From positions 1 through 38,017 of the IMG/VR virus record IMGVR_UViG_3300022072_000041: a stretch of 38,017 bases of DNA. The stretch is one strand, 5' to 3'. The stretch comes from a virus. Positions within the stretch are counted from its first letter, which is position 1; every line of letters begins with the position of its first letter. The position numbers and the translations under genes are program-made. The notes under the pieces were generated by a model. That model ran no database searches and was not told the origin of the DNA. It saw only the letters and a program-made list of their open reading frames with translations. Below, piece by piece: positions 1-38,017 of this stretch.

Positions 1-126
1 TCGCCTGACATCTGGCGGCTCGTTCCCTGGCTACAAGATGGTGGCTGGCAGGTCGTCACGCAACTGGGCGGATGATGAGAAGGTCATCGCCAACCAGCTA
101 GTCGGCTTCGGCGCCAACCGCGAAGA
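1..126. repeat. Left copy of the 126-bp terminal redundancy
   Basis: Bases 1-126 are identical to 37889-38014; identity stops at 127 (C versus A). The reading frame of the DUF2800 gene continues seamlessly from 37888 into base 1, so the molecule closes as a circle of about 37,888 bp. A repeat of this size is what a k-mer overlap leaves at the ends of a circular contig. A physical direct terminal repeat is possible but less likely, because it would sit inside a coding gene. Confidence 0.95.
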
Positions 127-322
127 CCTGTACACGCAGCGGTTCATTACACCCGCTGCTGCCGAGAAGCTGGTGGGCAAGAAGGCAGCCAAGGATCTGG
201 GTGCGTTGATGCGTAAGTCGGAAGGTCGGCCTACGCTGGTGCCTGAGTCCGACAAGCGCCCAGCGGTGACGGTAAGCGCAGCAGACTTTGATGACATTGA
301 CGGGAGCAAGGCGAATGAATAA
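1..322 (+). CDS. DUF2800 nuclease, C-terminal part (gene continues from the right end)
   Basis: This is the 3' part of the gene that begins at 37053. Base 1 is the third base of a codon and the frame stays open to the TAA at 320-322, adding about 107 residues. Joined across the ends, the protein is 385 aa. The tail continues with residues such as MVAGRSSRNWADDEKV and ends in an acidic DFDDIDGSKANE. DUF2800 proteins end with this kind of lysine-rich region followed by an acidic tail. The stop overlaps the start of the next gene at 315, so the two are translationally coupled. See the entry at 37053 for domain and catalytic residues. Confidence 0.9.
   Translation, partial: RLTSGGSFPGYKMVAGRSSRNWADDEKVIANQLVGFGANREDLYTQRFITPAAAEKLVGKKAAKDLGALMRKSEGRPTLVPESDKRPAVTVSAADFDDIDGSKANE
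302..318 (+). repeat. 17-bp gene-junction repeat, copy 1
   Basis: GGGAGCAAGGCGAATGA occurs exactly here and at 598-614. It holds the AGCAAGG ribosome-binding region and the ATG of the 315-614 gene. The two copies lie in different frames relative to the upstream gene, so the identity is not explained by protein conservation. Confidence 0.85.
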
Positions 323-614
323 ACGAATTAAAGAGCTTGCCGAACAGGCTGGTGCTATCCATATTCATGGGGCACCAAAAGACCGTGCTCTAGTTGGCTA
401 CGAAAATATCGAAAAGTTCGCCAAGTTTATTATTGAAGATGATGAACTGAACTACTCAGCAGACCATGCCAATAAAAAACAAACTGAGATAGAGCGACTA
501 AATGTAAGGCTAAAAATTTTGCAGGATGCTTTCGAGTTAGATGAAAAAGGCAACGGCTTCATGCTTTGGTCACCAGACGTTATGCAAGCACTACAAGGGG
601 AGCAAGGCGAATGA
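315..614 (+). CDS. Small hypothetical protein, 99 aa
   Basis: Function unknown. I chose the ATG at 315, which has an AGCAAGG ribosome-binding site 5-10 bases upstream, rather than the in-frame ATG at 288, which lies inside the DUF2800 gene with no clear ribosome-binding site. The protein starts MNKRIKELAEQ and is mostly helical and charged, with a heptad-like stretch (KKQTEIERLNVRLKILQDAF) near residues 57-76 that could form a short coiled coil. It has no membrane segment or signal peptide. The start overlaps the upstream stop and the end overlaps the next start (ATGA at 611-614), so the three genes are coupled. It is probably an early accessory protein. Confidence 0.75.
   Translation: MNKRIKELAEQAGAIHIHGAPKDRALVGYENIEKFAKFIIEDDELNYSADHANKKQTEIERLNVRLKILQDAFELDEKGNGFMLWSPDVMQALQGEQGE
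598..614 (+). repeat. 17-bp gene-junction repeat, copy 2
   Basis: Second exact copy of GGGAGCAAGGCGAATGA. It provides the ribosome-binding site and the ATG (611-613) of the next gene, and the TGA (612-614) of the preceding one. Confidence 0.85.
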
Positions 615-937
615 CTGAATTATTAAGCATGGAACAAGCAATGGCCGAGATTGCTAGGCTGACGGACAAGGCCGCCAAGCTGGATAAGTTGTGCGCCGAG
701 CTTTGGTGCAAAAACGACAAACTCACCAAAGAATGTGCAGATCTAACTGAAGTAAACGTTATCCACGTTAGGCAGTTGAAACGCAAAGACGGTTATCTTG
801 CGAAGTACCACGAGAACTGGGAGGTCGCTGCCACGTTGCTTAACGCAACAACCGAGCACGCAGACAAAACGCAAAAAGAATGCGTCGACCTGATTTACAA
901 AACCACAAGGGTTGCACCAGGTGTGGAATTAATATAG
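611..937 (+). CDS. Small coiled-coil hypothetical protein, 108 aa
   Basis: Function unknown. The ATG at 611 overlaps the previous stop as ATGA and is preceded by AGCAAGG; the longer reading from 566 would lie inside the neighbour. The protein begins MTELLSMEQAMAEIARLTDK and is helical through most of its length, with Leu/Ile heptads over residues 1-50 consistent with a coiled coil. It has three cysteines near residues 28, 33 and 42 and no membrane segment. Together with the 315-614 gene it forms a pair of small coiled-coil-prone proteins between the nuclease and the ssDNA-binding protein, where phages often carry variable small early genes. Confidence 0.75.
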   Translation: MTELLSMEQAMAEIARLTDKAAKLDKLCAELWCKNDKLTKECADLTEVNVIHVRQLKRKDGYLAKYHENWEVAATLLNATTEHADKTQKECVDLIYKTTRVAPGVELI

Positions 938-993
938 AGTTACACCCGTCGAGTTTATCAACATTAAATTAAACTTAAAACAAGGAATAGAAA

Positions 994-1527
994 ATGAGCA
1001 AAATTAAATTGAACAACGTCCGTCTGTCATTTCCCAGCCTGTTTCAAAAAGCGACATTTGAAGGCAAGGAAACCAAATTCGAGGCCACCCTGCTGCTTGA
1101 CAAGGATGCCCACGCCGAAAGCATTGCTGAAATCCAAGCGGCCATAAAAGTGGCCATCAAGGAAAAGCTGGGTGGTGCAAAAGTGGGTGCCGACAAGCTG
1201 TGCATGAAGGATGGCGACGACAGCGACTATGAAGGTTATGCCGGCACGATGAGTCTCAAAGCGGCCAACGCCAAGCGCCCCCTGGTGATCGACCGAGACA
1301 AAACGCCGTTGGCAGAAAGCGACAACCGGCCCTACTCAGGTTGCTACGTCAACGCTATCATTGAACTTTGGGCGCAGAACAACGCCTATGGAAAACGCAT
1401 CAACGCCAATTTGTTGGCCGTGCAGTTTTACAAAGACGGACAACCCTTTGGCGATGCTGGTGCCAATGCCAGCGTCAATGACTTTGACGCTTTTGACGAC
1501 GAAAGCGACGACGACATTTTCGGCTAG
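994..1527 (+). CDS. DUF2815 family ssDNA-binding protein
   Basis: A 177-aa protein of the DUF2815 family, which occurs in phage replication clusters and is regarded as a single-stranded DNA-binding protein with an OB-like fold, analogous to T7 gp2.5. Visible family features are the N-terminal KIKLNNVRLSFPSLFQK, the central KRPLVIDRDKTPL and the NAIIELWAQNNAYGKRINANLLAVQF segment. The last 20 residues are strongly acidic (DAFDDESDDDIFG), the type of tail that SSBs use to contact the polymerase and partner enzymes. An AAGGA ribosome-binding site precedes the ATG. The 56-base gap upstream (938-993) is AT-rich, with no convincing promoter. The DNA polymerase gene follows after a terminator. Confidence 0.88.
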   Translation: MSKIKLNNVRLSFPSLFQKATFEGKETKFEATLLLDKDAHAESIAEIQAAIKVAIKEKLGGAKVGADKLCMKDGDDSDYEGYAGTMSLKAANAKRPLVIDRDKTPLAESDNRPYSGCYVNAIIELWAQNNAYGKRINANLLAVQFYKDGQPFGDAGANASVNDFDAFDDESDDDIFG

Positions 1528-1537
1528 ACCTCCCTTG

Positions 1538-1564
1538 GCCCGGTGTAACAACCGGGCTTTTTTT
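1538..1564 (+). terminator. Rho-independent terminator after the ssDNA-binding protein gene
   Basis: A perfect 7-bp stem, GCCCGGT (1538-1544) with ACCGGGC (1551-1557), closes a 6-base loop and is followed at once by seven T residues (1558-1564). It lies 11 bases past the stop of the DUF2815 gene and before the polymerase gene. No promoter is evident between them, so it probably acts as an attenuator that lowers polymerase expression relative to SSB. Confidence 0.9.
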
Positions 1565-1596
1565 ATCCGCACCGGGCCACCCCCGAAGGATGCAAA

Positions 1597-3354
1597 ATGA
1601 TCGTTATCGACACCGAAGTCTACAAAGACTATTTTCTGCTTGCCGCCAAGCACCTTGGCAGCGGCAAGATCAAAACATTCGAGATGTACGCCGGGCACCA
1701 GCCCGATCTGCCAGCCATCAAGAAGCTGATGCAAGGCACCACGATCAGCTTTAACGGCCTCAACTTCGACCTGATCCTGATCGCCGCTTTGCTCGATGGC
1801 GCCGACTGCGCAAAGCTGAAATCAATCTGCGACACCATCATCAAAGGCAAGCAGCCCGGCTGGCTGGTTGCCAAGAATCTAAAAATTAGTCTGAACCGAG
1901 GCTGGGACCACATTGACCTGATAGAAGTCGCCCCTGGCCGGGTGAGCCTTAAAGTGTACGGCGCCAGACTAGGCTGCGCCACGTTACAAGACCTGCCCAT
2001 CGACCCTAGCGCCAGCATATCGCCAGCGCAACGCAAGCTGCTGGTTGACTACTGCGCCAACGACTTGGCGCTGACCGAGCTGCTGTACGACCAACTGCGC
2101 CCGCAGATCGCCCTGCGCGAGAAGATGGGCGACCAGTACGGCATGGACCTGCGCAGCAAGTCAGACGCGCAGATTGCCGAGACCATCATCACCAGCGAGC
2201 TGGAACGCCTGACCAAGAACCCTGTTGCCAAACCAGACACCAGCCGCACTGAGTTCCATTATCAAAACCCCGGCATTGTCACGTTTGAAACACCAGCTTT
2301 GCAGGAGTTGCTGCAGCGCATCCTGGCGACTACGTTTACGCTGGGCGGCAACGGGGCGGTGGTCCTGCCCAAGTGGCTACGCGACAGCAAGATCCGCGTT
2401 GGCGACCGTGATTACCAAATGGGCATCGGTGGCCTGCACTCCTGCGAGAAGACGCAGTACCTGACAGCAGACGCCGACCACGTCCTGTGCGATCTGGATG
2501 TCGCCAGCTACTATCCCAACATCATCCTGCAGCAGGCGCTGGCGCCAGAGTCACTTGGCAAGCCGTTCCTCGATGTCTACCAGGGCATCGTCAACCGCCG
2601 CATGGCGGCAAAGCGTGCAGGCGATGAGGTCACCGCGTACACGCTTAAGATCGCAGTCAACGGGAGCTTCGGTAAGCTGGGCAGCGTCTACTCTAAACTG
2701 TACGCCCCAGAGCTGCTGATCCAGACCACCATCACCGGCCAGATGTGCCTGCTGATGCTGATCGAGCGTATGTCTGCCGCCGGGATTGACATCCGCAGCG
2801 CCAACACCGACGGCATCGTGTGCTATTACGACCCATCCTTGGCTGGTAAGATAGACGAGGTGTCGTTTGACTGGATGATGGACACCAGCTACGCACTGGA
2901 GCGTACTGACTATGTGGCACTGGCGTCGCGAGATGTTAACAACTATGTGGCGGTCAAGCCTGACAACAGCACCAAGGGTAAGGGGTTGTTCGCCGATACA
3001 GGCATCGCCAAAAACCCAGACATGAGCATCATCGCCACGGCTGTGGCCAAGCGCATCGCGCACGGCACGGACATCGGAGACACGATCAGGGGCTGCCTGG
3101 ACCCGCTGCAGTTTGTCAGCGTGCGCAAGGTAACCGGCGGCGCCATGTGGCGCAACGAGCCTTTAGGAAAGGCTGTGCGGTTCTACTGGTCGCGGGAAGG
3201 TGACGCCATCCAGTACGCGACCAACGGCAACCTGGTGCCCAAATCATCGGGCGCCAGGCCTTTAATGGTCCTGTCAGACTTTGACCGGGCAGACGTTGAT
3301 GAATGGCGATACATCGCCGAAGCTAACAAACTTTTGAAAGACGTGGGAGCGTAA
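1597..3354 (+). CDS. Family B DNA polymerase with 3'-5' exonuclease domain
   Basis: Replicative DNA polymerase, 585 aa, compact for family B. The exonuclease motifs are in order: Exo I DTE (D5, E7), Exo II FNGLNFD (D58) and Exo III YCAND (Y152, D156). The polymerase motifs follow: motif A DVASYYPNII (D301), matching the family B DxxSLYPS pattern; motif B KIAVNGSFGK (K351, N355, G359); and motif C ANTDG (D405), with NTD replacing the usual DTD. All key metal-binding acidic residues are present, so the enzyme should be proofreading and active. I see no TPR or protein-primed insertion and did not identify a terminal-protein gene. GAAGGA lies about 5 bases before the ATG. The next gene begins 2 bases after the stop. 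Confidence 0.95.
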   Translation: MIVIDTEVYKDYFLLAAKHLGSGKIKTFEMYAGHQPDLPAIKKLMQGTTISFNGLNFDLILIAALLDGADCAKLKSICDTIIKGKQPGWLVAKNLKISLNRGWDHIDLIEVAPGRVSLKVYGARLGCATLQDLPIDPSASISPAQRKLLVDYCANDLALTELLYDQLRPQIALREKMGDQYGMDLRSKSDAQIAETIITSELERLTKNPVAKPDTSRTEFHYQNPGIVTFETPALQELLQRILATTFTLGGNGAVVLPKWLRDSKIRVGDRDYQMGIGGLHSCEKTQYLTADADHVLCDLDVASYYPNIILQQALAPESLGKPFLDVYQGIVNRRMAAKRAGDEVTAYTLKIAVNGSFGKLGSVYSKLYAPELLIQTTITGQMCLLMLIERMSAAGIDIRSANTDGIVCYYDPSLAGKIDEVSFDWMMDTSYALERTDYVALASRDVNNYVAVKPDNSTKGKGLFADTGIAKNPDMSIIATAVAKRIAHGTDIGDTIRGCLDPLQFVSVRKVTGGAMWRNEPLGKAVRFYWSREGDAIQYATNGNLVPKSSGARPLMVLSDFDRADVDEWRYIAEANKLLKDVGA

Positions 3355-3355
3355 G

Positions 3356-3553
3356 ATGAGCAGACAAAAAATCAAAGACCAGCAGTCAGCAGAACTGCAA
3401 AAGAAAGTAGACGCCTTTTTAGCAGCCGGCGGTAAGATCCAAGTGGTTCCACACACACTGTCCGCCATGCACCTGCACTCTGGCGACTGGAATCAGGATT
3501 TGATGTCACGCCTGCAGACGCAAAAGAGGCTGGACCATGTCAACAATTCTTGA
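3356..3553 (+). CDS. Small hypothetical protein, 65 aa
   Basis: Short, basic, soluble protein beginning MSRQKIKDQQSAELQKKVDAF, followed by a glycine turn and IQVVPHTLSAMH. Its ATG comes one base after the polymerase stop and its 3' end overlaps the VRR-NUC start by 17 bases, so it is clearly part of the replication operon. The N-terminal half is helical and charged; no catalytic motif is visible. Small proteins of this type commonly separate polymerase and VRR-NUC genes in phages, but I cannot assign a function. Confidence 0.75.
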   Translation: MSRQKIKDQQSAELQKKVDAFLAAGGKIQVVPHTLSAMHLHSGDWNQDLMSRLQTQKRLDHVNNS

Positions 3554-3809
3554 GAGAACGGTTGAAGCCGCACTGGTCAAGCGCGTCAAGGCGCTTGGCG
3601 GGACGTGCGAAAAGTTTACCAGCCCAGGGCGCAGGTCTGTGCCCGACAGGATCATCACGCTGCCGGGTGGCAGGGTGATCTTCGTTGAATGCAAAGCACC
3701 CGGCAAACGACCAACCGCAAAGCAGTACCTTGACCACGTCCGGCGCCGAGACCTTGGCTGTGACGTAAGAGTAATCGACACAGTGGAGATGGCAAATGAC
3801 TTTGAATAA
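3537..3809 (+). CDS. VRR-NUC domain nuclease
   Basis: A 90-aa stand-alone VRR-NUC protein, a PD-(D/E)XK-type nuclease fold. The visible active-site series is E10 in the first helix, VPD at 35-37 (D37), ECK at 51-53 (E51, K53) and Q63 in the following helix. This is the phage virus-type replication-repair nuclease, proposed to cut branched or structured DNA during replication and recombination. It overlaps the preceding gene by 17 bases and the following 43-aa gene by 14 bases. Its length is usual for single-domain phage members. It lies between polymerase and phosphoesterase, consistent with a role in DNA processing. Confidence 0.9.
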   Translation: MSTILERTVEAALVKRVKALGGTCEKFTSPGRRSVPDRIITLPGGRVIFVECKAPGKRPTAKQYLDHVRRRDLGCDVRVIDTVEMANDFE

Positions 3810-3927
3810 CTTGCGACAAAAGTGGTACTTGCTGCCAGAACGACTAAAAACCGTTTCTGTCAGCTTTAGCGTTGGCTTGGCTTGGGCGATTGCGGTGGCG
3901 ATTTGCATCGACTGGATCGTAAGCTGA
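3796..3927 (+). CDS. Small membrane protein, 43 aa
   Basis: The ATG at 3796 lies within the end of the VRR-NUC gene and the frame is open to the TGA at 3925-3927. The product starts MTLNNLRQKWYLLPERLKTV and continues with one hydrophobic segment (SVGLAWAIAVAICIDWIVS, residues about 25-43), so it is a probable single-span membrane protein with a basic cytoplasmic N-terminus. GATGG upstream could serve as a weak ribosome-binding site, helped by translational coupling. No family is recognised. A gene this small could be fortuitous, but it fills an otherwise empty stretch in a tightly packed operon. Confidence 0.6.
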   Translation: MTLNNLRQKWYLLPERLKTVSVSFSVGLAWAIAVAICIDWIVS

Positions 3928-3966
3928 GACTGCTGCGCACATGCGTACAAAAAAGGATTACGGATC

Positions 3967-5142
3967 ATGATTGACCCAAAACTGCTTGACTACTGCGCTA
4001 CAGATCGCCAGCGCGAAATCATCCAGGCTGTGCTTGAACACGGCAGCGCAAATAAAGCGGCAAAGGCTATGGGCGCCAACCGCCGGTGGATTGATGAGAC
4101 CGTGCTGCGAGTAAAAGGCCATGCTGCCAGGCAAGGCTGGGGGCCGGAGTATGACCTGACGCACCAGATTGCGCCAGGTCAGATTCTGCGCGGTGCCAGT
4201 ACGTTGTACGGCGCTGACGGACAAGTCAAAGTGCAGTGGGTCAAAACCCAGGCCGACAAAGAAGCGATGCTGGAAATGCTCCGCGATGCTGTGTCGGCCA
4301 TCACCGACGACATCAAGCCAGTGGTGCCAGTCGCAGCGCCGACAATCAATAACTCCGACCTGATGGTAGTTGTCCCGCAGGGCGACCCGCACATTGGGAT
4401 GTACGCCTGGGCAGAGGAAAGCGGTCATGACTTTGACGTTGACATTGCCAGAGCCGATCTATGCGGCGCCATGCAGTACCTGAGCGACAACAGCCCGCCT
4501 GCTGAGACCTGCATGATCCTTAACTTAGGTGACTTTTTCCACGCTGACAATGCGCTGTCCCGCACCAAGTCAGGCAACGTACTGGACACTGACACACGAT
4601 GGAGCCGAGTAATGCAGCTTGGTATCCTGACGATGGTTGATTGCATCGACATCGCCCGCAAAAAGCATAGCAAAGTGATCGTTCACAACCTGATTGGCAA
4701 CCACGATGAGCATTCGTCTCAAATGCTGGCGCTGTGCTTGCAGGCTTGGTTCCGCGACGAACCGAGAGTTGAGATCAGGCCAACGATTGCCAAGCACACC
4801 TACGAGCGATTTGGCAGCAACTTGATCGGCATGACGCACGGCGACACCATTAAGCGCGGAGGGGTTGGTCTTGACAGTCTGATGGCAGCAGACCGCGCCA
4901 AGGACTGGGGCGAGACTACTCAGCGATACTGGTACACCGGGCATATACATACGACCAACAAAGCAGAACTTTCAGGCGGCGTTATCTGGGAGAGCTTTCG
5001 CAACCTGGCACCCAATGACGCCTGGCACCAGGGTCAAGGCTACCGCTCCGGACGCAGCATGACGGCGATTGTGCTGCACAAGGACTTCGGCGAGGTTGCC
5101 AGGGCGACGTGTGATATATCCATAGTAAGGAGCAAAGAATGA
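3967..5142 (+). CDS. Calcineurin-like metallophosphoesterase with N-terminal HTH
   Basis: A 391-aa protein. Residues about 10-60 read as a helix-turn-helix (RQREIIQAVLEHGSANKAAKAMGANRRWI), typical of phage DNA-binding heads. Residues about 130-380 carry the full dinuclear metallophosphoesterase series: GDPH (D140, H142), LGDFFH (D189), GNHDEH (N245, H246, D247), THGD (H291) and GHIH (H326, H328). Members include phosphatases, cyclic nucleotide hydrolases and Mre11/SbcD-type nucleases. Given the HTH and its place between VRR-NUC and helicase, a DNA-end or nucleotide-processing role is most likely, by inference. Its end overlaps the DUF3310 start by four bases. Confidence 0.88.
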   Translation: MIDPKLLDYCATDRQREIIQAVLEHGSANKAAKAMGANRRWIDETVLRVKGHAARQGWGPEYDLTHQIAPGQILRGASTLYGADGQVKVQWVKTQADKEAMLEMLRDAVSAITDDIKPVVPVAAPTINNSDLMVVVPQGDPHIGMYAWAEESGHDFDVDIARADLCGAMQYLSDNSPPAETCMILNLGDFFHADNALSRTKSGNVLDTDTRWSRVMQLGILTMVDCIDIARKKHSKVIVHNLIGNHDEHSSQMLALCLQAWFRDEPRVEIRPTIAKHTYERFGSNLIGMTHGDTIKRGGVGLDSLMAADRAKDWGETTQRYWYTGHIHTTNKAELSGGVIWESFRNLAPNDAWHQGQGYRSGRSMTAIVLHKDFGEVARATCDISIVRSKE

Positions 5143-5366
5143 GCGCATTAGACAAACAAATTGGCGGCAGCCATTACAAAGACATGGCCATCCAGCCCAT
5201 CGAGTACATCCACAAAAACGCTTTGGGTTTTTGCGAAGGCAATATTGTCAAATACATCACGAGGTGGAAGACCAAAAACGGCATCGAGGATTTGCGGAAA
5301 GTAATACATTACGCCGAGCTGCTGATACAGATGGAGCAAGACAATGCCGACGCTGACCCGCGCTAA
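5139..5366 (+). CDS. DUF3310 family protein
   Basis: A 75-aa protein of the DUF3310 family, common in phages near replication and nucleotide-metabolism genes. The diagnostic pieces are all present: GGSHYKDMAIQPIEYI at the N-terminus, GFCEGNIVKYITRWK in the middle and GIEDLRKVIHYAELLI at the C-terminus. The biochemical function is unknown; the domain is also found attached to nucleotide kinases. The ATG at 5139 overlaps the phosphoesterase stop as ATGA, and AAGGAGC lies a few bases upstream. It is the last gene of this run before the inserted HNH endonuclease. Confidence 0.9.
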   Translation: MSALDKQIGGSHYKDMAIQPIEYIHKNALGFCEGNIVKYITRWKTKNGIEDLRKVIHYAELLIQMEQDNADADPR

Positions 5367-5374
5367 TCAATGTT

Positions 5375-5403
5375 TTGCCTTTATGTAACACCTATTGTAT
5401 ATT
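5375..5403 (+). promoter_or_regulatory. Putative sigma-70 promoter for the HNH endonuclease gene
   Basis: TTGCCT (5375-5380), a 17-bp spacer and TATATT (5398-5403) form a good sigma-70-like promoter 30 bases before the HNH gene. It lies in a short AT-rich gap inside an otherwise tightly overlapping operon, which suggests that the inserted gene brought its own promoter. Confidence 0.5.
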
Positions 5404-5432
5404 ACCCATTGGATGTTATTTAGAAGAAAAAC

Positions 5433-5960
5433 ATGGATCAAGAACTTGTAAAATCGCTATTTGATTACCGATTGGATAATGGTGCGCTTGCTTGGCGCAG
5501 TCGACCGGTTGACCATTTCAAAACGTGGCACGCGTACCTTGGATGGAATAAAAAATATCCAGGGCAAGAAGCACTAACTTTGGACGGTAAAGGTTATCGT
5601 GTGGTCACTGTTTTTGGAAAGCGCTACCTTGTTCACAGATTAATCTGGCTCTATGTGTATGGGGATCAACCAAAAATACTAGACCATATCAATGGTATAA
5701 AAACGGATAACCGTATAAATAATTTGCGGGAAGTAACGACCCAAACAAATAACATGAACCGCAAAATTGCTAAAAATAATACCAGCGGGGTTGTTGGTGT
5801 ATATTTTAATAAAAAAAGCAATATATGGTGTGCCCAAATGAAATTTGACGGTGTTACATACCACTTGGGGTCAAGCAATAATTTTGATGAAGCAGTGAAA
5901 ATGCGGAAAGCCGAGCAGGATCGACTAGGGTTTTCAAAAAGACATGGTGAAAAATGTTAA
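5433..5960 (+). CDS. HNH homing endonuclease with AP2-like DNA-binding domain
   Basis: A 175-aa free-standing homing endonuclease. Residues about 70-110 contain the HNH_3 core (VHRLIWLYVYG, ILDHINGIKTDNRINNLRE), with the catalytic His pair and Asn visible. Residues about 117-165 form an AP2/ERF-like DNA-binding module (SGVVGVYFNKKSNIWCAQ, then GSSNNFDEAVKMRKAEQDR). The gene is much more AT-rich than its neighbours and has its own promoter-like element, so it is most likely a recent mobile insertion between DUF3310 and the helicase. Its last 7 bases overlap the helicase start. The helicase is not interrupted, so this is an intergenic insertion, not an intron or intein. Confidence 0.93.
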   Translation: MDQELVKSLFDYRLDNGALAWRSRPVDHFKTWHAYLGWNKKYPGQEALTLDGKGYRVVTVFGKRYLVHRLIWLYVYGDQPKILDHINGIKTDNRINNLREVTTQTNNMNRKIAKNNTSGVVGVYFNKKSNIWCAQMKFDGVTYHLGSSNNFDEAVKMRKAEQDRLGFSKRHGEKC

Positions 5961-7297
5961 ACAGGGGCAATTTACATCCGTATCAAAAAAGAGCCGTGCA
6001 ATACATAAAAGACAAGCGCCGCTGCGGATTATTCCTTGATCTAGGTATGGGCAAGACATCCAGCACGCTCACTGCTGTCAGCGACCTGCTGGATGGGTTC
6101 CTGGCGCACAAGGTGCTGGTTGTTGCCCCGCTGCGCGTTGCGTTAAGCGTGTGGCAGGATGAGATCCGCACCTGGGACCACCTGCGGCACTTGAGCATTA
6201 CCAGCGTGCTAGGCACTGAGCGTCAGCGGCTGGCGGCGTTGCAGCGGGTGACAGACATCTACACCATCAACCGCGAGAACCTGCCCTGGCTGGTGACGCA
6301 TTACGGCAAGAAGTGGCCTTTCGATGTCATCGTCATCGATGAGTCCAGCAGCTTTAAAAGCGCCAGCAGCCAACGCTTTAAGGCGCTGAAGAAGGTGGCG
6401 CCAGAGTGTCAGTACATGGTCCTGCTGACCGGCACCCCGGCGCCCAACAGTTTGCTGGACATCTGGTCGCAGATGTACCTGATCGACTTTGGCGCCACGC
6501 TGGGTCGAACCATGTCGGGATACAAGCAACGATTTTTTGAGCAGCAAGGTTATGGCGGGTACACGATGACGATACGCCCAGGCGCTGCTGAGACCATCCA
6601 CAAGCTGATCGAGCCGCTGGCCATGTCGATGGCCGCTGCCGACTACCTGGACCTGCCTGACAGGCTGGACATCACGCACCGCGTTACGCTACCAGAAAAG
6701 TCGCAGCAAGCGTACCTGGCTTTCGAGCGCGATCTGCTGATCGAGTTTGCCAGCGGCGAGGACATCGAGGCAGCGAGCGCCGCAGTGCTGGCCGGCAAGC
6801 TGCTGCAGTGGTGCAACGGGTCCATCTACACCGATGAGCATGGCAGCTATATGGAGCTGCACAAGGCAAAGCTGGACGCACTGAGCGAGATCCGTGAGGA
6901 CAATGCCGGCGAGACCATGCTGGTGGCCTACGCCTACAAGGCCGACCTTGAGCGACTCAAGGCGCGGTTTCCTGATGCTGTTGTGCTGGACAAAGACCCC
7001 GAGACCATAGCCCGCTGGAACCGTGGCGAGATATCCATGCTGCTGGCGCACCCTGCCAGCGCCGGGCATGGCCTCAACTTGCAGCACGGCGGGTCGCTGA
7101 TCGTTTGGTTCGGCCTGTGCTGGTCGTTGGAGTATTACCAGCAGTTCAACGCCAGGCTACACCGGCAGGGCCAACAGTGCGCTGTGAGGATACTGCACTT
7201 AGTGGCTGACGGCTGCCTAGATGAGCGAGTGCTGCAGGTGCTGGCCAACAAGGACGCAACGCAACAGCAACTGCTGCTGGCGCTGAAAGCAAAATAA
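5954..7297 (+). CDS. SNF2-type superfamily 2 DNA helicase/ATPase
   Basis: A 447-aa helicase of the phage SNF2-like type. The N-terminal RecA lobe has a Q-like LHPYQKRAV, Walker A LGMGKTSS (K34, T35) and the DEAH-equivalent VIDESSSFK (D129, E130), then motif III LTGTPAPNS. The C-terminal lobe has motif V AGHGLNLQHG and motif VI QFNARLHRQGQ (R401, R404). Such enzymes remodel or unwind DNA during phage replication and recombination. The ATG at 5954 lies inside the end of the HNH gene, with GGTGA upstream. The gene ends the main replication run; a regulated promoter follows. Confidence 0.92.
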   Translation: MLNRGNLHPYQKRAVQYIKDKRRCGLFLDLGMGKTSSTLTAVSDLLDGFLAHKVLVVAPLRVALSVWQDEIRTWDHLRHLSITSVLGTERQRLAALQRVTDIYTINRENLPWLVTHYGKKWPFDVIVIDESSSFKSASSQRFKALKKVAPECQYMVLLTGTPAPNSLLDIWSQMYLIDFGATLGRTMSGYKQRFFEQQGYGGYTMTIRPGAAETIHKLIEPLAMSMAAADYLDLPDRLDITHRVTLPEKSQQAYLAFERDLLIEFASGEDIEAASAAVLAGKLLQWCNGSIYTDEHGSYMELHKAKLDALSEIREDNAGETMLVAYAYKADLERLKARFPDAVVLDKDPETIARWNRGEISMLLAHPASAGHGLNLQHGGSLIVWFGLCWSLEYYQQFNARLHRQGQQCAVRILHLVADGCLDERVLQVLANKDATQQQLLLALKAK

Positions 7298-7323
7298 CTA
7301 CCGTTCGTCGGGTGATTAAATAA

Positions 7324-7335
7324 TTACCGGAAAGG
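7324..7335 (+). promoter_or_regulatory. TTACCGGAAAGG element, copy 1 (candidate operator)
   Basis: First of three identical 12-mers. The first ten bases (TTACCGGAAA) are a near-palindrome with four of five pairs matching. Copy 2 begins 21 bp downstream, two helical turns away, so two protein units could bind the same face of the DNA. Confidence 0.6.
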
Positions 7336-7337
7336 TA

Positions 7338-7365
7338 TTGCACCTTACCGGAAAGGCTGTATACT
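7338..7365 (+). promoter_or_regulatory. Putative promoter with embedded TTACCGGAAAGG element
   Basis: TTGCAC (7338-7343), a 16-bp spacer and TATACT (7360-7365), with TG directly before the -10, form a strong extended -10 promoter upstream of the gene at 7397. Copy 2 of the 12-mer (7345-7356) fills the spacer, so a bound regulator would block or reposition RNA polymerase. Confidence 0.7.
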
Positions 7366-7396
7366 GATCCCGTACACAACGCAAACGGAGAGAAAA

Positions 7397-7675
7397 ATGG
7401 CATCAGTATACGACAACATGAAAGAAGGGCTTGCAACACTGGGCTTTGACTGCAGCAATTTGACAGACGACCAGATGGATCAGGTCGGCATGAATGCAGA
7501 AAACGCAGGTTTGGACTGGGACTGGGCAACTGCCGATGATGAAGGTTGCGAAACCCGTGTTCGCCGAATCATTCAAGCTAAAGAAGCCGTCGAATGTACA
7601 GGATGTATGTCAGAAGGAGAAATGATCGCCAACGCTGTAGGTGCTACTTTTGATGACTTAGGTATTCGACGATAA
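7397..7675 (+). CDS. Small acidic hypothetical protein, 92 aa
   Basis: No family recognised. The protein starts MASVYDNMKEGLATLGFDCSN, is acidic, and has a Cys-rich middle (GCETRV, then ECTGCMSEGEMI) whose ECTGC pair, with other cysteines at about 19 and 51, could bind metal; this is only a possibility. It ends GATFDDLGIRR. GGAGAG lies 6 bases before the ATG. It is the first gene after the promoter carrying the TTACCGGAAAGG element and so may be expressed separately from the helicase operon. The next small gene follows after a stable hairpin. Confidence 0.75.
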   Translation: MASVYDNMKEGLATLGFDCSNLTDDQMDQVGMNAENAGLDWDWATADDEGCETRVRRIIQAKEAVECTGCMSEGEMIANAVGATFDDLGIRR

Positions 7676-7683
7676 ATCAACCA

Positions 7684-7699
7684 GGGGCAGCAATGCCCC
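7684..7699 (+). other. RNA hairpin with GCAA tetraloop
   Basis: GGGGCA (7684-7689) pairs with TGCCCC (7694-7699) around a GCAA loop, a stable GNRA tetraloop. It sits between two small genes with no following T-run, so it is more likely an mRNA-stabilising or processing element than a terminator. Confidence 0.6.
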
Positions 7700-7720
7700 G
7701 ACAATTAAAAGGAAAATAAA

Positions 7721-7873
7721 ATGAAAACCAGAGAATTTGAAGGTAATTCGATCGAAGACATTATCGCCAAGATTGAAGCAGAAGGTGATGTCTTCAGCTT
7801 TGCAGCGTTCAAGCGCAGCGATGGCGTTTGGCGCGTAGTCGCCGAGTGGTTCGAGGTTGTCCCGCTGCACTAG
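7721..7873 (+). CDS. Small hypothetical protein, 50 aa
   Basis: Open from the ATG at 7721 to the TAG at 7871-7873, with AAAAGGA about 8 bases upstream. The product begins MKTREFEGNSIEDIIAKIEAEG and ends WRVVAEWFEVVPLH. The pattern is helix then two strands (FSFAAFKRSDGVWRVVAEWF), a compact alpha-beta miniprotein with no membrane segment. Function unknown. It is the last gene of the rightward early block and its stop overlaps the stop of the leftward DUF5675 gene. Confidence 0.7.
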   Translation: MKTREFEGNSIEDIIAKIEAEGDVFSFAAFKRSDGVWRVVAEWFEVVPLH

Positions 7874-7877
7874 CGGG
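7861..7877. terminator. Hairpin over convergent stop codons (possible bidirectional terminator)
   Basis: CCCGCT (7861-7866) pairs with AGCGGG (7872-7877) around GCACT. It covers the stop codons of the rightward 50-aa gene and the leftward DUF5675 gene. A competing stem, GCGGGT with ACCCGC, starts at 7873. Neither direction has a clear T-run, so intrinsic termination is weakly supported. Confidence 0.35.
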
Positions 7878-8277
7878 TATCGTCAACCCGCAGCGCAGCC
7901 TCGCGAATTACCAGCGGCATTGTCTTGATGTCGCTGGTGATCCTGTAAAATTCGGCAACAGCGTTGGCGCTGTTTGTGACGCCTTCTAGGTGGGCAAACA
8001 GCCCCCGCCCAAAACCAATGCACCCTTCCACGTCATGCGCGTAGTTTGCTGTATGGATCAGGATGTGGGTCCGTCCAGGTACGTCAGCGACCTCCCATGT
8101 GTCTGGCCCAAAGCGTGGAGAGTTGACCCGGACCATCGTGTACTCGCCCACCGGGATGCATGACACGCTGGGCGCGTTGTCAAGCCAAGGTCGCTCAATG
8201 GTCCACCAGGACATGTCGTTGTAGCTGGCGCGACCCAGGGTGCGATTGTTGAAATTGGCAAAGCGAGTTAGTTCCAT
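7870..8277 (-). CDS. DUF5675 protein, candidate cell-wall lysis enzyme
   Basis: A 135-aa protein from the ATG at 8277; longer in-frame readings extend into the holin gene and are not used. It matches the DUF5675 pattern: MELTRFANFNNRTLGRASY, then IPVGEYTMVRVNSPRFG and VPGRTHILIHTANYAHDVEGCIGFG. The last piece (H75 with GCI, C86) resembles the His-then-Gly-Cys active site of L,D-transpeptidase (YkuD) folds, which suggests a peptidoglycan-acting role. It lies directly after the holin, in the usual endolysin slot, and no other endolysin was found. Family assignment is fairly secure; lytic activity is inference. The start overlaps the holin stop as TAATG. Confidence 0.8.
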   Translation of the reverse strand: MELTRFANFNNRTLGRASYNDMSWWTIERPWLDNAPSVSCIPVGEYTMVRVNSPRFGPDTWEVADVPGRTHILIHTANYAHDVEGCIGFGRGLFAHLEGVTNSANAVAEFYRITSDIKTMPLVIREAALRVDDTR

Positions 8278-8687
8278 TATTTTTTGGCAACGTTGTTTAT
8301 TTTTTCGTAGGTCCGCAAACCGCCCAGGCCCAGCATACCAATCAAAATTGGCGTCAGTTGACTGGAGTCCAGAACGGGAAACTCCGGTGGCGTATCCATT
8401 GCGATGACCGCAACGAAGCGCATAAGTGGCGACAGCACGAACTGATAAGCCAGAGAAGCCACACACACCCAGCCAACAGCAGGACGCCAACCGCCAATAA
8501 ATAGACTGCTGCTTGCCGCTTCAACTTTGTTGATTTCGAGCTGTCCCAACCTGGCTTGAATCTCACCGGCCATCTCCTGCGTCTGTGCCTCGGCCATCAG
8601 CTTGGCGGCCAGGTCTTTGTCTTTGACAAACTTACCGATAAAAGTATCCAGCAAGCCCAGGCCGGCGGTTACCGGGTCCAGGGTCAT
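8277..8687 (-). CDS. Holin, 3TM gene-transfer-agent type
   Basis: A 136-aa membrane protein of the GTA_holin_3TM type. An amphipathic N-terminal region (DPVTAGLGLLDTFIGKFVKDKD) is followed by a helical charged stretch, then the diagnostic SLFIGGWRPAVGWVCVASLA at about 61-80 and hydrophobic helices at about 70-95 and 112-124. The C-terminus is short and basic (INNVAKK). Holins form lesions in the inner membrane that release or activate the lysis enzyme. It is coupled to both neighbours: ATGA with the upstream coiled-coil gene and TAATG with DUF5675. Confidence 0.88.
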   Translation of the reverse strand: MTLDPVTAGLGLLDTFIGKFVKDKDLAAKLMAEAQTQEMAGEIQARLGQLEINKVEAASSSLFIGGWRPAVGWVCVASLAYQFVLSPLMRFVAVIAMDTPPEFPVLDSSQLTPILIGMLGLGGLRTYEKINNVAKK

Positions 8688-9229
8688 GCTTCACCTTCAC
8701 TTGTGGCCACGGTCAGTATGGCCTTGGCATCACCGCTCATGTTGTAGCCGGCCAGGCCGAACAAGCCGATTAGGATGATGATGATGGGCGCCATGATCCA
8801 GCGCAAGTTGGGTGAGTCGATAAGGCTGCCGGCGCCAGTGATGGGCGTATGTCCCAGCTTGGCAACGTTCGTTTCAAGGTCGCTGATCAGCTCAAACTGG
8901 GTGGCGCTCTGGCTCCGCAGTTGGTTGGACAGAGACTCGTTGGCTGACAGGCGGTCTGATGTGGAGTCGAGCTTAGTGATGACCCTGGTTAATGATGTGC
9001 TGACATTGCCAAATTTTTCATCTGATCGCGCCATGTGGACATCTTGGGCAATCTGCAGCTTGTTGAGTGCTGCCAGTATACTTGTGGATGAGTCTTCCAT
9101 TTTTTGCGACAGCGTAATGATGCGCCGCTCGTTAGCAGATAACTTTAGGCTAAACTCCCGCACGAGGTTGGTCAGGTCTTGAGTTCCGCGTTCAAGTGCT
9201 GCCACCTTTGTCTCCAAGTCATCTGGCAT
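8684..9229 (-). CDS. Membrane-anchored coiled-coil protein of the lysis cassette
   Basis: A 181-aa protein with a long N-terminal helical region (residues 1-125) of heptad-like repeats (LETKVAALERGTQDLTNLVR onward) and one C-terminal membrane helix at about 144-163 (RWIMAPIIIILIGLFGLAGY), then a short tail. The tail-anchored coiled coil heads the leftward lysis operon and overlaps the holin start by four bases. It could be a holin partner, antiholin-like factor or spanin-like protein, but no lipoprotein partner lies next to it. No named family is recognised. A promoter candidate lies just upstream in the divergent gap. Confidence 0.78.
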   Translation of the reverse strand: MPDDLETKVAALERGTQDLTNLVREFSLKLSANERRIITLSQKMEDSSTSILAALNKLQIAQDVHMARSDEKFGNVSTSLTRVITKLDSTSDRLSANESLSNQLRSQSATQFELISDLETNVAKLGHTPITGAGSLIDSPNLRWIMAPIIIILIGLFGLAGYNMSGDAKAILTVATSEGEA

Positions 9230-9252
9230 CTGGCGAAACTCATTAAGATTAA

Positions 9253-9279
9253 AAGATACCTAATTTTCGCACAAGTCAA
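9253..9279 (-). promoter_or_regulatory. Weak promoter candidate for the lysis operon
   Basis: On the minus strand, TTGACT (9279-9274) and TATCTT (9258-9253) are separated by 15 bases, shorter than ideal. It lies 24 bases upstream of the coiled-coil gene, in the 130-base divergent gap that also holds the rightward TTACCGGAAAGG promoter. Confidence 0.35.
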
Positions 9280-9301
9280 TGGTATACGCTACTTCTAACA
9301 G

Positions 9302-9331
9302 TTGCAGTTGTTACCGGAAAGGGTGTAAGCT
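9302..9331 (+). promoter_or_regulatory. Putative promoter with TTACCGGAAAGG element, copy 3
   Basis: TTGCAG (9302-9307) is followed by the 12-mer (9311-9322) and TGTAAGCT (9324-9331), an extended -10-like sequence. Aligned on the 12-mer, this matches the element at 7345: the same TG and TA bases follow at the same distance. The next gene begins at 9359 with a perfect GAGGAGG ribosome-binding site. Confidence 0.55.
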
Positions 9332-9358
9332 GTTGGATCAAACTAACGAGGAGGCAAC

Positions 9359-9496
9359 ATGAGCAACACAAACTACATCAAGAAACACCGCGACAAGCGT
9401 GCAGCAGATGGCCTGGTGCGCGTTGACGTATGGGTGCACAACACCAACAAGGCTGAGATCAAAGCATTAGCCAAGCAACTGGAGGTGGCAAAATGA
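9359..9496 (+). CDS. Small basic protein, possible ribbon-helix-helix fold, 45 aa
   Basis: The ATG at 9359 is preceded by GAGGAGG at ideal spacing, one of the strongest ribosome-binding sites here. The product begins MSNTNYIKKHRDKRAADGLV and continues RVDVWVHNTNKAEIKALAKQ. A basic arm, one strand (LVRVDVWV) and a helix fit a ribbon-helix-helix-like DNA-binding miniprotein, as in small phage and antitoxin proteins with VRVEVWVP-type strands. It could bind the TTACCGGAAAGG element upstream of its own gene, which is inference only. Its stop overlaps the next start (ATGA). Confidence 0.7.
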   Translation: MSNTNYIKKHRDKRAADGLVRVDVWVHNTNKAEIKALAKQLEVAK

Positions 9497-9588
9497 TGGA
9501 AGGATACTGGGAAGCCCAGCAGCAGTACGATGACCAGCACGATGACTGGGACGATGAGGATGAGATGGAGGATGACGATTATGACTAG
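9493..9588 (+). CDS. Very acidic mini-protein, 31 aa
   Basis: Open from the ATG at 9493, overlapping the previous stop as ATGA, to the TAG at 9586-9588; GGAGGTGG is just upstream. The product begins MMEGYWEAQQQYDDQHDDWD and the rest is almost all Asp and Glu. Highly acidic phage miniproteins can act as DNA mimics or inhibitors of host DNA-binding enzymes, but nothing here proves that. The overlap and good ribosome-binding site support translation despite the small size. Confidence 0.55.
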   Translation: MMEGYWEAQQQYDDQHDDWDDEDEMEDDDYD

Positions 9589-9664
9589 AAAACCAATCTT
9601 CTGGCTTTACGCGGTGCTGGTGCTAGTGACCATACACCTAGTGTTAGACCTGGGCCTGCTATAA
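9581..9664 (+). CDS. Single-span membrane mini-protein, 27 aa
   Basis: The ATG at 9581 lies inside the end of the preceding acidic gene and the frame ends with TAA at 9662-9664. GAGGATGACG upstream includes a GAGGA ribosome-binding site. The product begins MTRKPIFWLYAVLVLVTIHL and stays hydrophobic to the end, a basic start followed by one membrane helix. Its place opposite the lysis cassette allows a lysis-timing role, but the function is unknown. Confidence 0.5.
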   Translation: MTRKPIFWLYAVLVLVTIHLVLDLGLL

Positions 9665-9720
9665 ATCAGAGCCGTCATTAGTTATGGTTAGTAGTTATTG
9701 CTGTGGTCTTTTGTAGACTC

Positions 9721-11673
9721 TCATCGCACAGGTTTCAGGATTTCTTCTACGCGAGCAATCAGTGCTTTGTTTTTGCTGTATTTTGCCCCCTCTCTGACCA
9801 GCGTTGCGGCGGGAATAGGCATTCCTGACACCATAAATCCACCCATAGCGTCCAGCGCAACCATAAGCGCAGACGTAGTTCCTGGTGCGTTTACCGCGCC
9901 CGGTGGTGCCGTGTAGATCACTCGCGCTATCTCGGCTAGGTCGCGCATAATCTGCGCCTGCTTCTTGCCGTACAACGCTTCAAGTTTGCCGCGCCTGTCC
10001 AGTTCAGCTATTTTCTTGGACAATTTGTCAGGCGACAGTAGTGGTAGACCTCTGGAGTCGCTGCCGCTTCCCGACAGAGATGACTGCTTGATGTTGTCAA
10101 TCAACTGAGCCTTAAGGTCTTGCCATGCTTGTTTGCCTTCTGAGCCGCCCTTCAGCAGCGTAACGCGCAGTTTGTTTATTTCTTCAATCGAAGAATCAAG
10201 TATGACTTTTTTAAACACGTCCTCAAACGCGATGGTTCGCTCGCTGGTGCCTTTTTTCTCAGCCAAAAGTCGCTTGGTAATACCCACGTTTTCAAATTCT
10301 TGAGCAAATTTTGCTCGCGCCTTACGGGCGTCCCGATAGATTGGGCCACCGCTGTTCTCGGTTGCATCATCAATTGCTTTGATCGCCATACGTCTTATGC
10401 GAGCTTCTTTAGGGGCGTATATGTCAGTAAACTCATTGACATCTTGCCGCAGTAGCTCCGCGTCGTTGAGTGCTATAGTGCCGGGCGAATAAGACCCGTC
10501 ATCATTTTTAATAGCCGCGCCAATTCTGACAATTTCCCTAGAAATGTCTGTGCTGTTGCCCGCGTTTCTATGTTTATCAAGCAGGGCCATCAACTCGGGC
10601 ATGGTCACCATCTCTACCGGGGCCAACGTCTCACCGGCCTCACGCGCCTGCTCGTACAGATTGTCAACTTTCTTTTTCTGAACCTTCATTCTAGTGACTA
10701 GCGCCCGGTCAACTGCTTGTCCGATATCTCGGTCTTCGACGCTACGCGGCCCAATCGTTTCAAACAAGTAATCGAAATTTTGTTGCAACGCCGCACTTTG
10801 ATTTTCTGTCCGCTCGCGCAGCCGTCTCCCCAGTTCTGGGTTTTTTGCCAACTCCTTCTCATCCCGCAGCAGCTCAAAGTCTCGCGCAGCCTGCCCCAAT
10901 GTCAGGCCGGTCTCACCCTCAAACTTGACGGGCATGCTTTCAGCAATTGCTACCCGACGCAGTGATTCAGGCGTCTGCGCTGCACCAACGCTCCTGGCAG
11001 CAGTATCAGGCGCACGACGGTCTGGCATCATAGTCGCAGCTCGTTCTGTAGCGCCTGCAAGTGACGGGGCTACTGTCGGTGCAGCGGCACCCGCCAGTCT
11101 ACCTGCAGTCATCCCTAATGCGCTTGTCGCTGGCCCCATAAACGGAGTACCTACAGCGCCAGCTAAATCTCCAATGGCTTGCACGTTACGCTGACCAGTT
11201 CGAGACCTTGGCTCATAGGTGCTTCGCTGCATTTCCATCATGGAAGCGTCGCGTATCCGTTTAGCAGCCTCTGCTGTACCAAGCTGACCGCTCTCAATCT
11301 CTTTAGCTAGAGTGTCGAGAAATCCAGCAACTCCACCGACAAGGCCAGTAGTTGCAGCAGTACCCATAGTTAGAGCTGTCTCTGCAGCACCCATTATCTC
11401 GCTTTCGGCAAATGGCCCTTGAGGCACAGGCTCTGATGGTGGCTGTCGCACTTGAACACCCATGCCGCCAGCAAGCTCTTGCCCAGGTATTTCTACAGCC
11501 GACTCCATGCCGCCGAACTGTGGCGCTTGTATTGGCTGCTGTGGCGCTGCCTGCTGCTGTGGCTGGTATAGATCAGCGGCAGCTTGCATGATCTGCGCTT
11601 CGTCTGCCCCATCCGGGCCTTCAATTTCTAGGATTGAGCCGTCAGGTGCTTGAACTTTATAAATTGTTGCCAT
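9721..11673 (-). CDS. Large ejection protein, P22 gp16-like position
   Basis: A 650-aa virion protein, the last gene of the leftward structural operon, in the slot of P22 gp16. The N-terminus MATIYKVQAPDGSILEIEGP is the short strand module found at the start of many phage internal or injected proteins, followed by a Gln/Pro-rich linker (residues 37-52) and a GMGVQV peptide at 70-75. Residues about 90-130 hold a glycine/alanine-rich amphipathic stretch that could contact membrane. The remainder (about 230-560) is long, charged and helical. It is probably ejected to help DNA cross the cell envelope. Assigned by context and composition, not by a firm family match. Confidence 0.75.
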   Translation of the reverse strand: MATIYKVQAPDGSILEIEGPDGADEAQIMQAAADLYQPQQQAAPQQPIQAPQFGGMESAVEIPGQELAGGMGVQVRQPPSEPVPQGPFAESEIMGAAETALTMGTAATTGLVGGVAGFLDTLAKEIESGQLGTAEAAKRIRDASMMEMQRSTYEPRSRTGQRNVQAIGDLAGAVGTPFMGPATSALGMTAGRLAGAAAPTVAPSLAGATERAATMMPDRRAPDTAARSVGAAQTPESLRRVAIAESMPVKFEGETGLTLGQAARDFELLRDEKELAKNPELGRRLRERTENQSAALQQNFDYLFETIGPRSVEDRDIGQAVDRALVTRMKVQKKKVDNLYEQAREAGETLAPVEMVTMPELMALLDKHRNAGNSTDISREIVRIGAAIKNDDGSYSPGTIALNDAELLRQDVNEFTDIYAPKEARIRRMAIKAIDDATENSGGPIYRDARKARAKFAQEFENVGITKRLLAEKKGTSERTIAFEDVFKKVILDSSIEEINKLRVTLLKGGSEGKQAWQDLKAQLIDNIKQSSLSGSGSDSRGLPLLSPDKLSKKIAELDRRGKLEALYGKKQAQIMRDLAEIARVIYTAPPGAVNAPGTTSALMVALDAMGGFMVSGMPIPAATLVREGAKYSKNKALIARVEEILKPVR

Positions 11674-11675
11674 GA

Positions 11676-13058
11676 TTATGGCCCTGGGCTTTGGCTTATG
11701 AGTTTAAATCCTGGAGTTTGTGCGCCAGGAACTTGAACCCCCATGCCTGCAGCGGAACTTCGACCCCTGGCTGCAGCAGTGTTGGCTCCAATATCGCCGT
11801 ACTTGTTTTGCAAAAACTCTTGAGCCTTGTTGGTCAGCTCTTTTATGGTGGCGATGTTATTTTTTAGTCGCTCGCTACTCTGGCGCAGAGACAGGCTCTT
11901 AAGCGCACCAGCCAATCGGTTCCCCTCTGGGCCACTCAATGCCCCCATTCCCTTCATCTTGGGAATCTGGGTTAGGAATACTTGATCCTGAAGCGTTTTA
12001 ATAGTCTCCTGATAGTCAGCCACGGGCTGGTTCCATGTCGCGTTGTACCATGCGTCACCTCCTTCTAGCGTGCCAGTTGAAGCTTCACGGACGTTCTGAA
12101 ATGGTATTCCCATTGTGGTTATCTTTTGCTCTCCCAATGCCTCCAGATCCTCAACGGTACTCATCATGGTATCCACGTTTAGCTGGGCTGTTTCTACCTC
12201 GCTGGCTTTCTCAATAGTCGCGTTATCTCGTGCAATTTGAGCGTTATTAAGGTCGCTTTCCAGCTTTTGAATAGATAGTTCGCTTGTCGCTTGATCTCTT
12301 GCGTTTATCAGGTTAGCTATGCGCTTGTTCTGCTTTGCAATTTTTGGATCAGTTATCAATGAGCTGATATCAAATCCTTTTGACGATGCTTCTGCGGCAG
12401 CCAATGACTCTGCAAATTTTGCGTCGATAGCTGCTTTCGCTGCTTCTGCAGTGGCTTTCTTTTTCAACATGGGCTGCAATTCGTTTGCGCGTCGAATGTT
12501 TGCTAACTCGGCCATCAGAGTAGGGAGCTTTTCTGGCGCAACTACACCGGCAGACATGATCAATCCTAATTTTGCACCTTCGGGGCTAGATTGGATGTTT
12601 AATATCTGCGCTTCTAGTGCGGCGGCCTCTTCATCATTGCCAGAAGCCTTTGCGGCATCTGCCCTCTCCTGAGCAATTTTAATAGCAGCCTCTGGGCGAT
12701 TAGCCTCTACCGCTGCCAGAAGTTGAGTATAAAACGAGTAAGAAGTCTTTTGCTGCGCCTCGTTGAGCATGTCCCACCGTGGCTTGATTGACTCGCTAAA
12801 CATTGGGAAATCAACCAGAACCCCCTTAACCTGATCTGCTGTCGGGTTTGGGCCAAGACTCGAAACGGCTTGCTGGAACTGTCTCTGCTTGTCCTGGGCC
12901 TTCCTGTACTCATCAACCTTCATCTGGTTCAGCTCAAAGTTCTGCTGACCAATTGCCTGTTGCTGTTTCGCTGCTTGAATAGCTCCAGCATCCTTAAAGC
13001 CCTGCATGGCCATAGAAAGCGGGTTTGCTGTCTGATAACTTGAATAATCTAGTGCCAT
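11676..13058 (-). CDS. Ejection protein, P22 gp20-like
   Basis: A 460-aa protein, largely helical and Ala/Gln/Glu-rich, beginning MALDYSSYQTANPLSMAMQGFKD, with long coiled-coil-like stretches (residues about 35-65 and 195-320). It lies between the gp7-like and gp16-like proteins, as gp20 does in P22, and such DNA transfer proteins are packaged inside the head and ejected ahead of or with the genome. The C-terminus carries GMGVQVPGAQTPGF (438-451), related to a peptide in two other virion proteins of this phage. It ends two bases before the next start. No catalytic motif seen. Confidence 0.78.
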   Translation of the reverse strand: MALDYSSYQTANPLSMAMQGFKDAGAIQAAKQQQAIGQQNFELNQMKVDEYRKAQDKQRQFQQAVSSLGPNPTADQVKGVLVDFPMFSESIKPRWDMLNEAQQKTSYSFYTQLLAAVEANRPEAAIKIAQERADAAKASGNDEEAAALEAQILNIQSSPEGAKLGLIMSAGVVAPEKLPTLMAELANIRRANELQPMLKKKATAEAAKAAIDAKFAESLAAAEASSKGFDISSLITDPKIAKQNKRIANLINARDQATSELSIQKLESDLNNAQIARDNATIEKASEVETAQLNVDTMMSTVEDLEALGEQKITTMGIPFQNVREASTGTLEGGDAWYNATWNQPVADYQETIKTLQDQVFLTQIPKMKGMGALSGPEGNRLAGALKSLSLRQSSERLKNNIATIKELTNKAQEFLQNKYGDIGANTAAARGRSSAAGMGVQVPGAQTPGFKLISQSPGP

Positions 13059-13070
13059 GATGGTTTCCTA

Positions 13071-13847
13071 TTATCCTGGTAGAACAGCACCCGGCGCACC
13101 GGGAACAGTGACATAACCTGCTGAAGTTGACGGTGGCGGTGTTGCTGTAGTAGCAAACGGGCCATAACCCATCGCTCCAAGGCCGCCCAAATACCCAACA
13201 GACCCAGCAACATTACCCCACGCTTGACCCCTAGCGAGCTGTGCCTGTGCCTGTGCTTGGCCAGTCTGAGCGTTTAAGTTGCCAATGTTAGACGCCATAT
13301 TCATGCCTGCCGCACCCTGACCCGCTGCAGACGCTTGACCCATTGTGGCAAGGTTCTGAGCTGCGTTGCCGCCGAAAGTGACCATGCCGCCCAGCTTATT
13401 ATATTTGTCTTCGATCATTTGAGATAGAACCGCTGGCCTGAATTGAGCCAGTGCTGCCTGGATATTTCCACCACGAAGGCCACCAGTTGCTGATGCGTTC
13501 TGTAGCATCGCGTTCTCGCCTTGGCGAACATGCTCCATGTACAACGGTGACTGCTCGATTCGATTGATAGCTTCCTGCTGCGCTTCTGGGCCAAACATTC
13601 CGTTTAATGCTTGCTGCTCATTAAGTGCCGGTTGAGCAACATCTGAATAAGATGACAACTGTCTGAGCGCCGGTGTTCCAGCATCAACGTATGGCTTCAG
13701 TGTGCGCTGCATAGCCGCAAATTGAGCGCGTTGCTCTTCAATGCTTGCACCAGATGACTCCTGCTGCGCCTGTGCCGCCTTGCTCGCGGATCTTGATGAC
13801 ATAACCCCGCCAACAACGGCTGACCCGACAATTGCTGCTGCTACCAT
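13071..13847 (-). CDS. Ejection protein, P22 gp7-like DNA transfer protein
   Basis: A 258-aa protein with the recognisable gp7-type core: an N-terminal hydrophobic glycine-rich helix (AAAIVGSAVVGGVMSS), the helical SIEEQRAQFAAMQRTLKPYV, then SPLYMEHVRQGENAMLQNAS, TGGLRGGNIQAALAQFRP and the GGMVTFGGNAAQNLATMGQ repeat-like Ala/Gly/Gln region. It ends in a Pro/Gly-rich tail (GYVTVPGAPGAVLPG). In P22, gp7 is carried in the head and ejected at infection with gp16 and gp20. Its position between the accessory enzyme pair and the gp20-like gene agrees. Confidence 0.88.
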   Translation of the reverse strand: MVAAAIVGSAVVGGVMSSRSASKAAQAQQESSGASIEEQRAQFAAMQRTLKPYVDAGTPALRQLSSYSDVAQPALNEQQALNGMFGPEAQQEAINRIEQSPLYMEHVRQGENAMLQNASATGGLRGGNIQAALAQFRPAVLSQMIEDKYNKLGGMVTFGGNAAQNLATMGQASAAGQGAAGMNMASNIGNLNAQTGQAQAQAQLARGQAWGNVAGSVGYLGGLGAMGYGPFATTATPPPSTSAGYVTVPGAPGAVLPG

Positions 13848-13848
13848 G

Positions 13849-14304
13849 TTATTCTCCTAACCACTTAGAGTAGTAAACCTCAACGCGCTCAAAATTCAAA
13901 CGCTCAAACATCCAAGATGCGTCAAGGTGACACTTCGACCCAACAAACCAACGGTCAACGCCTCGACGCTTCAATTCTTTCTCGACAAAATTAAACAGCA
14001 CCGCACCTGTGCTATTGCCACGCTTCTCGGGGTGCAGCCAGAATATGTCCATATTGCATGTCAAGCATGTCTTGTAGTGCAGACCTGGCGCAATAAACCC
14101 AATGAAGTATCCAATTGGTTTCCCGTCCTCTCGGAGCGTGACAAACAATAGCTCATCCATGCTCTCCTTGAATTCGTAGATGTTATATTGTGGATCAAGC
14201 GGTACTTTGTCTTTTTCTAGCGCCAATTCTTCCCAGTGCAGCGGGAACAGTGGCTTGAATTCTGGCAGGCTGGCCGTAAACGACTCGATCTGCGCAGTAA
14301 TCAT
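13849..14304 (-). CDS. GNAT-family N-acetyltransferase
   Basis: A 151-aa protein with the GNAT fold pattern: strand IGYFIGFIAPG at about 63-73, strand CNMDIFWLHPEKRGNSTGAVLFN at about 83-105 containing the acetyl-CoA-binding R-G-N-S-T-G-A loop, helix FVEKELKRRGV, strand RWFVGSKCH and a C-terminal LNFERVEVYYSKWLG. Many P22-like and other tailed phages carry a GNAT protein among structural genes; the target is unknown and may be a virion or host protein. It overlaps the hydroxylase gene by four bases (ATGA), so the two are made together and may act in the same modification. Confidence 0.88.
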   Translation of the reverse strand: MITAQIESFTASLPEFKPLFPLHWEELALEKDKVPLDPQYNIYEFKESMDELLFVTLREDGKPIGYFIGFIAPGLHYKTCLTCNMDIFWLHPEKRGNSTGAVLFNFVEKELKRRGVDRWFVGSKCHLDASWMFERLNFERVEVYYSKWLGE

Positions 14305-14879
14305 TGTCTCGTCCTTATATCGACGATCATGTGTATTCGATCATCTGAGCCATTATTGATGACCTCATGATCTTGGGAATTGTCGAACCACCAGACGCTT
14401 CCTGTGGGCATCGTCACCTGATCGCTGCCAGCCCTGAAAATAGCCCCAGGCGTTGATTGCAGCACGATATGGTGTCTGTCGTAGTATAATGCGTGTGCTT
14501 CACCGTCTGAGTGGGGGAAAATCTTCCCGCCGGGAATCATCTTGTTGATAATAACTCGGCCAAGTCGCTCGCCTTCAACATACGCCATCAGCATAAAAAC
14601 GATTGCCCTTGCCTCGGGCAGTAACCTGAATACGTCGCGGTCTACGCACTCATGCTGGTCAATCTTGTCGAATTGCTCTCTGTACTGCGCCTCATCATCG
14701 TAGTGCTGGACTGGCTGAAACCGTAAAATAATGGACTCACACTCCCCGAATGGGCCTTGCGGGTAATGCCGTAAAAATGTGTCTTCTCTCCATATACCTT
14801 TTGACTTGTCCAACTGATGCAACTTCAACATCAGCTTATTGACATCTAATCCACTGTCTATCAACCTAAAATTCTTCAT
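14301..14879 (-). CDS. Aspartyl/asparaginyl beta-hydroxylase-like Fe(II)/2OG dioxygenase
   Basis: A 192-aa protein with the aspartyl/asparaginyl beta-hydroxylase signature. The metal ligands appear as H123-S-D125 in FPHSDGEAH and H171 in NSQDHEVINN, and R181 with H183 (DRIHMIV) fits the 2-oxoglutarate-binding Arg region. WWFDNSQDHEVIN is a typical family motif. The enzyme would hydroxylate a protein side chain; the substrate is unknown. It sits with a GNAT acetyltransferase between the fibre and ejection genes, so modification of a virion protein is a plausible inference. The 85 bases upstream (14880-14964) contain no gene and no clear promoter. Confidence 0.88.
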   Translation of the reverse strand: MKNFRLIDSGLDVNKLMLKLHQLDKSKGIWREDTFLRHYPQGPFGECESIILRFQPVQHYDDEAQYREQFDKIDQHECVDRDVFRLLPEARAIVFMLMAYVEGERLGRVIINKMIPGGKIFPHSDGEAHALYYDRHHIVLQSTPGAIFRAGSDQVTMPTGSVWWFDNSQDHEVINNGSDDRIHMIVDIRTRQ

Positions 14880-14964
14880 GCGAACCCTCGCTTTACGCGG
14901 TTATGTGAGCAGACGGAACTCGGATACTCGCCTGACCACATTTTGGGCTATTTATCAACTACAA

Positions 14965-15306
14965 TCAAGTTATCTCTCTGCCAGACACCCGCAGAGACAG
15001 AGATGACGCGGCAGAAGCCAGTACGCTGATGGCGTCGCCGGTCGCCAAGTTATGGCCTACCATCTCGGGAAGCGTATAGGTCTCGCCAACAGCGACTATT
15101 CTTGCGTCTACCAGTAGATTGGTGGCACTAGCAGATCCACCGAGCGATACCAAGTTAACCGATATGGCAATGTTATCCGTTGGGTGAGTGTTGGTCACAG
15201 TGGCCTTGTCGATGATTGCCTTGGCTCCTGTCGGTGCCGTGTAGAGTGTTACCTGCGATGCTGCGAGCAGTACCGGGGCGATCAATACCTTGTTGCTGAC
15301 TGTCAT
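14965..15306 (-). CDS. Small virion-associated protein, 113 aa
   Basis: A beta-rich protein beginning MTVSNKVLIAPVLLAASQVT, with YTAPTGAKAIIDKATVTNTH, ISVNLVSLGG and GETYTLPEMVGHNL, ending SLRVSGREIT. Proteins of this pattern are frequent in phage structural regions and look like a small beta-sandwich that could decorate the head or contribute to a fibre. No enzymatic motif. It lies 9 bases downstream of the 410-aa fibre-like protein and probably belongs to the same virion module. Confidence 0.7.
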   Translation of the reverse strand: MTVSNKVLIAPVLLAASQVTLYTAPTGAKAIIDKATVTNTHPTDNIAISVNLVSLGGSASATNLLVDARIVAVGETYTLPEMVGHNLATGDAISVLASAASSLSLRVSGREIT

Positions 15307-15315
15307 GATTTCACC

Positions 15316-16548
15316 TTAAAGTTGTATCTGCGTTAAGAATACTGAGGCAGAGGACGCTGCAGGCGCAAATGCCGTTGCCGGTATAGCATCAAGTATGAGG
15401 CTGGTGGTATCTCCAGCCCATTTAATGTCTATATAATCGTTGATCAGCAAGCTAATTTGATATGTATAGGATATTAGCTTGGTGTCGCCGTTGGCCTTAA
15501 TAGTAAAGTCGGCCCTGCTATCAGCTATATCTAAGCCATTTTTAGCAAGCCAGGCATACACCGTTGACGATGATGCGTTAGATGATGTCACCTGTAGCTT
15601 AACGCTGACGGTATAAAGCCCAGCCTGATCTACCTTTAAACTTGTACCGGATACCAATGAAACATCGTGCGCCGCGCCTGCAGTGTTATACGTTACCGAG
15701 TACGGAGTGTTGGCCGCCGCAAGAGTCTGATCAATAGTTGAGTAGTAGGTCGCATACGCCAGTCCTATCGGGACAACTGGCCTGACCATTACCTCTCCGA
15801 CAGTGGCGCTAACCACCATAACAACGGCCACAATTACCACCGAATTCGGAGCCGTTGGCCTGACGTTGGTAAAGTACCCGGCGACGGTTGGAGAGGCGTA
15901 CAGAATATCGCCCTTGGCCCAGACTTCTCCAGCCGCAGCACCAGTGGTGTCGAAGTCTCGAACCCTTCCGTACAGCGTAGCCATGCCGATCTCGCCGTCA
16001 GCCAAGTCTTGAGTAAGCACCCCAATGAAATATTCTGAAGGAAGCAAGCCATCTGCAATGTATGGCGCACACTTGATGTAACCATTTACCCCTGCAAATC
16101 CAACTACAGATCCATTTGGGATCAACGACCCAGTGACATTCTCAACGTGCATGTAGGTCTCTTGGCCTACCTGCTGTACAACTTCATTTTTGTGGCCAAT
16201 GTTTAGTGTGTCATCGAAATCGTTCCACCAAATCCTGCCCCTTGCGTAACCAATAGGCGCGTATCGGTTTACATCAATTGCGTCAACTACCGGGTGCTTG
16301 ATCTCAGGCTCAACTGGGGCGCTTGTGAGCAGCTCTAGTGCCTCGGCTATGCGAAGCAAGGCTGCGCTGTTGCTTTCGGCTCTAGCCATCGCTGAGACGG
16401 CATCAATGCCAACCTCTTCGATCAGCTTGACAAGTATGGTCAGATCGCCAGGAATAATCTCAAACAGTTGCTCAAATGCCCGAATGGATCGCTGGTCAGG
16501 GAGGAACTTCGCCAATTCTTCGCGTGTTAGTGGTCTAGGATTGGTCAT
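15316..16548 (-). CDS. Head or tail fibre-like protein with C-terminal beta-sandwich
   Basis: A 410-aa protein. Residues 1-90 are helical (REELAKFLPDQRSIRAFEQL, then a coiled-coil-like region), a likely trimerising base. Residues about 95-265 are beta-rich (NGSVVGFAGVNGYIKCAPYI, GVLTQDLADGEIGMATLYG), as in phage surface proteins. Residues about 270-410 resemble a C1q/TNF-like sandwich (GLYTVSVKLQVTSS, WLAKNGLDIADS, ending AFAPAASSASVFLTQIQL). It follows gp10, where P22 encodes the tail needle gp26, so a needle or head-fibre role is possible. Its start overlaps the gp10 stop (TGATG). Confidence 0.75.
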   Translation of the reverse strand: MTNPRPLTREELAKFLPDQRSIRAFEQLFEIIPGDLTILVKLIEEVGIDAVSAMARAESNSAALLRIAEALELLTSAPVEPEIKHPVVDAIDVNRYAPIGYARGRIWWNDFDDTLNIGHKNEVVQQVGQETYMHVENVTGSLIPNGSVVGFAGVNGYIKCAPYIADGLLPSEYFIGVLTQDLADGEIGMATLYGRVRDFDTTGAAAGEVWAKGDILYASPTVAGYFTNVRPTAPNSVVIVAVVMVVSATVGEVMVRPVVPIGLAYATYYSTIDQTLAAANTPYSVTYNTAGAAHDVSLVSGTSLKVDQAGLYTVSVKLQVTSSNASSSTVYAWLAKNGLDIADSRADFTIKANGDTKLISYTYQISLLINDYIDIKWAGDTTSLILDAIPATAFAPAASSASVFLTQIQL

Positions 16549-17951
16549 CAGAACATCAATGGCTCAATTCGAGCCTCCAGTCTGGCAAATGACAGGTGCG
16601 CCCTGCTGTCGCCGGTAAACTTCTGAATCCTCCAGTTACGCATCTTGCCCTGTCTGCGCCAGCACAATCTCTTCTGGAAGTTGCCCGGCCCACCAGTGGC
16701 TATGGGTGCGTCAGCAGTGTAGTCGATCCCATCATAAGACCATGACGTGCTGATGACCGTATCTGCATCAACTCGCCCGGTTAAGGCCACCAGCTCAAGG
16801 TCGTGGAATACTGCTCCCATGCCTGAGTTGTAGACGATAGCCGTACCAAACTCCCACCGGACATCAACGCCCCAGTGAGCGCCATTGGTGTCTGAGAACG
16901 TCCCCAGCGCGGTTGATTGTGGATCTGCGATGAGCCACTTGTTGTATGCCCAGACAAATGACCTGGCGCGATACTGTGAGAATCCTGTGATGGCAGATGT
17001 CATGACAAGCCAAACTGGTGCCTGTAGCTCGCGGCTTGCAGTGGCGTCATAGACCAGTGTTCGATCAGGGAGGTGAACGTACAGGTACTCATGAGCCTTG
17101 TCGTTTCGAGCCTCGACCAATGATATGGACAACTGAGCCTCGGTGTAATCGAGCAGAATAGTATCTATTTCCTGAGAGCTGATCTTGACGGTCTGCCCAG
17201 AGGCTCCCATGTAGATGCTTGGTGCCTCGTTTCTACCTGACCCAACAAAGGCTATTGCTTCCATGAATACGCAGCAGGCGTGAACCCCTACGCAGCCCTT
17301 GGATATCTGTGCGCCATCAATGCGAGCAAACGGGAACAGATCCCCACCGACGTTATCAAATACCTCGATTGTGTAACGGTTTAGCGCGTGAACCTCGTTG
17401 CGTAACTTCAGCAGCGCGACCACAGGGTCAGGATCAATCTCAGACGCCCCATACTTCAGCGGATTGACAGCAAGCGGATCGTTTAATTCAGTGACCACCA
17501 AGAATTCGCCATCAGTGGTCATGAAGTAGCCGTCAACCCACAACATGTCAACAACAGTACCAAGATCAATGTCGGTCACCTGGGTGAGCACAGCTCCATC
17601 CCAATAGAATAGGTTGTCATTGCTGGCGATGGCCAAGAGGTCAAACGAGTAGTCAAACTTGACGTGCTGGTCGAAGGTGGAGCCGCCAACGTCACCAAGG
17701 ACTGTCACGACGTTATTAGCGGCAACAGAGATCAGCTTGCTGCCAGAAACTCGATAGCAGACATCGTTCCAGTTAATGCCGCCACGGTCAACGCCAACGC
17801 CAACGGCCTCGGCAACCATCCCCTCGCCTGGTCGCAGGTAGCTTTTACTGATGCCATTCGCCACCGGAACCGGCGCAAGGTTGACGGGGTACAGCGTCCT
17901 GAATCGAGGATCTGAATCGACGTAGACACCGCTTAGAATTGGAATTTCCAT
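16548..17951 (-). CDS. Packaged DNA stabilisation protein, P22 gp10-like
   Basis: A 467-aa protein matching the P22 gp10 family (tail hub, packaged-DNA stabilisation). Family traits are the N-terminal MEIPILSGVYVDSDPRFRTL, the beta-propeller-like repeats (DYSFDLLAIASNDNLFYWDG, VDMLWVDGYFMTTDGEF), KGCVGVHACCVFMEAIAFVG, and the C-terminal RLCWRRQGKMRNWRIQKFTG. The length is the same as that of P22 gp10 to within a few residues. In P22 it binds below gp4 at the portal vertex and plugs the channel after packaging. Most of the 314 bases upstream to the lipoprotein gene hold one 57-aa gene. Confidence 0.92.
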   Translation of the reverse strand: MEIPILSGVYVDSDPRFRTLYPVNLAPVPVANGISKSYLRPGEGMVAEAVGVGVDRGGINWNDVCYRVSGSKLISVAANNVVTVLGDVGGSTFDQHVKFDYSFDLLAIASNDNLFYWDGAVLTQVTDIDLGTVVDMLWVDGYFMTTDGEFLVVTELNDPLAVNPLKYGASEIDPDPVVALLKLRNEVHALNRYTIEVFDNVGGDLFPFARIDGAQISKGCVGVHACCVFMEAIAFVGSGRNEAPSIYMGASGQTVKISSQEIDTILLDYTEAQLSISLVEARNDKAHEYLYVHLPDRTLVYDATASRELQAPVWLVMTSAITGFSQYRARSFVWAYNKWLIADPQSTALGTFSDTNGAHWGVDVRWEFGTAIVYNSGMGAVFHDLELVALTGRVDADTVISTSWSYDGIDYTADAPIATGGPGNFQKRLCWRRQGKMRNWRIQKFTGDSRAHLSFARLEARIEPLMF

Positions 17952-18015
17952 GCTAACCCTTCAGTTTGCCCAGTGCCATAAAGATGGCGGTAACTGCTGT
18001 AATTTTTAAATGATC

Positions 18016-18189
18016 TTATTTTTTTTGTTTTAATTTTTTCTTAACAGCATCAGATAACTCAGCCAAGTGATACAACTTTACACTTGTCTTGCCATGTGTC
18101 TTCCCTGACTGCAAAGAACCATTAGGCATCTTATGAGTGCCACCTGTATGCAATGAGCCATCTTTTTTGTAATGCTTAACACCTTTCAT
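18016..18189 (-). CDS. Small basic conserved phage protein, 57 aa
   Basis: Open from the ATG at 18189-18187 to TAA at 18018-18016, with a strong GGAGGAT ribosome-binding site 5 bases upstream. The product begins MKGVKHYKKDGSLHTGGTHK, contains two matching HTGGTHKMPNGSLQSGKTHG half-repeats and ends in a lysine run. Short proteins of this MKGVKHY type with tandem G-x-x-H motifs occur near phage structural genes. The basic character suggests nucleic-acid or head association; the function is unknown. It fills most of the gap between gp10 and the lipoprotein gene. The remaining 18190-18265 is AT-rich with no clear promoter. Confidence 0.8.
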   Translation of the reverse strand: MKGVKHYKKDGSLHTGGTHKMPNGSLQSGKTHGKTSVKLYHLAELSDAVKKKLKQKK

Positions 18190-18265
18190 TAGTATCCTCC
18201 GATTTTAACAGCGGTGGTTTTAACAATTGTATTTTACTCGATATCCCGTTTAATTTTTAGCCATT

Positions 18266-18712
18266 CTACTCACAAAGATCCCGCCCAAGGATCAGAGCCA
18301 TCTCTTCGCCACTGATCTTCACCCAATCCGCTGGTGTCAGCGTTATCGGGACGTACTCACCCAGTTCTTCCGGGTAACGCGAATACAACTCCAACATACC
18401 AATAAATCCATTTGTTGCACCGTGAAACCCAAACTCAGTATTTGCCGTCCAGCAGACGTGCGGATACCGAAGAACCATTGTGCAGCTTGACAGGCACTTG
18501 CCATCAATCACTTGGTGATGACCTGCTCCGGCAGCAATAGCCAATAGCCTATCTGTCGCAACGACCATCCCGCCGTTTGAATACTCAACCCGGTCTGCCA
18601 TCGCAAAGTCAATCGTGTCTGATGGCCCAACGTAATCACGCGGGTAAAGGCAGGCCGCCACCACGATAGCGATGATTAACCCGGCAAGCAGTAGCCGTTC
18701 AAAATTAAACAT
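18266..18712 (-). CDS. COG3904-like (ClpP-fold) putative periplasmic lipoprotein
   Basis: A 148-aa protein. The N-terminal helix ends in VVAAC (V18-C21), a good lipobox, so it may be lipidated at C21; a plain signal anchor is the alternative. The body resembles the COG3904 family of ClpP/crotonase-fold periplasmic proteins: NGGMVVATDRLLAIA (equivalent of the SPGG segment), then GKCLSSCTMVL with a Ser (S75 or S76) in the nucleophile position flanked by C73 and C77, and TEFGFHGATN (H97) in the usual FGFH position. It lies between tailspike and gp10 genes. It could be a moron that changes the infected cell's envelope or blocks superinfection. Family call moderate, function inferred. Confidence 0.65.
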   Translation of the reverse strand: MFNFERLLLAGLIIAIVVAACLYPRDYVGPSDTIDFAMADRVEYSNGGMVVATDRLLAIAAGAGHHQVIDGKCLSSCTMVLRYPHVCWTANTEFGFHGATNGFIGMLELYSRYPEELGEYVPITLTPADWVKISGEEMALILGRDLCE

Positions 18713-18732
18713 CCGCTGTCCTTGTTTGGCGG

Positions 18733-20493
18733 TTAAGTGGTGCTATCGGTGATCAAGCCAAGACCAACCATTGCAGCTATTAGGCTAGTTAATGCCGCGT
18801 TTCCACCTTTGGCTCCTGTAACTGTCGGTTTCGAGATTGGCGCTTTCGCGTAAAAACCAAGCCGGTTGCCGTTGACACCGATCACCCTAGTCATCGCGCC
18901 TGACGCTCTTACTTCTAAATAGTACGAGCCTTCGGTTGAACCACCACTGGTAATTGGAGAACCCCAGATTTCTTGCGCGTAAGTTTGCATTCCCCCACCG
19001 CTGTTCCGAAAATACGAGGGAATAGTTACTGTATTGGCAACATTTTGAACGTCATAGTTGATTGGAGAGCCGTACCGCTCACTGCTTTGTTGCGGAACGG
19101 GGGCATCAAAATTACATGCTGTTTTTGCGCCCGTTACTGTCTCGCTTATGGTGGTGTTAACGGCAAGTGTCTTAGAATAATTATTAACAAATCGCACAAA
19201 GCTGACATTTACCACATCAATCTTAAAACAAAATGTAAATCCGTCAAAATAATTGCCTGTCGCCGTGATCTGCGAAGAATTGCCTCCAGAGGCGCCACAC
19301 TGCAAAGCTACTATGCAATCGTTGACTGAGTTACCTGAAACAAAAATTTGGTCATTGTCACCCGTCATGTAGATTCCGACAGGGCAATTACGAATAAAGT
19401 TACTGAGAAGACTCAAGCCGCTCGGTGCGCCATTAATTCGATTAGAGTGTATCCCGCTACTTGTACAATCAGATATAACGTTGCCGGTGATAACTCCGTT
19501 CTTGACTGTCTCTGGAAATATACCAGTCAGGCTGTTGCTACAAATATTGTTTGAGATAGTAAAATCGCCACCTGTTGCCGTGGTGGTGCCGTCATTACCA
19601 TAAATATCAATCGCATTATTAACGCAATCATCAACGCGATTTCCTGTAATTAACAGCCTATCAAATTGAGAAACTTGTATTCCGATCGACGTACAATCTG
19701 ATACATCACAATCAGTGATTGAAATATTTTCAGCAATGTTGCCAACCGGGGCATTGAGCATGATACCGTTGCCATTGCAGGCGATGCTGCGAACATTTCT
19801 AACGTGAACGTTTGTTAATGGGTGCATTTGTAGATTACTGCACTGAGTAGATGCAACTTGAGTTGCCACGTTACCGTCAAGTGTAATGTTTTCGACAGAT
19901 GCGTTTGACAAGCCAGCTTCTGCTGCAACATAACCTAACGATGTGATCATTCGGTACAGCGCGCCAGCACCGTAAAGCGAAGCCTGCGTTTTCAATACAG
20001 CCTCATGAGACTCACCGAGTAACGTCACACCATCTCGCATTAATATGGACGAAAGTCCAGCAGCACCGCTGCCCGGATAAATAACGCTTGATAGCAAGTA
20101 AGTGCCATTCGGCACAAATACAACACCCCCACCGATTGCCGATACATAATCAATGGCCGATTGAATAACAAACCGATTGTCTGTAGCTGAAGACCTTGCT
20201 CCAAACGCCAGCACCGATACCGGCGATCCCTGAACCTCAAACTGCCGACCCACTGCGTCATAGAAATACCCATCAGCATTCGGCACATTGCGAGCCTTGC
20301 CAGCGGTAGTGACGCCGGTGAACTTGAACGTGGCACCAGAGCCAGAAGTGACGTTGCTGTCATAGTAGTTGCTGCGAACAGTATAGCCAGTAGCAGCCCC
20401 CACAACAGATGTCGTGCCAAGCTGCGAGGTGAACTCAAGCTCCAGATTGTTGTCTGGCTTCATTAAACCGCTTGAAACTTTTGTTAATGCCAT
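18733..20493 (-). CDS. Tailspike, right-handed beta-helix receptor-binding protein
   Basis: A 586-aa protein. Residues about 36-98 form an N-terminal domain shared with the 894-aa neighbour. Residues about 98-130 start the beta-helix with a pectate-lyase-like entry (DNRFVIQSAIDYVSAIGGGV, then VFVPNGTYLL). Residues 150-440 show regular turns rich in N, G and D (LITGNRVDDCVNNAIDIYG, ISNNICSNSLTGIF, ITGNVISDCTSSGIHSNRI), diagnostic of parallel beta-helices of polysaccharide-binding or depolymerising tailspikes. It probably recognises and may cleave host O-antigen or capsule; catalytic residues cannot be assigned by eye. Confidence 0.88.
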   Translation of the reverse strand: MALTKVSSGLMKPDNNLELEFTSQLGTTSVVGAATGYTVRSNYYDSNVTSGSGATFKFTGVTTAGKARNVPNADGYFYDAVGRQFEVQGSPVSVLAFGARSSATDNRFVIQSAIDYVSAIGGGVVFVPNGTYLLSSVIYPGSGAAGLSSILMRDGVTLLGESHEAVLKTQASLYGAGALYRMITSLGYVAAEAGLSNASVENITLDGNVATQVASTQCSNLQMHPLTNVHVRNVRSIACNGNGIMLNAPVGNIAENISITDCDVSDCTSIGIQVSQFDRLLITGNRVDDCVNNAIDIYGNDGTTTATGGDFTISNNICSNSLTGIFPETVKNGVITGNVISDCTSSGIHSNRINGAPSGLSLLSNFIRNCPVGIYMTGDNDQIFVSGNSVNDCIVALQCGASGGNSSQITATGNYFDGFTFCFKIDVVNVSFVRFVNNYSKTLAVNTTISETVTGAKTACNFDAPVPQQSSERYGSPINYDVQNVANTVTIPSYFRNSGGGMQTYAQEIWGSPITSGGSTEGSYYLEVRASGAMTRVIGVNGNRLGFYAKAPISKPTVTGAKGGNAALTSLIAAMVGLGLITDSTT

Positions 20494-20505
20494 TGTCGTG
20501 ATCTC

Positions 20506-23190
20506 TTAGGTTAATGCGTTGGCTGCGTAGATGGTTTTCCAATCGCTACTGATTGATGCGTTGGCCGTTTTGATAAAGCCCAGCAAGTAGCTGTTCGCAC
20601 CCGCAGTGTGAGTTAATGCCACGGCAAAAGTGCCTATCGGTGTTGCCCTGTTGTGGTCGTAATCTAGGTATCCGGCGGTTCGCATCGAATCTAGGTTGCC
20701 AAACCAGTCGTTGTTTGCAATCTCCGCGTATTGCTGGCTCCCACTGATTGATTTTCCAGTACCTGAAATCTTATTGCCAATCACTCTTGACCTACCAAGC
20801 GCACCGATACCTAGTACCGCAAACGATGCTGCTGCTGACATCAGGATCGTGTTACCTAAAATCTCAATCCTTGGCGCTGTTGCCCCGCCCAATGTATTAA
20901 TGGCAACGCCAGCGCCATCCGTGTCGATAATATTATTGGAAACAATAACGTCCTGCGTTGATGTTAGGTTGACAGCCGTGCCGCTGGTGTACAGATAGTT
21001 GTTGCTGATAATCTCACCAAGAAACACCCCCGTTGTGCCCTCCAGCCTTGGACAACCTTGCACAACCTTGGATTGATAAACTGCATTCACACAAGCGCCC
21101 AGAACCGTTGCGCCTGAGACTAACGGAAAGCCACCTATCCCATACGTTATCGCAACCACAGAGCCTGTGGTGTCAATCGTGCAGTCAATCGCCGCATTAC
21201 CATCGCCAACCAACGGAATGTTTCGCATCACATAAGAAGTGCCAGCGTCATCCTGTGTTGCATAGAATTTGCAGTTGACCGCCCTGACATCCTCGCAAAC
21301 ATGCCCAGTGTCTGTACTTAACCCGAAGCGCAGGATGTCATTAGTAAAGTTGCCGTCCACGAAGGTGCAAGCGTCCCATAATATATTACGCACTGCCGCA
21401 TTAGCGCCGCCAGCAGATCCGTCATCTAACGGGAATGTCGATGCTAATGTGCCGTGTTTTTGAGTCGATGTTAAACCCGTTATTTTTGTGTTTCGTATAG
21501 TGACATTTTGAGTAACACCGCGAACACCATACACCGCAAGCGCCTCATCACCTGTAGCGGTTGAGAACTCGCACTGATCGACAAGAATATTCTCTGTTTC
21601 TTGTCCTGCGATTGAGCCATCCGCAGCAATGTTCCTAATCCAACAAGCGCCGCCGGTTGCGAAAACAACCGAATTCGAGGCATTGACCTTCCGTAGCGTT
21701 AGATTTTTAACAACAGCAAACAGGTCTAACAATGACCCTACGCCAGAGGTCGTTGCCGTCGTAAGATTACAGTTCTCAATCAGTCCACCTTTAACATTGC
21801 CAAGACGCAGACCCGTCTGCCCCGTTGCGATAATGAAGTCTATGTCTCGAATGTTAACCAGATTAGCAGTTGCTGCGTTATATGTTGCCGAAAAACTCTT
21901 GTTCTTTATTGCGATGTCCAATTCTGTGGCATCGACACCAGACGGCACAAAATCCGTTGCTGCGATCAATTTTGCAAAGCCTGGCTCACCTATCCACGGG
22001 CACGAAATAGATAATTTTGCCTTAATCAGTGCTGCCCCTGACAGGTAAAGCGAAGCGCCAACGGTTTCGCAATAATCATTTGCGCCCTGCAAAGCTGTAT
22101 AATTATCCGTTCCTGTCGCGCCATCGTCGGCACCATCGTAGACACAACCATACACCAGTGCATTGACCGGCGAACCAACAACAGCAAACTGCTTACCATC
22201 CGCGTCGTAGAAATACCCATCAGCGTCAGGCCAGTTACCCGCCTTGCCTGCCGTAGTCGTGCCGGTAAATCTATGCTCGGCTCCTGAGCCTGATGTCTTC
22301 GCGCTGTCGAAGTAATTTGTGCGGATGATGTAGCCAGTGGCGATTCCGGGGTGCAGGCTAAATGATGCTGTGGTGCTAAGCTCGTAGGCAAACATGTTGT
22401 CCGTTGTTGTTCGATCTAATTCCTCGGCAACGTTTGTTACCGTTGATGATCCGTCTCGACTGTAAGCAACCAGGTTGGCAGTTGTTGATGCACCTAAAGA
22501 AACTGTCCACCCAAGCACTTCAATAGTGGATAGTGATGGTGGAGCCTCGCCAAAGATTAGGTTTGACCCGGTAACAGTGTAGCTGGCACGCTCTTGATAC
22601 ACGCCATCAATAAAAATTTGTAGTTGATTGCCCAATCCTAGTGGAAGACTATCAAGCACAAACGTGGTTGTCGCGCCATCTCCAGTAAAGTCTTGGCGAA
22701 CAATCTGAGAAACTCCGCCGCCAGCTCCGGTTCCGGTTGTATCAAGCGTGTACCAGGTTGCCTGTGAAGCGTTGTATCGAACCCTGAACGAGTCATAGCC
22801 TGCGACCTGGGTTGGGGCACCAAGGATTGTCGCGCCTGAACTTGCAATAACAAGCGTCAACACCGACTTAGTGAATACCACCGTGATCTCTTGATCATTT
22901 ACAGCAGATGATGCTGGGGGAAGGGTTAGCGTTCCGTTGCTGAAATCCAGTGTCGGATTAACGATCATCCAAAGTGAATCGCCAGTGCTGCCAATATCGA
23001 CATTGAAGTAGTCGGCATTTGGCGCAACGATTCTGGTGCTGTAGTCAGGGTCTGCGAAGTATGATTCAACGAATGCCAACAGGGTGCTCATTGATGCCTT
23101 TCGGGTGTCTCCATTGGAGCTATCCCAAACTGGTATCTGATCACTCGGCTGTAGGACATCTACACTGGACAGACGGTTTATAGTTGACAT
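20506..23190 (-). CDS. Long tail fibre/tailspike with beta-helix, anchoring receptor-binding protein
   Basis: An 894-aa protein. Residues 1-150 are a virion-attachment region beginning MSTINRLSSVDVLQPSDQIP. Residues about 163-232 match a short fibre module seen in many podophage fibres (FTGDGATTTFVLDSLPL, IFIDGVYQERASYTVTGSN). Residues 285-348 are the domain duplicated in the 586-aa tailspike. From about 350 a beta-helix follows (ADDGATGTDNYTALQGAND, later ISNNYLYTSGTAV and VSNNIIDTDG). It is likely the tail-bound fibre in a two-protein receptor-binding set; the smaller spike may attach through it. Confidence 0.87.
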   Translation of the reverse strand: MSTINRLSSVDVLQPSDQIPVWDSSNGDTRKASMSTLLAFVESYFADPDYSTRIVAPNADYFNVDIGSTGDSLWMIVNPTLDFSNGTLTLPPASSAVNDQEITVVFTKSVLTLVIASSGATILGAPTQVAGYDSFRVRYNASQATWYTLDTTGTGAGGGVSQIVRQDFTGDGATTTFVLDSLPLGLGNQLQIFIDGVYQERASYTVTGSNLIFGEAPPSLSTIEVLGWTVSLGASTTANLVAYSRDGSSTVTNVAEELDRTTTDNMFAYELSTTASFSLHPGIATGYIIRTNYFDSAKTSGSGAEHRFTGTTTAGKAGNWPDADGYFYDADGKQFAVVGSPVNALVYGCVYDGADDGATGTDNYTALQGANDYCETVGASLYLSGAALIKAKLSISCPWIGEPGFAKLIAATDFVPSGVDATELDIAIKNKSFSATYNAATANLVNIRDIDFIIATGQTGLRLGNVKGGLIENCNLTTATTSGVGSLLDLFAVVKNLTLRKVNASNSVVFATGGACWIRNIAADGSIAGQETENILVDQCEFSTATGDEALAVYGVRGVTQNVTIRNTKITGLTSTQKHGTLASTFPLDDGSAGGANAAVRNILWDACTFVDGNFTNDILRFGLSTDTGHVCEDVRAVNCKFYATQDDAGTSYVMRNIPLVGDGNAAIDCTIDTTGSVVAITYGIGGFPLVSGATVLGACVNAVYQSKVVQGCPRLEGTTGVFLGEIISNNYLYTSGTAVNLTSTQDVIVSNNIIDTDGAGVAINTLGGATAPRIEILGNTILMSAAASFAVLGIGALGRSRVIGNKISGTGKSISGSQQYAEIANNDWFGNLDSMRTAGYLDYDHNRATPIGTFAVALTHTAGANSYLLGFIKTANASISSDWKTIYAANALT

Positions 23191-23199
23191 TTTATTTCC

Positions 23200-23688
23200 T
23201 CAAGATGTTAAGTCTAAAACTCCATCACCGCCGGTTGTCAGCGGGTCAACAGGTATTGGCATAAACGGGTCTTGGTCATATCGCCAAGCCTTCTGCCCGG
23301 CGCCCGTTGGCAGGGTGCGCGGGAATTGTTTCTCTGGTGTTGGCTGCGCGGTCCAGCCCAACAATGTAGTGTACGCAGCCTTGGCTGATATCTTCGTGTC
23401 CGGCGATACCGACTTGCCGTAGCCTGGCGCGATGCGTATGCCCAGGTTGAGGATAATCGCCTCGTTGGCAGCGTCAGGCACCTCTGTATCAGCGTCCAGT
23501 GACGTGCTGTCAGGGTTGCTTGGCAACGGGTAACCCAGTCGTATGCCTTTAGCGTTCCACTGCGCCATCATAGCATCTAGGCGCTTACAAGCCGACAACA
23601 ATTCGTTGTCTGTCAGATCGAAAACATAAGACGCCAGCCCGATCTCCTCAAAGGCTGCGATGACATACTGGCGTTTCGTGTAGGACAT
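23200..23688 (-). CDS. Tail accessory factor, P22 gp4-like
   Basis: A 162-aa protein with the P22 gp4 pattern: YTKRQYVIAAFEEIGLASYVFDL at the N-terminus, LLSACKRLDAMMAQWNAKGIRLGYPLP in the middle (exact positions about 29-56), PDAANEAIILNLGIRIAPGYG and a Pro-rich C-terminal tail (RYDQDPFMPIPVDPLTTG). In P22, gp4 is the first protein to bind the portal after packaging and forms the platform for gp10; its relatives include lysozyme-like activity in some phages, not evident here. It follows the small 73-aa gene with a TAATG overlap. Confidence 0.92.
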   Translation of the reverse strand: MSYTKRQYVIAAFEEIGLASYVFDLTDNELLSACKRLDAMMAQWNAKGIRLGYPLPSNPDSTSLDADTEVPDAANEAIILNLGIRIAPGYGKSVSPDTKISAKAAYTTLLGWTAQPTPEKQFPRTLPTGAGQKAWRYDQDPFMPIPVDPLTTGGDGVLDLTS

Positions 23689-23909
23689 TACTCGGCCTCT
23701 GGCTTCTTGCGTGGCTTGCGTTTTACTTTTACCTGCACCGGTGGCGCGTCAAACAGATGCGTCGCTACCGGAACTTTGTTGATCTTGGCGACGTGCGCCT
23801 GGTGGTCGCTGATTGACAGGAACCAGCCATCATCCAAATACTTTGTAACAGCCGGGACATCAATGCGCTTATACATTCCGTCTGATAGTGGTAGGTAAAC
23901 CTTAGTCAT
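23688..23909 (-). CDS. Small hypothetical protein with basic tail, 73 aa
   Basis: Begins MTKVYLPLSDGMYKRIDVPA, continues VTKYLDDGWFLSISDHQAHV and ends with a lysine-rich tail (VQVKVKRKPRKKPEAE). The globular part looks like a small alpha-beta unit; the tail could bind DNA or the acidic virion interior. It is encoded between coat and gp4 genes, and overlaps both neighbours (ATGA upstream, TAATG downstream), so it is surely translated with them. No family is recognised; a head completion or minor head role is a guess from context. Confidence 0.75.
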   Translation of the reverse strand: MTKVYLPLSDGMYKRIDVPAVTKYLDDGWFLSISDHQAHVAKINKVPVATHLFDAPPVQVKVKRKPRKKPEAE

Positions 23910-24079
23910 TTCTTGCCTTTACTCTTGGGCGCCTTTGCTGGCTTGCCCGCTTTCTTGGCTGCGCGCTCTGCTGTTGACATTGCGATGGCAACTGCCTGCT
24001 TGGCCGGCTTCCCCGCCTTGCGCTCTGCGCGGATGTTTGAGCTGATAGACTTCGAGCTGTAACCCTTTTTCAACGGCAT
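23906..24079 (-). CDS. Small lysine/alanine-rich conserved phage protein, 57 aa
   Basis: Open from the ATG at 24079-24077 to TGA at 23908-23906. The product begins MPLKKGYSSKSISSNIRAER and continues KAGKPAKQAVAIAMSTAERA, with a lysine-rich tail. The pattern MPLKKGxSxxxISxNIRxExxAGKPxKQAVAIA is a recurring small phage protein found near head genes; the function is unknown. It is strongly basic and probably binds nucleic acid or is packaged with DNA. It overlaps the next start as ATGA. The coat protein gene lies upstream, separated by a hairpin. Confidence 0.85.
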   Translation of the reverse strand: MPLKKGYSSKSISSNIRAERKAGKPAKQAVAIAMSTAERAAKKAGKPAKAPKSKGKK

Positions 24080-24101
24080 CAGTACACCCTCAAAAGACTC
24101 A

Positions 24102-24120
24102 GGGGGCCATATCGGCCCCC
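24102..24120 (-). terminator. Strong hairpin after the coat gene (partial terminator candidate)
   Basis: GGGGGCC (24102-24108) and GGCCCCC (24114-24120) form a perfect 7-bp all-GC stem with a 5-base loop, 14 bases beyond the coat stop on the minus strand. The sequence following on that strand is TGAGTCTTTTGAG, a poor T-run. It may cause partial termination or protect the 3' end of coat mRNA, raising coat expression over the tail genes. Confidence 0.5.
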
Positions 24121-24133
24121 GTCATCTATCTGG

Positions 24134-25399
24134 TTAGCTTTGGCCGAACAACACGACACCAGCCATCTCGGGGTTGCACATGGTCACACCAAAGAAAGTA
24201 TCAAGGCGATACTTGGTGACGCGCGTGTCAATCTCGTACTGCTTGGTCAACGTCAGCTCGATGCCCTGCTCTGAAGTGTAGCGAAGCATGGTGGCGCCGT
24301 CTGGGTTGCCAGCGTACCGACCTGGCATCAACTCGATGGAGTCTTTGTGCCAGAATGGGTTGATGGCAGCAGCGGTCACGTTCAGCCAAACGACAGCAGC
24401 AGTGTTGGACACGCTGTTGGCGACGCAGTTCTGGTATTGAACCTCTGGATCAGTCGGCGTGGTTGACGCAGAGATGATCGGGGGGCTGATAACCAGGCTG
24501 GTGCTAGTGGGCACTGAGATAACTCGGAAAGTCTTGAGCTGGCCAGTGTCCTGCTTGGTGATGTGGTGAACGCTGTTGATGCCGGCGATGGTGAAGCAGT
24601 CGCCTGCAACAACGCCAGTGTTGGTGGTGCAGCTAATGGTCTGGGTGCGGTTATCGACGTTGATCTGGCCGCCAACAGAAGTGCTGGTGGACTGGGGAAC
24701 GTAGTCGATGTTGGCGCCATCAGTATCAATAGTGATAGCGGTGGTTTGAGCCAGGATGCGGTTAGCGTAGTCCATCTTGTACGTTTCAAAGCCAGACACA
24801 GTGCCAACGTAAGCCTTCTCATAGGCTGTTGTGGGCTTCTGGTTCATAGTCTGACGGGAAGCCAGGTTGCTGGCCATACCGTTGTAGTCGCGGCTTGACA
24901 GCGCCAGGTAACGATTGTCGGACATAACGCCCAGCTCGTTAAAGGCAGCATCGCACTCAGCAACGTCATCGAAGCCAGAGGCTGCAGCGGTACGCTTAAT
25001 GACCACGGTGCCCTGTGCTGCTGCGACGTTCATGACAGCGATGTTAATGTCAGATGCCAGACGCTGCTGGGCACCCTTCGCGATGTTGCCTTCCTGCAGG
25101 GCGTCGCGCAGTTGCTTGGCGTCCAGGGTCCAGGGGGCAGTCTTGTTGAAGCCCAGGGTTGCAGGTACAGACAGTTGCGTCACGTCCTGGTACAGCGAGC
25201 TGATGTTGGTGCGTGGGGCACCGTCAACAGACGACATGATGTAGGGCATTGGGCGCCAGATGGTGTCGTTTGCACGCTCCATCATCTGTGAGTCGGATGT
25301 GTAAACAGACACGTTACGGCTAAGGACCAGTGCGTCCTCAAAACCCTCGGTCATCTGCTCAAAGGCGACCCTTTCTTCCTTGGAAAATTCGTTAGCCAT
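24134..25399 (-). CDS. Major capsid (coat) protein, P22 gp5-like
   Basis: A 421-aa HK97-fold coat protein of the P22 gp5 family, close to P22 in length (430). Family features are the N-terminal FSKEERVAFEQMTEGFEDAL, then SRNVSVYTSDSQMMERANDT and IWRPMPYIMSS, the YLALSSRDYNGMASNLASRQ region, and the C-terminal VTKYRLDTFFGVTMCNPEMA before the final GVVLFGQS. Residues about 225-330 correspond to the inserted I-domain region of P22 coat. AGGA lies upstream of the ATG. It follows the scaffold gene by 27 bases, as in P22. Confidence 0.93.
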   Translation of the reverse strand: MANEFSKEERVAFEQMTEGFEDALVLSRNVSVYTSDSQMMERANDTIWRPMPYIMSSVDGAPRTNISSLYQDVTQLSVPATLGFNKTAPWTLDAKQLRDALQEGNIAKGAQQRLASDINIAVMNVAAAQGTVVIKRTAAASGFDDVAECDAAFNELGVMSDNRYLALSSRDYNGMASNLASRQTMNQKPTTAYEKAYVGTVSGFETYKMDYANRILAQTTAITIDTDGANIDYVPQSTSTSVGGQINVDNRTQTISCTTNTGVVAGDCFTIAGINSVHHITKQDTGQLKTFRVISVPTSTSLVISPPIISASTTPTDPEVQYQNCVANSVSNTAAVVWLNVTAAAINPFWHKDSIELMPGRYAGNPDGATMLRYTSEQGIELTLTKQYEIDTRVTKYRLDTFFGVTMCNPEMAGVVLFGQS

Positions 25400-25426
25400 G
25401 TTATTGATTCCTATAAATTAAGTTGC

Positions 25427-26305
25427 TTAACTACCCGCACGCTTGCTGCGCTTGTAGGCGGTAACCTTTGAATAGTCGCCGCTTTTTTCCGCTTGAGCGC
25501 GTAATCGTTCTAAGTTTGAGTCAACCGTTCCTGACTTCATGGCCTTGCCTGTGATAGTCGTTTCCGGTTTCGTGCTTGCCTTTCTGTTCGTTACTTTCAA
25601 CTGTGTCTCCAGCTTCGCAACAGCGAAGGCAAACTTCACGGGGTCTTTTATGGATGCAATTTCCTTAGCCTTCTTGGGGTTCTTCCCCAGGGCGTATACG
25701 ACCAGCGCCGGGTTGTCAGCGCCCTGCAGGATCATACCCTGCTGGGTGTTGCTCAACTCATCCTGCACAACTGTCTCGGCGTCTTCAAAGTCCTTGACCT
25801 TGAGCGTCTTGCGGTGTTCGCCGTAGGTGGCCAGGGTGGCGTTCCAGGCGTCTTGTTGACTACGCCGTTCTGCTTCCTGCCTTTCCTGCTGCGCTTCAAC
25901 CGCTTTTTTCCGGTCAAACCAGTCGGTCAGTTGCTGCTCGTATAAATCAGAATCGTAATCAGCGGCCTCAATGGTCGGCTTCTTGCCCAGTTCTACGGTC
26001 TTTGGTTGTACCGTGCTGGAAAGTTTGGCCAGTTGGTCCTTGAGTTGCTTATTCTCCCTCTGCTGCTCTCTGTGGCTCTTGCGTAGGTCTCGGACCCACT
26101 CAGGTGCCTTTGCATCGTCCTCTGGAGGTGGCGACTCCCCCGCAATCTCAATGACAACATCGTCCTCATCACCTTCTTCGTCTTCTGAGTCTACGTCGGC
26201 GCCAGCCTCGTGGGCTTCTTCCTCATAGTTTTCCTCAGCTTCTGATTCTATTTCGGTGTCTAGTTCTTCGTCATCATCCTCAATAATTTCTGCCTGGTTA
26301 TTCAT
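25427..26305 (-). CDS. Scaffolding protein, P22 gp8-like
   Basis: A 292-aa, largely helical and highly charged protein immediately upstream of the coat gene. Residues 1-65 are extremely acidic (DDDEELDTEIESEAEENYEE and similar). Residues about 68-100 and 120-155 are coiled-coil-like (WVRDLRKSHREQQRENKQLK; DRKKAVEAQQERQEAERRSQ). The C-terminus is basic (YSKVTAYKRSKRAGS), matching the P22 arrangement in which a basic C-terminal helix-turn-helix binds the coat. It directs procapsid assembly and leaves the head before or during packaging. A promoter candidate lies upstream in the 100-base gap. Confidence 0.88.
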   Translation of the reverse strand: MNNQAEIIEDDDEELDTEIESEAEENYEEEAHEAGADVDSEDEEGDEDDVVIEIAGESPPPEDDAKAPEWVRDLRKSHREQQRENKQLKDQLAKLSSTVQPKTVELGKKPTIEAADYDSDLYEQQLTDWFDRKKAVEAQQERQEAERRSQQDAWNATLATYGEHRKTLKVKDFEDAETVVQDELSNTQQGMILQGADNPALVVYALGKNPKKAKEIASIKDPVKFAFAVAKLETQLKVTNRKASTKPETTITGKAMKSGTVDSNLERLRAQAEKSGDYSKVTAYKRSKRAGS

Positions 26306-26359
26306 TGTGACCCCAATCTACTCACCCAAAGACACGGCGGGTGGAAGCCGTTGAAAGCA

Positions 26360-26388
26360 ATAATAACACTATTGGTCAAATACACCAA
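26360..26388 (-). promoter_or_regulatory. Putative promoter for scaffold and coat genes
   Basis: On the minus strand, TTGGTG (26388-26383), a 17-bp spacer and TATTAT (26365-26360) fit sigma-70 well. It lies 55 bases before the scaffold start, in the only sizeable gap between terminase and coat genes, and could boost scaffold and coat output. Confidence 0.5.
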
Positions 26389-26390
26389 TA
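26370..26390. promoter_or_regulatory. Perfect inverted repeat over the -35 region (candidate operator)
   Basis: TATTGGT (26370-26376) and ACCAATA (26384-26390) are perfect inverted copies around a 7-base spacer. The right arm covers the -35 of the scaffold promoter candidate, so a dimeric regulator, host or phage, could control it. As an RNA hairpin it has no T-run. Confidence 0.45.
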
Positions 26391-26406
26391 TTTCGTCAAT
26401 TTTGTG

Positions 26407-26907
26407 CTAGGGACGTTGGTACTGTACGCCACCAGGTTGGAACCCAAGGTATCGCTGCTCAGAATAGAAGTCAGGGTTCCTGAACCGCAACGGCTGGTTG
26501 GCCAGTTGCCCGGCCATGCCCATGTCTTGCTGGGCCGGCATAGCCTGCTGCGGATTGATTTGCTGCTGGTACTGCTGTTGCATGTACTGCTGGTACTGCA
26601 TCGGGTCCATCGGCTGGCCACCTGCAGGCACCTGCTGTTGTTGCTGCTGATACTGCTGCTGCATCTGCCGCTGGTACTCGTAAGGGTCCACCTGCTGTTG
26701 CTGTGGCGCCATTTGCTGTTGGAACTGGCCCAGCATGTACTGCTGGTACTGCATCGGGTCCATCTGCTGTTGCTGCTGTGCCGGGTTGTTCTGGGTGGCG
26801 TTGTAGTAGCCAATGTTGATCGGCGGGATGCTACCAGCAAAGCTGTTCTGCGTTGACTGCATCATGTTGCCGAAATTGTCGCCGCCGTACATTGCATTTC
26901 CAAACAT
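26407..26907 (-). CDS. Gln-rich low-complexity virion-region protein, 166 aa
   Basis: About 30% glutamine (50 of 166 by my count), with Pro, Met and Tyr. It begins MFGNAMYGGDNFGNMMQSTQ and contains two exact MDPMQYQQYM units and several QQQYQQQ runs at residues about 43-120; the C-terminal 35 residues are more complex (NQPLRFRNPDFYSEQRYLGF). The gene lies between the 956-aa protein and scaffold, where P22 has no equivalent. It is probably disordered; such Q/P/Y-rich proteins can phase-separate or act as flexible head components. No family is recognised. CAG-type repeats create long but spurious frames on the other strand. Confidence 0.8.
   Translation of the reverse strand: MFGNAMYGGDNFGNMMQSTQNSFAGSIPPINIGYYNATQNNPAQQQQQMDPMQYQQYMLGQFQQQMAPQQQQVDPYEYQRQMQQQYQQQQQQVPAGGQPMDPMQYQQYMQQQYQQQINPQQAMPAQQDMGMAGQLANQPLRFRNPDFYSEQRYLGFQPGGVQYQRP
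26580..26611 (-). repeat. 32-bp exact direct repeat, copy 1
   Basis: Identical to 26733-26764, 153 bp (51 codons) apart and in frame. It encodes the MDPMQYQQYM unit of the Gln-rich protein. Exact nucleotide identity suggests recent duplication or gene conversion. Confidence 0.85.
26733..26764 (-). repeat. 32-bp exact direct repeat, copy 2
   Basis: Second copy of the repeat at 26580-26611, encoding the first MDPMQYQQYM unit. Recombination between the copies would delete 51 codons in frame. Confidence 0.85.
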
Positions 26908-26927
26908 TGTGATACCTTTTGGGTTGT

Positions 26928-29798
26928 TTATATTGGGCTGAGATCCATTAGCGCCTTGGCAAGCTCTTTTTCTCGCTCACCCAGGTAGTCGTAGCCTTGC
27001 CTCATGGCTCCAAGTATGTAGCTGTCACCTGCCGCCTTTTTAATCGCTGGGACATAGGGCGCGATGGCGCCACCGATGCCCTGCATCATCTGCTCGCCGT
27101 ACTGCGGACCCAGTTCAGTCCTGGGCTGATAGTTGAAGTAGTCTTCAGTCTCGCGCCTACCCTGGGCCATTTCTTCGGCGCTGTAGTTAACGCCTGGCAC
27201 ATACCTGTCGGCAACGTATCGGCCAATGGCACCAGGCGCCGACAATAACGGACCGGCCATAGCCGACACAACGTCAGCAGACAGGTCGGCAACCCCGGCG
27301 GTCTTCATGATACCGCTGAGTAACTGCTGCTGCACGCTGGTAAAAAGGTCTGGTTCAGGCTGCGTGCGGATCGAGTCGACAAAGTCCCGGTTAGCTTGTT
27401 GCATCAGGTCACCGCCAGTCGGCGCCAACATTGCTTCTTCGTCCTCGGCGGTGGGTGGCATCCTGACGCCCATGCCGCCCAGCCCAGCTTGTGCGTTCGC
27501 TTCTATCTGTGACCAGTTGTCCTGCAGTTGCTGTGCCTGCTCTTGTGGAACCTCAGACAACAGCTCGGCCTTGACTTTTTCTGGCGCTACCCCCGCAGCC
27601 ACAAGGCCAGACCCTAAAACCAAAGACCACAGCATTTTCCCGTTCTCATCAACTGGCGGCAGATCGTGAACACCACGCTCTGCGTTTATCTGATAGACCT
27701 CGCTTGGGGTTAGTATTCGGTTGACCTTCATATCCCCAGCAATCAACCAATCGCCAGTCATGTTGGGGTTAGTCTTGTATCGGTAATAGCCGCCTTCTGG
27801 TATCTGGTCGGTTATCTGCGCCGTTCTCGGTATCGGTTTGCCCGCCTTGCTGTACTCCATTCGAGAATCTGCAACAGACTGCCAATCAACGTCTGCTGGC
27901 ATTTCCACTTCGGCCCATACCTGATCGGCTGGTCGGTAATCCGGGGCTTTCAATGCGCTATCAGATTTGCCGCCGATGTGCGTGGCGACTGGTGCATCAC
28001 CTGCGTGCCAGCCTGGCCGATAAGCCAACGGACCAATGCTCGACTTAACCTTGCCAGCGTCAGTTAGAGAACCAGACTCGGCCGGGTTCCATTCGCCCAT
28101 TTTCACTGGCTTGTTGGCGTTTACAAATAATGGAAACAACTCATCAGTGTTGCCTCCTTTTGTCCTGAACAGCTTGTATGCCTTAATGGTGTTCGTGTAC
28201 TTGTCGGCTTGCTCTGGACTAATCTGCCCCTGCTCAACCATTCGAGCAACACCCTCCGCCTGTGGGCTGGTGACTTTTTCATAAGCTGATGCAAGGCGCT
28301 TAATTCCAGAACTAATCGGCCCTGCCTGGGCAGGTTCTGTGTACCCTATACCCAGAGCGCCAAGGAACCCAGTAGAGAATCCGGCAGCAATGAGGTTTCT
28401 TCCGGCGTCAGATCTTCCGGCAGTTTGCCCTCCGGGTACGCCAGAGAAAGATAATTCTCCAGTGTTGGCTCCAAGCCCTCGCGGACCAGATGCTGCTGTA
28501 TTGAGTCCAGCGGCCCAATCTGGATCTGGGATACCGCCTGCTTTGTCAAGGATAAGTTCACGCGCCAACCCCTTTGAAATTTTTCCATTATTATACAGTT
28601 CCCATATACCATTAATCTCGGAAACGTTACCTTTTGTTTTGAATGATGCAGGGAACAACGACCGCACGGTTTCCCATGTAACCGACTGCAACTCCCTTGG
28701 CTGGATACCAAGTTCGCGAGCCGCAATTCGGTACGCGTCAGCGTGCAATCCGTATGTTCCTCTGGCGCCAGTTTGTGCTGATGACGCCACACCTTTGGTT
28801 GTGCCAAACGCTGCCCCTACCGGGACACTGTTGCCGCTAAGTGGCATAATCTGGTCAGCAGCAACAGCATGTGTGTCGATGGTAACGTCACCCAGCTCAG
28901 GGTTGTCGATGGCGTATGTTGGGTCAGAGATATTGTTGTAAAAATTCCGAACTTTGTGTGCGCCGCCCATTTGCCGGCTAATGTTCTCAATTGAAGGGTC
29001 TTCTATTACTCGAATCGCCTTGGCTATTTCTGAATTACTTCCCCAAGCTGTGGTGTTCGGTTTCCCCGTTTTGTCCGAAAACGCTTGCCCAACGCGATCG
29101 CCGTTAGGGTTTATCATCTGATAACCACGGTCGTTATGGGTCTGATCCAATGAGCGAACATACATAGCTTTCTGGACATCGTCCAGTTCATCGAATGGCA
29201 TATTCGCCATAGCTTCAATGTTATTTGCAAATTTTGGATCTGAGTAAATTTCTCTGGCCGTTGCCAATGAGTCGGCGTCAAGCATTTTACCGGCAGATTT
29301 CTTGTATCCGTTGATGACACGCTCTGCCAGGCTGACGTTTTGATACCAGTCTTTTTGAGGTGATAGTGCGGCCAGCACGGCGCTTGCCGACTCGTGGCTT
29401 ATGCCGTACTTCTCTGCCAATTCGCCCGCTATCCTGTTGGCACCGACGTACCAATTTTTCCCAATGTTTCGCACGGCTGGGGGTGCCTGATTATAAAGCC
29501 ATATCAGGTTGTCAACGGCTTCGGCAGTAAATGCATCAGCCCGACCAGCAGCCGTGGTCGCGTCGGTTTTGACTGTCGGGTATCTGGACACAAACTCGGT
29601 GTTTATGTCGAACGCTTTAGGCGCGTCCTCCAATGATTTGCGATTTATAATAAGATTGTCTGTTAGAAAATTTTCCGTTGCCGATTTTGCTGTCGGCACT
29701 CGGGTTGATATGCGCTGACCACGATATGCTTGCGCAGCCTCATCACCAGCATCAGCACGTTTAGCCAGCTCCGCAAGCGCCTTTGTAAGTTTAGACAT
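26928..29798 (-). CDS. Multidomain polyvalent-type virion protein with HhH-GPD glycosylase-like domain
   Basis: A 956-aa protein between portal and Gln-rich/scaffold genes. Residues about 90-420 look like the phage DUF7178/HhH-GPD-like domain: YVGANRIAGELAEKYGIS and VLAALSPQKDWYQNV, then GGAHKVRNFYNN (278-289) and VTIDTHAVAA (305-314). The last two align with the EndoIII hairpin (GVGRKTANVV) and VDTH, placing K282 and D308 at the catalytic Lys and Asp. Residues about 555-705 form a second domain (LAYRPGWHAGDAPVATHIGG) typical of large injected phage proteins. A GMGVRMPP peptide is at 775-782, and the rest is helical. It is probably packaged and ejected. Glycosylase activity is inference. The start overlaps the portal stop (TAATG). 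Confidence 0.75.
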   Translation of the reverse strand: MSKLTKALAELAKRADAGDEAAQAYRGQRISTRVPTAKSATENFLTDNLIINRKSLEDAPKAFDINTEFVSRYPTVKTDATTAAGRADAFTAEAVDNLIWLYNQAPPAVRNIGKNWYVGANRIAGELAEKYGISHESASAVLAALSPQKDWYQNVSLAERVINGYKKSAGKMLDADSLATAREIYSDPKFANNIEAMANMPFDELDDVQKAMYVRSLDQTHNDRGYQMINPNGDRVGQAFSDKTGKPNTTAWGSNSEIAKAIRVIEDPSIENISRQMGGAHKVRNFYNNISDPTYAIDNPELGDVTIDTHAVAADQIMPLSGNSVPVGAAFGTTKGVASSAQTGARGTYGLHADAYRIAARELGIQPRELQSVTWETVRSLFPASFKTKGNVSEINGIWELYNNGKISKGLARELILDKAGGIPDPDWAAGLNTAASGPRGLGANTGELSFSGVPGGQTAGRSDAGRNLIAAGFSTGFLGALGIGYTEPAQAGPISSGIKRLASAYEKVTSPQAEGVARMVEQGQISPEQADKYTNTIKAYKLFRTKGGNTDELFPLFVNANKPVKMGEWNPAESGSLTDAGKVKSSIGPLAYRPGWHAGDAPVATHIGGKSDSALKAPDYRPADQVWAEVEMPADVDWQSVADSRMEYSKAGKPIPRTAQITDQIPEGGYYRYKTNPNMTGDWLIAGDMKVNRILTPSEVYQINAERGVHDLPPVDENGKMLWSLVLGSGLVAAGVAPEKVKAELLSEVPQEQAQQLQDNWSQIEANAQAGLGGMGVRMPPTAEDEEAMLAPTGGDLMQQANRDFVDSIRTQPEPDLFTSVQQQLLSGIMKTAGVADLSADVVSAMAGPLLSAPGAIGRYVADRYVPGVNYSAEEMAQGRRETEDYFNYQPRTELGPQYGEQMMQGIGGAIAPYVPAIKKAAGDSYILGAMRQGYDYLGEREKELAKALMDLSPI

Positions 29799-31939
29799 TA
29801 CTGGCCACCCTGCGCGATGCGGATCAGCTCCTCGGTTGACATGCTCGCCATGTCAGGCTCGCGCTGCGGCATCTGCCGGGGTTGCTGCGGCATCTGGCCG
29901 CCCATCATGCTGCTCATCTGGCGTACCTGCTCCGCTGCCTTGATCATACGCCCCTGGTCCTCTGTCTTGATCTTGCTCAAGGTTTCCATCGTGTTGGCCT
30001 CGGTCTCTGACGCCTTGGCAACCGACAGCAGGGTGTCCGCCTTGGTCTTCTCGGCCTTGGCTGTCTCGTTCAGCGCGGCTGCCTTCAGGTACTCGGCATT
30101 GGCGTCTGGTTGTGCGTTCTGTGCAGCTTCGGCCAGGTCTGCGGCTTCCTGTTCGGATGGCTGGATGACGCCCATCTTGACCAGCTTGGTGCGGTAATAC
30201 TTACGCACATCGCCCAGGCCCTCGCCTTCCATGTTCATCATCGCCATCGCGTTGAGAATGGCCAGGTTCTCCGGGTCTTGTGTCATCTGCATCATGGCAG
30301 TCAGCGACCGCACCGTGCTGGCACGCTTGCTGGATGACGATGGGCCAACGTCAACGGACAGGTCGAACTTGGCATCGCGCAGGTCGTTCTCGTACTCGAT
30401 CTCGCCGGTCTCTGGGTTCAGCATTGGCTTGCCCAGCTCAACCTGGCCGGCCTCGTACTCGCTGTTGAGCGTCTTCATCTTGCGCCCGCTCTCGACCAGG
30501 ATGTCCTTGGCCATTGACAGCCAGACCTCGCCTGATCGCTTGATGGCCTTGCTCATGTTGCTCATGTAGATGAAAGCCTGCATGTCCAGCCTAGACTGCA
30601 CCAGCTCGATGGCCTTGCCGCTGACGTTGGGTTGTAGCTGCTCACCGGACTCCTGGCGCCCAAGCAACTCCTGCATGTCCATGTCGGTGATCTGCAGCAG
30701 CGCCGCCATTGCAGGCGGGATCTGTGGCGACTTGGTGTAGCCAATCGGGCCAGACGCCATAGCGGCGCCGGTCGCGTCGGTGATGGGGTTGACCAGCAGG
30801 TACGGGTAGTCGCGCAGGTTGTCCTCGGCCCACATCATCTCATAGCCCGCCACCTGCTCGGGTAGCATGATGGGCTTCTCGACCGTGGACAGGGCGCTGA
30901 TCTCGGCCAGCTTGGATAGCTGCATGTTCTTCAGGCGCTGCACGTCCTTGGCTAGGCGCACGTGGCCCATGCACCGCTCGACGTTGTCAACGAACCACCG
31001 CTTGCCGTAGACCATGACGATGGGGATGCATTGCCCGGCGATGTAGCCACAATCCTCCAAGATCGCGCCGCCAGACATGATGTACTTGTGGACCTTCTTC
31101 TTCTTGGTCTTCTTCTCGCCCGTCTTGCGAGTGCCGATAGCCATCAGCGTGTCTTCAAGCATCTCATCGTTCTCGAAGTCGGCGTCGGTGTACCGCTCCT
31201 CCTCGCCTTCTAGGGTGGTGTAGATGTGGACCGTGTGCCGCACTTCCTCGACCTTGTACAGCTCGGCGACATAGACCACGTCGCCAGCAGACCAGTCGAA
31301 CTCGGTCATGGTGATGTCCTTGGGCCACGATGCCGGTGAGTCGCCCCAGGTCTCCTCGTACTCTGACTCGGTCATGCTGGTCAGCACATAGCACCGCTTG
31401 GCGTCTGACTTGTCCTGGCGCTTGGCACCAAGGTCAAAGAAAACCGTGCTGTCGGCGTCGTAGATAGGCTCGATGCTGACACGCTGACGGTCATCGTCGT
31501 CGTCTTCATCGTCCTCGTAGACTGCACGCAGGCGCCAGGCACCTATGCCACCGCCGACCGCTTCCTCGAACGCGTTGTCGTATGCCTCATCGGCGCTGCT
31601 GAACTCCTCGTCGGATCGGTATAGCCCGTCGCAGGTATCCGCCAGCTTGTCGTTCTCGGCTCCTTCCTTCGGGATGAAGTCAACCGTAATGCGGTTGTTG
31701 CGGTATTCGTTGATGATCCGCATGACGCTGAGATGGATCTTGTTGATCTCCATCTTGGGGCGGTTGGCGAACTGCTCATCGAGTGGACCTTCCCACTGGG
31801 CGCCGGCAATAGAATAGAACCGTCGGTCCTCCAGGCACTGCATTCGCTCATCGCGTACAGCGGACTGAATGTCGTCAAATTCGGTCAGCGCATCGGCGTG
31901 AACCGCCTGCAAGCGTTGTTCTTTAGATTGTCGTGCCAT
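29798..31939 (-). CDS. Portal protein, P22 gp1-like
   Basis: A 713-aa portal, close to P22 gp1 (725 aa). Family features are CLEDRRFYSIAGAQWEGPLD and NKIHLSVMRIINEYRNNRIT near the N-terminus, DNAFEEAVGGGIGAWRLRA followed by an Asp-rich insert (EDDEDDDDD), IEPIYDADSTVFFD, and a long C-terminal helical barrel region (LNETAKAEKTKADTLLSVAK onward) ending in a Met/Gln-rich tail. Twelve subunits form the DNA entry and exit ring and dock gp4. It follows terminase by 36 bases and overlaps the start of the 956-aa gene. Confidence 0.93.
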   Translation of the reverse strand: MARQSKEQRLQAVHADALTEFDDIQSAVRDERMQCLEDRRFYSIAGAQWEGPLDEQFANRPKMEINKIHLSVMRIINEYRNNRITVDFIPKEGAENDKLADTCDGLYRSDEEFSSADEAYDNAFEEAVGGGIGAWRLRAVYEDDEDDDDDRQRVSIEPIYDADSTVFFDLGAKRQDKSDAKRCYVLTSMTESEYEETWGDSPASWPKDITMTEFDWSAGDVVYVAELYKVEEVRHTVHIYTTLEGEEERYTDADFENDEMLEDTLMAIGTRKTGEKKTKKKKVHKYIMSGGAILEDCGYIAGQCIPIVMVYGKRWFVDNVERCMGHVRLAKDVQRLKNMQLSKLAEISALSTVEKPIMLPEQVAGYEMMWAEDNLRDYPYLLVNPITDATGAAMASGPIGYTKSPQIPPAMAALLQITDMDMQELLGRQESGEQLQPNVSGKAIELVQSRLDMQAFIYMSNMSKAIKRSGEVWLSMAKDILVESGRKMKTLNSEYEAGQVELGKPMLNPETGEIEYENDLRDAKFDLSVDVGPSSSSKRASTVRSLTAMMQMTQDPENLAILNAMAMMNMEGEGLGDVRKYYRTKLVKMGVIQPSEQEAADLAEAAQNAQPDANAEYLKAAALNETAKAEKTKADTLLSVAKASETEANTMETLSKIKTEDQGRMIKAAEQVRQMSSMMGGQMPQQPRQMPQREPDMASMSTEELIRIAQGGQ

Positions 31940-31975
31940 TGGGAATCCTCTCGATTGGCAGCATTATCTCATCAT

Positions 31976-33208
31976 CTACCAGCGATTGACAGTGGGCACT
32001 GGTCGTGCTTGCGGTTTCGCAACTGCGGCGCCTCGGCGTACTGCCTCTACCGCGTACCGCAGGGCGTCGATAACGTGGTTATTCTTGTCGCTGAGTATCG
32101 GCAGCACCGCGTCTGTCAACGGGTCTGTCTTGTAGCTGTAGAGCGTCATCTCATCAATGACGTGCTTGCAGCTAGGGTGCACCACGATGTCATAAGACTT
32201 CAGGAACTCGATGCCATCCTCGACGCTACCGGCGCCCTTGACGCTCGGCATGATCTTAGGGAAGCCGTTCTTGCGCATATGGCTAATGGTCTCTGGCCTG
32301 GATGAGTCGGCAACGATGGGCCACTTCTCAGACTGGTCCACGGTGTAGAACAGATCGGGCGTGTCCATTATCTCACAGCCGACCTGGTACGCTTCCTGGT
32401 CAATGTACAGCGTCCTGCCGACCAGGTAGCAACGCACCAACGCCGTCGGGTCGGCAGCGTATCCCCAGTCGGCGCCAAACCTGAACATGGCGTCAGCCGG
32501 TGTGTCGAACTCCTCGACGCGCCAGTTGTTGAAGACCCGGCTCTGGCTATTCTTGACGTAACCGCCAAGCCAGACGTGCCCATACTTGTCGGGGTCTCGG
32601 TCGCGGTCGTACTCCATCTCAGCCCGCAGCACGTCGGGGAACCAGGGGTTGCTGCTGAAGTTGACCTCTTGCACGATGGCGCCGTCAGGTGGGTTTGGTC
32701 CACGCAGCAGCATGTCGATTGGATCAGTAGGTAGGTGCGGGTTCCATGTGAACCACAGCTCTGAGCCTGGCTTGCGTATCGTTGGCCTCAACAGGTCCAG
32801 GCTGCGCTGCGACAAGCTGCTCGCCTCCTCCGACCAGCAGCAATCAAAGCCTTCCAGGGACTTGATCGACTCGCCAGTGTGGTTCTGCATACCCGCGAAG
32901 ATAATCACGCCTGGGCCACGCGTAGACTTGATCTGAGTCTCCTGCACCTCGAAGTACGAGCCAACGCCCATCGCCTTGATCTTGTCTTCCAGCAGGCGCT
33001 TGACAGACATCTTGATGGACTTCTGGACTTCCCGGACACAGACCGTGTTCTTTGCCGGGTTCATGACGTGCTCTTCTATGACCATCTCACCGAAGCCCCA
33101 GCTCTTGCCAGAACCTCGACCGCCATGCGCAGCCTTGTACCGGGCAGGTTGCAGCAGCGGCACCATCCACTTAGGCGTGAGAATCTCCAAGTTGCTGGCT
33201 GGCTTCAC
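31976..33208 (-). CDS. Terminase large subunit
   Basis: A 410-aa packaging motor of the PBSX/Terminase_3 type. The ATPase has Walker A HGGRGSGKSW (K35), Walker B FDCCWSEEAS (E127/E128) and the coupling motif LWFTWNPH at 151-158. The RNase H-like nuclease has FGADWGY (D247), IVADSSRPE (D301) and NNHVIDALRYAV (D381), a full metal-binding triad. It cuts and translocates concatemeric DNA into the prohead. With a P22-like portal this predicts headful packaging, in agreement with the circular assembly. Its start overlaps the small subunit stop by four bases. Confidence 0.95.
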   Translation of the reverse strand: MKPASNLEILTPKWMVPLLQPARYKAAHGGRGSGKSWGFGEMVIEEHVMNPAKNTVCVREVQKSIKMSVKRLLEDKIKAMGVGSYFEVQETQIKSTRGPGVIIFAGMQNHTGESIKSLEGFDCCWSEEASSLSQRSLDLLRPTIRKPGSELWFTWNPHLPTDPIDMLLRGPNPPDGAIVQEVNFSSNPWFPDVLRAEMEYDRDRDPDKYGHVWLGGYVKNSQSRVFNNWRVEEFDTPADAMFRFGADWGYAADPTALVRCYLVGRTLYIDQEAYQVGCEIMDTPDLFYTVDQSEKWPIVADSSRPETISHMRKNGFPKIMPSVKGAGSVEDGIEFLKSYDIVVHPSCKHVIDEMTLYSYKTDPLTDAVLPILSDKNNHVIDALRYAVEAVRRGAAVAKPQARPVPTVNRW

Positions 33209-33678
33209 TCAACTACCTTACGAGTGATCTGCTGTATGGCCAACGGGTTCTCTGCATCGCCAGCGACCTGTAGCCTGTCGCCGTATTTCTTTGGGTTCCA
33301 CTTGGCCAGCAACTTCAGGCGGGTCTCAATGCGCAGCTTGGATCGTTGCACATGCTCACGATCCAATTGCTCACGGCCATCAGCTAACACCATGTAGTCT
33401 TCAGCTTTCCGGTCAGCAATCTCAAGACATTCTTGCGCGATAATATCGTGTCCTGTATCACGCGCACGCGCGAAACGTTCAGCGAACGCGGCGTCTTTGT
33501 CAAGCCATCCGTAAACAGCGCCAAACGTAACCTGACCAGGCTGCCTGCAAAAATCCCGCAGCGTCTTGCCTTCACTGATCCAGTCAATAATTTCGTTCAT
33601 CGCCTTGGCATGTTTCAATGCCGGCGGCTTTGGCGGTCGCCCGATTGGCTTCGCCTTATCTTTTGGTTTCGCAACCAT
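33205..33678 (-). CDS. Terminase small subunit
   Basis: A 157-aa DNA-recognition subunit from the ATG at 33678. I prefer this start because AGGAGG lies 7 bases upstream; the in-frame ATG at 33699 would place that site inside the gene. Residues about 15-75 form a Sf6-like helix-turn-helix (AMNEIIDWISEGKTLRDFCR, TFGAVYGWLDKDAAFAERFA). The middle is a helical oligomerisation region and the C-terminal YGDRLQVAGDAENP precedes the segment that would bind the large subunit. It should bind the pac site; the GAGACC-rich region directly upstream is one candidate. Confidence 0.9.
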   Translation of the reverse strand: MVAKPKDKAKPIGRPPKPPALKHAKAMNEIIDWISEGKTLRDFCRQPGQVTFGAVYGWLDKDAAFAERFARARDTGHDIIAQECLEIADRKAEDYMVLADGREQLDREHVQRSKLRIETRLKLLAKWNPKKYGDRLQVAGDAENPLAIQQITRKVVE

Positions 33679-33709
33679 ATCATTTCCTCCTGCCGTCATC
33701 GGCGCCAGG

Positions 33710-33811
33710 TTAGTTTAGCAGCAGGGCGATGCCCAGCACAATGATGCCAAAAACAGCCAGCAAAACTGCTGAGACCAAAGACACTGAGACCAGCCCAAAC
33801 ACCAAACTCAT
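33710..33811 (-). CDS. Possible membrane mini-protein, 33 aa
   Basis: Open from the ATG at 33811-33809 to TAA at 33712-33710. The product begins MSLVFGLVSVSLVSAVLLAV and stays hydrophobic to the end, a single membrane helix. There is no clear ribosome-binding site, because the upstream sequence is AT-rich, and two of the GAGACC repeats lie inside the frame. It may be a real small membrane protein in front of terminase or a chance frame. Confidence 0.35.
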   Translation of the reverse strand: MSLVFGLVSVSLVSAVLLAVFGIIVLGIALLLN

Positions 33812-34092
33812 ATATAAATAATATTTTTTATTTAACACTATTTGTACAATTCCCCCTTTTATTTATTTTTTTATAATTTACAACATTCTATCTATTACTT
33901 GGTCTCTTGGTCTAAAAGAAGAATATATATATATAAAACAAAGGGTTATTGTGAGACCAGCACTGAGACCAATTTGCCGATGAGACCGTTTTTTGGGTCT
34001 CATCAAGCAATCGCCGATCAAAATTAAAACGGAATATAATCTGGGTCAGTGTGAACCTCGACGATTTTTTCCTTGCCGGTCTCGCTGGTCTC
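33771..34092. repeat. GAGACC/GGTCTC repeat cluster flanking an AT-rich tract (candidate origin, pac or late-control region)
   Basis: Nine GAGACC motifs in either orientation start at 33771, 33786, 33901, 33953, 33965, 33982, 33996, 34078 and 34087. Several extend to TGAGACCA (33770, 33785, 33952, 33964), and CTGAGACCAGC occurs at 33784 and inverted at 34084. About 25 others are scattered over the remaining genome by my scan, so the local density is far above background. Between the motifs, 33811-33945 is very AT-rich (TATATATATATA and long T runs), as in DNA-unwinding elements. Most of it is non-coding; it separates primase-helicase from terminase. Function is inferred. Confidence 0.7.
33979..34004. 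promoter_or_regulatory. Perfect 9-bp inverted repeat made from two GAGACC motifs
   Basis: GATGAGACC (33979-33987) and GGTCTCATC (33996-34004) are perfect inverted copies around GTTTTTTG. It lies 20 bases after the primase-helicase stop. Neither strand has a T-run after the stem, so it looks more like a binding site or cruciform than an intrinsic terminator. Confidence 0.6.
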
Positions 34093-36456
34093 AGGAAACT
34101 TGTACCAAAACGAGTGCCTGGCGCGTCTGGAACTGCCAGTTTTTTCTGGTATGTTTGGCCGGTTATTGCGCCCGCAGAATGTATAACCAAGCTCCACCAT
34201 GCTTTTCCGCAACGCGCTTGTCTGTGGAAAATCCCCACCCTCAAGCATCACCAGCTTGGCCAGGTACGTCACGTCAACCAGTTGGTCGTTGATGATGTCG
34301 CAGCCGTGTTCGATGATCGCGTCCTCCACACACTGGTGGTCGTCGGTAACAGCCAGGTCTTGCATCTGCACCTTGGAGTTGGTCATCGGCGCCTTGCCCT
34401 GCGCATCAAACCCTGCGCTAAATGCCCTGGTGCAAAGATAGTACGCCAACGCGTCAGCCCGCCTGCTGCTCTCAGCAAACAGCCTAGTGAAGTAGGCAGC
34501 GTCTGCCGCCCCCTCGCCAAAAGCCTCTGCCATCTGCGCTTTGTTCTGCAGCGCAGCGAACAGCACCGCATAGCGCCTGTCGCCACTGTCCACTGGTATC
34601 GCGTCCTTGTGGTTGGTCAGCATCAGGTAGCTGGTAAAGTTCGGCACGGTCACCGCATCGCGGCCCTTAGCCTCAATAGACACCGTGTTGTTGGCGATAA
34701 ATGATTTGAGCCTGTCGATCACCGCGTACTTGCTGTCGCCTGATATGCGGATCTCCTCAATAATAGCCAACCTGGCCCCAGCCGCCCAACCGGTGAAGCG
34801 CCCCATGATGTCCGACACTGACACCTGCCGGGCGTTGGTGCCAAGCACAGACTGCATGACGGTTGAGTAGTATGACTTGCCACAACCCTGGGCACCCTGC
34901 AGGCACACCGACCAGTTGACGTGCTTGCCTGGGTTCTGGACGATGTACGCGAGCCAGTCCAATAAGATGTCACGCTCTGCGGCATCCGGTAACAGCAGCG
35001 CGGTGTGCGCCAGGAACATATCAACAACGGCCTGACCGTCCGCGTCCAGCGCCTTGCATGGACCCACACCAGACTCCCGGTAGCTGTTGAGCATGGACTT
35101 GCCCTCGTAATCGAACAACTGGTCGGCGCCAGGCCAGTACATGTTATCGACCACCGACACAAAGTCTGGCGACTCCGACACCAGTATCGACGCCTGGCGC
35201 CCGTCTAGTAGGACCGCCTGTTCGTTGGCAAACTTTGTATTAAAAGCCTCGCGCTTGATGGCGTACCCGAGACCCGTGTGGTGGAAGACGCACGGAACCT
35301 CAACGTAAACCCAATCCCTAGCAAAGCCCAGCTCGCCGCTACCGCTGCTGCGCTTGGCCGGGGTCAGCGACTTGCGGACATCGACCTTGCCTATGCCGAC
35401 CGACCTTGGCCAGCCCTTGTGCAGCGCCTCGACCAGCATTGAACGGTCAACGTCTGCCAGCAGGTTGCTTGGCATCGCCTTGACGCGATCAGCCAGAGCC
35501 TGGTAGCCACTGCGGTCGCTCACAGCAGCAGCCTCCTGCAGCAGCGCGTCGAAGGGTGTGGCACCAGTGTCATCTGTCGTGGTGACTGTGCCCAGGCCAC
35601 CCCGATCCTTTACCATGTGGATCACACTGGCAAAGGTAACCATGCGGGAACCCTTACCAAAAGACCGCCACTTGGTTTCAATGGTTGCCGAATCATAACG
35701 CTCCGCGTCTTCTGCTGACCAGTAATGCCAAAGGTCCAACCCTTCAGCACCACCCTGGAATTGATGGTGCAACGCAGCACCAACCCGCACCCATTCGTCA
35801 TAAGTAAGCATCGCTGGCGTGCAGGCGCGCAGGTACTCATGAATAGTTGCCATGTCGATGTCAAGCGGTTGTGCGGCCAGTGCTGCCTCAAGGTCATCGC
35901 CGGTATCGCGCCTTGGACCGCTAATGCTTACCACGTTGCTAAGATAATCACCCACCTGCAACGGCTCGCCATCGACATCCAGCGCCCATGCCTTGGACAC
36001 ATCCGGGCAGGTCGGCAGGTACATGGCTTGGTTTGCCTTAAAGCTGCACGCGTCAAGCGGTATGCCCAACTCATCTCCCACGGCTTTAGCCAGGGGGCCA
36101 TGTTCTGCTGGTGTAACGGCGCGAGATAACGGTATCACGATCCTTATGCGCGGTTCGTCAGCGGTGTGGTTGTAGGTTGAATAGGCAACAAGGCCGCAGC
36201 CCAGGTGCATCTCTAATGCCAGCTCCATCTCATCCAGCGGCATGGTCGGCGCGTCAACGTCAAACGTCAGCACGGTCCTGCTGACCATGTTAGCCTCGCG
36301 GCGTTCGTGGCCATTGAAATAACCGCCAACAAAATACTTCCCACCCTTTGCCGTTGCCACCTTGTGACGGGTTAACGCCTTGCGAAAATCCGCCCAGGTG
36401 ACGACTACATTGTCTACATGACCAAGATCAGTCCCAACTGCTATCTGCATTTTCAT
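34024..36456 (-). CDS. Primase-helicase: AEP primase, PriCT-2 and SF3 helicase
   Basis: An 810-aa replication initiator or primase-helicase. The archaeo-eukaryotic primase domain (residues about 1-170) has FDVD (D66, D68), YSTYNH (H97) and PRIRIVIPL (R103, R105). PriCT-2 follows at about 205-285 (YLRACTPAMLTYDEWVRVGA, ETKWRSFG). The SF3/DUF5906 ATPase at about 485-640 has Walker A GAQGCGKS (K527), Walker B AIIEEI (E567, E568) and a sensor LMLTNHKDAIPVDSGDRR. It should prime and unwind DNA for the family B polymerase. The gene overlaps the HTH regulator by four bases and points away from the polymerase operon. Confidence 0.93.
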   Translation of the reverse strand: MKMQIAVGTDLGHVDNVVVTWADFRKALTRHKVATAKGGKYFVGGYFNGHERREANMVSRTVLTFDVDAPTMPLDEMELALEMHLGCGLVAYSTYNHTADEPRIRIVIPLSRAVTPAEHGPLAKAVGDELGIPLDACSFKANQAMYLPTCPDVSKAWALDVDGEPLQVGDYLSNVVSISGPRRDTGDDLEAALAAQPLDIDMATIHEYLRACTPAMLTYDEWVRVGAALHHQFQGGAEGLDLWHYWSAEDAERYDSATIETKWRSFGKGSRMVTFASVIHMVKDRGGLGTVTTTDDTGATPFDALLQEAAAVSDRSGYQALADRVKAMPSNLLADVDRSMLVEALHKGWPRSVGIGKVDVRKSLTPAKRSSGSGELGFARDWVYVEVPCVFHHTGLGYAIKREAFNTKFANEQAVLLDGRQASILVSESPDFVSVVDNMYWPGADQLFDYEGKSMLNSYRESGVGPCKALDADGQAVVDMFLAHTALLLPDAAERDILLDWLAYIVQNPGKHVNWSVCLQGAQGCGKSYYSTVMQSVLGTNARQVSVSDIMGRFTGWAAGARLAIIEEIRISGDSKYAVIDRLKSFIANNTVSIEAKGRDAVTVPNFTSYLMLTNHKDAIPVDSGDRRYAVLFAALQNKAQMAEAFGEGAADAAYFTRLFAESSRRADALAYYLCTRAFSAGFDAQGKAPMTNSKVQMQDLAVTDDHQCVEDAIIEHGCDIINDQLVDVTYLAKLVMLEGGDFPQTSALRKSMVELGYTFCGRNNRPNIPEKTGSSRRARHSFWYKFPETSETGKEKIVEVHTDPDYIPF

Positions 36457-36662
36457 TCCCCTGCCACCGTTAAGGCACCTGCATCAACTAGGCCCAATGC
36501 CAACACCCGCCCGTTCGTCTGTACTTCAACCAGCAACGCCTTGCGCGCCGACATATACCCCTTCGTACACCACTGGCTGACCTGGGACTGGGTAACGCCT
36601 AGCGCGTCGGCCATCTCCTTTTGGCTACCGTAATGCTTAACTGCTAATTTAATTGCGCTCAC
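36453..36662 (-). CDS. Cro/YdaS-like HTH regulator, 69 aa
   Basis: A small DNA-binding protein starting with GTG at 36662, with AGGGGA 9 bases upstream. Residues 5-40 form a helix-turn-helix of the YdaS/Cro type (AVKHYGSQKEMADALGVTQS, QVSQWCTKGYMSARKALL), followed by a short beta tail (NGRVLALGLVDAGAL). It is the first gene of the leftward primase operon, overlaps the primase start (ATGA), and faces a divergent rightward operon, the usual place for a switch repressor. The upstream near-palindrome at 36679 is a likely autoregulatory site. Confidence 0.85.
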   Translation of the reverse strand: MSAIKLAVKHYGSQKEMADALGVTQSQVSQWCTKGYMSARKALLVEVQTNGRVLALGLVDAGALTVAGE

Positions 36663-36678
36663 CTGTTGCGTTCCCCTG

Positions 36679-36693
36679 TTAACTAATAGTAAA
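36679..36693. promoter_or_regulatory. Near-palindromic operator candidate between divergent operons
   Basis: TTAACTAATAGTAAA has six of seven pairs matching around a central A (36686). It lies in the 64-base divergent gap next to the Cro/YdaS-like gene and overlaps the -10 of the leftward promoter candidate. Confidence 0.5.
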
Positions 36694-36710
36694 GTCGCAT
36701 CCTAACTCAA
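36683..36710 (-). promoter_or_regulatory. Putative promoter for the regulator and primase operon
   Basis: On the minus strand, TTGAGT (36710-36705), a 16-bp spacer and TATTAG (36688-36683) lie 21 bases before the GTG start of the regulator. The -10 falls inside the operator candidate. For the rightward operon only weak matches are seen (TTGCGT at 36666 with a short spacer). Confidence 0.5.
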
Positions 36711-36726
36711 ATGAAAGGAAAAACAA

Positions 36727-37056
36727 ATGCTAGAACTAGAAATTAAAAACCTCACCGCTGCCATTACACGATTGGCAGACCTTATGGAAGCCGGCACGGC
36801 GCCTACTGAGACCTGGGATGGTCCCGTAGTTGACCAGGCGCCAGCGGTAACGCCAGCACCTGCACCAGCACCGGTTGACCTTGTTGCCATGAGGCAGCAA
36901 GCGCAGGACACCTGCCTTGAAACGGTCCGGGCCAACAGAGACAACAAGGCTACCATTGGCAACTGGCTCGCAGAGCACGATGCCAAGACCATCAAGCAAC
37001 TGGATGACGAACATTTGCCGGCGTTCATCGCCTTTTTAGAGTGGCTCATCAAGTGA
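36727..37056 (+). CDS. Small helical hypothetical protein, 109 aa
   Basis: First gene of the rightward early operon, with AAGGA about 8 bases before the ATG. The N-terminal MLELEIKNLTAAITRLADLM is an amphipathic coiled-coil-like helix. A Pro/Ala linker follows (AVTPAPAPAPVDLV), then a C-terminal helical domain (TVRANRDNKATIGNWLAEHD, IAFLEWLIK). Proteins with this layout occur beside DUF2800 and DUF2815 genes in other phages, but the function is unknown; the context suggests a replication or recombination accessory role. Its stop overlaps the GTG start of the nuclease gene (GTGA). Confidence 0.78.
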   Translation: MLELEIKNLTAAITRLADLMEAGTAPTETWDGPVVDQAPAVTPAPAPAPVDLVAMRQQAQDTCLETVRANRDNKATIGNWLAEHDAKTIKQLDDEHLPAFIAFLEWLIK

Positions 37057-38017
37057 CCGCGCACGCCAAACTGTCTGCCAGTGGCAGCGCCATGTGGTTC
37101 GCTTGCCCTGGCAGCATCAAGGCCATCGACGGCCTACCCGACACCAGCAGCGCGTTTGCTGATGAGGGTAGCGCAGCGCACGAGCTGGGTGAGATCTGCC
37201 TGACCACCGGCGCCGCTGCGTCTGAGTGGGTAGGCAGGCCGCTCATCGAGTGGTCAGCTTGGGCCGTCACCGCCGAGATGGCAGACTACGTTCAGCAGTA
37301 TGTGGACTATGTCAAGTCGCTGGGTGGCGAGCAAGCGTACGAGATCCGCTGTGATTTCAGCGAGTGGGTGCCAGAAGGGTTTGGGACCAGCGACGCTATA
37401 ACGTACGTCGCTGACACCAAGACCCTGCACGTCGTTGACCTTAAGTACGGCCAGGGCGTCAAGGTCTACGCCGACAACAACACCCAGGGCATCCTGTACG
37501 CGCTGGGTGTCTACGACGCCATGACGCTGTCCCATGAGATCGAGCGGGTGGTCATCACCATCGTGCAGCCCAGGCTGGACCACATCGACGAGTGGGAGAT
37601 CAGCGTCGATGACCTGCTGTCCTGGGGCGAGCGCCTGGCACAGGCAGCAGAACGGGCCCTGTCAGATGACGCGCCACGAGTGCCCGGCGACAAGCAGTGC
37701 CAGTGGTGCAAGGCCAAGGCAACGTGCCCGGCACTGCTGACGCTGACAGAGCAGACCCTGTCTGCTGACTTTGATGACCTGGGCCTGATCGCGACCGACA
37801 GGCTATCAGACAAGCAGATGGCGCAGGCGATGTCCCATAAGAAGCTGATACTGTCCTGGCTCGACGCCATCGAGGCCGAGGTGGTCGGTCGCCTGACATC
37901 TGGCGGCTCGTTCCCTGGCTACAAGATGGTGGCTGGCAGGTCGTCACGCAACTGGGCGGATGATGAGAAGGTCATCGCCAACCAGCTAGTCGGCTTCGGC
38001 GCCAACCGCGAAGAAAA
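37053..38017 (+). CDS. DUF2800 family Cas4/RecB-like nuclease (runs off the right end)
   Basis: The N-terminal part of a 385-aa protein completed at 1-322. Translation starts at GTG 37053, overlapping the previous stop as GTGA. It has a RecB/Cas4-type nuclease core: AAHELGE (H43), GTSDAITY (D114) and VVDLKYG (D129, K131). C18 near the N-terminus and CQWCKAKATC (C216, C219, C225) match the Cas4/AddB iron-sulphur cluster layout. It probably acts as an exonuclease in phage recombination or end processing, next to the DUF2815 ssDNA-binding protein. The last three bases of the window are probably erroneous, so the true sequence continues at base 127. Confidence 0.9.
   Translation, partial: MTAHAKLSASGSAMWFACPGSIKAIDGLPDTSSAFADEGSAAHELGEICLTTGAAASEWVGRPLIEWSAWAVTAEMADYVQQYVDYVKSLGGEQAYEIRCDFSEWVPEGFGTSDAITYVADTKTLHVVDLKYGQGVKVYADNNTQGILYALGVYDAMTLSHEIERVVITIVQPRLDHIDEWEISVDDLLSWGERLAQAAERALSDDAPRVPGDKQCQWCKAKATCPALLTLTEQTLSADFDDLGLIATDRLSDKQMAQAMSHKKLILSWLDAIEAEVVGRLTSGGSFPGYKMVAGRSSRNWADDEKVIANQLVGFGANREE
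37889..38014. repeat. Right copy of the 126-bp terminal redundancy
   Basis: Exact copy of bases 1-126. The three bases after it (38015-38017, AAA) do not match the continuation at 127-129 and would change the encoded protein, so they are probably an end-of-contig error. Confidence 0.95.

What the first reader, a model, noticed from the sequence alone, without database searches (positions are those of the whole stretch)
26928..29798. Virion-region protein joining an EndoIII-like DNA glycosylase signature to a polyvalent-type domain
The 956-aa protein is encoded between portal and scaffold regions, where P22 has no gene. Its N-terminal half shows a helix-hairpin-helix-like GGAHKVRNFYNN followed about 20 residues later by IDTHAVAA, the same order as GVGRKTANVV and VDTH in EndoIII, placing K282 and D308 in the catalytic positions. 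LAALSPQKDW resembles the EndoIII LLSAQ segment. A second domain near 555-705 and long helical regions fit the known theme of polyvalent proteins injected with phage DNA. A head-packaged glycosylase could repair the incoming genome, remove modified bases, or damage host or rival DNA. The domain homology is partly recognised by eye; packaging and activity are inferred.
Basis: partly seen in the sequence, partly recalled or inferred. Interest (0 to 1): 0.85.

Follow-up and report, generated by a model that had tools for sequence, protein, structure and literature searches.

The report
Phage-ejected protein carrying DNA glycosylase cassette
This phage gene makes a large protein, probably packed in the virus particle and shot into the cell with the DNA, whose front half is a base-cutting DNA-repair-type enzyme that sister phages swap for a different effector, so it reveals a new kind of cargo in phage injection proteins.

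Summary
The minus-strand ORF 26928-29798 encodes 956 aa, directly coupled to the portal gene (TAATG overlap). Residues 91-430 are Pfam DUF7178, a family of unknown function. A confident AlphaFold2 model (pLDDT 92.9) has the helix-hairpin-helix glycosylase fold: in a second look at 1000 PDB chains the top 16 are all 8-oxoguanine DNA glycosylases (Z 5.1-8.2), the next 2.5. K282 and D308 are invariant in 37 non-redundant relatives and 14 distant ones, and lie where catalytic Lys and Asp lie in OGG/EndoIII. No Fe-S cysteines: it is OGG/AGOG-like rather than EndoIII-like.

The protein is polyvalent. Relatives fuse DUF7178 to ART-PolyVal, RadC, GNAT and LPD domains. In a sister phage contig the same gene keeps its ends, but an ART-PolyVal-like domain replaces the glycosylase. 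Virion-type relatives are almost cysteine-free (11 in 112,667 residues), as are this genome's three ejection proteins and as reported for the injected N4 polymerase; stand-alone DUF7178 proteins have 1.5% Cys. Several lie among internal virion proteins. Ejection is therefore likely but not shown.

The 537-715 domain is real: weakly ART-like and DUF7666/RIIB-like, function open. Substrate and activity are untested. New variant of a known kind.

The parts
26928..29798 (-). 956-aa polyvalent protein gene; start overlaps the portal stop (TAATG)
28338..29735 (-). exchangeable glycosylase cassette, residues about 22-487
   Evidence: blastn boundaries in L004, L003, L088 (flanks kept, cassette absent) and L005/L006 (cassette kept); protein alignment
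28509..29528 (-). DUF7178 = HhH-GPD-type DNA glycosylase domain, residues 91-430
   Evidence: Pfam; AF2 pLDDT 92.9; PDB second look, top 16 rows all 8-oxoG glycosylases
29337..29372 (-). AALSPQKDWYQN, residues 143-154, end of the helix that corresponds to EndoIII LLSAQ; S146, W151, N154 invariant
28953..28955 (-). codon of K282, predicted catalytic lysine, second residue of the helix after the hairpin
   Evidence: invariant; DSSP of model; profile alignment puts it on the OGG catalytic Lys
28875..28877 (-). codon of D308, predicted catalytic aspartate, just before a helix
   Evidence: invariant; DSSP; profile alignment
27654..28190 (-). second conserved domain, residues 537-715 (phrog_30118), weakly ART-like / DUF7666-like
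26931..27611 (-). C-terminal helical tail, residues 730-956, shared with relatives that lack the second domain
   Evidence: L011, L012
29798..31939 (-). P22-type portal protein (context)
26407..26907 (-). Q/M/P-rich 166-aa ORF, cysteine-free (context)
25427..26305 (-). scaffolding protein (context)
   Evidence: phrog_648
24134..25399 (-). P22-type coat protein (context)
   Evidence: PF11651
13071..13847 (-). gp7-like DNA ejection protein, 0 Cys (comparison for the cysteine signature)
11676..13058 (-). ejection protein ('released from the phage upon host infection', phrog_2534), 0 Cys
9721..11673 (-). third candidate ejection protein by position, 0 Cys
   Evidence: assignment by gene order

Best explanation
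The gene encodes a polyvalent virion protein. It is translated late with the portal, packed in the head, and ejected into the cell with the DNA. Its N-terminal cassette (residues about 22-487) is an HhH-GPD-superfamily DNA glycosylase, most like the OGG/AGOG branch. It would flip a damaged or modified base out of DNA; D308 would help break the N-glycosidic bond and K282 would attack C1' to form a Schiff base, so it would act as a bifunctional glycosylase/AP lyase. The rest (484-956) is a carrier with a second domain of open function. The cassette is one of several exchangeable effectors (ART, GNAT, RadC in relatives), so it most likely acts on DNA in the first minutes of infection. Shown here: family, conservation, predicted fold, module swapping, context, cysteine depletion. 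Inferred: packaging, ejection, catalysis, substrate.
For: Fold: AF2 pLDDT 92.9/pTM 0.91. PDB second look: MjOgg Z 8.2 (187 aligned, 4.2 A), PaAGOG 7.7, hOGG1 7.0, CacOGG 6.6; all top 16 rows out of 1000 chains are 8-oxoG glycosylases, next row 2.5. Catalytic pair K282/D308 invariant, in the EndoIII/OGG positions: K after the hairpin, D before a helix. Profile alignment of stand-alone DUF7178 with HhH-GPD puts GPKV on GEKV and TVDVW on PVDVW (score 22.9 against 12.7 and 14.2 in controls). Polyvalence: fusions; ART-PolyVal-like domain in the same slot in L004. Virion context: between internal virion proteins in L024, next to TerL/portal in L010, L014, L030, next to peptidase or injection-transglycosylase in L039, L065, L080; same portal-X-scaffold/coat position in CRP-738 and CRP-212; E3 gp205 deposited as 'structural protein'. 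Cys: 11/112,667 in virion-type DUF7178 ORFs against 24/1602 stand-alone and 0.59% in neighbouring ORFs; the ejection proteins here also have 0. N4-type vRNAP, known to be injected, has no Cys, and authors link this to injection (PMC3915230).
Against: No significant sequence match to any characterised glycosylase profile. Foldseek alone gives E 0.1 for AGOG, and a Z of about 8 is modest for a helical protein. No virion mass spectrometry for this protein could be read. Scaffold is also Cys-free here although P22-type scaffold is not ejected, so lack of Cys is not proof. Substrate-binding residues were not compared in three dimensions. A large insertion (about 160-270) separates this group from known glycosylases.
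Confidence: 0.74

Rival explanations
1. Entry-time DNA repair: the ejected enzyme removes oxidised or otherwise damaged bases from the incoming phage genome, which cannot be repaired inside the particle.
For: Nearest folds are 8-oxoguanine glycosylases. Several annotated relatives are phages from sunlit water, such as roseophages and cyanophages. No base-modification genes were recognised among the ORFs read in this window.
Against: A lyase would nick incoming DNA. The slot is shared with ART-PolyVal and other conflict domains, which argues for a host-directed role. No substrate data.
Confidence: 0.35
2. Conflict weapon or counter-defence: the ejected enzyme excises modified bases from host, prophage or rival phage DNA, or otherwise damages host DNA.
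For: Swaps one-for-one with an ART-PolyVal-like domain in a sister phage and co-occurs with RadC, GNAT and ART. Glycosylases that attack modified DNA are known weapons on the bacterial side: Brig1, Brig2, Dag1/Dag2 (PMC13216743).
Against: No genetic or biochemical test. Stand-alone DUF7178 genes also occur outside virion modules in other phages, which fits repair equally well.
Confidence: 0.35
3. Glycosylase-type fold used for DNA binding or capsid structure only, or kept inside the producing cell and not ejected.
For: Only fold and conservation are known; scaffold is also Cys-free.
Against: K and D would not be expected to stay invariant across 51 diverse sequences in a purely structural domain; stand-alone forms exist; head-gene position and near-zero Cys fit ejection.
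Confidence: 0.12
4. The second domain (537-715) is an ADP-ribosyltransferase, making the protein a two-headed effector.
For: In the PDB second look nearly every row is an ART-fold protein (Arr, RES, PARP, DarT, ParT).
Against: Best Z only 4.8; Foldseek E about 1; no Pfam ART match; BFVD gives DUF7666 and RIIB proteins instead; no catalytic triad assigned; it is part of the constant carrier, not the swapped cassette.
Confidence: 0.3

Closest known systems
OGG/AGOG 8-oxoguanine DNA glycosylases (MjOgg, PaAGOG, hOGG1, CacOGG)
   Same: Predicted fold (Z up to 8.2), hairpin followed by the Lys-bearing helix, Asp before a helix, no Fe-S cluster
   Different: No significant sequence similarity; insertion at about 160-270; virion polyvalent context; 8-oxoG recognition untested
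Endonuclease III (Nth) and MutY
   Same: Order of LLSAQ-like, G-x-K hairpin and VDTH motifs
   Different: No C-x6-C-x2-C-x5-C; the protein has no cysteine at all
Pfam DUF7178 (PF23802), stand-alone phage 'glycosylases' (e.g. Shagrat 113, S-CRES3 gp63)
   Same: Same family over cut-off, same invariant W116, Y117, S146, W151, N154, K282, F286, D308, Q371, W375
   Different: Stand-alone forms are about 200 aa, mostly contain Cys, and lie outside the virion module where seen; deposited labels only, no characterisation found in the papers searched
Polyvalent proteins (Iyer et al. 2017, PMC5512222)
   Same: Large multidomain, exchangeable effector domains, encoded among virion genes; relatives carry ART-PolyVal, RadC and LPD22/23/38
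   Different: The word 'glycosylase' does not occur in that paper's main text; a DNA glycosylase is an additional effector type
HMO-2011-type roseophages CRP-738 gp40 and CRP-212 gp38
   Same: Gene between portal and coat; DUF7178 (gp40) or a relative of the C-terminal part (gp38)
   Different: gp40 has a different N-terminal part; gp38 matches only residues 441-718, not the glycosylase

Membership tests
HhH-GPD DNA glycosylase superfamily | All-alpha HhH-GPD fold | tested here: met
   AF2 model pLDDT 92.9; top 16 rows glycosylases, Z 5.1-8.2 against 2.5 next; Z modest, model not experiment
HhH-GPD DNA glycosylase superfamily | Catalytic Asp before a helix, following the hairpin | tested here: met
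   D308 invariant in 37 + 14 sequences; helix starts at the next residue
HhH-GPD DNA glycosylase superfamily | Lys after the hairpin (bifunctional members) | tested here: met
   K282 invariant; aligned to the OGG Lys
HhH-GPD DNA glycosylase superfamily | Profile-level sequence homology | tested here: inconclusive
   No Pfam hit of note other than DUF7178; hhalign P 0.013-0.022 in the expected register with small alignments
HhH-GPD DNA glycosylase superfamily | Base excision / AP-lyase activity | not testable with these tools
   needs purified protein
Endonuclease III / MutY | [4Fe-4S] cluster, C-x6-C-x2-C-x5-C | tested here: not met
   0 Cys in 956 aa; motif in none of 37 relatives
DUF7178 (PF23802) | Score over Pfam gathering cut-off | tested here: met
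   103.9 bits against 27
Polyvalent proteins | Large multidomain protein with exchangeable effector domains | tested here: met
Polyvalent proteins | Encoded in the virion/packaging module | tested here: met
Polyvalent proteins | Packaged and injected | not testable with these tools
   only indirect: near-zero Cys, context, deposited label of E3 gp205
ADP-ribosyltransferase superfamily (second domain) | ART fold | tested here: inconclusive
   rows nearly all ART but Z at most 4.8; BFVD points to DUF7666/RIIB
ADP-ribosyltransferase superfamily (second domain) | Catalytic triad (R-S-E or H-Y-E) | not tested

The most novel reading that the evidence does not exclude
Phages package a DNA glycosylase/AP lyase in the virion as an exchangeable effector and eject it with the genome to excise modified or damaged bases from DNA at the moment of entry: a phage-side counterpart of the bacterial defence glycosylases, and a DNA-base-cutting effector class not named in the polyvalent-protein survey read here.
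Probability: 0.45. Interest if true: 0.85.

Novelty: new variant of a known kind. Interest (0 to 1): 0.64.

Why it matters
It gives a testable function to Pfam DUF7178, a family spread over phages of roseobacters, cyanobacteria, mycobacteria, rhodococci, gordoniae, streptomycetes and others, and adds DNA glycosylase to the set of effectors that phages appear to inject. If active, it would mean that base excision begins at genome entry with an enzyme from the particle, either repairing virion DNA or attacking modified DNA. The near absence of cysteine, against 1.5% in stand-alone members of the same domain family, is a simple sequence marker that could help recognise ejected proteins in metagenomic phages.

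Tried and rejected
Sequence search of the PDB with the protein and with profiles of both domains: nothing useful. NCBIfam: nothing. EndoIII membership: rejected, no Fe-S cysteines; EndoIII and MutY chains were not among the PDB rows listed, which is not evidence of absence. hhalign of the large virion-type alignments against HhH-GPD alignments gave only noise; only the compact stand-alone alignment aligned in register. Search for virion proteomics: the Rhodococcus phage E3 proteome paper is not held under the id tried; Myrna gp102 is not mentioned in the capsid paper; the HMO-2011-type paper has no mass spectrometry. DUF7178 is named in none of the papers held. S-CREM1's pyrimidine-dimer glycosylase is a different, Conserved-Domain-recognised enzyme and was set aside. 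One translation in a wrong frame was redone. A first script to collect OGG sequences failed and was redone.

Full report
What was checked. The window belongs to a 38,017-base virus record with a P22-type head module on the minus strand: TerL, portal, the 956-aa ORF, a Q-rich ORF, scaffold, coat. The ORF lies exactly at 26928-29798 on the minus strand. Its start overlaps the portal stop (TAATG), so it is probably translated together with the portal.

The N-terminal domain. Pfam places residues 91-185 and a second stretch in DUF7178 (103.9 bits, cut-off 27). Relatives were collected from IMG/VR (212 stretches, 80 kept) and from bacterial genomes. Among 37 non-redundant relatives K282, D308, T309, H310, S146-P147-Q148-K149-D150, W151 and others never vary. 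Fourteen distant DUF7178 domains from phages of cyanobacteria, mycobacteria, rhodococci, gordoniae, microbacteria, Maribacter, roseobacters and an enrichment virus, 22-36% identical to the window, were aligned. Only 10 of 164 gap-free columns are invariant, and K282 and D308 are two of them.

Fold. AlphaFold2 on the relatives' alignment gave pLDDT 92.9 and pTM 0.91. K282 is the second residue of the helix that follows a four-residue hairpin, and D308 directly precedes the next helix; this is the arrangement of the catalytic Lys and Asp in EndoIII and OGG (established knowledge of these structures). Foldseek alone put AGOG first at a non-significant E of 0.11. The VIA second look at its 1000 best chains gave sixteen 8-oxoguanine glycosylases on top (Z 8.2 to 5.1: MjOgg, AGOG, OGG1, CacOGG) and then a drop to 2.5. 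Taken alone Z 8 is modest, but the clean separation and a single enzyme class make the fold assignment convincing. Profile alignment of the compact stand-alone members against EndoIII/MutY/OGG sequences fetched from genomes is weak (P 0.013-0.022) but in the predicted register, with K on K of GVGEKVADC and D on D of FPVDVW; reversed and unrelated controls score 12.7 and 14.2 against 22.9. There is not one cysteine in 956 residues, so the Fe-S cluster of EndoIII/MutY is absent.

Polyvalence and module swapping. In relatives DUF7178 sits in proteins of 540 to 4,200 residues together with ART-PolyVal, RadC, GNAT, LPD22, LPD23 (below its cut-off) and LPD38 domains. Nucleotide comparison gives the module borders directly. 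Contig L004 matches the window at about 80% over the portal (29734-31512) and over 26654-28339, but 28339-29734 is replaced. The L004 protein keeps the N-terminal start and residues 484-955 (86% identical) and carries an ART-PolyVal-like domain in place of the glycosylase (E 4.8e-6, 27.8 bits, slightly under Pfam's cut-off of 31.2). L003 and L088 stop matching at the same point. L005/L006 keep the glycosylase cassette (84% identical) but have an extra insert after residue 498 that looks GNAT-like to the eye (not tested). The glycosylase is thus an exchangeable cassette on a constant carrier.

Virion association. In L024 the gene lies between two internal virion proteins (phrog_418 and phrog_6651). 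In L010, L014 and L030 it is next to TerL or portal. In L039, L065 and L080 it is next to large proteins with endolysin/peptidase or tail-injection transglycosylase domains. CRP-738 gp40 and CRP-212 gp38 hold the same portal-to-coat position. Rhodococcus phage E3 gp205, a DUF7178 protein, is deposited as 'structural protein'; the proteome paper was not available.

Cysteine signature. The 86 ORFs with this N-domain (redundant) hold 11 Cys in 112,667 residues (0.01%). Twenty-one chosen ones hold 8 in 39,319. Eight stand-alone DUF7178 proteins hold 24 in 1,602 (1.5%), and 81 neighbouring ORFs 0.59%. In the window the three candidate ejection proteins have none, whereas portal, coat, TerL, tail and replication proteins have 0.8-3.3%. 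Published precedent: the injected N4-type virion RNA polymerases contain no cysteine, which the authors connect with passage through the tail (PMC3915230; PMC4837373). The scaffold is also Cys-free, and Skog 165 and Myrna gp102 contain a few, so the marker is supportive, not conclusive.

The second domain. Residues 537-715 form a separately conserved domain (phrog_30118; 268 stretches in IMG/VR), modelled at pLDDT 87.5. The PDB second look returned almost only ADP-ribosyltransferase-fold proteins, but with Z at most 4.8. The viral model library pointed to DUF7666 and RIIB proteins. No Pfam family matches. An ART-related fold is possible; function is left open.

How it most likely works. The protein is made late, packed in the head and ejected. 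The glycosylase then flips and removes a base and, through K282, can cut the abasic site. Which base, and whose DNA, is unknown. Repair of the incoming genome and attack on modified DNA are about equally likely. The sharing of its slot with ART-type effectors favours a conflict role, while the OGG-like fold favours repair. Host glycosylases such as Brig1, Brig2 and Dag1/2 show that this chemistry is used as a weapon in phage-host conflict (PMC13216743).

Novelty. The glycosylase nature of DUF7178 has been guessed by annotators ('glycosylase', 'DNA glycosylase', 'N-glycosylase/DNA lyase'), but Pfam lists it as unknown and no held paper names it. The word glycosylase does not occur in the main text of the polyvalent-protein survey. 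A virion-type, exchangeable glycosylase effector therefore appears to be a new variant of a known kind.

Noticed in passing
window 26407-26907 (-): A 166-aa ORF between the polyvalent gene and the scaffold is extremely rich in Q, M and P and has no Cys; conserved in sister contigs (L002 and others), no convincing family match.
   Followed up: no
L004:1688-5053: Sister contig whose gene in the same place carries an ART-PolyVal-like domain instead of the glycosylase: a natural swap experiment.
   Followed up: partly
L006:5193-11681: Version of 2156 aa with a long N-terminal extension and an insert after the glycosylase that looks like a GNAT acetyltransferase; the second domain is about 98% identical to the window's although no portal homologue was found nearby, suggesting recent module transfer.
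   Followed up: partly
window 9721-13847 (-): All three P22-type candidate ejection proteins are cysteine-free while most other structural proteins are not; a possible general marker for ejected proteins.
   Followed up: partly
L131, L138, L142, L158, L160: The second domain (phrog_30118) also exists as 200-290-aa proteins, with almost no Cys among the small ORFs, and has weak similarity to DUF7666/RIIB proteins.
   Followed up: partly
L168 (Virus Rctr197k gene 173): Contains two tandem DUF7178 domains in one large protein, both keeping the Lys and Asp.
   Followed up: no
L164:10660-13167 (CRP-738 gp40): Between portal and coat, DUF7178 preceded by a region that looks methyltransferase-like to the eye.
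   Followed up: no
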